Of a DNA stretch of 41,603 nt, positions 1 to 41,603 are shown in pieces (the first letter of the stretch is position 1; each line of letters begins with the position of its first letter). Source of the stretch: Bdellovibrio sp. Lineage in GTDB: Bacteria > Bdellovibrionota > Bdellovibrionia > Bdellovibrionales > Bdellovibrionaceae. Position numbers and translations under genes: made by a program. Under the pieces are notes generated by a model, which was not told the DNA's origin, did not search any database, and saw nothing but the letters and a program-made list of their open reading frames with translations. The stretch lies in NCBI GenBank assembly GCA_020720425.1, contig DYOP01000015.1, positions 1 to 41,603 of the forward strand, in the 5' to 3' direction.

Positions 1-166
1 ATAATACATTATATATGTGTTGTACCATACAATACAAGGATTTTTAGGATTCTTTAATTTTGTATCAAAATGATACATATTGCTGAGACAAGCGTACATA
101 TTAAAGACAAAAAATATTTTATTCAAAAGGGGTTAAGTATTTTTTAAATCTGCCGCTAATGTCTAT
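1..166. promoter_or_regulatory. AT-rich leader with a dyad upstream of the giant lipoprotein gene
   Basis: This short non-coding stretch precedes the gene starting at 167. It contains a perfect 7-bp dyad with a 3-base spacer, TGTATCA-AAA-TGATACA, at 61-77, which has the form of a small operator. I see no convincing -35/-10 pair and no good ribosome binding site directly before the ATG. The operator reading is inference from symmetry only. Confidence 0.3.
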
Positions 167-3100
167 ATGAGTGACTATCTTTTTAAATTTAGAAATATAA
201 CTTTTGCGATATTATATCTATTTATTTATGGTGCAAGTTTAGCCCTATTTTCTTCTTGTTCGGTAAACGTTGATATTACAAATCTTGGGTCTGCTACTGA
301 AATTGTTACTATTACAAGTTCTGAAGTTCAAAGTTTAAATGCATTAAAGGTTGTGGCTCTAGTTCAAGGGGAGTGCCATATACCATATGAGCAAATCAGT
401 TTTCAAATTGAAGGGCAAAAGCTTGAGTCATTAAATTCGAGTGCAAATATCGAGAGTGTTGTTAACTATAATGAAGGTCAGTTTACAGCCTTGTGCAATG
501 CGGATAAAACCTTTCAGCTGGCCTATATGGTGCCTCAACCCAATAAGGAAAGGGCCATTGAGTTTGTATTTAAAAGTACTGATGCTAAAAATACGGGCCT
601 TAATAAATATACACTTCAATACTCAAGGCCAAAGCTTTCTCCTGTCGTCATTGGAGGCTTAGCAAGCTCTGTAAATAATAGCTTTCGAGTCTTTAGTGAA
701 TTGATAGATTTAACTGAGCGCCAAGTGTATTTATCTCAAGCCGATATTACTCAAGTTTTTGGAACCTGCGATAAGGTTAGATCAACTGGATTTGAGTATC
801 GCTTTAGCTTAATCAGTAATATAGAAAGCTCAGCTTGGTCAAGTTTACCGCTTTCTTTTTGCTCAGATCAAGGTGAGTGGTCATGGAGTGGGGCTAGTTC
901 GGGTCCCAATATTTTTAGTTTGGTCAATCCCGTAGAGGGAGATTATCAATTTCAAATTCGAGCCCTTAACTCAAATCAAATTCCCTATGTCTCAGATATT
1001 TCAACCCTAAATTTGACTTATGATGTAACTCCCCCTGTTTTAACCTCACCTCCGCCCGCGCAAAGGTTAAATCAAGTTTTTGGTGTGGCCACAAATAGTA
1101 CGGATTTAATTTATGATTCTTGGTTAGGAGTAGGCAATCTTGTGCGGGTAAAAATTGATTTGGCTCAAGAAATACATAAAATTGATCTTCAAGTATTGCC
1201 AAGTGTAGGCAGTACGCCTTTATGTGAATTTAACAGTTTATTAGAGGCAGATATTTTAGATCAAAGTATTTTAGAGCTAGCTGGATGTGATTCAGATTTA
1301 CTTGTGTCTGGTTTAAGTTACCGAATTAAAATTAAGGGCTATGATTTATCGGGTAACGTTTCAACGGATGCTATAGAAAAAAGTTTTACTGTTGATAAAT
1401 CTAAAGACATATTAGCTTTAACTTCAAATCCTCTTGCTACAACCTTAGATAATTTTGCTCATTTTGACTTTACAGTAGCCTCTGTTTTATCACCCCAAGT
1501 TTATCTTCAATGCCAGTTAGATAGTCAGGCCGTATCGGGCTGTTCAGCATTAAGCATTGATTATTCAAGTTTAACATCGGGTCTTCATGTGTTTAAACTC
1601 ATTCAACAAGACACCGCAGGTAACATCCAAGAGCTGAGTTACTCTTGGACAGCCCAGTTAGATACACTCAAACCTTTATGCATTTTTGCCTCAGAACCAA
1701 TTTTTTATAATGCATCAAATGTTAATTTGCATTTTAGTTGCAGCGATAATGGGGTCGTTAAATTAGCTCAATGCGTTTTAGACTCATCGCCTGCGGTAAG
1801 TTGCACTTCATTAACGTCTATGAACCTTTTAGGGTTATCCGAAGGTCAGCATTCTTTGCAAGTTCGAGTAACTGATAACTCAGGTCTTATTTCAGATGCT
1901 ATTTTTAAAAGTATAACTGTTGATTTAACAGCCCCTTCGCTTTTTTGGACAGTTACCCCGCAAGATCCAACTTATTTAAGTACGGCCAATTTTGGGGCAA
2001 GTGTTACCGATGCCTTATCTGGGGTTGAAACACTTGAATGTCAAATAAATGGGGCTGGATTTTTGCCTTGCTCAAGTGCGTTTACCCAGGGTCAGTTAAG
2101 TGTTTCAGTAAGCGAAGTTCAGGCTGATTTACTAGAGGGAGCACAAACTTTTGATATTCGTATTACAGATCGGGCGGGTAATCTTAGTTCAACATTTAGT
2201 CAAAGCTGGCAAAGCGATTATACAAAGCCAGGAGTCCCTGTATTTGTGGGGGCTAATCCTGAAGATGGTCCCCGACGCCCTTTATGGCAGTGGAGTAGTG
2301 GAGGTCCTGATGGTTCGGGTGCGTACCGCATAAAGTCAGATGATAGTGATTTAACATCCGGATATTTAGAATTAAGTAACACTCAATATCAGCCTGCGGC
2401 CAATTTAAGTTTTGGACTCCACACTTTGTATGCTCAAGAAAAAGATATTGCGGGTAACTGGTCTAATGTTAGCTCAAAAGGGTTTCAAATTAAATGCTCA
2501 CTAGGTGAGTATTTTGACTCAGGAAGCTGTCAGCCATGCTTAGCCGGGACTTATCAGTCCTTACCTACTTTAAATACAAGTTGTATTAACGCCTCAAGTG
2601 GTCATTATGTGGGAGCATCAGGAGCAAGCGCTCAAACGGTTTGCACAAATAAACCCCCTCATGCTTTATCAGTTACTTATGGTTCAAGCTCAGGACTAAC
2701 AAGTGACAACTGTCCGATTGCAAGTGTCGGGAGTTGCGAAGCTAATTACATTGTTGATTTACCGAATTCAAATACAAGTTGCCGCTCACTTTGCGGTCCT
2801 GGACTTTACTGGGTAACTAATGCATGTGTTAATGTAGGTGCTGGTTATTATTCTCCGGATTTTGATGATAATCGTTACCAGTGCCAAGCAGGCAATTATG
2901 GATCAAGTTTAAATAATTCAACGCCTTCCTGTGATGGCCCCTGTCAGTCAGGTTACTCGTGTCCTGTTGGCTCAACGGATCCGCAGGGAAGCTCTAATCC
3001 TTGTCCCGTCGGTCATTATTGCCCCTCGGGAAGCCCCGCCCCCACAGTGTGCGGTGATAATAGTTATTCAGATGAGTTGGCACTGGGAGCTTGTAAGGTT

Positions 3101-6082
3101 TGTCCAAATAATTCAGGGATGAGTAGTGCTTTAGCTTCAGATCATGATCATATATCAGACTGTAAAAGTTTAGCAGGTTACTATGACTGCGCTTCAGGAA
3201 CTTGTAAGCCGGCGGGAAGTGGCTATTATTCGCCAGCGGCTGATGATAACCGTTACTCGTGTCAAGCCGGTCGATACGGCTCAAGTTTAACAAATTCTAT
3301 CAATCTATGTGATGGACAATGCCTACCAGGTTACTATTGTCCTGCGGGATCAAGTAGCTCAACAGGTGCGGGAGTCTGCGATGCAAATTCTTACTCGCTC
3401 GGAGGAGCTGCTACTTCAAGTTGTACTAGTTGCCCTGTTAATAGTTCCACCAGTGGTGTAGGGGCTGGCGAACATGATGCTTTATCTGATTGTTTGGGTA
3501 ATCTAGGTTACTTCGACTGCCAATCAGGTACCTGTAACCCCGCAGGTACAGGTTACTACTCAGCAAGTTTAGATAACTTAAGACACTCTTGCCCCGTGAA
3601 CTCATCAACCCTTGGTACTAACTCAGGTGATATAAATGATTGTTTGGGCTTATCAGGTTACTATGGCTGTCAAGATGGAGCATGTGATTTAGCTGGTGAT
3701 CTAAGTTACTCCCCGAATTTAGATAATACCCTTTACTCTTGCCCTTTAAATACCCACTCAGGCACAGCTCCCGCATCAAGGCAGAGTGTTAATGATTGTT
3801 TAGCCGATATGGATTATTGGGATCATGACAGTAATAACGTAACCCCAGCGGTTGCTGTGGAAGCAGGATTTTATTCAGCTTTTCGTGATGATAGCCGCAC
3901 TGTCTGTACAAATAAGCCCTTAAATGCAAGCTCTGTTACCTATTCAGGCTCAGGAAGTGGTGGTAACAATTGTCCTATTGGAAGTGTTTTAACTTGTGAT
4001 GTGGGTTATACTCCCAATGGAACAAGTTGTTTAGATAACTCTCCTGGGAGCATTAGTTTTACCAATCAATCCTTATCTGAATTAAGCACTTTAAAAACAA
4101 GTAACACATTAACTTTATCAGGCTTTGATGGGCCATTAACAGCCACATGTACGGGTTGCAGTGCGATAGCTCGCAATGGAACATGGAGTGGTACAAGTGT
4201 TGCGGGATTTATGCCCGGTGATACGATTGCAATTCGAATAACCTCATCATCAAGTTATTCGACAGAGGTTAATTCAACTGTTAGTTTGGGTGCAACTACT
4301 TCAGATGTATGGAGAGTCACAACCCGGCCTGCTAATAATTGCACAGGTACTCCTTGGGGGACGGTGAATCATGGATCAAATGTTACAGGTTACTCGGTCA
4401 CAGCTCCCACGCCTCCAACAACTTGTACAGGCTCGTCACAGGTTCGAACGTGTACAGATGGAGCCTTAGGCGGAAGCGGTACTTATGCAAACACAACTTG
4501 TAATAATGGCTGTAGCTCAACCCCTTGGGGTACGGTAGCTCATAATTATAGTAACACAGCTTATAGCGCAACCACATCAGCTAATTGCGCAGGGATCAGT
4601 CAAACAAGAACCTGCACAAATGGCACAATGAGCGGGACTTATACAAACACATCATGTACTGATAATACGCCCAATGCGTTTAGTTTTACTAATGTAACTG
4701 GCCAGTCCATCAGTTCAATCATATCATCGAATGCCATTTCTCTATCAGGCTTTGATGGGCCATTAACAGCAACTTGTACAGGTTGCAGTGCGATAGCTCG
4801 TAATGGCTCATGGGGCGGTACAAGTGTTGCGGGCTTTATGCCAAGTGATACAATAGCTATCAGAGTAACCTCATCAGCTAATTACTCAACAGCAATCAAT
4901 GCAACAGCCACTGTGGGAGCAACAACTTCATCATCATGGAGCGTAACAACCCGGGCTCCAAATAATTGCACAGGTACTCCTTGGGGGACGGTGAATCATG
5001 GATCAAATGTTACAGGTTACTCGGTCACAGCTCCCACGCCTCCAACAACTTGTACAGGCTCGTCACAGGTTCGAACGTGTACAGATGGAGCCTTAGGCGG
5101 AAGCGGTACTTATGCAAACACAACTTGTAATAATGGCTGTAGCTCAACCCCTTGGGGTACGGTAGCTCATAATTATAGTAACACAGCTTATAGCGCAACC
5201 ACATCAGCTAATTGCGCAGGGATCAGTCAAACAAGAACCTGCACAAATGGCACAATGAGCGGGACTTATACAAACACATCATGTACTGATAATACGCCCA
5301 ATGCGTTTAGTTTTACTAATGTAACTGGCCAGTCCATCAGTTCAATCATATCATCGAATGCCATTTCTCTATCAGGCTTTGATGGGCCATTAACAGCAAC
5401 TTGTACAGGTTGCAGTGCGATAGCTCGTAATGGCTCATGGGGCGGTACAAGTGTTGCGGGCTTTATGCCAAGTGATACAATAGCTATCAGAGTAACCTCA
5501 TCAGCTAATTACTCAACAGCAATCAATGCAACAGCCACTGTGGGAGCAAGAACTTCATCATCTTGGAGCGTAACAACCCGGGCGGCTAACTCGTGCTCAA
5601 TTACTGCCGGAGATCCATGTGCTGGTAGCAGCGGCAATTGCTCTTGTTACACATCATCCTTTGGAACTTATACCCATGGACATGTTATTTTAAATGCATA
5701 TCAAGCAGGCTCGCATACAGTAGGAGCTTCTGGTGGTGCGGGCGGTGCTTATTGGAATGGAAATTCAGCTATCACATGCAATGACGGTTCATGGATTGTA
5801 AGTAGCCCTACCTGCCGTATAGAAGAATATTTTTATGATCCTACTTGGTGGGCTTCTGCACCTGCATCTGGTAGATATTTAGCAAGTGATGGGGCTGATT
5901 TGTTTTGCTACGGCTACGGTTACACAATGAGTCTTACTGATGTTCAAAGTGTAATTAGTCGGAAAAATCAAAATATTTATGTGTGCTGGAGCACTAACAC
6001 TAGCGATTGTGCTAAATGTGATGAAGAGCCATGGGCTACAAATGGCTGCAATGGAGTTCATGCTTTAAAATGTGCTAAATAA
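167..6082 (+). CDS. Giant Cys-rich repeat surface lipoprotein
   Basis: This encodes a 1971-residue exported protein. The N-terminus has a hydrophobic segment (about residues 10-28) ending in LFSSC with Cys31, so it is probably a lipoprotein, although Phe at -3 is not a classic lipobox residue. Residues about 150-770 hold Ig/cadherin-like modules, several with the phrase TVDLTAP or close variants. Residues about 776-1290 are Cys-rich and resemble TNFR/ephrin-receptor (GCC2/GCC3) repeats, with phrases such as CPVGHYCPSGS. Residues about 1290-1806 consist of modules of the types FDGPLTATCTGC, CTGTPWGTV and CSSTPWGTVAHNYSN, two of them duplicated almost perfectly in DNA. A unique Cys-rich C-terminus follows. 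It stands alone, with a convergent gene downstream. A role as an adhesin or in prey/surface contact is inference; no catalytic motif was seen. Confidence 0.8.
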   Translation: MSDYLFKFRNITFAILYLFIYGASLALFSSCSVNVDITNLGSATEIVTITSSEVQSLNALKVVALVQGECHIPYEQISFQIEGQKLESLNSSANIESVVNYNEGQFTALCNADKTFQLAYMVPQPNKERAIEFVFKSTDAKNTGLNKYTLQYSRPKLSPVVIGGLASSVNNSFRVFSELIDLTERQVYLSQADITQVFGTCDKVRSTGFEYRFSLISNIESSAWSSLPLSFCSDQGEWSWSGASSGPNIFSLVNPVEGDYQFQIRALNSNQIPYVSDISTLNLTYDVTPPVLTSPPPAQRLNQVFGVATNSTDLIYDSWLGVGNLVRVKIDLAQEIHKIDLQVLPSVGSTPLCEFNSLLEADILDQSILELAGCDSDLLVSGLSYRIKIKGYDLSGNVSTDAIEKSFTVDKSKDILALTSNPLATTLDNFAHFDFTVASVLSPQVYLQCQLDSQAVSGCSALSIDYSSLTSGLHVFKLIQQDTAGNIQELSYSWTAQLDTLKPLCIFASEPIFYNASNVNLHFSCSDNGVVKLAQCVLDSSPAVSCTSLTSMNLLGLSEGQHSLQVRVTDNSGLISDAIFKSITVDLTAPSLFWTVTPQDPTYLSTANFGASVTDALSGVETLECQINGAGFLPCSSAFTQGQLSVSVSEVQADLLEGAQTFDIRITDRAGNLSSTFSQSWQSDYTKPGVPVFVGANPEDGPRRPLWQWSSGGPDGSGAYRIKSDDSDLTSGYLELSNTQYQPAANLSFGLHTLYAQEKDIAGNWSNVSSKGFQIKCSLGEYFDSGSCQPCLAGTYQSLPTLNTSCINASSGHYVGASGASAQTVCTNKPPHALSVTYGSSSGLTSDNCPIASVGSCEANYIVDLPNSNTSCRSLCGPGLYWVTNACVNVGAGYYSPDFDDNRYQCQAGNYGSSLNNSTPSCDGPCQSGYSCPVGSTDPQGSSNPCPVGHYCPSGSPAPTVCGDNSYSDELALGACKVCPNNSGMSSALASDHDHISDCKSLAGYYDCASGTCKPAGSGYYSPAADDNRYSCQAGRYGSSLTNSINLCDGQCLPGYYCPAGSSSSTGAGVCDANSYSLGGAATSSCTSCPVNSSTSGVGAGEHDALSDCLGNLGYFDCQSGTCNPAGTGYYSASLDNLRHSCPVNSSTLGTNSGDINDCLGLSGYYGCQDGACDLAGDLSYSPNLDNTLYSCPLNTHSGTAPASRQSVNDCLADMDYWDHDSNNVTPAVAVEAGFYSAFRDDSRTVCTNKPLNASSVTYSGSGSGGNNCPIGSVLTCDVGYTPNGTSCLDNSPGSISFTNQSLSELSTLKTSNTLTLSGFDGPLTATCTGCSAIARNGTWSGTSVAGFMPGDTIAIRITSSSSYSTEVNSTVSLGATTSDVWRVTTRPANNCTGTPWGTVNHGSNVTGYSVTAPTPPTTCTGSSQVRTCTDGALGGSGTYANTTCNNGCSSTPWGTVAHNYSNTAYSATTSANCAGISQTRTCTNGTMSGTYTNTSCTDNTPNAFSFTNVTGQSISSIISSNAISLSGFDGPLTATCTGCSAIARNGSWGGTSVAGFMPSDTIAIRVTSSANYSTAINATATVGATTSSSWSVTTRAPNNCTGTPWGTVNHGSNVTGYSVTAPTPPTTCTGSSQVRTCTDGALGGSGTYANTTCNNGCSSTPWGTVAHNYSNTAYSATTSANCAGISQTRTCTNGTMSGTYTNTSCTDNTPNAFSFTNVTGQSISSIISSNAISLSGFDGPLTATCTGCSAIARNGSWGGTSVAGFMPSDTIAIRVTSSANYSTAINATATVGARTSSSWSVTTRAANSCSITAGDPCAGSSGNCSCYTSSFGTYTHGHVILNAYQAGSHTVGASGGAGGAYWNGNSAITCNDGSWIVSSPTCRIEEYFYDPTWWASAPASGRYLASDGADLFCYGYGYTMSLTDVQSVISRKNQNIYVCWSTNTSDCAKCDEEPWATNGCNGVHALKCAK
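4334..5583 (+). repeat. Two tandem 627-bp units inside the giant lipoprotein gene
   Basis: Bases 4334-4956 and 4961-5583 line up with an offset of 627 bp and only two mismatches that I could find (4923 C against 5550 G, 4936 A against 5563 T). The unit is a whole number of codons (209), so the reading frame is kept. A diverged half-unit carrying the same FDGPLTATCTGC module lies just upstream at about 4036-4333. The near identity implies a very recent duplication or gene conversion. Confidence 0.93.
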
Positions 6083-6140
6083 AAAATAATTTATAATCTA
6101 AAATCTTTTTTGCAAAAAAGTGATAATTTCTGTCAGTAAG

Positions 6141-6167
6141 AAAAATAAAAAACTCTGTTTTGAGTTT
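6141..6167 (-). terminator. Putative rho-independent terminator of the response regulator gene
   Basis: Read on the minus strand, AAACTC and GAGTTT (6167-6162 and 6155-6150) form a 6-bp stem with a 6-base loop, followed by TTTATTTTT. It overlaps the stop codon of the regulator gene at 6166. The stem is short and AT-rich, so the strength is uncertain. Confidence 0.45.
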
Positions 6168-7566
6168 ATAGTTCTTTAACCTGAATGTTATATTTTTTTA
6201 TTTTTCTTAAAAGTGTATTTTTCGGTATCCCGGCATTAGCAACGGTTTGATTAATTTTGCCCTGATTTTTTTTTAAGGCCGCGATAATAAATTCTTTTTC
6301 ACTATCTTCTTTAAATTGATCGTAGCCTTGAATTGATGACAAATTTGATTTTGCTGTCAATTGAGATATATAATTTAAAATGGTCTCTGGCAAAGACTCT
6401 GGTGTTATGATATCAGAATTTTCAATAATAAAGGCTCTTTCAATTGTGTTTTCAAGTTCTCTAATGTTACCTGGCCAAAAATAAGATTTTAAAATATCTA
6501 AAGATGAATCAGAAACAGTTCTTACAGGACTCATAGGGTGAAGGGCTCTAAATTTTTTTATAAATTCAAGTGTCAAAGAATGAATATCTTCAATTCGGTC
6601 TCTGAGTGGAGGCATAAAAATGGGTAACACATTTAAACGGTAAAACAAATCTTCTCTGAAAAGTCCTTCCTGAATAAGTTTTTCAAGGTTACGATTGGTG
6701 GCTGCGATAATGCGGGCTGTGGTTTTTAGCTCTCTTGATGAGCCAACAGGGGTAAATGTTTTTTCTTGAAGTACGCGTAAAAGCTTAACCTGTAATTCAA
6801 GTTTAAGCTCACCGATCTCGTCTAAAAAAAGAGTTCCATTGTTGGCATTCTGAAATTGGCCAATACGTCTTTGTATGGCGCCAGTAAAGGCTCCTTTTTC
6901 ATGGCCAAACAGCTCGCTTTCCATAAGCTGATCAGCAATAGCTCCGCAGTTAATAGCCACAAAGGGCCCCTTTTTTCGGTTTGAATTATTGTGAATAGCT
7001 CGGGCGACAAGCTCTTTTCCTGTTCCATTTTCCCCTCGAATTAAAACAGTTGTTTCAACATACGAAAGGCGATGGATCAGTTCGTATACTTTTTTCATTT
7101 TTAAAGAGCCCCCAACCATATCACTATCAATATCGTCGTCCATAATAGGATTTGATAGACTGATCTGATTAACAAGCTCTTGTGTGCTAAGGCATTGATC
7201 AACAAGTTGTAATAACTTAGTAACCTGTAAGGGCTTTTCTAGGTAATCATAAGCTCCCTCTTTTGTTGCTAGGACCGCATCATTTATATTGGCGTGAGCG
7301 GTTAAAATAACAACAAAAGCTGCGGGGTTAATTTTTTTTATTTTTTTTAACGCCAATAAGCCGTCAAGGACGGGCATTTTTACGTCCATAATAACAAGAT
7401 CAAATTCGGATTTTTCATATTGATCAACAGCCGTCTGGCCATTTTCTGCATGAAATATGTTAAGTAAATATTTTTCTTTTAAATGGTCATGGAGAATGAC
7501 ATTTAAACTATTTCTTAGTTCAGTTTCATCATCAGCGATTAAAATATTAAGTGGTTGTAGAGTCAT
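6166..7566 (-). CDS. NtrC-family sigma-54-dependent response regulator
   Basis: This protein has the classic three-part layout. The receiver domain (residues 1-120) has an acidic pocket at ADDE and a phospho-acceptor Asp61 in IMDVKMP, plus Lys111. The AAA+ domain has Walker A GENGTGKE (178-185), the sigma-54 contact loop GAFTGA (225-230) and Walker B TLFLDE. A Fis-type helix-turn-helix closes the C-terminus (about 420-462). It should activate sigma-54 promoters after phosphorylation. I chose ATG 7566 because GAGGAA lies 5 bases upstream; a longer TTG-started version to 7593 is possible but less likely. The start lies inside the end of the kinase gene (20-bp overlap), which supports translational coupling and a partner relation. 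The target genes are unknown. Confidence 0.93.
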   Translation of the reverse strand: MTLQPLNILIADDETELRNSLNVILHDHLKEKYLLNIFHAENGQTAVDQYEKSEFDLVIMDVKMPVLDGLLALKKIKKINPAAFVVILTAHANINDAVLATKEGAYDYLEKPLQVTKLLQLVDQCLSTQELVNQISLSNPIMDDDIDSDMVGGSLKMKKVYELIHRLSYVETTVLIRGENGTGKELVARAIHNNSNRKKGPFVAINCGAIADQLMESELFGHEKGAFTGAIQRRIGQFQNANNGTLFLDEIGELKLELQVKLLRVLQEKTFTPVGSSRELKTTARIIAATNRNLEKLIQEGLFREDLFYRLNVLPIFMPPLRDRIEDIHSLTLEFIKKFRALHPMSPVRTVSDSSLDILKSYFWPGNIRELENTIERAFIIENSDIITPESLPETILNYISQLTAKSNLSSIQGYDQFKEDSEKEFIIAALKKNQGKINQTVANAGIPKNTLLRKIKKYNIQVKEL

Positions 7567-9397
7567 TAGCTTCCTCTGGTGTTGATGTTTCAAGGGTTAA
7601 AGGTAATAATAGGGTAACTGTTGTTCCTTGATTTTTTAAATGTTGAAATTGAATTTTTCCTTTATGTAATTCAATAAAATACTTAACTAAGTATAACCCG
7701 AGGCCCGAGCCTTGTATAAGGGGGGCTTGATTTTTACCTCGATAAAACTTATCAAAAATATGCGGAATATCAATTGGGTCTATGTCATTTCCCCAATCAT
7801 GAACGCGAATAATGACCCAGGTTTCATCTTCATCAGAGGAAATGGTAACCTCACTGTTTGTTGGGCTATATTGAATGGCATTTTGAATTACATTTAACAG
7901 AATTTCTTTTAAAAGATAAGGGTCTGCTGAAATTAAAAACAAAGGGTTTAATTGAGTATTGATATGAACCGATTTTTCTTGGGCTAGGGGTATTAATTCA
8001 CTGACAACATCATTGATAGTAGAGTTTGGATCAATTGAGCTTAGGCTGATTTTAAATTCGGCTGTTTCAATTTGTAAAAGTTTTAAAACGTTTTGAATAT
8101 AGCGATTAAGATCTTTTGAGTAGCGATAAATTTTAGTGATATCATTTAAAAAGGGACTCGCTGTTGGGTCTGTAGTTAAACGAGCTGTGACGGCTTGAAT
8201 TTTAGCAATGGGGGTTTTTAAATCATGACTAATTAAAGAAATGAAATTGGTTTTAAGCTCTTCAAGACCTAATTGAGCTCGTTTTTCTTGCTCGAGTTTA
8301 AATGAGTTTTTTTCGATTTGATTAATGCTGTAACCTAAAAACAATATCCAGGTAGCAATAATTTGAATCATTGGTCCTTTAATGGGTAACCAAATATGAT
8401 AGATATCAAATAAGGCGATCGAAAAAATAACAGAAAATAAAATAAGAAATATTAAAAACAATAAAGCAATTTTATGCGGGTAGCGAATCATTAAAAACAT
8501 CGAAGCCAAAGTCATAAGTAAAAAATAAATAAAGTAAATCCACGTCGGAAGGGTTTTGATCCATAAATTGTTTATAAAGTGTTCTGTTATGAGGGTTGAT
8601 AGCCCTAGGGTGCTAAAAATTCCGGAAGGAGTATAGTAAGAAGTGTTTGAGTCAGAAGGGCTTCGGCCAATAAGCACGGTTTTATTTTTAAAAAAGCCAG
8701 GAGGTAACTCTCCTGATAAAATCGTTTGAGAATCAATAAAGGTTAAATTTTTTTGAATTTTTGAAAAAAAGAGAATATGCGATTGGGGTGATAGCCCTGT
8801 TACCTTGTAAAAAAAATCAAATATTTGTGGTGAAGAGTCTTGCACCTTGTTATACCTACGAATCAGATGATCAGGATCTTCAGTAAACTGCAAAACGCCA
8901 ATATTATCTCTATTAAATTTAGTAAAAGCGGGAAATTCGCTTGGTTGAGAGCGGTGTGGAATAGCCCAAACAATTTTTGAGTTTAAAAAAATAGGGTCTT
9001 TATCTAAACCGTAAGTGGCTTTTCCGAAAAAAAAGGTCACTCCTATTTTTTGGGGAGAGTCCTTTAAGATAGTTTCTAAAAGCTCTTTCCAGTGATATTT
9101 GTTCCAATAAAAGTCATCTGAAACCTCAGTAAAAGCAGAATTATTAATTAAAGAGGTAAAACGTTGATTGTTACTTGAAAAAAAGCGGGGAGAAACGGTA
9201 ACGGCTACAACTTCTTTATTGGTTAAGGGCTTAAGATTCATCCATGAAAATCGAATATCAAAGCGCAGATTTTGTAAGTCTGTTAAAGTTAACAGGGCTA
9301 ATACAAAACCAAGCCCGCCTCTCCAAAAAAGAGACCACCCTAGTTGATTTAAAAATGAGCTAGCTTTTAAGCTAAAGTATTTGATTGTATTTATCAT
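7547..9397 (-). CDS. CHASE2-domain sensor histidine kinase
   Basis: This is a 616-residue membrane sensor kinase. One N-terminal membrane segment (about 22-40) is followed by an extracytoplasmic CHASE2-like sensor region (about 45-280) that ends with the typical KTVLIGRSPSD stretch. Three closely spaced membrane helices follow at about 284-360. The HisKA domain has the phospho-acceptor His391 in LISHDLKTP, and the HATPase has an N box (NVIQNAIQYSP), a G1 box (VHDWGNDID) and the GSGLGLYLVK box. The C-terminal tail overlaps the regulator gene. It starts at an ATG and is divergent from ribF. The signal sensed is unknown; CHASE2 domains are known only as general extracellular sensors. Confidence 0.92.
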   Translation of the reverse strand: MINTIKYFSLKASSFLNQLGWSLFWRGGLGFVLALLTLTDLQNLRFDIRFSWMNLKPLTNKEVVAVTVSPRFFSSNNQRFTSLINNSAFTEVSDDFYWNKYHWKELLETILKDSPQKIGVTFFFGKATYGLDKDPIFLNSKIVWAIPHRSQPSEFPAFTKFNRDNIGVLQFTEDPDHLIRRYNKVQDSSPQIFDFFYKVTGLSPQSHILFFSKIQKNLTFIDSQTILSGELPPGFFKNKTVLIGRSPSDSNTSYYTPSGIFSTLGLSTLITEHFINNLWIKTLPTWIYFIYFLLMTLASMFLMIRYPHKIALLFLIFLILFSVIFSIALFDIYHIWLPIKGPMIQIIATWILFLGYSINQIEKNSFKLEQEKRAQLGLEELKTNFISLISHDLKTPIAKIQAVTARLTTDPTASPFLNDITKIYRYSKDLNRYIQNVLKLLQIETAEFKISLSSIDPNSTINDVVSELIPLAQEKSVHINTQLNPLFLISADPYLLKEILLNVIQNAIQYSPTNSEVTISSDEDETWVIIRVHDWGNDIDPIDIPHIFDKFYRGKNQAPLIQGSGLGLYLVKYFIELHKGKIQFQHLKNQGTTVTLLLPLTLETSTPEEANDSTTT

Positions 9398-9465
9398 TGC
9401 GCTGCGCCAAGTACTTTTACCCCGATTTTAATTTAAAATTCAAGTTTTTTAAAAAATTAACTAGA

Positions 9466-10392
9466 GTGTTGGCTGTGAGCAATAAAATAAACAGTCATGT
9501 GATTATCTTGGGTAATTTTGATGGGCTACATCGAGGGCATAGGGCGCTTATAGCTAAGGCCCAGGAAATCGCGAGTTTAAAGCATTCTAGGGTGATTCTT
9601 GTCGGGTTTAATCCTCATCCCCTAGGGTTTTTTAATCTCGATTTTAGACGCCTTTTTACTCTTGAAGACCAAAAACAAGAGGCCTTAAGGCTTGGGGTTG
9701 ATAAATCTGTGCATTTGCCCTTTACCCAACAGCTTGCGCAAATGACCCCTCAAGATTTTTTAGATAATATTATTTTAAAGCAATTTAATCCACTCAAAGC
9801 CATTGTCGTTGGCTTTAACTTTCAATTTGGTAACAATAAATCGGGTAACATTGATTTTTTAAAAAAATGGGCTCAGCAATGCCATATTCAAGTGAGTGTT
9901 GTAGAACCTATCAAGTGGGATAATCAAATTGTGAGCTCAAGTTTAATTAAAACATTCATATTAAATGGTGAAATTGAAAGAGCTAACGAATTTTTGGGCC
10001 GAGTTTTTTATGTTCATGGAAAAGTAAAAAAGGGTGATGGGCGAGGACAAAGTATTGGGTTTCCAACGGCAAACCTTGAAGATATTTATACCTGCATTCC
10101 CAGTGAGGGAGTTTATGTAACACAAACCGAATTATTAGGTTTTGTATACTCATCAGTTACTCATATTGGTCCGGCTCCTACTTTTAAAAGTCAGACTTTG
10201 CGTATTGAATCTCATATCTTTGACTTTGATAAAAATATTCGCAACCAAGAAATTAAAATTTATTTTTATAAAAAACTCAGGGATGTTGTTTCATTTTCAT
10301 CCAAGCAAGAGTTAGTTAACCAAATTCAAGTTGATAGCGATCAAGCCAAAAAATATTTGCAAGACTTTTTGCAGGAAAAGGGCCAAAAATGA
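9466..10392 (+). CDS. ribF: Bifunctional riboflavin kinase / FAD synthetase
   Basis: This enzyme makes FMN from riboflavin and FAD from FMN in the cytoplasm. The N-terminal nucleotidyltransferase domain has GNFDGLHRGH near the start, and the C-terminal flavokinase domain has the signature GQSIGFPTANLED. The length of about 308 residues matches the family. Start choice: an open frame extends back to TTG 9385, but that would overlap the divergent kinase start. GTG 9466 (or GTG 9475) puts the GNFDG motif about 15 residues from the N-terminus, as in E. coli RibF. No strong ribosome binding site distinguishes these options. The stop overlaps the next start by 4 bp, so it leads a three-gene unit. 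Confidence 0.9.
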   Translation: MLAVSNKINSHVIILGNFDGLHRGHRALIAKAQEIASLKHSRVILVGFNPHPLGFFNLDFRRLFTLEDQKQEALRLGVDKSVHLPFTQQLAQMTPQDFLDNIILKQFNPLKAIVVGFNFQFGNNKSGNIDFLKKWAQQCHIQVSVVEPIKWDNQIVSSSLIKTFILNGEIERANEFLGRVFYVHGKVKKGDGRGQSIGFPTANLEDIYTCIPSEGVYVTQTELLGFVYSSVTHIGPAPTFKSQTLRIESHIFDFDKNIRNQEIKIYFYKKLRDVVSFSSKQELVNQIQVDSDQAKKYLQDFLQEKGQK

Positions 10393-11186
10393 AAGAGCCT
10401 CTGTATGTGATAGACACTTATCCTCGAAAAGACTTTCTTTTAAGTAGCATTTTTAAAGATTTAATAACGGCTATTGAATGGAGTGAATTTGTAAATCTCC
10501 CTGTTAAATCGCATTTGCTAACTGATTTTAAGGGGCAAGGTTGTTACTCATTTTTTTCTGACAATCAGCTGGTAACACCTACTAGTTATAAGCAGTCCGG
10601 AGAAATATTTGATTTTTTATCTGTCGAAAATGGATATTTAATACCCGATTTGCTGCTTCGTAATGGTTTTAAATCCATCTATACTGCAAAAAATTTGAAC
10701 CCAGAATATAATAAAACGATCTATTTAAATGGGCCTAACAAGTTCACTTATTTTGTAATTCTTATTTTTTTTCAAATGGGATTTAACCATTTTAAAATCT
10801 TTAATTCTCAAAAGATTGAGGACATTGAATTTAATTTAAATAAAATTCAAAATATATTTTTGGGTATCGATTTAAGTTTTGTAGACTTGCAGAATATGGT
10901 TATGCTTAAGCCCGATGGTGAGGTATTTGTTTCGACTTGTGCGATACAGAATGATCAAGCTGAATTAATCAACAATATAAGTTATTTTAACTTTTTAAAA
11001 CAAAATGCTTTTGTGGTTGATTTGTTTTCTGAGAGTAACCCATGGATGAGTGAAGAGGCCCGAGCCACAAGCCTGACTTATGTCCCAACTCAAACAGTCT
11101 ATGCGTTGGCAGAGTGGGAAATGGCTAGGCGGTTTAATATTTCAACTCAAAAAATGCATTTAAAAGAGTATTTGCAATGTCTTTAA
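10389..11186 (+). CDS. Rossmann-like protein, possibly a degenerate shikimate dehydrogenase relative
   Basis: This 265-residue cytoplasmic protein is not one I recognise with certainty. The arrangement recalls shikimate 5-dehydrogenase: a beta-alpha-beta-like stretch around residues 115-140 (IYLNGPNKFTYFVILIFFQMGF), then VSTCAIQND, and a C-terminal part reading VVDLFSESNPWMSEEARA followed by TQTVYALAEWEMARRF, which mimics the end of that family. The usual catalytic Lys/Asp pair and the glycine-rich NADP loop are not recognisable, so it may be a non-catalytic paralogue. It overlaps ribF by 4 bp and the following permease gene by 10 bp, so the three are probably co-translated. The assignment is inference from pattern resemblance. 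Confidence 0.45.
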   Translation: MKEPLYVIDTYPRKDFLLSSIFKDLITAIEWSEFVNLPVKSHLLTDFKGQGCYSFFSDNQLVTPTSYKQSGEIFDFLSVENGYLIPDLLLRNGFKSIYTAKNLNPEYNKTIYLNGPNKFTYFVILIFFQMGFNHFKIFNSQKIEDIEFNLNKIQNIFLGIDLSFVDLQNMVMLKPDGEVFVSTCAIQNDQAELINNISYFNFLKQNAFVVDLFSESNPWMSEEARATSLTYVPTQTVYALAEWEMARRFNISTQKMHLKEYLQCL

Positions 11187-12394
11187 ATATAATAAAAATT
11201 TTTATCAAATCTTATTTTTTTTCATCAAGATCAGACAGTCAAATTCGGCGAGTGGCTTTAGTTAGTTTTATTTCTCTACTTTTAAGCGTGGCCGCTTTGA
11301 TCTTAACAATGAGTGTGATGAAATCACTTAATCAAAATACAAAAGATAGATTGCTTACAATTGAACCTCATTTGGTATTAAATTTACCTTCTGATTTTAT
11401 TTGGGAGCAGGCAAGTCAGATTCCTATTATTCAAGAGCTCAATTCAGTTGCTGATACAAAAATCATTCCGATTGAAAAGCAAGATATCATTTTAAGATCT
11501 TGGAATGGTCGATTTCAAGGGGCTGTCGGCATGGGGATTAGTTCTGAGGATATGAAGTGGCTATTAAGCCGAGTGCCTCACTCTTATGAAAATATGAAGA
11601 CCGAATTATTTACCCAAGGTCATTTTATATTAGGTGCTGATTTAATGGATATTTTAGGGGTTTTGCCGGGAGACTCTGTTTATGTTTTGTTACCACAGTT
11701 TTTAATTCAATCTGAAATTCAAGTTCCTCGACTTCAAAAATTTCAAGTTCTAGAATCTTGGAGAACTCAAAACCCCGATATTGATTTGGGATACTTTTAC
11801 TACGATCGGCAATTGGGCCAAGATTTTTTATCTAAAAATAGTTTTTTAAATAAGTATATCTATATTTGGCTCAGCCAAGCTGATTTGGCAGAAGAGTTTA
11901 AAAATAAATACAAACAAGTTATGGTTTATCCCATTGAGACCTGGTCCGAGCGTAACGAAAGCTTATTTTTTGCTCTAAAACTAGAAAAATTTTTAGTTAG
12001 TCTATTTTTAACTTTGTCTGTGATCGTGGCTGGTTTTTCGTTGGTTATGGCTCTGACTCTTGTTGTTTTTCAAAAGAAAAAAGATTTTTTTATTTTATCT
12101 GTATTAGGGCTGTCAGATAAAAGGATCTATCACCTTTTAATCGGGATTTCTGTATTTTTAGGAATAGGAGGTGTCATCTCGGGAGTCATCGTTGGAGGGT
12201 TATTGAGTCTTTATTTGCAATATTTTCCGATTCATATTTGGCCTGATATTTACTATGAATCTGCCATTCAAGCAAAAGTCGATTATCCTATGATCGCTGG
12301 GGTTATTTTATTTTCATTTGTTATGGCTTGGTTTGTAACACGGCAACTGATGAGAATCTTAAAAAAAACAAGTTTAAACTCGGTAAGAAATTAG
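11177..12394 (+). CDS. LolC/LolE-type ABC transporter permease
   Basis: This 405-residue inner-membrane protein has one N-terminal membrane helix (about 25-48), a long periplasmic domain (about 50-265) and three C-terminal helices (about 270-300, 318-350, 370-395). That is the MacB/FtsX/LolCE topology. The opening stretch, with RRVALVSFISLLLSVAALI, resembles LolC/LolE, which pass lipoproteins from the inner to the outer membrane. No LolD-type ATPase or LolA gene lies nearby, so it would need an ATPase encoded elsewhere. A relation to lipoprotein sorting is plausible given the lipoproteins in this window. It overlaps the gene before it by 10 bp. The last 21 bp converge with the cupin gene. Confidence 0.75.
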   Translation: MSLNIIKIFIKSYFFSSRSDSQIRRVALVSFISLLLSVAALILTMSVMKSLNQNTKDRLLTIEPHLVLNLPSDFIWEQASQIPIIQELNSVADTKIIPIEKQDIILRSWNGRFQGAVGMGISSEDMKWLLSRVPHSYENMKTELFTQGHFILGADLMDILGVLPGDSVYVLLPQFLIQSEIQVPRLQKFQVLESWRTQNPDIDLGYFYYDRQLGQDFLSKNSFLNKYIYIWLSQADLAEEFKNKYKQVMVYPIETWSERNESLFFALKLEKFLVSLFLTLSVIVAGFSLVMALTLVVFQKKKDFFILSVLGLSDKRIYHLLIGISVFLGIGGVISGVIVGGLLSLYLQYFPIHIWPDIYYESAIQAKVDYPMIAGVILFSFVMAWFVTRQLMRILKKTSLNSVRN

Positions 12395-12676
12395 GACCTG
12401 GCAACCACTCGGCCATGAGATTTGATATTGGTGACGCGTGTTAGCGGGTATCTCAGCGCGGTCTCCTTGCCTAAGTAAAAAAGCATTTCCAGAAACATTA
12501 ACAGTCAGCTCGCCTTCAGTAACAAATAAAATTTCTGTTAGCGAATGGCGATGTTCTTTAATTGTCGTCTTTGCTTGCCAAAACTCCGAAGAGGGATCTA
12601 GGCCCTCAAGTTGAAGAATCATTTTGACTTGCTCTTCGGTGGGGAGGTGAGGGGCTTGCCAGCGTTGTATAATCAT
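12374..12676 (-). CDS. Small cupin-domain protein
   Basis: A 100-residue single-domain cupin. The first cupin motif is visible as EHRHSLTEILFVTEGEL, with the His-x-His and Glu metal ligands, and the second as GDRAEIPANTRHQ with a further His. It probably binds a metal; the substrate cannot be told from the sequence. I chose ATG 12676 because TGAGG lies about 6 bases upstream; an open frame continues to 12757 but has no such site. Its 3' end overlaps that of the convergent permease gene by 21 bp. Confidence 0.75.
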   Translation of the reverse strand: MIIQRWQAPHLPTEEQVKMILQLEGLDPSSEFWQAKTTIKEHRHSLTEILFVTEGELTVNVSGNAFLLRQGDRAEIPANTRHQYQISWPSGCQVLISYRV

Positions 12677-13008
12677 AAAAACCTCATATTTGTGCACTAT
12701 TCTTAGGGTCTTGGTTGTAGAATCTATTTTAAGCTTAAGACCTACAACCATACTCAATCATTTATCCTAAGCTGTGTAACTTAAGCTGTATATCATTAAC
12801 TGCTTTTTTAATAGCCAAGATATATCAGAGTAAAATAAAAACTTCATTAATGGGTAGCACATTGTAATTCATGATTCATGACGAGTAGAGTTAATTTTTA
12901 CGCTCGAATCGTTGATTCAATTATATTATTTCAGCCTTTAGGTTGCATTTCGTTTGTTCTCTCGCAAAAATAGAGCTTAACTTGAATGGCTTGTATCGTG
13001 AGGGTATT
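12677..13008. other. Non-coding stretch between divergent cupin and transglycosylase genes
   Basis: This 332-base stretch must hold the promoters of both flanking genes. I see the 9-mer TAAGCTGT(A/G)T twice at about 12769-12793, and otherwise AT-rich sequence without a clear -35/-10 pair, repeat or RNA gene. Confidence 0.4.
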
Positions 13009-15195
13009 ATGAAAAAATTAGTATATATAATAACTGTATTTGTTCTGGCATTGAGTGTTTCATATTTATTTTTTAGTAAAAAACTTATAGCTCAAGAAGT
13101 ATTGGGCACGTTAGCCCCATTGGCATCTGAGCCAATCAAGCAAGCCCAAATGGCGGGTCAGTGGTCTGCCTGTCAGAGCCATGCCTTGCAGGGGTTAAAA
13201 AAGCCATCAATTATTTCTGATTGGATATTTATTGTGGGGCTTAAATGCTCTCGCTGGCAGGCGGTATCTCAAAAAAAAGTTCCTGAGTTGATTAATTATG
13301 TAACTCATCAACTTAAAAAAAAATCTATTATATTTTCTAAAGCTTCAGAAAGTATTTTATCTGAAGATCTTAAAAAAACTTTAGATTTATCAATTGAATA
13401 TTATTTACAGTCCGAAATTAAGCCTGACCCTGCCTATTTAGAAACGATTGAATATTATTTGGGTCATTTAAAAGGTGAAAAATCAAAAATTTACTTTTTA
13501 AACGGGCATTTATCAAAAATGAATCATGATTATCAAAGTGCTCTTAATTTTTATCTTCTATCTTTAAAATTAGAATCTTTTGAGCTTTCTCAAAAAGGGC
13601 TTAATCAAGTCGAGGTTTTGTTAAATAAAAATGTTACCACTTTTGCCGCAAGCGAACATGGGGAAACTTCCCAAGAAGAGAGCAAAAGCCTGAGCTTATT
13701 AGAAGCTGCGCTTGCAAGAAAAGACTATAATTTTTACTTGCAAGAGGGAGTGAAGTATTTAAATGAATATTTGCTTTCAAAAAGTACAGAAAAGGTTTCA
13801 CAAAAAATATTTTATTTGTTTCGCACTTATTTAATGGACAATGGAATTAATCAACAGCGGGCGACCCAGCTTTTGCAAAATGCAAGATGGGATTTGTTAA
13901 CTGATTGGGCAAAAAAACTTCATAGATTAGGTCATTACAAACCTGCCTATCAGTTTGCGATTATGGGGCTTGATCAGAGGGTAACGCCCGAATTACTTTA
14001 TGTTGCCGGAAGATCAAGCTTTTATCAGGGGAACTATTCTACGGCTCAAGGTTTTTTTGCTCGGTATGTCGAGCAGGCTCCTGCGGGCGAAGAAATTGAT
14101 GATGTTTATTTAAAACTTGGCTTAGGTTTTTTAAGGCTTAATCAGTCATCATCAGCTATTTCATGGTTTGAAAGGGCAATCAATACGACACTAAATGATT
14201 CGTATAAATTAATTTTTAAATACTGGTTGATTCGAGCTTACGAAGTTTCAAAACTTCCCTTATATCAAACTCAATTAAAAAATTTAAAACAAGAAATAAT
14301 CGACAACTATCCTTTATCTTATTACGGTCTTGTTTTATTAGCCGAATCTAATAATTTTAAACTGATAAAGTCTCAACTGAGTAAACCTTATTTAGCTGTT
14401 GAAAAAGTAACTGAATTTAAAAAAACAGCTATGGATCAAGTAAATTGGCAAAGAATACTGTTACTTGCCAAATGGGGATGGAGTGATGAAGCACAGCTCG
14501 AATTAAAATATTACTGGACGCCAACTCAGCTTGAGGCTCGCAAACAACTGCTTGATCAAATTATTGATTTTAACGTGCCCTCATTAAAAATAACTATTAT
14601 CAATGGTTTTCAAGGAGACTTTTTTTTAAATGAAAAATATTTAAAAGCCGGTTATCCAAAACCCTTTGAGTCATTTGTAAATAAAATTGCAATTAAAACG
14701 GGGTTGCCCTCATCGTTGTTGTTTTCGTTAATTCGCCAAGAAAGTGCTTTTTTGCCACAAGTTGTTAGCTCTTCTCAAGCGGTGGGTTTAATGCAAGTGA
14801 TACCGGCCACAGCGCTTGAAGTGTCAAAAGGTTTGGGGTTAAATATTTCAGATTGGAGTATCGAAGGCGGTGAGCCTGAGAAAAACATTTTAATCGGTTC
14901 AACTTATTTAAATCAAATGATCAACTCCTATGAAAAAATAACTCCCTTAGCGCTTGCCGCCTACAACTATGGTCCAACAAGATTAAGCACTTGGCTTGAG
15001 CAAAGGCCTACGCTGATCAGCGAAATTAAAGCTTCTGACTCGTCGGGGGGGGGCTTAAATGGAATTTGGATTGATGAGTTGCCGACCTGGGAAACCCAAT
15101 TTTATGTAAAAGCTATTTTAAGAAATTGGCTGATTTACTTGGTCTTAGAAAAATCTGAGATTAAATATGAGTATAATTTTTGGAAATCTATTTAG
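13009..15195 (+). CDS. TPR-type soluble lytic transglycosylase (Slt family)
   Basis: This exported enzyme should cleave the MurNAc-GlcNAc bond of peptidoglycan to leave 1,6-anhydroMurNAc. The 728-residue protein has an N-terminal signal or anchor segment (MKKLVYIITVFVLALSVSYL), a long helical, TPR-like middle (about 60-540), and a C-terminal SLT domain with catalytic Glu578 in RQESAF, followed by AVGLMQVIPATA and LALAAYNYGP. This is the Slt70 layout. ATG 13009 is chosen because GAGG lies 5 bases upstream; a TTG-started extension to 12943 has no support. The SLT domain contains a G9 run at 15045-15053 (SSGGGL), which is prone to slippage. The stop codon lies within an 18-bp tandem repeat. Confidence 0.9.
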   Translation: MKKLVYIITVFVLALSVSYLFFSKKLIAQEVLGTLAPLASEPIKQAQMAGQWSACQSHALQGLKKPSIISDWIFIVGLKCSRWQAVSQKKVPELINYVTHQLKKKSIIFSKASESILSEDLKKTLDLSIEYYLQSEIKPDPAYLETIEYYLGHLKGEKSKIYFLNGHLSKMNHDYQSALNFYLLSLKLESFELSQKGLNQVEVLLNKNVTTFAASEHGETSQEESKSLSLLEAALARKDYNFYLQEGVKYLNEYLLSKSTEKVSQKIFYLFRTYLMDNGINQQRATQLLQNARWDLLTDWAKKLHRLGHYKPAYQFAIMGLDQRVTPELLYVAGRSSFYQGNYSTAQGFFARYVEQAPAGEEIDDVYLKLGLGFLRLNQSSSAISWFERAINTTLNDSYKLIFKYWLIRAYEVSKLPLYQTQLKNLKQEIIDNYPLSYYGLVLLAESNNFKLIKSQLSKPYLAVEKVTEFKKTAMDQVNWQRILLLAKWGWSDEAQLELKYYWTPTQLEARKQLLDQIIDFNVPSLKITIINGFQGDFFLNEKYLKAGYPKPFESFVNKIAIKTGLPSSLLFSLIRQESAFLPQVVSSSQAVGLMQVIPATALEVSKGLGLNISDWSIEGGEPEKNILIGSTYLNQMINSYEKITPLALAAYNYGPTRLSTWLEQRPTLISEIKASDSSGGGLNGIWIDELPTWETQFYVKAILRNWLIYLVLEKSEIKYEYNFWKSI

Positions 15196-15234
15196 ACTCA
15201 GAAATCTATTTAGACTCAGAAATCTATTTAGACC
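15183..15234 (+). repeat. 18-bp tandem repeat spanning the stop codon of the transglycosylase gene
   Basis: The unit GAAATCTATTTAGACTCA is present almost three times. It begins in the last codons of the gene (W-K-S-I-stop). Because 18 bp is six codons, each copy repeats Lys-Ser-Ile-stop in frame. The third copy diverges after TTTAGAC. Confidence 0.92.
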
Positions 15235-15383
15235 TAGTTTAACTCCTCTATTAATTTATGAAGCTTCACTTAGGCTTTTGGTTGCATTTTTTTAAGACGA
15301 AGGTCTGGGTTTATATTAAAAGTAAGTCTATTTTTTTTATAGATTGGTTGAGTCTGCCCCCGTGATAAGGAACACTTATATTT

Positions 15384-17312
15384 ATGAAAATATATACAGT
15401 AAAAACAAAAATAGTGAGTGAAATCTCGGATATTGTAAATGCGGTCCATGCAACTCCCGTCAATACAAAAGTTAAAAAATCAACTTCAATTCAAAAATTA
15501 AGTTTAATTGGGCTAAGTATGATCGTCTGGTCATGTTCGAGTTTAAACCCAAAAGCTTCTGATGCCGATAAGTCGACAGGTAACAAACCAGCTGCGCAAG
15601 ATCAGTCTACAATAGATGTTTCTTCGTACCGAGTAACAGATGCTGAGCCTGAAAAAATTATTGATAAAGAGATTCAGTCAATTCCTGTTGAAATTAATCC
15701 TTTAGTTGAAAAATGGATTGCCTATTTTCAAGGTCGAGGGCGACCCCATATGGAAAGATATCTTTCTAGGTCCACACGCTATGTAAAGCTTATGAAGCGT
15801 ATTCTCAGAGAAAACGGCCTTCCTGATGACTTAATATACATTGCTTTAATTGAATCAGGTTTTAGTAGCCGAGCGGTATCTCACGCATCAGCTGTCGGTT
15901 ACTGGCAGTTTATTAAGCCCACAGGAAGGCGTTATAATCTTGAGGTGAGTTCGTTAATCGACGAACGAAGAGATCCTGTTTTATCAACTCAGGCAGCCAG
16001 TGGTTACTTTAAAGATCTCTATGGGATGTTTGGTTCTTGGTATTTAGCAATGGCGGCCTATAATTCGGGTGAAAACAGAATTCAAAGAGCCATTAATAAA
16101 AATTACACGCGAGATTTTTGGAAGTTGGCAGCCAAACGTAAAGCCCTTCCGAAAGAAACTGTCCACTATGTGCCCAAATTTATTGCGGCTAAGCTGATAG
16201 CTGAATCACCCGAAAACTATGGTTTTACGGATATTGAGTATGAAAAGCCTTTTGAATTTGAAAAAATTAGTATTGACCATGCCGTTGATCTAAAAGTTAT
16301 GGCTGAGGCCTTGGGCATGGATTATGATGAGTTTCGGTTACTTAATCCAAAGTATAAAGGCGCCGTAGCTCCTGTTGGACCAAATTCAATTTTAGATTTA
16401 CGGGTGCCTGTTGGCAAAGTGGCTCTTGCTCTTGAGGTTGCACCTCAGGCTAAAGTTGATATGAGTCAAATTGCCTACTATAAAGCCGAGGATATACAAA
16501 CCTATCGTGTTAAGCGTGGTGATACATTATCAAAAATTGCTAAAAAATTTAAAACATCAACGGCCATTATTCGTGAGTTAAATGATATCAGACCCAATAA
16601 AAGACTTAGGGTAGGGATGCGAATTGATCTTCCTAAAAAGCGATCCAGCCTAAGCCAATCTAAAAATGGTTTAGTTTTGCAGTCTAAAACAGCAGAAAAT
16701 ACGAGGGTAAAATCTACCAATCGGGTCGCTTTAAAGGTTAATAGTAACAATGGTTCAGAAGAGTCCGAAGTGGCTGCCGAAGAAGCAAGGCCTAAATTTT
16801 ATGTGGTCAGAAAAGGGGATACTCTCACGGGTATTGCAGAAGAATATGAAGTGACTGTTGGTGAGCTTGTAAAATTGAATAAGTTAAAAAAGAGATCTCA
16901 TCTTATGGTCGGAAAGAAATTAAAACTTCCCGATGTAGAGGATCTTCCTTCGGCTATTTCCGAAAAGGAGGCGCTTAGGCCCAGCCTTTCTAAAAAATCC
17001 CCAGACAGACGAATCGCAGGAAACAAGTCAAAGCTCAGACCAGAACCTAGAGCAAAGCTCAAATCAAGAGCGGGAAGTGCAAATTCAAACACCCGAAAAT
17101 CATTAGTTACCCAAGCTAAAAATAAAGTCACACAATCGGCGCGATTAAGTCAGATGGTACAAAAAAAATATCACCTTGTTAAAAAGGGCGAACACCTAAC
17201 TTTAATTGCTAATCGTTATGGATTAAGTGTTTCAAAGCTTAGTAAAATGAATAAAATTAGCGATCCTTCAGAGATTCAAGCGGGTCAGAGAATTGTTATT
17301 TCGTCCTTTTAG
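15384..17312 (+). CDS. MltD-like membrane-bound lytic transglycosylase with three LysM domains
   Basis: This 642-residue enzyme should cut peptidoglycan glycan strands at the envelope. An unusually long N-terminal stretch leads to a hydrophobic segment ending in MIVWSCSS (Cys about residue 51), probably a lipoprotein site. The SLT domain has catalytic Glu157 in ALIESGFSS, then AVGYWQFIKPTGRRYNL and AMAAYNSGENR, as in MltD. Three LysM modules follow at about residues 371-416, 471-516 and 595-640 (RVKRGDTLSKIA, VVRKGDTLTGIA, LVKKGEHLTLIA). The linkers are rich in Lys/Arg/Ser. AAGGA lies 12 bases before ATG 15384, somewhat far. It is followed after 20 bp by the NagZ-like gene, so the two may form an operon. 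Confidence 0.9.
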   Translation: MKIYTVKTKIVSEISDIVNAVHATPVNTKVKKSTSIQKLSLIGLSMIVWSCSSLNPKASDADKSTGNKPAAQDQSTIDVSSYRVTDAEPEKIIDKEIQSIPVEINPLVEKWIAYFQGRGRPHMERYLSRSTRYVKLMKRILRENGLPDDLIYIALIESGFSSRAVSHASAVGYWQFIKPTGRRYNLEVSSLIDERRDPVLSTQAASGYFKDLYGMFGSWYLAMAAYNSGENRIQRAINKNYTRDFWKLAAKRKALPKETVHYVPKFIAAKLIAESPENYGFTDIEYEKPFEFEKISIDHAVDLKVMAEALGMDYDEFRLLNPKYKGAVAPVGPNSILDLRVPVGKVALALEVAPQAKVDMSQIAYYKAEDIQTYRVKRGDTLSKIAKKFKTSTAIIRELNDIRPNKRLRVGMRIDLPKKRSSLSQSKNGLVLQSKTAENTRVKSTNRVALKVNSNNGSEESEVAAEEARPKFYVVRKGDTLTGIAEEYEVTVGELVKLNKLKKRSHLMVGKKLKLPDVEDLPSAISEKEALRPSLSKKSPDRRIAGNKSKLRPEPRAKLKSRAGSANSNTRKSLVTQAKNKVTQSARLSQMVQKKYHLVKKGEHLTLIANRYGLSVSKLSKMNKISDPSEIQAGQRIVISSF

Positions 17313-17332
17313 GATTAGGTCTAGGTTACTTT

Positions 17333-18289
17333 ATGAGTTTAGATTCTCAACATTTTACTGAGTCTCGGTTGCCCCTTCAATCCTCGTTTATTTTAGGGTT
17401 TTATGGAAAGTTGATTCCGGATTGGTTATTTGAATTGTCTACTCAAATTAAAATAAGCGGAATTATTTTATTTGATTATTCTGTTGCCACAAAGTCCTAT
17501 GACAATAATATTTCATCTTTAGCTCAGCTAGCTGAGCTTTGCAGTCAAATTCATCAAATGCAGGGAAGCCCTAAAATTTATATTGATCAAGAAGGCGGAA
17601 AGGTCCGAAGATTAAAAGAGGCCTTGGGTTTTAAACCTTTCATGTCACATTTTGAATTTCAAAAATTAAATAAACAAGAACAAAAAAATCACCTTTACCC
17701 CGCACTCGAACAGCTAAAAAATATAGGGATTGATGTTAATCTTGCTCCCGTTATTGATATTAATTATAACCCTCAAAGCCCCGATATTGGAGTATTTCAA
17801 AGATCATTTTCAGGACAAGCCGATCAAGTCAGAAGCTGTGCCCAATCTTGGTTTGATGTGGCAAAAGAACTCGATTTAGAATTATGTTTAAAGCATTATC
17901 CTGGTCTTGGCGGGGCTTATCAGAATTCACATAATGAGTTAACTGACCTTTCGGGTTTTGATTTTACAGAACAAGAAAATCTATTTTTTGAATTGTTACC
18001 CCAAGTTCCCGGAAAAAATCTTTTACTCAGTCATGCTTTAATTAAAAATTGGGATGATCAGTACCCCGTCTCTATTTCAAAAAAAATAGTTGATCGGATT
18101 AAAGTTAAAACTCCTGAAGCTCACCTGATAACGGATGATATGCAAATGCAGGCCCTTCTTGATTTATATGGATTAGACAAAGCCATTGATTTGGCAAATA
18201 GGGCAGGAGTTGATGCCATTTGTATTGGTAACAATCTTAAGCCCGAAGAAAGCTTTTTAAAAGCGCTCTCTAGTTTTTTAAAATCTTAG
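17333..18289 (+). CDS. Glycoside hydrolase family 3, NagZ-like beta-N-acetylhexosaminidase
   Basis: A 318-residue cytoplasmic protein of the NagZ type, which removes GlcNAc from imported anhydro-muropeptides in peptidoglycan recycling. Visible family motifs are IYIDQEGGKVRRLKE, NLAPVIDI, FQRSFS, and LITDDMQM with the probable nucleophile Asp268. The loop that in NagZ reads KH(F/Y)PGHG....DSH reads KHYPGLGGAYQNSH here (187-200): the Asp of the Asp-His acid/base dyad is Asn198 and the PGHG His is Leu192. The enzyme may thus have altered or lost activity. There is no signal peptide. The 20-bp gap behind the MltD-like gene fits a cutting-and-recycling pair. Confidence 0.85.
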   Translation: MSLDSQHFTESRLPLQSSFILGFYGKLIPDWLFELSTQIKISGIILFDYSVATKSYDNNISSLAQLAELCSQIHQMQGSPKIYIDQEGGKVRRLKEALGFKPFMSHFEFQKLNKQEQKNHLYPALEQLKNIGIDVNLAPVIDINYNPQSPDIGVFQRSFSGQADQVRSCAQSWFDVAKELDLELCLKHYPGLGGAYQNSHNELTDLSGFDFTEQENLFFELLPQVPGKNLLLSHALIKNWDDQYPVSISKKIVDRIKVKTPEAHLITDDMQMQALLDLYGLDKAIDLANRAGVDAICIGNNLKPEESFLKALSSFLKS

Positions 18290-19670
18290 GTAAAGCTCTC
18301 AGTTGATTAATAAAATAAAAGTTATATTTTTTATCAGTAAGTAGCGATTTTTCTAAATGCTTTTCATTTGATTTAGGTAGGACAAACTCGATTATTCCAA
18401 GTTTGATGGCTTCTTTAATTCTTTGTTCAGCAAAGCTAACCGCTCTGACTTCTCCTGTTAAACCAATTTCTCCAAAAGCTGTGAGTTGAGGTCTGAGTGA
18501 AAAGTTACCTTCAGCCGAAAGTAACGCACAGGCAACCGCCAGGTCTGCGGCAGGTTCCCTAATTTCAAGCCCTCCAACCACATTAATATAAAGATCCTCA
18601 TGTGAAAACCCAATATCTAAATGCTTTTCCATAACCGCGGTTAGCATATGAAGTCGCTGAAGTTCAAAGCCCACGCTTGTTCGCCTTGGCATGGCCATAT
18701 AAGATTTTAAACTTAAGGCCTGGACTTCGCAGAGTAAAGATCTTGATCCTTCAACCCAAGCAAATACGACCGAACCTTGGGTGTTTTCACTTCGTTGCTC
18801 TAAAAATAGTTCAGAAGGATTGGTAACTTCTTTTAAACCTTCGGTTGACATATTAAATACGCCAAGCTCAGATGTGCCACCAAAGCGGTTTTTAAGACTT
18901 CTTAAAAGCCTAAAGTTTTGAGTCATATCTCCTTCAAACGATAAAACGGTATCGACCATGTGCTCTAAAACCTTAGGTCCGGCTATGTTACCATCTTTAG
19001 TAACATGACCTATTAAAACAATGCTCATCCCTGTTGTTTTAGAAAGTTGCAAGAGTTGGGCAGCACACTCTCTGATTTGAGAAACGGTTCCAGGGGCCGA
19101 TTGCAAATCAGGGATATAAACGGTTTGGATTGAATCAATAATAAGGACTTCTGGCTTATGGTGTTGAGCCATTTGTAATATAACATCAAGGTTACTTTCG
19201 CTTAAAAGAGAAACATACTTAGATTTAATTCCAAGCCTGTGGGCCCTAGCTCCCGTTTGAGCGGTACTTTCTTCTCCTGTGATATAAATAACAGATTTAG
19301 AGTCACTTGAAATTCCGCCCGCCATTTGCATTAATAGGGTTGATTTTCCAATGCCAGGGGCTCCGCCCACTAATACAAGTGAGCCCTGTGTTAGGCCTCC
19401 CCCTAAAACTCTATCCAGTTCTGAAATTCCCGTTGAGTAACGAACCAGCTGGGTTTGCAAAAACGACTGATCCAGCTGGACTAAAGTTTTAGAACCAAGG
19501 GGTTCTTCAACTTTCCACCCACGTAGGGAATGATTTGATTTAGGGGCCTTAACTTCTTCTGTAAGAGAATTCCATGCCCCACAATCACTACAGCGGCCCT
19601 CCCACCTTGGTTTTTGGGCGCCGCAATTTTGACAAATAAAAATGGTTTTTGATTTTGATTTCATACTCAT
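18270..19670 (-). CDS. radA: DNA repair protein RadA
   Basis: RadA is a RecA-like helicase that extends heteroduplex DNA in recombinational repair. All family landmarks are present: an N-terminal four-Cys zinc finger (CQNCG...CSDCG), Walker A GAPGIGKSTLL, the RadA-specific KNRFG motif (SLKNRFGGTSELG), and a C-terminal Lon-protease-like domain (about 290-465). The length of about 467 residues is normal. I start it at ATG 19670 (MSMKSKSK); ATG 19664 is equally possible. A TTG-started extension to 19697 is unlikely. The 3' end overlaps the convergent NagZ-like gene by 20 bp. The next gene is divergent, with about 60 bp between the starts. Confidence 0.96.
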   Translation of the reverse strand: MSMKSKSKTIFICQNCGAQKPRWEGRCSDCGAWNSLTEEVKAPKSNHSLRGWKVEEPLGSKTLVQLDQSFLQTQLVRYSTGISELDRVLGGGLTQGSLVLVGGAPGIGKSTLLMQMAGGISSDSKSVIYITGEESTAQTGARAHRLGIKSKYVSLLSESNLDVILQMAQHHKPEVLIIDSIQTVYIPDLQSAPGTVSQIRECAAQLLQLSKTTGMSIVLIGHVTKDGNIAGPKVLEHMVDTVLSFEGDMTQNFRLLRSLKNRFGGTSELGVFNMSTEGLKEVTNPSELFLEQRSENTQGSVVFAWVEGSRSLLCEVQALSLKSYMAMPRRTSVGFELQRLHMLTAVMEKHLDIGFSHEDLYINVVGGLEIREPAADLAVACALLSAEGNFSLRPQLTAFGEIGLTGEVRAVSFAEQRIKEAIKLGIIEFVLPKSNEKHLEKSLLTDKKYNFYFINQLRALPKILKN

Positions 19671-19729
19671 GCCATAATGTAGTTTTAGGTAGGGCAATTG
19701 AAAATAAAAAAATCAGGATACTTAGCATC

Positions 19730-22177
19730 ATGAAGATTAAAGTAAGCCAAATTATGAAATCGATCTATGTGAGTCGTTTTTTGATTGCTCCCTTATTTTT
19801 AATGTCAATGTCTCTTGATGTCGAAAAAATGGCTACGGATTTAAGGCAAACCAGTGATTTAAGTAAAATTAAAGATTGGATTGATCGCTCAAAAGGGCCA
19901 AAAAGCCTAGAAGACCCAGAAGATCAAATCGTTTATGATTACTTACAAGCTAATCAATGGCTATCTACCCGTTCTGAGCCAAATATCATAAAAGCGTTAA
20001 CGGCATTTAAAAGGTTATACACTCAAAATCATTTTGTCTCATTTTATGCGGGGTTAAAGCTTTTTGAAATTCTTAAAGAAAATGTTACCTTGCAAGAATC
20101 ATTTAAAACCGAAATAGGTGAGGCGGCTGTTGAAGTCATTTTGGATGATTTAGCGATTAAAGCAAGCAACAACTACGAAAAAGTAATCGTTTATCAATAT
20201 CAATTTGAACACTATTTACAGACTCAGCAAATTAAAAAGTCACAGATAAAACTCAAAGTGCTTAAAAAAAAATTCGCTCCTTTTTTAGACGAAAAATTAC
20301 GGCTCACATTTGAGCTTAAATTAGCCCCCCATCTTAAAAACAGCCAAAAACAAATTTGTAAAATTAAAAAAATATTTTACTCTCGCTATCCCTCAGATCC
20401 ACTGGCTAATGACTTTTATGATAATTTTAGCTCACCTATGTGCCCATTTGAGGCCGTAGATTTTAAAGCTCGCCTAAAAACTTTATATTTTTTAGGTCAA
20501 TTTGAGTTTATTGAAAAAGATATTGAGTTACTATCTTCGAGTGCTCAACTTTCTTATCTGACGGAAAGTGAAAAAATTATTTTGATAGCTGAGCAAAAAA
20601 TTCGAATGGGAGAATCTGCTAATGCTCTTGAGCTATTATCAAAAATAAAATCTCAACCTTCTGTTTGGTTGTACGAAGTTCAGGCTTTAGCTTATTCTAG
20701 GTCAACTCAGTTTGATAAAGCGGCCCAAACTTATCAAAAACTCTATGGGCTTTATAGTCAGTCTAATCAAAAAGCAGGAGCCCTTTTTGACAAAGCATTT
20801 GTATATTATCAATCGGGTCAATTTGACTTGGCTCAAAAGAACTTTGAAATACTAATTAAAAAATTTCCAAAATCAAATTGGGCCTCGGGTTCAAATTGGC
20901 TTTTGAGCTGGTCCTATTTTTTAGCGGGTAACAATAATAAGGCCATTGAGAAGCTATCATTAATAACAACAACCTCTGATGGTTTAGAAAAGCAAAGAGC
21001 CTTGTACTGGTATGCTAGGCTTTTACAAAAGCTGGGACTTCATCCTGCAGCCGAACATATTTGGTATCACCTAGGTCAAGGAAAAGGGGATATTTATAAC
21101 TATTACTCGCTACTTGCTGATCAGCAAATAGATAAAGCTAATATAACCCGAGGGTATAGTAAGCCTATGGCTGTTTTGATTCCTCAAACCTATGCTTATT
21201 GTCAGTTTAAGTCTTGTCTTGATCCTTTAGTAACAGACCAGCCCTTTGATAAAGTGTTAATTGATATTGCTAACTGGCAAGTCGATCCTCAGCATAAAAA
21301 TATCAATATGACTTTGTCCCAAGATCAAAAAGAATCTGAAACAACACGCTATCCTAGCTCAATTGGCTTTTCAGCTTATAAAAGTAACCTCAAAAACAAT
21401 CTTGAAGAACAAAAAATAATTGATCAAATTCGATTTTTATTTGCTATTCATGAGCAAGAATTTGGTGAAAAAAGTATTAAACTTTACTATCAAAACCTAA
21501 AAAATATGGATTTAAAAATTAAGTTACTACAAACCTTTGAAGAACTTAAATATTTTCATTTGTCTGCCAGATTTGCTGAGTTACTTATAGGACAAGCTAA
21601 AAATTACGAGCAGTTTAAACAGCTTTTACAGTTATCTATGCCTAAAGCCTATGAACCAGCCGTTCAGGCGGCCTCTAAAGACTTTCAAGTTGAGCCTTCG
21701 TTTTTATGGGCCATTATGAGGACAGAAAGTTTTTTTAATTTTAAGGCCGAATCCCCCGTCCACGCAAAAGGGTTAATGCAGCTTATGCCTCAAACCGCCG
21801 AAAAAATATCAAGTCTTATCAATTACAAACTTGAAAATAGCGAGACCGATTTGTTTAATTCAGATACCAATATTTATCTAGGGGCGGGCTATTTAGCAAG
21901 GTTACTAAAACAGTTTAATGGCAATTTGGCTTTAACAGCCGCGGCCTATAATGCGGGGCCTCACCGAGTGCAGACATGGCTTTCAAGGTTTGGTTACTTT
22001 GATCAGGATTATTTTATCGAAAATATTCCGTTTCAGGAAACGCGAAATTACGTTAGAAAAGTTATATCCGCTTATTCGCATTATTCAAAAACTCAGCCTC
22101 AATTGATTTATCAAATAAGAGTGAGTGAGTCTATTCGGCAGCCTGTTGAAAAAGAAAACTGGAACCCTATAAAGTAA
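19730..22177 (+). CDS. Slt70-like soluble lytic transglycosylase with TPR-like superhelix
   Basis: A second large transglycosylase, 815 residues. After a hydrophobic export segment (about 13-27, RFLIAPLFLMSMS) comes a long alpha-helical, TPR-like region (about 60-620), including QVWLYEVQALAYSRS-type and KAGALFDKAFVYYQSGQFD-like hairpins. The C-terminal SLT domain has catalytic Glu666 in MRTESFF, then AKGLMQLMPQTA and LTAAAYNAGP. ATG 19730 has AGGA 11 bases upstream; ATG 19754 is an alternative. The open frame before 19730 runs into the divergent radA start and is not coding. The next gene's ATG follows the stop codon directly, so this enzyme is joined to two oligopeptide permease genes, which suggests import of released peptides. 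Confidence 0.9.
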   Translation: MKIKVSQIMKSIYVSRFLIAPLFLMSMSLDVEKMATDLRQTSDLSKIKDWIDRSKGPKSLEDPEDQIVYDYLQANQWLSTRSEPNIIKALTAFKRLYTQNHFVSFYAGLKLFEILKENVTLQESFKTEIGEAAVEVILDDLAIKASNNYEKVIVYQYQFEHYLQTQQIKKSQIKLKVLKKKFAPFLDEKLRLTFELKLAPHLKNSQKQICKIKKIFYSRYPSDPLANDFYDNFSSPMCPFEAVDFKARLKTLYFLGQFEFIEKDIELLSSSAQLSYLTESEKIILIAEQKIRMGESANALELLSKIKSQPSVWLYEVQALAYSRSTQFDKAAQTYQKLYGLYSQSNQKAGALFDKAFVYYQSGQFDLAQKNFEILIKKFPKSNWASGSNWLLSWSYFLAGNNNKAIEKLSLITTTSDGLEKQRALYWYARLLQKLGLHPAAEHIWYHLGQGKGDIYNYYSLLADQQIDKANITRGYSKPMAVLIPQTYAYCQFKSCLDPLVTDQPFDKVLIDIANWQVDPQHKNINMTLSQDQKESETTRYPSSIGFSAYKSNLKNNLEEQKIIDQIRFLFAIHEQEFGEKSIKLYYQNLKNMDLKIKLLQTFEELKYFHLSARFAELLIGQAKNYEQFKQLLQLSMPKAYEPAVQAASKDFQVEPSFLWAIMRTESFFNFKAESPVHAKGLMQLMPQTAEKISSLINYKLENSETDLFNSDTNIYLGAGYLARLLKQFNGNLALTAAAYNAGPHRVQTWLSRFGYFDQDYFIENIPFQETRNYVRKVISAYSHYSKTQPQLIYQIRVSESIRQPVEKENWNPIK

Positions 22178-23077
22178 ATGATGTTTAAAAAATTTTTTAG
22201 ATTATTTTTATTTTTTGTTGTCGTTGGATTTTTGGTTCATTTTTTATATTTTATTCAAATTATGGCACCCGGAAAAGCCACCGATGAAGAAGTTGAAATA
22301 ACCCAATCAAATGTAATTAATGAACTAAATAATAATAAATTGCCCTATAGCCAAGTTCTAAATAAGTTAACCCAAATTGTAACTTTAAACAACTTAGAGC
22401 CTACGCAATTTGATAAAGAACATAATAAAAAAGACACATTTTTAGGCCATCTAACAGTAACAAGTAAGGGTTTTTTTATAACGGCCATATTTATTTTTTT
22501 TCAATTTACTATCTTTGTTATTGCTTTTTTAATGGGGGGATGGGTAAAATTTTTATTTGGTCAGATATCTGATATTCTTTTTTCAGTGCCTACTCTTTTT
22601 ATTATTCCCGCCTCAATATTGTTACTCGAAATTCAAAATGGTGAGCTTAATATTTGGAGTAAATACTTAATGGCTGGCTTTTTTTTATCTTTTCGACCTT
22701 CGATTTTGCTTAGCCAAATATACATTAATAATTTTATTATTTTTAAAAAACAACATTACTCAAGAACCTGGTTTTCTTTTGGGGGCGGGGATATCAAATT
22801 TATTTTAACTTGGTCACTTCCCTCACTTATGGTTAGTCTTATTCAAATCATGCCGCAAATATTAGTGCATCTTATATCAGGTAGCGTATTGGTTGAAACT
22901 TTATTTAGATTGCCAGGGATGGGATATCTTTTTGTTCAATCCTTGCAATATCGAGATTGGGATTTAATTTGGATATATGTTTTACTTATAGGATCTCTTA
23001 TTTATTTATTTCAATGGATGGCAGATGAGCTGGTTCAAATGCTTGATCCTCGTTTAAAGATGTCCTATGAAGAATAA
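22178..23077 (+). CDS. DppB/OppB-like ABC transporter permease
   Basis: This 299-residue inner-membrane protein belongs to the binding-protein-dependent permease family for peptides or nickel. It has an N-terminal helix (about 7-30), a soluble loop (about 35-95), then about five helices. The family stretch VLVETLFRLPGMGYLF is clear near residue 240, and the end DPRLKMS is typical of DppB/OppB. It starts one base after the transglycosylase stop codon (TAAATG) and overlaps the next permease gene by 11 bp. No ATPase or solute-binding protein gene is present in the window. Muropeptide or peptide uptake is inferred from the neighbour gene only. Confidence 0.85.
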   Translation: MMFKKFFRLFLFFVVVGFLVHFLYFIQIMAPGKATDEEVEITQSNVINELNNNKLPYSQVLNKLTQIVTLNNLEPTQFDKEHNKKDTFLGHLTVTSKGFFITAIFIFFQFTIFVIAFLMGGWVKFLFGQISDILFSVPTLFIIPASILLLEIQNGELNIWSKYLMAGFFLSFRPSILLSQIYINNFIIFKKQHYSRTWFSFGGGDIKFILTWSLPSLMVSLIQIMPQILVHLISGSVLVETLFRLPGMGYLFVQSLQYRDWDLIWIYVLLIGSLIYLFQWMADELVQMLDPRLKMSYEE

Positions 23078-23873
23078 AAATCTAATTTTACTGTTTCTTG
23101 GGGTCTTGTTTTCGGGGTTGTTAATCCCAACTGAATATTTACAACCACAATACGAATTTATTTTACAGTCGCCAAGTTTTAATTTTTTATTAGGGACTGA
23201 TGATTTAGGAAGATCAAACTTTTTTAATCTCTATCATGCAATGAGCTTATCCCTATTTATTTCATCAGTGGCACTCGGGTGTGCTTTAGTTTTTTCACTT
23301 ATAGTTAGTATATTTTCATTATTTAATAAAAAAAATGAATTTATTTTTATGAGAATAATAGATTTTTTAGATATGATTCCGGGAATTGTTTGGGTTTCGC
23401 TTATCATGGGAGTTTTTGGTGTAGGTCTTAATCAGCTTGAAAGAACAGCTATTTATATTTTAAGTTTAGCTTTTGTTTTTTTCCCATCTCTTTACAAAGG
23501 CTTAAGGGCCATAGGTTTAGAGGTTCTGAGTTTGCCTCATATAGAAGGAGCTAAAGCTATTGGTAATAGTAAATATTACATTTTTAAAAATCATATGTGG
23601 AGTTATCTTTGGTCTGGTTTTGAACCCGTGTTTTTTTCTAAATGGGTTTCTATCATTTTAACAGAAAGCTTTATTAGCTTTTTAGGATTCGGGATTAGGC
23701 CGCCACAAGCAAGCATGGGGACTTTATTATACCGAAGTTGGCAAAATTATTATTCCTCGCCGTATTTATTTTGGGTAACGGGAATAGTTTTTTGGTTACT
23801 TATCGTATGCATTCGAAAATTGAGCCCCTTCCTTGACAGAAGGGGACTCAAAGCGCAGGAAACAGATCAATAA
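23067..23873 (+). CDS. DppC/OppC-like ABC transporter permease
   Basis: The 268-residue second permease of the pair. The N-terminal LLGTDDLGRSNFF stretch is a hallmark of the DppC/OppC family, and the cytoplasmic loop that contacts the ATPase is visible as EGAKAIGNSKYYIFKNHM. About six membrane helices are present. The protein closes with a charged tail. It forms a heterodimeric channel with the preceding permease by family knowledge. It is the last gene of the transglycosylase-permease unit; a convergent flagellin gene follows. Confidence 0.87.
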   Translation: MKNKNLILLFLGVLFSGLLIPTEYLQPQYEFILQSPSFNFLLGTDDLGRSNFFNLYHAMSLSLFISSVALGCALVFSLIVSIFSLFNKKNEFIFMRIIDFLDMIPGIVWVSLIMGVFGVGLNQLERTAIYILSLAFVFFPSLYKGLRAIGLEVLSLPHIEGAKAIGNSKYYIFKNHMWSYLWSGFEPVFFSKWVSIILTESFISFLGFGIRPPQASMGTLLYRSWQNYYSSPYLFWVTGIVFWLLIVCIRKLSPFLDRRGLKAQETDQ

Positions 23874-23919
23874 TTCAGCGGATCAAACATGCCGAAAATG
23901 GGCACTAAGCACTGATTGC

Positions 23920-23946
23920 GTTTGAGGGATTTCATAGATCTCAAAC
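23920..23946. terminator. Possible stem-loop between convergent permease and flagellin genes
   Basis: GTTTGAG at 23920-23926 pairs with CTCAAAC at 23940-23946 (7 bp, 13-base loop). It lies downstream of both convergent genes. No run of T follows on either strand, so the terminator role is weak inference. Confidence 0.3.
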
Positions 23947-23986
23947 CAAATAGACGTAAAGCCTGTTAATAAAGTGAGTTACTTAA

Positions 23987-24835
23987 TTAACCACCAAACG
24001 TCTTATTCAAGAGGCCAAGTGCAGAATTTGCGGACTGATTCGCCTGAGCAAGCACAGATATTCCAGCCTGCATTAATATATTATTTCGGGTCATTTCAGA
24101 AGTTTCTTCGGCAACATCAACATCACGAATTCGTGAGTTTGCAGCTGATAAGTTTTCTACTGAGTTTTGAATATTTGAAACAGTTGTAGCAAGTCGGTTT
24201 TGCAAAGCTCCAAAGTCGGCTCTCATCGCAGAAACGCTCATAATGGCGTTATCTACAGCTGTAAGCGAATTTTGTGCCGAGGCCTTATCAGCCACTGACG
24301 TTAAGTTTACACCTAACGAAGCCGAACTTGCGTCTGCTTTTGAAGAGTCAAATGATATTCTATCAATTTCTGGATTATTTCTAATTCCAACTTGAAAATC
24401 CATAATTGAACCGACACCTGCAAGTAACTGGGTTCCATTAAACTCAGTTGCTGAGGCAATGCGGTCAACTTCATTAACAAGCTGATCATATTCAACATTT
24501 AAAAACTGTCTTTCGACGGGACCAATCGTATCAGAAGCGGATTGAACAGAAAGCTCTCTTAATCTAATTAAGATCGAACTTATTTCGTTCATGGCACCTT
24601 CTGCCACTTGCACTAACGAAATTCCGTCGTTACCATTTCTTACGGATTGTTTAAGCCCTCGAATTTGAGCTCTTAGGTTTTCGGAAATAGCTAATCCCGC
24701 AGCATCATCGCCAGCACGATTAATCCGGTAACCCGAAGCAAGTCTTTCCATGCTCTTATCTAGATTCATCTTCGTGCCCCACAGAACCCTCTGTGCGTTT
24801 AGCGACGAAGTATTGGTGTTAATACGTAACCCCAT
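23987..24835 (-). CDS. fliC: Flagellin
   Basis: The filament protein of the flagellum, 282 residues. The conserved N-terminal D0/D1 region starts MGLRINTNTSSLNAQR and includes LASGYRINRAGDDAAGLAIS. The conserved C-terminal part includes NILMQAGISVLAQANQSA. The central variable region is very short, as in other compact flagellins. The usual C-terminal LLR end is replaced by LLNKTFGG. ATG 24835 is certain: a perfect AAGGAGG lies 6 bases upstream, while the longer frame to 24883 reads through this site. Three hairpins sit in the leader. No other flagellar genes are in the window, which fits genomes with several dispersed flagellin copies. The symbol is used for the family; the paralogue number is unknown. 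Confidence 0.96.
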   Translation of the reverse strand: MGLRINTNTSSLNAQRVLWGTKMNLDKSMERLASGYRINRAGDDAAGLAISENLRAQIRGLKQSVRNGNDGISLVQVAEGAMNEISSILIRLRELSVQSASDTIGPVERQFLNVEYDQLVNEVDRIASATEFNGTQLLAGVGSIMDFQVGIRNNPEIDRISFDSSKADASSASLGVNLTSVADKASAQNSLTAVDNAIMSVSAMRADFGALQNRLATTVSNIQNSVENLSAANSRIRDVDVAEETSEMTRNNILMQAGISVLAQANQSANSALGLLNKTFGG

Positions 24836-24858
24836 AACGTCCTCCTTCCTTGAGAATT

Positions 24859-24905
24859 CGGCAAGATGCCGATGAGCCTTCATGGCTCTAAGGGAATTTC
24901 CCTTA
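24859..24905 (-). promoter_or_regulatory. Three consecutive hairpins in the flagellin leader
   Basis: Directly upstream of the flagellin ribosome binding site lie three small perfect stem-loops, end to end: 24859-24871 (CGGCA/TGCCG, 3-base loop), 24874-24888 (GAGCC/GGCTC, 5-base loop) and 24889-24905 (TAAGGGA/TCCCTTA, 3-base loop). Such an array could stabilise the messenger or control translation. I found no convincing sigma-28 promoter (TAAAG with GCCGATAA); CCGATC at 24911-24918 on the minus strand is only a partial match. Confidence 0.6.
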
Positions 24906-25132
24906 ACTTACTGATCGGGCCCACAGAAAAATACATTATGGTTTCTACGTTATTTATTAAAAATCTAATCCAAGGTCTGTAAAAAGACTGCTTTTTGATT
25001 AAAATTCTAGGCCAAGGTTTGTGTTTTTTCTGGCCTTATGTCTTAATCCGGGGCCCACTCCCACCTGGTTACGATTGTTTTTTAGCACCAACTACTTAGT
25101 TAATGCTAAAAATACTTGTATAGATCGCAGGT

Positions 25133-25252
25133 GATCGCAGGTGATCTACTCTTTTGATTCTTGAGGCACGGCCATCCATGGCCTCTGCAAGCGGGGTAGG
25201 CTGTCCTTGCGCTTGAGGCCTCAAGAATCAAAAGAGTAGATCATCTGCGATC
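25133..25252. repeat. 120-bp inverted-repeat element with 35-bp arms
   Basis: The arm at 25133-25167 and the arm at 25218-25252 are reverse complements with one mismatch over 35 bp. The 50-base centre holds further symmetry: GGCCA/TGGCC (25170-25183), GCAAG/CTTGC (about 25187-25210), and a perfect 14-bp palindrome CTTGAGGCCTCAAG (25212-25225) that overlaps the right arm. An extra direct copy of GATCGCAGGT precedes the left arm. The element is richer in GC than its surroundings and has no coding potential. It could be a MITE-like mobile element, a structured RNA or a protein-binding site. Confidence 0.85.
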
Positions 25253-25343
25253 TCTCCTGGGTTTTTCTAGATCAGTTTTTGGGAAAATAATTTTTCAGCA
25301 CTAACTCTTTAAATCTAATTTTTTAAATATAATAAATTAAATT

Positions 25344-27173
25344 TTAAGGGGCTATCCTGGTTTGAATTATGATTTTATCAACTTCGGGATTAGCATCAAT
25401 AAAAGGAGTAATTCGAATTGAATAGGTTACTCCTGATTTTAAAGTAGGTGGAGCGTTGCTAGGGACATTAAAATTATTAAACCAATAAGGCCCATCATAC
25501 TGAGCGGCCCTGGTTTGAGCAGAAAATGATTTATTCCAAAACCAAGCAAACCCAGAGTCTTCAGAAATATCTACCCAAAAATGAGTGGCACTTCCTGAGT
25601 ATGACCATGAAATTGAAAGTTTAGGGTTTGAAGAAGTTAAATAAAACTCCGTTGTCTGCGATAAGGTTTGAGGTAACACGTTGTTACCATTAAAACCTGT
25701 TACTCTAAGATAGTATTTTTTTCCAGTTGTTAAAGAGTTTAAAATCTCAGGAGAATTTGGGGTTCCCTTATTCCATTTGGCATTGCTGTAGACTAATGAT
25801 CTTTGTGTTGAAGGTAGATTTGTGTTCCAAAACCATGAAAAATTGGGATCATCTGATAGGTCAATCCAAAATTGTGTGGCTAAACCTTCTGAATAGCTCC
25901 ATTCAAATCGAATATCACCACTGTCTTGAATGATTGAGTGGTTGAGTGGTGAGGTGATAACAATGGGACGTTCCTCGGGAGCTTTGGGCGGCGGCGGCGG
26001 CGGCGGCGGCTCTGGTATAACTTTTTCTGCTGGGGTAAGAAAAAAACTATATTCATTAATTTCATAGTCCCATTCAACTCTAGGGGCATCGGGGCGGGTC
26101 GGGGTTGTTGGGTTACTCGTAATATATAGAGTTAGTTTTGAGGGGTTAGGCAAGTGACCGTCAACTGTTTTGGCAAATCCTGCATTATGATTAAGAGGGT
26201 AGTGTGTATCAAAGCGATCAATATGTCTGATCGTTGTCCAGCTTCCTTGCCCCTTTAAAAGTAAATCAAAATTAATAGAGCCAATTTGTATGAAACTATC
26301 ATCGTCAGACGCTCTAAGCATATATAAAGTTTGATAATCTGAACTTAAAACAAAATCAGCATTTCGAAACGACTGAATATGACTATTTATAAGCCCAACA
26401 TTATGAAGCTCAATAGGTCCTGAAATTAGTTTTGGCCCCTGATTTATGTCAAATTCTAAAAATGAATATTCTTTTGCGTAGACAGAGGTTTTAAACTTAT
26501 CTCCTTGGGTGTAAAAAAGTACAATGTTACCATTACTTTTTTTAATTAAAGAGGGTTGCCCAATGCCCCACTCGGTTCGACTCGAAAAAGGTAAAATAGG
26601 TTTATCAAACTTAATCCACGGACCAGCTAATGAATTAGAAAATGCAACACCTGTTTGATTATGCATGCTGCATTCTTGAGGACTTGTGTGACAAACAAAT
26701 TGACCGTCCCCATTGGCATCATTCCAGTCCTCACCCAGATAGGCCATAAGATACTGATACTCTTGCCCATTAAATAATGTTTTTGTCTTAATAATTGAGG
26801 GATCGCAAACGTGGTAACCATCCCATGAAGTTTTATTATCTGAATTATTTAGAGTAACATGATTTAAACTATTGCCAATAAAGTAAGAAATAACATCTCT
26901 AAATTCGCCCGGATTAGATGTATTGCTGCATGTCCACATATGCCTTGTGCCATTGTCAAAAATAACTGAGGGAGCATAATTATAAGTTAAATCGTTTAAT
27001 CCAACAAAGTTGATTTCATTTTTAATTACATTGTTGTCGGTTTGATCGTCGGATTGATTATTGTTGTTATCATTTTTACTTTGGGTGTCAGTCATTTTAA
27101 AGCCATTGCAGTTTTGAAATAAAAGGGCAAAGCTGATAATCATTAAGCTGAGCAAAGTCGTACGAATAGTCAT
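25344..27173 (-). CDS. Lipoprotein with GH43-like beta-propeller and fibronectin-like repeats
   Basis: A 609-residue exported protein. The signal peptide ends in LLFQNC with Cys22, an unusual lipobox with Gln-Asn before the Cys. Residues about 55-370 form a region with propeller-like phrases (YNYAPSVIFDNG, WDGYHVCDPSII, EWGIGQPSLIKKSNG) that resemble the five-bladed propellers of glycoside hydrolase family 43 and relatives. A proline-rich linker with eight consecutive Pro codons (25987-26010) follows, then two Ig/fibronectin-like repeats, each with an FWxDxSxDxxFxWFWN-type phrase (about 425-500 and 525-600). Sugar binding or cleavage is inference from fold resemblance; I could not identify the catalytic acids. 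Single gene, no clear operon. Confidence 0.65.
   Translation of the reverse strand: MTIRTTLLSLMIISFALLFQNCNGFKMTDTQSKNDNNNNQSDDQTDNNVIKNEINFVGLNDLTYNYAPSVIFDNGTRHMWTCSNTSNPGEFRDVISYFIGNSLNHVTLNNSDNKTSWDGYHVCDPSIIKTKTLFNGQEYQYLMAYLGEDWNDANGDGQFVCHTSPQECSMHNQTGVAFSNSLAGPWIKFDKPILPFSSRTEWGIGQPSLIKKSNGNIVLFYTQGDKFKTSVYAKEYSFLEFDINQGPKLISGPIELHNVGLINSHIQSFRNADFVLSSDYQTLYMLRASDDDSFIQIGSINFDLLLKGQGSWTTIRHIDRFDTHYPLNHNAGFAKTVDGHLPNPSKLTLYITSNPTTPTRPDAPRVEWDYEINEYSFFLTPAEKVIPEPPPPPPPPKAPEERPIVITSPLNHSIIQDSGDIRFEWSYSEGLATQFWIDLSDDPNFSWFWNTNLPSTQRSLVYSNAKWNKGTPNSPEILNSLTTGKKYYLRVTGFNGNNVLPQTLSQTTEFYLTSSNPKLSISWSYSGSATHFWVDISEDSGFAWFWNKSFSAQTRAAQYDGPYWFNNFNVPSNAPPTLKSGVTYSIRITPFIDANPEVDKIIIQTRIAP
25987..26010 (-). 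repeat. Eight-copy GGC triplet repeat in the propeller lipoprotein gene
   Basis: On the plus strand GGC is repeated eight times, giving a run of proline codons on the coding strand in the linker of the lipoprotein. It is a GC-only block in an AT-rich region, and length changes by slippage would alter only linker length. Confidence 0.9.
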
Positions 27174-27279
27174 TTGTTTACCCCTATGTTCCCAATTTCA
27201 TGCACATTTTATTTTAACTTAATATTTGTCCAAATATATATATAAAAATAAAATATGTATCATAATAGTTCAAAACAGC

Positions 27280-27389
27280 AAAATCACACAGGGGCTAAAT
27301 CATACAAAACGGTTAAAACACACAAGATCTAAATCGCACAAAACGGTAAAATCACACAAAACGGTAAAATCACATAACAGGGTAAAATC
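27280..27389. repeat. Degenerate 16-18 bp tandem repeats between two minus-strand genes
   Basis: The 300-base stretch 27174-27473 has no gene. It holds about six tandem units with consensus AAAATCACACAAAACGGT, at 27280, 27297, 27315, 27331, 27348 and 27366. The last two full copies are the most alike. The array lies in the upstream region of the propeller lipoprotein gene (start 27173). It may be a protein-binding array or simple slippage. In one plus-strand frame the units translate as Lys-Ser-His repeats, but there is no sign of a real gene. Confidence 0.75.
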
Positions 27390-27402
27390 TTGGATTCAAT
27401 AC

Positions 27403-27434
27403 AAAAAACTCTAATGTTAATCTTAGAGTTTTTT
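27403..27434. terminator. Strong bidirectional rho-independent terminator
   Basis: A perfect 12-bp stem, AAAAAACTCTAA (27403-27414) with TTAGAGTTTTTT (27423-27434), closes an 8-base loop. Because A and T runs flank the stem symmetrically it can work in both directions. It lies just downstream of the last gene of the minus-strand pseudopilin cluster. Confidence 0.8.
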
Positions 27435-27473
27435 AAACTTAAATTTTATGATCCTAGGTAAAGATTTATCATC

Positions 27474-28412
27474 TTAAAAGGCAAATTCGAGCTGATTGAC
27501 TTTCATGTATTGATAAGTGGCAAGCCCTGCAAGTACGGCAATTAAAAATCGATTACGTTTTAAAAAACTGGGTTTACTAGCTGCTGTATCAAATGATGTA
27601 TGCGTTAATGCATTTTCTGACCAGCTGTCTTTGGTAACAGATAAGTCTTCCCATAAAATAAATCTTTGTGTTTGTTTAATTAGCATAAATGAGTTCCATC
27701 TAAAATCGTTGGCTGAGCCTCTGATCCAATTTAAGTGCGATTTGATTTGAGTCACATTATTTAAAAATTCATTAAAGGTTCCAGAAAAAATATAAGGAGC
27801 CCAAAGGCTCGAAACCAGAGTCCACTCATAGGTTTTGTTAAAATCAACATTTGTAAATTCTGTTACCTTTTGCCCATTTATAAACAAAACAAAATCCTCT
27901 CCGCCTTTTTGACCTTTTATCCAGCTTATCATATGGCTTAGTTTTAAGTATTGCTCCTCAAGCTCCTTATCTCCATCAAGTTGAATTGTTTCTAATTGAG
28001 TGTTCATGGTTTTAATCCATTTTACATCATTTGTTGGCGTCATCTCACTTATGCGTTTAAGCAATAGGTTTTGAAACCTTTTGGTAGCTGGAGTTTTTTT
28101 AAGTTCAAGTGTTTTAATATAAAATGCTTTTAACTGTCGGTATTGCTCAGATTCAGATTTATAATTTGAGGTTAATATAGCTTCAAGTTTAAGTTCATAA
28201 TTTTCGGGTATAAAATCGGTTTGGAGTTTTTGTTCTATCCATTTTTGAGGGGTTATAAATTGAGAATGGCTTTTTAAGAAAGCATAATATTCGACAAGAT
28301 TTGTTTCGGGAGCTCTAAAAAGTACGTGTTCATTAGCTTCCGAAGGGGGGAGGGCATAGGCCAAAGCATTTAGACCGCTTAATTGTAGTAACAATAAAAA
28401 TACAGCTTTCAT
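27474..28412 (-). CDS. Secreted or membrane-anchored protein of unknown function in the pseudopilin cluster
   Basis: I do not recognise this 312-residue protein. An N-terminal signal peptide (MKAVFLLLLQLSGLNALAYA) is followed by a mostly helical, charged region, a Trp-rich part (about 190-260, with TYEWTLVSSLWAPYIFSG and NWIRGSANDFRWNSF), and a hydrophobic stretch near the C-terminus (FLIAVLAGLATYQYM), so it may be a periplasmic protein anchored by a C-terminal helix. It is the last gene of the cluster; its ATG overlaps the stop of the CpaB-like gene by 4 bp, so it is probably co-translated and belongs to the same machine. A strong terminator follows. Confidence 0.7.
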   Translation of the reverse strand: MKAVFLLLLQLSGLNALAYALPPSEANEHVLFRAPETNLVEYYAFLKSHSQFITPQKWIEQKLQTDFIPENYELKLEAILTSNYKSESEQYRQLKAFYIKTLELKKTPATKRFQNLLLKRISEMTPTNDVKWIKTMNTQLETIQLDGDKELEEQYLKLSHMISWIKGQKGGEDFVLFINGQKVTEFTNVDFNKTYEWTLVSSLWAPYIFSGTFNEFLNNVTQIKSHLNWIRGSANDFRWNSFMLIKQTQRFILWEDLSVTKDSWSENALTHTSFDTAASKPSFLKRNRFLIAVLAGLATYQYMKVNQLEFAF

Positions 28413-28951
28413 AAGGCGCTCCCTTGAATTTTTTCAATTTTCGATTTTAATTTAAATACTTTTTTTTGATTTTTATTAAGTCTTACTTTTTTGCTTTTAA
28501 GGACGGCAAAAACAGGCTGCGAAAGCATTTCGATGTGCTTATTTTGCCCTTCTTCAATCAGCGCCGAAAAGTATGACAAATCAGGTGCGTTTCTAATAAT
28601 TTTTATATTTTTTAAAGCTAATTGCCTTTTGCCATTAAGTGTTTGAGACGATGAATATAAATCGGCTCGTGCCGCCCTTTCGACAAGATTACTAATCGAG
28701 TCAATATTTTCGATTTCCAAAGGAATTAAGACATAGCCCTCCGGAATATACCCAGACAAATACTCTTGGCTTTGTTCTTGGTTTTGACCATGATTTAGAT
28801 TTTCAGAAGCCACGGGGTTGCTTTGCTTAGTTTTATTATTAAATAGAGGTGCAACTATAATAATTAAACTGACCACAAGGGTAACGATAATTGTTAGCCT
28901 TGCATTTTTATCTTCTAGATATTTTTTAAATCCGATTATTAATTCACTCAT
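28409..28951 (-). CDS. Single-pass membrane protein, possibly CpaB/RcpC-like
   Basis: A 180-residue protein with one membrane helix (about 20-38, LTIIVTLVVSLIIIVAPLF), a short Gln/Asn-rich linker and a soluble domain starting GYIPEGYVLIPLEIEN and ending FAVLKSKKVRLN. The phrase recalls the SAF/CpaB region of Flp pilus assembly proteins, a family that sits in the periplasm near the secretin, but the match is weak. I chose ATG 28951 (MSELIIGF): it overlaps the preceding stop as ATGAGTGA, a typical coupling. An open frame continues to 29011 but has no ribosome binding site. The cluster context (prepilins upstream) supports a role in a Tad-like system. Confidence 0.55.
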   Translation of the reverse strand: MSELIIGFKKYLEDKNARLTIIVTLVVSLIIIVAPLFNNKTKQSNPVASENLNHGQNQEQSQEYLSGYIPEGYVLIPLEIENIDSISNLVERAARADLYSSSQTLNGKRQLALKNIKIIRNAPDLSYFSALIEEGQNKHIEMLSQPVFAVLKSKKVRLNKNQKKVFKLKSKIEKIQGSAL

Positions 28952-29207
28952 AAATATTTTCTTGAATAGGTTTTTTATTTGTTTTGAGGGCATTTTTAAC
29001 TCCCTGCTCAAAGCTTGTGATAAATATGAGCAGCACTAAAAAAAATAAAATGAGTTCGATAAAGATTTGTCCGCGCTGAGCAATGGTTTTATTATACTTT
29101 CTGCTGCTAATGAGCTTTCTGAAGCTTTTATGAGCGTTGCTGAGCAGCCATTCATAATCGACAAATGATCGTTTTTTAGATTTGATGAGCCATTGGGACT
29201 TATCCAT
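28944..29207 (-). CDS. TadE-like pseudopilin with a 46-residue leader
   Basis: An 87-residue protein with a class of prepilin signal: a long basic leader, then RG|QIFIELILFFLVLLIFI with Gly at -1 and Glu at +5, followed by a short soluble tail. Prepilin peptidase should cut after the Gly and the mature protein would be a small TadE-like membrane pseudopilin. The ATG at 29207 has GGAGG seven bases upstream, which supports this start, although it lies 172 bp inside the preceding gene. It overlaps the next gene by 8 bp. The leader is longer than usual. Confidence 0.7.
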   Translation of the reverse strand: MDKSQWLIKSKKRSFVDYEWLLSNAHKSFRKLISSRKYNKTIAQRGQIFIELILFFLVLLIFITSFEQGVKNALKTNKKPIQENIYE

Positions 29208-29968
29208 TTTTTAACCTCCGCAGTTTGACGAGCTTGAACCTTCCATTCGAGGGCTACTTTTTGAGATTGTTCAATATTGGGGCTAAGTTCGTATTGCCTA
29301 AAAAACTGACCTGGGTTTGATATCCGGACGGGGTGAGTAAAGCTCATGCTTTTTGGTCGAATCCACTGAATATTGTATGAATTAACAAGGTTATTACTTT
29401 TGTTTATCGCCTTTTTAATATGGTTAATTGATTTAACTATTCCTCCCGTTTTAATCATCAATATTTGAGCCAGTAAAGCTGTCTGCTTGGCCTTTAAAGC
29501 CCTTCCAAGAGTTTGGGTTATGTCGTTCAAAACTTTACCATATCCATAGGTCGAAGGAGTTAACATAAGGGTTTTGGCTACTAGATTTGCTTGTTGTAGC
29601 CTTTTCATGGGTTGGTTTAACTGTAATAGGCTTTGAGTTTGATCGGCTACTGAACTTTGAATTTTTAAAAGACCAATTCGGCAATGATTTCTTGAGGATT
29701 TATTAATTTTAATGTGCCCCATTTGACCCATAAATAAATAATAGGATAGGGCAAACAGAGGAAGTAAAATAAGTAACCCAATAAGTGCTGATCCATTTTG
29801 CGAATCAAGGCGGTTTTTAAGCTGGCGTGGATGTTGATGATAAGGCCGAGATAAGCTGAAATTGAACTTATGAGAGAGATAGAGATAAGGATAAAAGTAA
29901 AAATAATTAGCGCGAGAGTGAGCTTGCGAGCGATTAGGGTAGGCAGAGCTAAGTTTGTGGTGACACAT
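29036..29968 (-). CDS. TadE/TadG-like pseudopilin, possibly extended by a frameshift
   Basis: This protein of about 310 residues has a long, Tyr/His-rich leader, then NG|SALIGLLILLPLFALSYYLF, a prepilin-like cleavage site followed by a membrane helix; the +5 Glu is replaced by Gly. The rest is a soluble, helical domain. I start it at ATG 29968 with AGGAT about 9 bases upstream; a TTG at 30007 would extend it into the gene before. The last 172 bp overlap the next gene in another frame. A one-base shift in the A-run just before 29205 would end the frame at a TAA a few bases later, so the tail (about 57 residues) may not be original. Confidence 0.6.
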   Translation of the reverse strand: MCHHKLSSAYPNRSQAHSRANYFYFYPYLYLSHKFNFSLSRPYHQHPRQLKNRLDSQNGSALIGLLILLPLFALSYYLFMGQMGHIKINKSSRNHCRIGLLKIQSSVADQTQSLLQLNQPMKRLQQANLVAKTLMLTPSTYGYGKVLNDITQTLGRALKAKQTALLAQILMIKTGGIVKSINHIKKAINKSNNLVNSYNIQWIRPKSMSFTHPVRISNPGQFFRQYELSPNIEQSQKVALEWKVQARQTAEVKKWISPNGSSNLKNDHLSIMNGCSATLIKASESSLAAESIIKPLLSADKSLSNSFYFF

Positions 29969-29996
29969 AAATATATATCCTATTTTGACAAATATT

Positions 29997-30416
29997 TTAT
30001 TTAACAAATGGGAGTTGAGAGTTAACCGTCCATTTTAAATTTATGCCGTTTGATCGAAATGAATTTTCAAAGGGGTCTAATTTAATTAAAAAATCAATTC
30101 GGGGAGAGCTATGATGGGAGATCTGAATTTGAAAGTTTTTAAGTCCTACGTTTTTAAAAATAGAACCTATTTTAAATCGAAAAGCGTTATTGCATTGGGC
30201 TTTTGAGTAAGTAGATTGATAACAGGCCGCGAGTTCATCACTAAAATAATAAGAGTGGTTATAGGCTAAATATAAAGGGATGGTCTTAATAACAAGTATA
30301 ACCAATAAAGTAATAACCGTAAGCCCTAAAGTTGTTTCAATAACGCTAGCCCCTTTTTGAGAGCTTAAGGGGGCTAGCGTTTTAAAATTAAAAATGTGGC
30401 TTGTATTAGTTATCAT
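29997..30416 (-). CDS. TadE-like pseudopilin
   Basis: A 139-residue protein with a leader ending QKG|ASVIETTLGLTVITLLVILV: Gly at -1, Glu at +5 and a hydrophobic helix, the standard signal for type IV prepilin-like proteins of the TadE class. The soluble part has two Cys residues (ACYQSTYSKAQC) that could form a disulfide. The ATG overlaps the stop of the Flp prepilin gene by 11 bp, so translation is probably coupled. It should be a minor pilin or a component that starts assembly, by family knowledge. Confidence 0.75.
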   Translation of the reverse strand: MITNTSHIFNFKTLAPLSSQKGASVIETTLGLTVITLLVILVIKTIPLYLAYNHSYYFSDELAACYQSTYSKAQCNNAFRFKIGSIFKNVGLKNFQIQISHHSSPRIDFLIKLDPFENSFRSNGINLKWTVNSQLPFVK

Positions 30417-30705
30417 TAAAAAGTGTATTAATATCTTTTTTTTCGGTTAAACCTTGTTCTGCCCGAGGGGCCCTGATTCCAGAAGTGTTAGAGCCTATAC
30501 TGTTGGCAATCTGAGCAAATTTATAACGGATACTTTGTCCAACAAATTGCATCACTGTAATTCCGGCAATGGCAACAAAGCTAACAATCAGTAAATATTC
30601 AATTAACCCCTGACCTTTTTGATTTAATTTATTGCTATTAATTGGCATTGGGTGATTGGCTTTTGGGAGAAGTGCTTTGAATGGTCGGTTTGTTTTTGCG
30701 TTCAT
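30406..30705 (-). CDS. Flp-type prepilin
   Basis: The first gene of the cluster encodes a 99-residue Flp/Fap pilin precursor. The cleavage site NQKG|QGLIEYLLIVSFVAIAG has Gly at -1, Glu at +5 and Tyr at +6, the hallmark of Flp pilins. The mature part is about 60 residues, mostly one helix plus a short hydrophilic tail. ATG 30705 follows AAGGAGG at a spacing of about 8 bases; the longer frame to 30747 reads through this site. No TadA, TadB/C, CpaC or prepilin peptidase gene is within the window, so the motor must be elsewhere. Confidence 0.85.
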   Translation of the reverse strand: MNAKTNRPFKALLPKANHPMPINSNKLNQKGQGLIEYLLIVSFVAIAGITVMQFVGQSIRYKFAQIANSIGSNTSGIRAPRAEQGLTEKKDINTLFNDN

Positions 30706-30930
30706 TTGATTGGCCTCCTTATTGTTGTGGTTACAGCTAAAATGCAAATGGGCGGGAGGAGTTAATTTTAAATAATTCGAGATAAGTCTATTTTAAAAGC
30801 GTTGATTCCGAACTGTGGGCAGCTTATTGCGGACGAAAATAAACTTTTAATTTGAAAAAAATTGGGTGTATGGGCGATGAGTTACAAAAAAACTCTATTG
30901 ATAGTCGGGCAAGGTTAAGGTAATTTTTGA

Positions 30931-30960
30931 TTGAAAATATTTTTAACAAAGAATTATACA
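30931..30960 (+). promoter_or_regulatory. Candidate sigma-70 promoter of a small gene
   Basis: TTGAAA at 30931-30936 and TATACA at 30955-30960 are 18 bases apart, a good -35/-10 pair. The ATG of the next gene is at 30975, so the leader would be only about 8 bases, which would leave little of the upstream AAGGGG site. The promoter is therefore uncertain. Confidence 0.4.
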
Positions 30961-30974
30961 CATAAGGGGTTGGA

Positions 30975-31196
30975 ATGGCTGAAAAAGTAAAACTATCAAA
31001 AGATGGCAGTTCAATTGATTTTGTTCAGTCTGATAGCATACCCTCTTCGGTTAAAAAATTTAGACAGGGGCCTGAGATTGAAGGATTTTATCGTTTTGTT
31101 TATGAAAATGACCTACAAAAAGAAGCCTTAGTTATTTTAGAAAAAATTATTTTGGCCCGTAAAGAAAAGAAAAAATCTGTTCTTGTAAAAAAATAA
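30975..31196 (+). CDS. Small conserved-looking protein of unknown function
   Basis: A 73-residue soluble protein that I do not recognise. It starts with a short Lys/Ser-rich segment, has a likely amphipathic helix in the middle (IEGFYRFVYENDLQKEALVILEKI is helical in pattern), and ends with a basic tail (ARKEKKKSVLVKK). AAGGGG lies before ATG 30975. It stands alone between a divergent pilin cluster and a secreted protein gene. The coding call rests on the ribosome binding site, the promoter-like upstream pair and a balanced composition. Confidence 0.65.
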   Translation: MAEKVKLSKDGSSIDFVQSDSIPSSVKKFRQGPEIEGFYRFVYENDLQKEALVILEKIILARKEKKKSVLVKK

Positions 31197-31319
31197 AAGA
31201 TTTTGTTGTAACGCAATCGTTCGGTTTTATTAATAGTTGTTAGGCATTTTGCATTATGCCTATAATTTTTATCTTCCTATGGAATTAACCATGGGCTTAC
31301 GAACTAAGGAGATATCTCG

Positions 31320-31793
31320 ATGTTTAAAGGTCTACTGTTTGCAGCAAGTTTAATGGTTAGTATTGTTAGTTTTGCTTCGCCCAAGGTGGGTGACTCAGTA
31401 ACTTTTCAAGGGGTGTTTGCTGGTGGTGGCGGCGGTTCAATTGATTTTGAACAAAGCATGACGATTACAAAAATGAATGCCACTGAGATTGGTCTGGCTA
31501 CAAGCCTAACCGTTGATGGCAATACAGATAATCAAGATGGAACGATGAAAATCGATGAGTATTTAAGCACAGATATGATTTCGCTTATTATGACTCATTG
31601 CACTCAAGAGGGTGGCAAAATTGAAATGGTTGAGGTTGTTGCGGGTCAATTTGAAACCTGCGTTTTTGCTCAAGATGAAGTTCAAAAGGTTTGGATTGGA
31701 CAGGTTCCGTTTGGAATTGTTAAGCAGATTATGCTTGATGAAATGAAAAACACAATTTCGGTCGAAGTTAAATCTTATACATTTGCTAAGTAG
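31320..31793 (+). CDS. Small secreted protein of unknown function
   Basis: A 157-residue exported protein. MFKGLLFAASLMVSIVSFASP is a typical Sec signal peptide with a cleavage site after FAS. The mature part is predicted to be mostly beta, with a Gly-rich loop (AGGGGGS) near the N-terminus and two Cys (THCTQEGG and FETCVF) that may pair. AAGGAG about 9 bases before the ATG gives a strong start. A terminator follows. No known domain was recognised. The end of the gene is copied directly after its stop codon. Confidence 0.8.
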   Translation: MFKGLLFAASLMVSIVSFASPKVGDSVTFQGVFAGGGGGSIDFEQSMTITKMNATEIGLATSLTVDGNTDNQDGTMKIDEYLSTDMISLIMTHCTQEGGKIEMVEVVAGQFETCVFAQDEVQKVWIGQVPFGIVKQIMLDEMKNTISVEVKSYTFAK

Positions 31794-31821
31794 TAAAGTT
31801 AAATCTTATACATTTGCAAAG
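31765..31821 (+). repeat. 26-bp direct repeat over the stop codon
   Basis: Bases 31765-31790 (the last codons of the secreted protein gene) recur at 31796-31821 with one mismatch, 31 bp apart. The second copy is untranslated because the stop codon lies between the copies. Confidence 0.9.
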
Positions 31822-31839
31822 TGTGGAGTTTTAATAGGT

Positions 31840-31872
31840 AAAAGGGGGGCTTGTTCCCCTTTTCTTTTTTTT
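31840..31872 (+). terminator. Rho-independent terminator
   Basis: AAAAGGGG pairs with CCCCTTTT around a short GGCTTGTT-type loop and is followed by CTTTTTTTT. This is a strong terminator for the secreted protein gene. Confidence 0.85.
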
Positions 31873-31974
31873 GCTCTGCGTGAAGTTGCTGACATGACAA
31901 TAATTTGAGTCTCGCTCTATTGTTAGAGTACCTTAAAATAAGATTTTTGGATTAACTTTTCTTTGGAGGTGCGT

Positions 31975-32910
31975 ATGGCTTTTGATGTGAGCAAATCAAG
32001 CTTTCTAAAATGGTCAGAACTAGAAAATTCAGGATTAATTAATTCAGAAATAATCAATTCAGAGTTAAATTTAAATAATTTAAAAAGCTTATCTCCTAGG
32101 TCTGTTGTTACCCCAGATATGGCCAGAAAACTCCTGATCCAATCGGGAGTGATTTTAAAGCCTAAAACAATTTCGTTTCAAATGCTCAAGGGAGGCGTTG
32201 CAAAAACAAGCTCGGCCCTTTCGATTGCCATCAGAGCAAGCCACTATGGTTACCGTGTTTTATTAGTTGATTTAGATCAACAGGCTAATTTGTCTTATGC
32301 TTTAGGTGAGTTAAAAGAATCTTCATATGTTTGGCTTGATATTGCCGAAAAAAAAATCAATATCACTGAGGCTATCGTATCGGTGATGCCAAATTTAGAT
32401 TTGATTCCTTCAAATTTAAATAATTCTGTTTTAGAAAAGGTTTTAATTCGATCTCATCGTAATTGGATGATGAGCGTAAAAGGCCCGCTCGAAGAGATTA
32501 AAAATAATTATGATTGGATAATCATAGACACTGCCCCCAGTTTAACTGTTGTTAATTCGGCTGTTACTTGCGCCAGCCAATGTGTCGTGCTGCCGGTTAC
32601 TCCCGATCCATTTGCCATTATGGGTTTATCAAAGCATTTAGAAGAGTTAAAAGAAATTGAATCAGATTTTGATCTTAAAGGGCTTGATAAAAAGATTTTA
32701 TTTACACGGTTTGATGCTCGTGAAAGCTTAAGCCAAAAGTATTTATTTGAATGCGCCGAAAAGTATCCGGATTTCATGCTAGACAGTTATATTCGTAACA
32801 CAGCTGAAATAAAAAAGTCGGTTCAAGAAAAGCGCGATATTTTTAAAACATCAACCACGGCCAAGCTTGATTATGATTTAGTAACTCGCGAACTAATGAG
32901 TTTACAATAA
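31975..32910 (+). CDS. ParA-family ATPase
   Basis: A 311-residue ATPase of the ParA/MinD group, which uses nonspecific DNA binding or the membrane to position plasmids, chromosomes or protein clusters. The deviant Walker A is KGGVAKTS (72-79), the Walker A' region is LLVDLDQQANLS, and Walker B is DWIIIDTAPS. An N-terminal extension of about 65 residues precedes it and contains a possible helix-turn-helix (TPDMARKLLIQSGV). I chose ATG 31975, 4 bases after GGAGGT. No ParB with a typical HTH is adjacent; instead a low-complexity acidic protein gene follows after 45 bp. This suggests positioning of a cargo other than a plasmid, but that is inference. Confidence 0.88.
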   Translation: MAFDVSKSSFLKWSELENSGLINSEIINSELNLNNLKSLSPRSVVTPDMARKLLIQSGVILKPKTISFQMLKGGVAKTSSALSIAIRASHYGYRVLLVDLDQQANLSYALGELKESSYVWLDIAEKKINITEAIVSVMPNLDLIPSNLNNSVLEKVLIRSHRNWMMSVKGPLEEIKNNYDWIIIDTAPSLTVVNSAVTCASQCVVLPVTPDPFAIMGLSKHLEELKEIESDFDLKGLDKKILFTRFDARESLSQKYLFECAEKYPDFMLDSYIRNTAEIKKSVQEKRDIFKTSTTAKLDYDLVTRELMSLQ

Positions 32911-32955
32911 GTACTTATTTAACAAATGAGTTTAACCTGAGGGAGAATATACGTT

Positions 32956-33792
32956 ATGCCAAGTTTTAAAGACAAAAATTCAAAAAGGGATTTTGCGGCG
33001 ACTCAAGCTAAAAAAAGACGACCCACCGAGGATTTGAAAAAGAATAATGATAAAGAATCTTCGTATGGCAGAGAGAGAGATAAAGAAACTGTGCCTAATC
33101 AAACTATGCACAAAGAACATATGCACAAGGATACTATGCATGAAGAAGTTATGCATAAAGAAACTGAGATTAAGGTTGTTCATGTCGATTCAAATTTAAA
33201 TGATAATGAGGCGGGTTTTCGAAATCAAAGAGAGGAAGTGCTTAGTTCAGATGGTTTAAATGAGAAATCTTTGGGGTTGAAAAATAATAAAAATAGTTTT
33301 GATCAGGTCAATGCTTTTGATGAGGAGCCTGATATGAGTCATGAAATCAATGCGGAGGCTAATACTAATACTCATACTGATGCCGATAGTGATAGTGGGT
33401 TTGAGATGGGTCGTGATGCGAAGCCTGAGACGGAAACTGACACCGAGACCGAGACTGATGCAGAGACTGATAATAGCTTTGAAGAAACCGAGAAAGAAGA
33501 AAAAATTGAAATTCACTTTCCGGGTGATCATGTTTTGCGGAAGGTGATACCATCTGTATTTGATCTTAGTGAGGCCGTTTTGACAGATTGGATGCAGGAT
33601 AAAAATTTTGAATCGTTACCTATTCAAAATCCATTTGTTAGATTTGCCGCTAAAAAAGGTTTACGTCAGGCTAAGACTATCGAAAAAAAGGTGCTTGAGC
33701 ACCCGGTTACCGAAAAAGTGGTTACTAAGCTTTTTGAGGCGGGTATAAAGGCCCAAACGATTGTTGATAATATTAAAAGTAAAACCAAATAG
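32956..33792 (+). CDS. Low-complexity partner of ParA with Met/His and Glu/Thr/Asp repeats
   Basis: A 278-residue soluble protein that I do not recognise. The basic N-terminus (about 1-50, with KKRRPTEDLKK) is followed by a stretch with MHKE/MHKD units (about 52-70), a long acidic segment with TETDTETETDAETD (about 150-175), and an ordered-looking C-terminal part of about 100 residues (from IHFPGDHVLRKVIP on) that includes predicted helices. GAGGGAGA lies before the ATG. Its position after parA and the disordered, charged middle part fit a cargo adaptor or ParB-like partner, but no known DNA-binding motif is visible. The Met/His units could bind a metal. Confidence 0.65.
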   Translation: MPSFKDKNSKRDFAATQAKKRRPTEDLKKNNDKESSYGRERDKETVPNQTMHKEHMHKDTMHEEVMHKETEIKVVHVDSNLNDNEAGFRNQREEVLSSDGLNEKSLGLKNNKNSFDQVNAFDEEPDMSHEINAEANTNTHTDADSDSGFEMGRDAKPETETDTETETDAETDNSFEETEKEEKIEIHFPGDHVLRKVIPSVFDLSEAVLTDWMQDKNFESLPIQNPFVRFAAKKGLRQAKTIEKKVLEHPVTEKVVTKLFEAGIKAQTIVDNIKSKTK

Positions 33793-34024
33793 GCGTTAAT
33801 TAAAATTTTTAATGTTGACCCAAGTTCAAGGGGTAAGTGCACACTAGGCTCGCGCAAGAGACTCATGAAATTCTTTATCAATTCTCCGTGTGGTAACTGA
33901 GAATTGTTTTTGAATTTCACTTCTGACTCAACAACTATTTATGCTTTTGGATTGCGCAAAAGGTGCACTCGTTTTTGAATTCGGCTCTAATTCATGTCTA
34001 ATTTATGTCGAAAGGCTTGGGAAG
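33793..34024. other. Non-coding stretch between convergent genes
   Basis: These 232 bases separate the ParA partner gene from the convergent small gene at 34025. I see GTGCAC twice (about 33835 and 33962), but no convincing terminator, RNA gene or promoter. Confidence 0.3.
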
Positions 34025-34423
34025 CTAATTTTTAAACTGCTCAAGTTGTGATTTAAGCTCAGCCAGAAGAGTTTTTACTTCTATTAGAGAGGCTTCTGAT
34101 AGGGGTACGGAATTAAGTCCTTTAGTCGATTGGCTAAAGCTGTTGGTTTTGCCTTTCGTTTTGGCTTCGTTTTGGTTTTCGGTACATTTGGTGTTAATTA
34201 GCTCCCAGTCAGAAAAGGCATTTTGAAGATCTTGAAAAGTAGCTTCCCATTTTTTATTGGCCCCTCCTCCTTCTTTGTTAGGCATAGGGGCTTGTGAATC
34301 TGAAGGCTGTAGAGACATTAGCGATGAGTCAACAGATGGGTCGTCTACAGGGGGGGGGGCAGGGAATATGCCATGCGGCTTATCCGGTATTATTGTAGCT
34401 TCTTTTTTAAATTTATTATTCAT
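34025..34423 (-). CDS. Small hydrophilic protein of unknown function with a C10 tract
   Basis: A protein of 132 residues without a signal peptide or membrane segment. The N-terminal third is rich in Pro, Asp and Ser; the C-terminal part (about 95-132, SEASLIEVKTLLAELKSQLEQF) has a coiled-coil pattern. The coding strand has ten C in a row at 34359-34350, in the codons for Ala-Pro-Pro-Pro, close to the start. A one-base change there would destroy the frame. I start it at ATG 34423; a TTG 12 bases upstream is the alternative. No good ribosome binding site is seen, so the coding call is moderate. Confidence 0.55.
   Translation of the reverse strand: MNNKFKKEATIIPDKPHGIFPAPPPVDDPSVDSSLMSLQPSDSQAPMPNKEGGGANKKWEATFQDLQNAFSDWELINTKCTENQNEAKTKGKTNSFSQSTKGLNSVPLSEASLIEVKTLLAELKSQLEQFKN
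34350..34359. repeat. G10/C10 homopolymer tract
   Basis: Ten G in a row on the plus strand, inside the small gene at 34025-34423. Such tracts in AT-rich genomes are typical sites of slippage. Confidence 0.95.
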
Positions 34424-34578
34424 ATAAAGTATCAACTATCATGGTACTTTTTATGTCTTAAGATCAAGCATAATTTGACATTACATAGATTTTAAAACAA
34501 GATACCTGTTACTTTTCTAATTATGCCAATTGGCTCTTTGGCTCACTTTAAAATTTAATAACTGTTACCGGAGGTTAT

Positions 34579-36258
34579 ATGTCTCATGAAATTATTTATA
34601 CAATGAAGGGTGTGAGTAAAATCGTTCCCCCTCAGAGGTATATTTTAAAAAATATTTATTTGTCTTATTTTTATGGGGCTAAAATTGGGGTTTTGGGCCT
34701 TAATGGATCTGGAAAATCAACTTTATTAAAAATAATGGCTGGCGTTGACAAAGACTTTTTGGGCGAAGCCTTTCCGGCTCGTAAAATGAAAGTGGGTTAC
34801 TTAGAGCAAGAGCCAAAACTTGATGAAAAGCTTACGGTTAAAGAAAATATTTTTGCTGGTATGGGGGATTTGCCCTTATGGATGAGCGAATTTGAGAAGA
34901 TTTCTAAACAATTTGAAGACCCTGATTTAAATCCTGATGATATGGATAAGCTCATTGCCAAACAAGGAGAGCTTCAAGAAAAAATTGAGTCCGTTGGGGG
35001 ATGGGATGTTGATCAAAAAATTGATCAGGCCATGCAAGCACTTCGATGCCCCGAGGCCGAGTTGGCGGTAACACATTTATCAGGTGGCGAGCGAAGGCGG
35101 GTAGCCCTTTGTAGATTGTTACTATCAGAGCCCGATATTTTGTTGCTCGATGAGCCCACGAATCACTTGGATGCAGAAAGCGTGCATTGGCTTGAAAGAT
35201 TTTTAGCTACATTTCCGGGGACAGTCATTGCTGTTACCCATGATCGGTATTTTTTAGATAATGTTGCCGAGTGGATATTAGAGCTAGATCGAGGAGAGGG
35301 AATTCCATTTAAGGGTAACTATTCGGCTTGGTTAAGACACAAAGACGAGCGGATTAGGCAAGAAAATCAATCTGACGCCAAAAGATCAAAAACTTTGCAG
35401 CGCGAACTTGAATGGGTCAATATGGCGCCTAAGGCTCGGCAATCTAAGTCAAAAGCGCGTATTTCTAATTACGAAAATTTATTAAAAGAGCCATCATCTG
35501 ATCGTCTTCAAGAGCTTTCAATCTATATACCTGCAGGTCCCAGACTTGGGGATTTAGTTATAAATGCTGAGCATGTAAAAAAGGCGTTTGACCATAAGTT
35601 ATTATTTGAAGATATGAATTTTTCTCTTCCTAAGGGGGCCATTGTTGGTGTTGTTGGGCCAAATGGTGTAGGAAAGTCAACCCTGTTTAGGATGATCGTT
35701 GGCCAGCAAAAAGCTGACTCGGGAGCATTTAAGGTCGGAGAAACAGTTAAAATTAGTTATGTCGATCAAAGCCGAGAAACTTTAAATTCTGATAAAACCG
35801 TTTTCGAAGAAATTTGTGATGGGCAGGATATTGTTAAGCTGGGGGCCCGAGAGATCAATGGTAGACAGTATGTTTCGTGGTTTAACTTTTCAGGAGAGTC
35901 TCAGCAAAAAAAGGTGGGTCAGCTTTCTGGGGGTGAGCGAAACCGTGTTCATTTGGCAAAAACTTTAAAGCAGGGCGGTAACTTGCTTTTGCTCGATGAG
36001 CCTACAAATGATCTTGATGTTAATACGATGAGAGCCCTAGAAGATGCGCTTATCGAATTTGGCGGATCAGTCGTTGTTATTTCCCATGATCGTTGGTTTT
36101 TAGACCGAATTTGTACCCATCTTTTAGTTTTTGAAGGTGATTCGCAGGTGAACTTTTTTAATGGAAACTTTACGGATTACGAGGAGGACCTTAAAAAGCG
36201 TTTTGGAGATGCCGCCTTAACTCCTAAAAAAATTAGATTTAGACCCTTGCCTCAATAG
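34579..36258 (+). CDS. ettA: Energy-dependent translational throttle protein EttA (ABC-F)
   Basis: EttA binds the ribosomal E site and gates the first elongation steps in response to ATP/ADP ratio. This 559-residue protein has two ABC domains in tandem and no membrane part. ABC1 has Walker A GLNGSGKST and signature LSGGERRRVALCRL, and ABC2 has Walker A GPNGVGKST and signature LSGGERNRVHLAKTL. The EttA-type arm between the signature elements and the linker with WVNMAPKARQSKSKARI are both present. The opening MSHEIIYTMKGVSKIVPP is almost diagnostic. GGAGG lies 5 bases before the ATG. It stands alone. Confidence 0.97.
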   Translation: MSHEIIYTMKGVSKIVPPQRYILKNIYLSYFYGAKIGVLGLNGSGKSTLLKIMAGVDKDFLGEAFPARKMKVGYLEQEPKLDEKLTVKENIFAGMGDLPLWMSEFEKISKQFEDPDLNPDDMDKLIAKQGELQEKIESVGGWDVDQKIDQAMQALRCPEAELAVTHLSGGERRRVALCRLLLSEPDILLLDEPTNHLDAESVHWLERFLATFPGTVIAVTHDRYFLDNVAEWILELDRGEGIPFKGNYSAWLRHKDERIRQENQSDAKRSKTLQRELEWVNMAPKARQSKSKARISNYENLLKEPSSDRLQELSIYIPAGPRLGDLVINAEHVKKAFDHKLLFEDMNFSLPKGAIVGVVGPNGVGKSTLFRMIVGQQKADSGAFKVGETVKISYVDQSRETLNSDKTVFEEICDGQDIVKLGAREINGRQYVSWFNFSGESQQKKVGQLSGGERNRVHLAKTLKQGGNLLLLDEPTNDLDVNTMRALEDALIEFGGSVVVISHDRWFLDRICTHLLVFEGDSQVNFFNGNFTDYEEDLKKRFGDAALTPKKIRFRPLPQ

Positions 36259-36413
36259 TATAATTGTTTTTTTGATACACAATTGTTTGTAAAGTAAACT
36301 TGATATAAAATAAGTATAAGTATAATTATCATTATATTTCAATATGTTGCGGTGTTTGAAAGTAAGCTTTGCCTTTGGTATCCAATCGGATACCTTTAAA
36401 CAGTGGGAGCTGC

Positions 36414-36737
36414 ACCGAAACACCTTTTGATTATGAAGCCATAAAGGGGAAAAAGCCTTTTAGAGAATGGCTAGACGAGCTTGATTTTACTGTTGCGTTT
36501 AGAATTTAAACTAGAATTAACAGGGTGGCACTAGGAAGTCTTGGTAATGTGAAACCTGTTGGACAGGGCGTTGGTGAGTTGAGAGGTCAATTCGGTTCGG
36601 GATATAGAGTTTATTTTGTTCAACATAGGGAAGACATTGTCGTTCTTCTTTGTGGTGGGGACAAAAGCTCACAAAGTGACGATATTGAAACGGCCAAACT
36701 CTATTGGTCGGATTACAAAAGGAGAAACAATGCTTAA
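36414..36737 (+). pseudogene. Decayed RelE/HigB-like toxin gene with an in-frame stop
   Basis: The C-terminal half is a clear RelE/ParE-family (HigB-like) toxin: VALGSLGNVKPVGQGVGELR, GSGYRVYFVQ, VVLLCGGDKSSQ. The N-terminal half, YEAIKGKKPFREWLDELDFTVAFRI, is in the same frame, but a TAA at 36507-36509 interrupts it where the family has a charged residue, and no ATG precedes it. A GTG at 36525 could still start a 70-residue fragment. It overlaps the antitoxin gene by 8 bp, as in intact modules. A functional toxin is unlikely, although readthrough cannot be excluded. Confidence 0.8.
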
Positions 36738-37058
36738 AGTTAAAGCTGGAGTCTCTCACAAAGAATGGTTAATTGAAAAACTAAAAAAAGTGAGGACTTT
36801 CAAAGGGAATATCTTAAAGCCTCTATTGAAGAAAATTGGGATATGCCAGAAGCCATTTTGATGGCTATTGGTGAAATTGCCGAAGCTCGTGGTTATGAGG
36901 CGTTGGCTAAAGAAGCTGGTTTAAGTCAAAAATCACTCTATAAGATTTTAGACCAACAAAAACAAGCTAAACCAAGATTTGAGACAATCGCTCAGCTTAT
37001 CCAGGCTCTTGGGCTTCGTTTTACCGTTGAGCCGATCCAGAAAGCCAAGATTAGCTAA
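36730..37058 (+). pseudogene. Antitoxin gene (HTH type) with a frameshift at an A7 run
   Basis: The start MLKVKAGVSHKEWLIEKLKK (ATG 36730) and the continuation EDFQREYLKASIEENWDMPE..., with an HTH domain (EARGYEALAKEAGLSQKSLYKIL) ending near TVEPIQKAKIS, match the partner antitoxins of this toxin family but are in two frames. The break lies at seven A followed by G (36783-36790). A -1 shift there restores the full protein. It is either a broken gene or one that needs ribosomal slippage. An internal ATG at 36843 would give a 71-residue protein with only the HTH part. Confidence 0.75.
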
Positions 37059-37097
37059 ATCATACCCACCTGTTTAAAAAGAGATTTCTAATGGATC

Positions 37098-37129
37098 AAT
37101 AGTAACAATATGATCATATTGTTACTATT
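37098..37129. repeat. Perfect 32-bp palindrome
   Basis: AATAGTAACAATATGA (37098-37113) is followed directly by its exact reverse complement (37114-37129), with no spacer. It lies in the 369-base stretch 37059-37427, between the broken antitoxin gene and tRNA-Pro. Apart from it and a possible tRNA promoter I see nothing in that stretch. There is no T run, so it is not a typical terminator; a dimeric protein's binding site or an insertion remnant is possible. Confidence 0.9.
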
Positions 37130-37389
37130 CAAAAATGAGAAGCTTTAGTTTATGAAATTTTTGCTTATCCCTTGCACACCTAGGGGGCTGCTTATCTGTG
37201 GAGATGATCGCTAAAAAAGGGGGGAGGGAGTATGTGGGAATCAAGCACTCAAGAGGGATCAATATGAGAGACCGAACTTAAGTGATTTTTTATTGTTTAT
37301 GCAGGAGATATGATTGCAGATTTTTTTGCGTATAGGTAAGACTGATTTTTTTAGTGACAAAACTTTTAATAAATTCAATGATTACGTGT

Positions 37390-37418
37390 TTTTAAAATTT
37401 GTACCATACAATTATACT
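37390..37418 (+). promoter_or_regulatory. Possible tRNA-Pro promoter
   Basis: TATACT at 37413-37418 is a good -10 element 10 bases before the tRNA gene. The sequence 17 bases upstream (TTTTAA at 37390) is only a weak -35. Confidence 0.35.
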
Positions 37419-37423
37419 TCAAT

Positions 37424-37504
<81 letters not shown>

Positions 37505-37653
37505 ATTTCAAATTTGACTCTTTTGGGGTATAAATTCCATGATTCATAATCAGGTTCGATGCAAGGATTTATACGCGTTTTCTTGTATCATCAGAAAACG
37601 CTGTAAACCATTCTGGTTCTCATTTAAAGCATATTGAAAAATAGGATTTAATA

Positions 37654-38658
37654 ATGCCTAGTAAAAAAGAAAAGATAGAAATTAAGCAATTTTTAAAAGT
37701 CTTTTTTGAACAAGAAGACAATATCCAATTTCATTTTCTTAAAAAGAGCAAAATTAATTCTGAGTTTGAATACAAAATACCATTTAAGACAAAGAAAAAA
37801 ACGAGTACTAAAAAAATTCAGGCATTGCAGAAGAATATTCAACAAGAGATGGGAATTCCATGGCAGTTTGAGCATTGGAGTAAATTCATTGGTAAAACAA
37901 CTCCAGAATCAAAAGTTTATAAAATTCCTTTTTTAGATACAGAAGATATTGAAGTTAAAAATCCATGGAGAGTTTGTCCTATCGGTGAACACTGGGTTCG
38001 CAGACACCCAAAATACCTGCGCTCGGGGAGAGTAACAAGTCACGATGGACATTGTCGTAAAAATCCGTCAAAAAAAGATTTACTAGGTGCTGATGAAATG
38101 GATCTTATCGCAACCAAGAAAATCTTTCTTAACCCGAAAGTTATGGTGTCTAGTAAAAATTTGGGATTAGGTTTAAGTTTAGAGAATCAGAATCGATATG
38201 ATGTGCTTATTTCTGGATGGACTGCGTATTGGAATGATATTTTTAGGCCAGATAATCCCTTGCACCCCAATCATGTGAAGGCATTGATTGCCACAGAATC
38301 AACTTTCAATCCAAAAGCAAAAGCTTTTAATCCTAAACCAATTGGAATGGCAAGGGGATTGATGCAATTAACAGAAAGAACTACAAGATGGGCCAAGAAC
38401 TACAAAGTTCGAGAATACAGAAATCACTATATTGATCTTGAAAATGAAGATTTATGGGATCCCAACTATAATATCGCGTTTGGAATAAGGCATCTTTTCA
38501 GAAAAAGAGAAACCGCTAAATGGGCACTAAAAAAAGAACCAACATGGCTTGAAGTGTTAATGGATTATAAGGGAAAGTTGCGAAGTAATACATCAGAAAC
38601 AAAAGAAGTTAGAGAAAAATTGCAAAAATTATTTGAGACCTTAGGAATGAAAGAGTGA
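37654..38658 (+). CDS. Lytic transglycosylase without a signal peptide
   Basis: A 334-residue protein. The N-terminal part (1-100) is basic and shows no known domain. A short segment (about 108-145) has CPIGEHWVRRHPKYL, then VTSHDGHCRKNPS; the spaced Cys and His could bind a metal, and similar HWVRxH...HCR phrases occur in toxin-like and phage-like proteins, from memory. The C-terminal SLT domain (about 190-330) has catalytic Glu215 in ALIATESTFNPKA, then GLMQLTERTTRWA. No signal peptide or membrane segment is present, so it needs another route to reach peptidoglycan or acts on a target from within. It overlaps the next gene by GTGA, which makes the pair one transcription unit directly after tRNA-Pro. 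Confidence 0.8.
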   Translation: MPSKKEKIEIKQFLKVFFEQEDNIQFHFLKKSKINSEFEYKIPFKTKKKTSTKKIQALQKNIQQEMGIPWQFEHWSKFIGKTTPESKVYKIPFLDTEDIEVKNPWRVCPIGEHWVRRHPKYLRSGRVTSHDGHCRKNPSKKDLLGADEMDLIATKKIFLNPKVMVSSKNLGLGLSLENQNRYDVLISGWTAYWNDIFRPDNPLHPNHVKALIATESTFNPKAKAFNPKPIGMARGLMQLTERTTRWAKNYKVREYRNHYIDLENEDLWDPNYNIAFGIRHLFRKRETAKWALKKEPTWLEVLMDYKGKLRSNTSETKEVREKLQKLFETLGMKE

Positions 38659-39626
38659 AGATAATCATCACTGTCTTGGCATTATTTTTATTTTCCAATC
38701 TTTTTGCAAAAGAGAACGCAACTTGGATTAAGAGTGCTTACTTTAGAGGCTACGATCCGATCACCAAGAAAGTTTATAGCACAAAAGATGTTGAACAGCT
38801 TGCTGAAAGATTAAAAACAAATAACCTCAAATATGCTTATATTTTTGCTGGCCCCTATCAAAAAAGTGGACATTTACCTGATTATGCTTTTTCAAAAAAA
38901 GCAAAAGAAAATATTGCAATTCTTAAAAAGATATATCCAGAAGTAAAGATTTTGCCTTGGATAGGAGGAATTCAAAATAAGACAGTTTCTCTTGAGCGAA
39001 AGGGATGGGTAAAAAATGCAATTACTGATACAGTAAGACTTATTAAAATGATGCCCGTTGATGGAATACATTTAGATTTGGAATATGTTCTTTATTCTGG
39101 AGCTAAGTTTAATTTTGATAAATTGAGTGCAGAGGAATATAGCAAACAGTGGGTGTTGTTTCATAAAAAGCTGAGGCTAGCCTTGCCGGAGTCATTTATT
39201 TCTAGTGTTGTTGTATCGATTGCTTCAGGTACAAAACCCTGGAAGCATAAGCATACATTAAATGAAATAAAAGAGATTTCTTCTTTTGTAAATCAAATAT
39301 CATTTATGTTTTACGAAACAAGTCTAATGGATCTAAAAGATTATAATGATAATTTAAAAGAACAAATTCTAATGATTAAAGATTTAAAGAATTTTTCTGC
39401 AAATCAAAGCCAATATTTAATTGGGCTAGGGATTTTTAATGAAGAAGCAAATCTTAAGACCTATCGTGATTTAGGTTTTAAAAACCTTCCTTCGACTTTA
39501 GGACTTATGCAAAAAATTGAAAACAGTACAGGGAAAAAAGAAGACATTGTGGATGGATTTGCAATTTTTTGTGAGTGGATGACTACTGAACAAGAATGGA
39601 GAGAATTACGTAGTTATTTAAAATAA
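38655..39626 (+). CDS. Secreted GH18-like glycosidase
   Basis: A 323-residue exported protein with signal peptide MKIIITVLALFLFSNLFA. The fold pattern is a TIM barrel of the GH18 type: the active-site strand reads DGIHLDLE (136-143), matching DxxDxDxE except that His replaces the second Asp; Glu143 would be the catalytic acid. Phrases such as ILPWIGG and QISFMFYE fit other barrel strands. Spore-type and other GH18 enzymes of this class act on peptidoglycan or chitin; the substrate here is unknown. It starts at GTG 38655 within the stop region of the transglycosylase gene. Paired with a transglycosylase that lacks a signal, it could be a partner enzyme or a protective protein. Confidence 0.7.
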   Translation: MKIIITVLALFLFSNLFAKENATWIKSAYFRGYDPITKKVYSTKDVEQLAERLKTNNLKYAYIFAGPYQKSGHLPDYAFSKKAKENIAILKKIYPEVKILPWIGGIQNKTVSLERKGWVKNAITDTVRLIKMMPVDGIHLDLEYVLYSGAKFNFDKLSAEEYSKQWVLFHKKLRLALPESFISSVVVSIASGTKPWKHKHTLNEIKEISSFVNQISFMFYETSLMDLKDYNDNLKEQILMIKDLKNFSANQSQYLIGLGIFNEEANLKTYRDLGFKNLPSTLGLMQKIENSTGKKEDIVDGFAIFCEWMTTEQEWRELRSYLK

Positions 39627-39630
39627 AAAA

Positions 39631-39672
39631 GGGGACCATACTCTTAATTGATCACTAATACTCGTGATCCCC
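39631..39672 (+). terminator. Possible terminator hairpin behind the transglycosylase/GH18-like unit
   Basis: GATCAC (39650-39655) and GTGATC (39664-39669) form a 6-bp stem, and GGGGA (39631-39635) can pair with TCCCC (39668-39672) outside or instead of it. A clear T run is missing, so termination is uncertain. Confidence 0.4.
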
Positions 39673-39783
39673 GTTATTAAAAAGTGAGGTTAAAAATATA
39701 TTAATTTGTACTAAAATGAGTCAGATAAAAAAAGTTTCAACTTATATTTTAAAATGAGAGTAATATTATTAAGTGGGGGAATC

Positions 39784-41523
39784 ATGTTTTTATTTAATAA
39801 TAAAAAATCAATTTTTTTATCTTTCGCTTTTTTGGGAATATTAATTATATTTTTTCAGAATTGTGAAACATCAAGTTTTTCGATTAACTCAAATCACAGT
39901 GATACCAAGGGATTGGGCGCAAATAATCAAGCAAATTTAAATCCAGTAGCCTATACCTTAAGTTCAGGATTTGTTACTCCCGTTGAAGATGCCTTATGTC
40001 CTGTGGGTTGGATTTGTCCCGAGCAGCCCATTTTGCCTAAAACAACTCTTGTTGGTGCGTGGTACTCTCTTTATTTTTATGAAATTGGTAGTAACCCTGT
40101 AGATCATTGGTCGCTTGAGGGATTTAGATATAAGCCACTTTTAGGAAGATACAATAGCGCTGATGTTATTGCTCAGCAGTATCCGCTAATGAAAAACGCA
40201 GGTATCAATTATCTTTTATTGGATGATACCAATGGTGTAGGCAATGATGGCGGTCAAATTCAGGCCAATGCTGTTAAAATTTTTAATTCCTTACCCCATG
40301 ATATGCCAATTGCGATGGCCGGAGGGTATGGTTTGTGGGGCAAGCACAGTGAGCAAGATCAAAACACCGAAGCGCAACATTTTTGGGATCATTTTGGTCA
40401 AAAGCCTAATTACCTTCAATGGTACAATTTAGAGTCTGGCTCTTATAAGCCTTTATTGGTTATTTTAAACGAGCTAGAAAGCTTCTACCCGAATGATGAA
40501 ATAAAACGTTACTGGAAAGACTCAAGATTTAGCGTTCGTTATGCCGCCGGATATTTGAATAGTTTAAATCCTAATTTGCAAGAGTACGCCAAGCAGGGAC
40601 TATGGGGATGGGCTACTCATTCGCAAGTACTGAGTTCAGAAACAATGGTTGTGCAGCCAGGTTGGCATACGGCCCATATTAAAAATAGACCCCATGTTTA
40701 TAGTCCTATTTATCGAACTCAAGGAGAAAACTATACTAAGCATTGGCTTAATGTTTTAAAAGTAAAGCCTCGAAATGTCATTATTGCCTCATGGAATGAT
40801 TGGGCCGAAGAAACAGCAATTGAGCCAGCCACTCGAGAGGTGGCTGAGGCTGAATTATTTAGTGATAGTTATGGTGAAGAGGTCCCCGATTACTATTTAA
40901 AAATAACAAATGGATATACGCAGCTCAGGCGAGGTTTAATAAATGGTTACTATTATCGTTCAGAGGCCAATATAAATGTTTACCAAGTTGTTAATGGCGA
41001 GTTGATATTGCAAAAAGATATGCCACATAAAATGCCGGTTATTGTGCTTCCTGATGGGGTGCTTGAATCAATTATGAAAGTACCGCCACCTCAAGCTCCT
41101 CCTCCTCCCTCTGAAGCGCCCACGCCAACGCCTTTACCCGATGATATTTGCCAGAAAAGTCCAAGTGTAGTTGATAGAATATTATTTATGGTGGGTATTG
41201 ATATTTATTACGCTTTTAATAAAAAATACTGCAAGTTTGAAAGCTTTGAATCTTATAAAGCAATTACAGGTAAAAGTGATGCCGAGGGAGTAAAATGTTT
41301 TACAAATTTGCCATCAGCAATGGAGCAAGTTGAAAACTGCTTTGTCATACCCAAAGGATTATTTAAAATTAAATCTGATCTTTATTATAGTAATGGTCTT
41401 AATTACTGTTACTTTCCGACAATGGAGGTCTATACAAAAATAACCGGTAAAACCGATGCCAATGGGGTTACTGAATATAGTAAAATTCCGATGACTATGA
41501 TTTCTGATGGTAACTGTAAATAA
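39784..41523 (+). CDS. GH99/WbsX-like lipoprotein
   Basis: A 579-residue exported protein. The signal peptide ends in IIFFQNC with Cys27, a lipobox of the same unusual form as in the propeller lipoprotein. The central domain (about 80-385) resembles the WbsX/GH99-like family: it begins VGAWYSLYFYEIG, has NYLLLDDTNGVG, and contains the telling SWNDWAEETAIEP near residue 340. Members act on glycans or glycan-linked lipids; activity here is unproven. A Pro-rich linker (about 440-460) leads to two Cys-containing repeats of about 55 residues (with YKAITGKSDAEGV and YTKITGKTDANGV). ATG 39784 is chosen because GGGGGA lies just upstream; ATG 39754 has no such site. Confidence 0.7.
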   Translation: MFLFNNKKSIFLSFAFLGILIIFFQNCETSSFSINSNHSDTKGLGANNQANLNPVAYTLSSGFVTPVEDALCPVGWICPEQPILPKTTLVGAWYSLYFYEIGSNPVDHWSLEGFRYKPLLGRYNSADVIAQQYPLMKNAGINYLLLDDTNGVGNDGGQIQANAVKIFNSLPHDMPIAMAGGYGLWGKHSEQDQNTEAQHFWDHFGQKPNYLQWYNLESGSYKPLLVILNELESFYPNDEIKRYWKDSRFSVRYAAGYLNSLNPNLQEYAKQGLWGWATHSQVLSSETMVVQPGWHTAHIKNRPHVYSPIYRTQGENYTKHWLNVLKVKPRNVIIASWNDWAEETAIEPATREVAEAELFSDSYGEEVPDYYLKITNGYTQLRRGLINGYYYRSEANINVYQVVNGELILQKDMPHKMPVIVLPDGVLESIMKVPPPQAPPPPSEAPTPTPLPDDICQKSPSVVDRILFMVGIDIYYAFNKKYCKFESFESYKAITGKSDAEGVKCFTNLPSAMEQVENCFVIPKGLFKIKSDLYYSNGLNYCYFPTMEVYTKITGKTDANGVTEYSKIPMTMISDGNCK

Positions 41524-41603
41524 ATACTAAATGTTAGGATTCTTTAAATCCTGTCTTCAAATAACAAATGCAACATTTTTCATTTTTGCTAGTTCTTTCT
41601 TGG
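41524..41603. other. Window end, non-coding
   Basis: AT-rich bases after the lipoprotein gene. AGGATT and AATCCT at about 41536-41552 can form a weak 6-bp hairpin. No gene is seen before the window ends. Confidence 0.3.

Follow-up and report, generated by a model that had tools for sequence, protein, structure and literature searches.

Tad pili are relevant to prey invasion by Bdellovibrio, and in one study TadC (Bd0470) was needed for attachment (PMC6561027). The gene flp3 (bd3297) of B. bacteriovorus HD100 is described in the excerpted text of PMC5430801 as 'non-TAD associated' and silent; laboratory predation did not depend on it, and HD100 without flp3 still preys. The same excerpts report TadV as missing from Bdellovibrio. 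An excerpt of PMC3818213 lists bd3306 and bd3307 as pilQ and cpaF near an RHS gene. In Myxococcus xanthus, each Kil Tip is a trio of minor pilins from a cluster of its own, one of which also has an Flp adapter, and transcription of the Kil adapters is very low (PMC12075869, in excerpt). In the open-access literature (supplements outside its scope) no paper was found that joins bd3297/flp3, bd3298 and bd3300-bd3302 with bd3306/bd3307 as one system, nor was one found on a second Tad system in Bdellovibrio. A search on shared or incomplete tad platforms returned nothing, which is no proof of absence.

The window, a stretch of 41,603 nucleotides from a Bdellovibrio sp. (contig DYOP01000015.1), carries a block of six genes that an earlier note, made from the sequence, had read as a pseudopilin set without any motor genes. 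This block probably encodes one half (pilin, tip and envelope) of a second Tad-type system in the Bdellovibrionales, here called the flp3 system. The flp3 gene and bd3306/bd3307 were known individually; we propose to join them as one system.

The six-gene block

The block consists of six ORFs on the minus strand between 27474 and 30705, all present and overlapping or nearly so, as had been proposed. They encode an Flp pilin, three further prepilins, a protein with one helix and another anchored by its C-terminus. The features are, in the order of their coordinates:

27402..27435, minus strand: terminator-like hairpin 3' of the last gene (RNA fold -15 kcal/mol, z -4.3)
27474..28412, minus strand: anchored protein with signal-like helix, helical domain, beta domain and C-terminal membrane helix (AlphaFold2 and profile match)
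28409..28951, minus strand: one-helix protein, possibly a reduced CpaB/RcpC (recognised at 66 named loci)
28944..29207, minus strand: short TadE-like prepilin, Glu+5 present (alignment A8)
29036..30007 (ORF limits), minus strand: TadG-like large minor prepilin without Glu+5 (alignment A6, AlphaFold2)
29997..30416, minus strand: TadE-like minor prepilin, Glu+5 present (alignment A7)
30406..30705, minus strand: Flp prepilin (flp3 type) with C-terminal tail (Pfam Flp_Fap, E 2e-5)
30975..31196, plus strand: neighbour gene outside the system, a synteny marker (detected in 57/61 family genomes)

The Flp protein carries the signal QKG|QGLIEY and is an Flp prepilin of the G|XXXXEY form. Its match to Flp_Fap lies under the curated cut-off. 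Across 32 aligned Flp proteins (the window's and those of 31 of the 71 named loci) the G, Q, E and Y of the GQxxxEY core are invariant, and 29 of the 32 match Flp_Fap at E<=0.01. The tail has the family consensus KKDxSNFMxG.

Three other prepilin-like signals occur in the block: QKG|ASVIE, QNG|SALIG and QRG|QIFIE. They are not chance resemblances, because every aligned TadE-like protein (32/32, with two Cys also retained) and every aligned short TadE-like protein (24/24) keeps the cleavage Gly and Glu+5; the aligned sets are the window's own protein plus 31/63 and 23/63 candidates, respectively, that had been preselected by profile match and place. The short TadE-like ORF has an uncertain start and overlaps the preceding gene, and its profile finds a remote match in a Tad-1 ORF (E 1e-6). 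The true start of the TadG-like ORF is likewise uncertain, the mature part beginning at ~29791. Glu+5 is missing from this protein both in the window and in the HD100-like genome G036, and Cys37 and Cys216 of the mature part are invariant in an alignment of the window's protein with 48 of the 68 named ones. Its AlphaFold2 model shows a helical hairpin and a beta domain (pLDDT 87.7, pTM 0.83); Foldseek gave no match in the PDB at E<=0.001, and a Pfam scan of the 49 family members no common family. More generally, the five non-Flp proteins of the window have only weak Pfam matches (E 0.045-0.25), none convincing, and no match to NCBIfam or PHROGs at E<=0.01. Pfam TadE/Tad matches none of the window or G036 proteins despite the conserved prepilin signature; PF07811 (TadE) is over its cut-off in a protein of the equivalent slot in another class.

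The one-helix protein does have a single membrane helix, as had been suggested, but its supposed likeness to CpaB is merely hinted at. RcpC gave no Pfam match at E<=0.1 among 44 members (the window's and 43 of 66 named ORFs). Comparison by hhalign of the one-helix profile with the genome's own CpaB and with 15 Tad-1 CpaB proteins, those found at 30 loci by a rule of length and place that gave no ORF at the others, returned probabilities <1%. Two of 19 sub-threshold RcpC matches across 61 genomes fall inside the cassette's one-helix ORF (G023 and G016; E 0.21 and 0.27). CpaB identity is unsupported by Pfam and by profile comparison, and a reduced CpaB/RcpC is possible.

For the anchored protein, the AlphaFold2 model (pLDDT 82, pTM 0.65) has an N-terminal signal-like helix and, in line with the anchor proposed earlier, a C-terminal helix. 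Its second half matches a TPR-PEGA protein of equivalent place in another class (probability 95.3, E 2.3e-8), and the protein is read as a diverged PEGA-type protein whose helical part is perhaps TPR-like. The 42 family members scanned with Pfam (the window's and 41 of 56 named ORFs) share no common family, and Foldseek found no PDB match at E<=0.001. Scores in the VIA list were middling (best Z 7.7, helical part only) and are taken as not meaningful.

The hairpin that closes the block has 13 base pairs and six U at the end of its 3' arm, and none of 200 shuffles folded as well, in agreement with the terminator postulated earlier. It is absent from the list of a consensus terminator scanner, presumably because it has just two G-C pairs. 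A consensus promoter scan stayed at chance level. In the window's own genome, searches at E<=0.001 found T2SSE, T2SSF, secretin and A24 peptidase domains nowhere on the block's contig, so that the reported lack of adjacent TadA, TadB/C, secretin and peptidase genes holds.

Conservation and linkage to a secretin and an ATPase

Of 61 family genomes, 57 have a strong Flp match, among them all 50 that are complete and clean. The neighbour gene, itself detected in 57, lies <1 kb from Flp in 52 of 57. Six of 77 named loci show no Flp. The six genes stand in order at 47 of the 58 named loci with >=3 kb downstream (13 of the 71 Flp-bearing loci being dropped for less), a count made with iterated profiles trained in part on loci afterwards counted. 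Profiles built from six seed loci recognise the five non-Flp genes in 56, 64, 50, 61 and 31 of 67 non-seed loci, with 21, 1, 1, 0 and 0 matches elsewhere.

G036, which we take to be equivalent to HD100 from its chromosome length and gene spacing, has the ORF order flp, five cassette genes, three others with no known pilus role, secretin and ATPase. Its Flp ORF lies nine ORF steps before the secretin (bd3306) and ~16.5 kb before a FliA-like ORF, fliA being bd3318 (PMC5430801, in excerpt). This spacing agrees with that from bd3297 to bd3306/bd3307 in the numbering of the excerpted PMC5430801 and PMC3818213. By its position relative to fliA, secretin and cpaF, the window's Flp is flp3 (bd3297), and the linked pair is bd3306/bd3307. 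Whereas flp3 is not TAD-associated in the PMC5430801 excerpts, in the present analysis it is the first gene of a conserved set, and a secretin (secretin-2) and an ATPase (ATPase-2) lie nearby.

In all 40 family genomes that have both on one contig, secretin-2 lies downstream of Flp and points the same way, at a distance of 6.7-14.9 kb (median 7.5 kb). ATPase-2 comes directly after secretin-2, on the same strand and 27-608 bases away, in all 58 secretin-2 genomes, a set that excludes a partial secretin match (52 bits) in G074. In five rearranged genomes (G016, G071, G075, G079, G080) the cassette has left its usual neighbour and kept the secretin-2 linkage. The same linkage is seen at 8 of 10 other-family loci of the order or class, several of which seem to duplicate named loci used in training (L232, for example, appears to be the record of L165). 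Because the pair is linked in most relatives examined, a reading of the block as an orphan cassette was rejected.

The linkage has exceptions. Flp and secretin-2 are on separate contigs in 15 of the 55 genomes having both; at least five of these (G008, G009, G014, G028, G063) have <5 kb of contig after Flp. The window's genome is split despite 27 kb to spare, its secretin-2 and ATPase-2 lying on contig C74, unlinked to the cassette. Secretin-2 is missing from 11 of 40 named loci with >=9 kb downstream. Flp occurs without a usable secretin-2 in G072 and G074, and secretin-2 without Flp in G013, G070 and G076; each half is present in nearly all genomes of the family.

Such a split, the missing platform and peptidase genes described below and the reported silence of flp3 (PMC5430801, in excerpt) would fit a decaying relic of a second tad operon. 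However, the six ORFs keep their order at most named loci, and low dN/dS at the three closest loci (L169, L170, L171) indicates purifying selection: ~0 for Flp, 0.02-0.04 for the one-helix gene and 0.06-0.09 for the anchored-protein gene. Certain other pairs and genes give larger values, the highest being 0.55 for the short TadE-like gene of a single pair, and several pairs have saturated synonymous sites. Flp3 of G036 and two relatives is identical across 89 residues at dS 0.43-0.49. Because of dN/dS, decay is very improbable.

Secretin-2 matches Pfam Secretin at 91.7 bits, over cut-off. Its best relative among solved structures is 8jvb and its second RcpA (8odn), and with the linkage this identifies an RcpA/CpaC-type secretin. 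For ATPase-2 the best relative of solved structure is CpaF (E 1.6e-46) and the best NCBIfam model TIGR03819 (TadA family), under cut-off as for the genome's own TadA-1. Judged from sequence, a TadA/CpaF-type ATPase seems to belong to the flp3 system. The absence of motor genes thus stands for the contig but not for the system. Nor does the motor look borrowed, as had been supposed, because orthologs of secretin-2 and ATPase-2 follow the cassette in relatives: it seems to be the system's own, though unlinked here.

A short T2SS-like pseudopilus for protein secretion, sensing or envelope anchoring, in place of an external pilus, is distinctly unlikely. It would account for four pilin-like proteins, one Flp among them, plus a secretin, and for the type IVa/T2SS-like pseudopilin genes that adjoin secretin-2 on C74 (labelled by eye, as were the products called amidohydrolase, response regulator, FHA-like and trimmed Flp2). 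However, the ATPase is closest to CpaF, not GspE, the six-gene set has no evident cargo gene, and Flp shafts are normally polymerised outward in Tad pili.

Platform, peptidase and proposed function

The T2SSF domains of the window's genome belong to two double-domain proteins, one TadB (contig C20) and one TadC (C74), each found in a single copy; this count applies to the window's genome only, since other family genomes have 3-9 T2SSF matches among those listed, where any. A single A24 prepilin peptidase lies on contig C146. No TadB or TadC (CpaG/CpaH-type) exceeded 40 bits at the 71 named cassette loci. We read the flp3 system as having its own pilin, tip, secretin and ATPase, and neither a TadB/TadC platform nor a TadV/CpaA peptidase of its own. 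In the window's genome, one TadB, one TadC and one peptidase presumably serve both Tad systems. The earlier idea of a borrowed motor is thus partly right, in that platform and peptidase may be borrowed.

The earlier note held that a complete tad operon elsewhere with its own minor pilins, together with no conservation of the set, would speak against its proposals. A tad cluster with its own minor prepilins (by eye), Tad-1, does lie on C20, but the six-gene set is conserved. The proposed tip module fits three genes, a TadE/F/G-like trio resembling the excerpted Kil Tips (PMC12075869). The trio with Flp3 as adapter might be an interchangeable, Kil-like module capping the Tad-1 (Flp1) pilus, the secretin and ATPase serving something else. 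The TadB gene does belong to Tad-1, Kil Tips are likewise separately encoded trios, one of them accompanied by an Flp adapter, and low flp3 expression would match the low transcription of the Kil adapters (PMC12075869, in excerpt). This is nevertheless unlikely: in none of the five rearranged genomes has the cassette been parted from the secretin/ATPase pair, Flp3 has its own conserved tail, Tad-1 has minor prepilins of its own (by eye), and predation by HD100 persists without flp3 (PMC5430801, in excerpt).

With the block as half of a second Tad-type system, a function can be proposed from sequence comparison. The three minor prepilins would form a TadE/F/G-like tip trimer with the member lacking Glu+5 at its apex, and Flp3 would serve as shaft or adapter. 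The one-helix and PEGA-like anchored proteins may link the machine in the inner membrane with the secretin or with the cell wall. Assembly would be driven by ATPase-2 on a TadB/TadC platform used in common with the attack-phase Tad-1 pilus, and the single A24 peptidase would cut all prepilins. It is possible, though we advance it tentatively, that predatory Bdellovibrionales possess two Tad machines, each having a pilin, tip, secretin and ATPase of its own, which take turns in being assembled on a single shared TadB/TadC platform. The flp3 machine would then be used in a condition beyond standard laboratory predation, such as exit from prey, life on a surface or a different prey. Should both machines share the platform, tadB/tadC mutant phenotypes could not be ascribed to the Flp1 pilus only. 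The gene flp3, so far put aside as a silent orphan, becomes with bd3306/bd3307 one testable system across the order.

Comparison with described systems

Caulobacter CpaF is the best sequence relative of ATPase-2, and RcpA the second best of secretin-2. The flp3 system differs from such CpaF/RcpA-type systems in that the pair is separated from the pilin genes and that TadB/TadC are lacking at the 71 loci. Compared by description only, the Kil Tips differ from the flp3 system in that the PMC12075869 excerpts mention no secretin and ATPase of their own for them; both have a minor prepilin trio with one larger member, encoded apart from other machine parts. Tad-1 (C20; bd0109-bd0119 in HD100) forms one cluster that includes TadB, a TadA whose N-terminal part is MinD-like and a CpaB carrying SAF and RcpC domains, whereas the flp3 set has the PEGA-like anchored protein and is without TadB/TadC. 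Like the flp3 system, Tad-1 combines an Flp, minor prepilins, a secretin and a TadA-type ATPase.

The cassette and its proteins

The genome of the window is a 2.6 Mb assembly of 203 contigs (completeness 99.4%), and the window is the entire contig C18. The cassette and its surroundings are as follows:

27474-30705, minus strand, six ORFs, overlapping or almost so; in 5' to 3' order: Flp prepilin, TadE-like prepilin, larger TadG-like prepilin, short TadE-like prepilin, one-helix protein, anchored protein
3' of the cassette, 13-bp hairpin with six uridines at the end of its 3' arm
23987-24883, flagellin gene, 2.6 kb past the cassette end
30975-31196, plus strand, neighbouring gene used as a synteny marker
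31963-33792, ParA-like ATPase gene (AAA_31, E 3e-37) close to the cassette, then a 278-aa protein with no Pfam match

Relatives of the last two proteins also occur near the cassette in locus L029. No T2SSE, T2SSF, secretin or A24 peptidase domain was found on contig C18 in searches of this genome, confirming the six-gene block without adjacent motor genes described in the earlier note.

The Flp of the window matches Pfam Flp_Fap weakly, and the match reaches E<=0.01 in 29 of 32 aligned orthologs. A C-terminal tail (consensus KKDxSNFMxG) is common to the aligned cassette Flps and was not seen in the Flp1 ORFs of two Tad-1 loci (Tad-1 is the Tad cluster found on contig C20 in the window's genome). 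The cleavage glycine and Glu+5 are kept in all aligned TadE-like (32/32) and short TadE-like (24/24) proteins. Glu+5 is absent from the TadG-like protein, whose mature part is predicted to form a long helical hairpin and a beta domain (pLDDT 87.7, pTM 0.83), with two cysteines invariant across 49 aligned sequences. GspK of type II secretion systems is the model for placing a prepilin without Glu+5 at the tip, and by analogy the TadG-like protein may occupy that position. The one-helix protein is CpaB-like in position; direct tests for CpaB identity failed. Across 61 genomes, two of 19 sub-threshold RcpC matches fall inside its ORF (G023 and G016), which is more than chance placement. The sixth protein has a signal-like N-terminus and a membrane helix at its C-terminus, and its predicted structure consists of a signal-like helix, a helical domain, a beta domain and a C-terminal helix. 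The second half of its family profile matches the same-slot protein from another class (probability 95.3, E 2.3e-8), which in the other-class genome contains TPR and PEGA domains, both over cut-offs.

Conservation of the cassette

Strong matches to the cassette Flp occur in 57 of 61 family genomes, and in all 50 that are complete and clean. The lowest of the 57 scores 72.9 bits, after which scores fall to 27 bits, with hits on other Flps or unrelated sequences. The marker gene is likewise present in 57 of 61, and lies <1 kb from the Flp in 52 of 57. Among 77 named loci fetched by way of this gene, the Flp was recognised in 71. Where at least 3 kb of downstream sequence was available (58 loci), all six genes are found in order in 47 and five of the six in nine, while in two the TadE-like match landed on the short TadE-like slot. 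Two record titles look mislabelled: L092 ('Streptomyces griseus isolate') carries the Bdellovibrionaceae marker gene and a full cassette, and L157 ('Bacteroidetes bacterium') carries the same marker gene. Masked-base runs interrupt ORFs in some fetched stretches, including a Tad-1 minor prepilin (L019:12835-13389 and other loci).

In a phylum sample of 290 genomes, the Flp profile (E<=1e-10) matches 51/51 family genomes, 44/45 genomes from other families of the order and 2/2 from another order of the class, as tallied from the listed genomes, ordered by kinship and exclusive of 100 genomes with no match. Beyond the class, the profile has many weaker matches that represent ordinary Flps; in some (e.g. 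G107, G100) the alignment still extends through the tail. In each of ten loci taken from other families in the same order and class, the full set of six was recognised; the loci from other classes (ten) show a cassette that is recognisable in part only.

A secretin and ATPase linked to the cassette in most relatives examined

Contig C74 of the window's genome carries a secretin (secretin-2) followed by a second CpaF-type ATPase (ATPase-2), with TadC, beside FHA-like proteins, about 18 kb from the pair. The closest solved structure to ATPase-2 is Caulobacter CpaF (E 1.6e-46), and the closest NCBIfam family is TadA. Also beside the pair (L020:9585-14883) are type IVa/T2SS-like pseudopilin genes, identified by eye, and genes for two further proteins, one large (866 aa) and one of 415 aa whose N-terminus is signal-like. 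Of 61 family genomes, 58 have a secretin-2 ortholog (one partial match being left out), and in all 58 ATPase-2 follows after 27-608 bases on the same strand.

Among the 55 genomes having both Flp and secretin-2, the two are on one contig in 40, and in all of these secretin-2 is downstream in the same orientation, at 6.7-14.9 kb (median 7.5 kb). At least five of the 15 different-contig genomes have <5 kb of contig left. In the five genomes where the cassette no longer adjoins its usual neighbour, secretin-2 keeps its place 7.3-7.8 kb downstream, which indicates that the whole stretch, intervening sequence included, moves together. Of the 40 named loci having at least 9 kb of downstream sequence, 29 show secretin-2, and 8 of the ten loci that represent other families in the order and class have both genes downstream. 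Neither follows the cassette within the fetched stretch in the ten loci from other classes (two stretches being short), two of which show weak secretin or ATPase matches of 15-20 bits. The earlier note had suggested a minor-pilin tip module or a compact secretion device that borrows a motor encoded elsewhere; this is partly right, as a motor exists, and it is found near the cassette in most relatives examined.

The rival nearest to that proposal is an interchangeable tip for the Tad-1 pilus, comparable to the Kil-type tip of PMC12075869. As the secretin and ATPase genes move together with the cassette, this rival is rated lower. A second Tad-type machine is the simplest reading; it would bring a pilin, tip trio, secretin and ATPase of its own and would use a shared TadB/TadC platform and a shared peptidase. 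The weakest step is the sharing, which is argued from what is absent. No TadB/TadC over 40 bits was found in the 71 named cassette loci. The Tad-1 cluster (contig C20; some genes assigned by eye) comprises Flp1, a trimmed Flp2, minor prepilins, CpaB, a secretin, a MinD-like-TadA fusion and TadB. Six T2SSF domain matches in this genome represent two double-domain proteins, one TadB and one TadC, and there is one prepilin peptidase. T2SSF counts vary in other family genomes, among the matches listed, and single-copy TadB/TadC is established for the window's genome only. An other-class locus (L244:3554-13180) has, in cassette order, an Flp with a tail, a TadE protein and an anchored TPR-PEGA protein. 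About 8.3 kb downstream of this Flp lie two short genes with T2SSF domains (TadB/TadC-like), and the arrangement may be an older, less divided state.

Identity with flp3 and comparison with Tad systems

The cassette is the flp3 locus, since spacing in the B. bacteriovorus HD100-like genome G036 to a FliA-like ORF, secretin and ATPase fits the bd numbering. There the cassette Flp lies about 16.5 kb before the FliA-like ORF (flp3 is bd3297 and fliA bd3318 in PMC5430801). Counting ORFs from flp gives five cassette genes, three others, the secretin and the ATPase, in agreement with bd3306 (pilQ) and bd3307 (cpaF) as named in PMC3818213. TadA-1 lies near 0.1 Mb, agreeing with bd0111; a further, short Flp-like ORF, located at 2.64 Mb, is possibly flp4.

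In PMC5430801, flp3 is reported as not TAD-associated, silent at every time tested, dispensable for predation and, in E. coli, unresponsive to FliA. In PMC3818213, the pilus genes that are lower in host-independent strains than in HD100 at attack phase include bd3307, which shows that the ATPase gene, at least, is transcribed. Among three close loci (L169, from G036, L170 and L171), Flp3 is identical over 89 residues at dS 0.13 to 0.49, and dN/dS is 0.02-0.04 for the one-helix protein, 0.06-0.09 for the anchored protein, 0.17-0.19 for the TadG-like protein and 0.03-0.21 for the TadE-like protein. Other pairs give single-gene values as high as 0.55, and several are saturated. Such strong constraint on a silent pilin makes it likely that flp3 is used in nature.

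On sequence grounds, the cassette and the secretin-2/ATPase-2 pair are filed as a putative second Tad-type system in divided form; its pilin was already known, as an orphan. In contrast to a Tad system, the flp3 system is without two defining parts of its own, platform and peptidase. Because these are missing, a complete Tad system is the less supported description, and the better supported one is that it would work like a Tad system.
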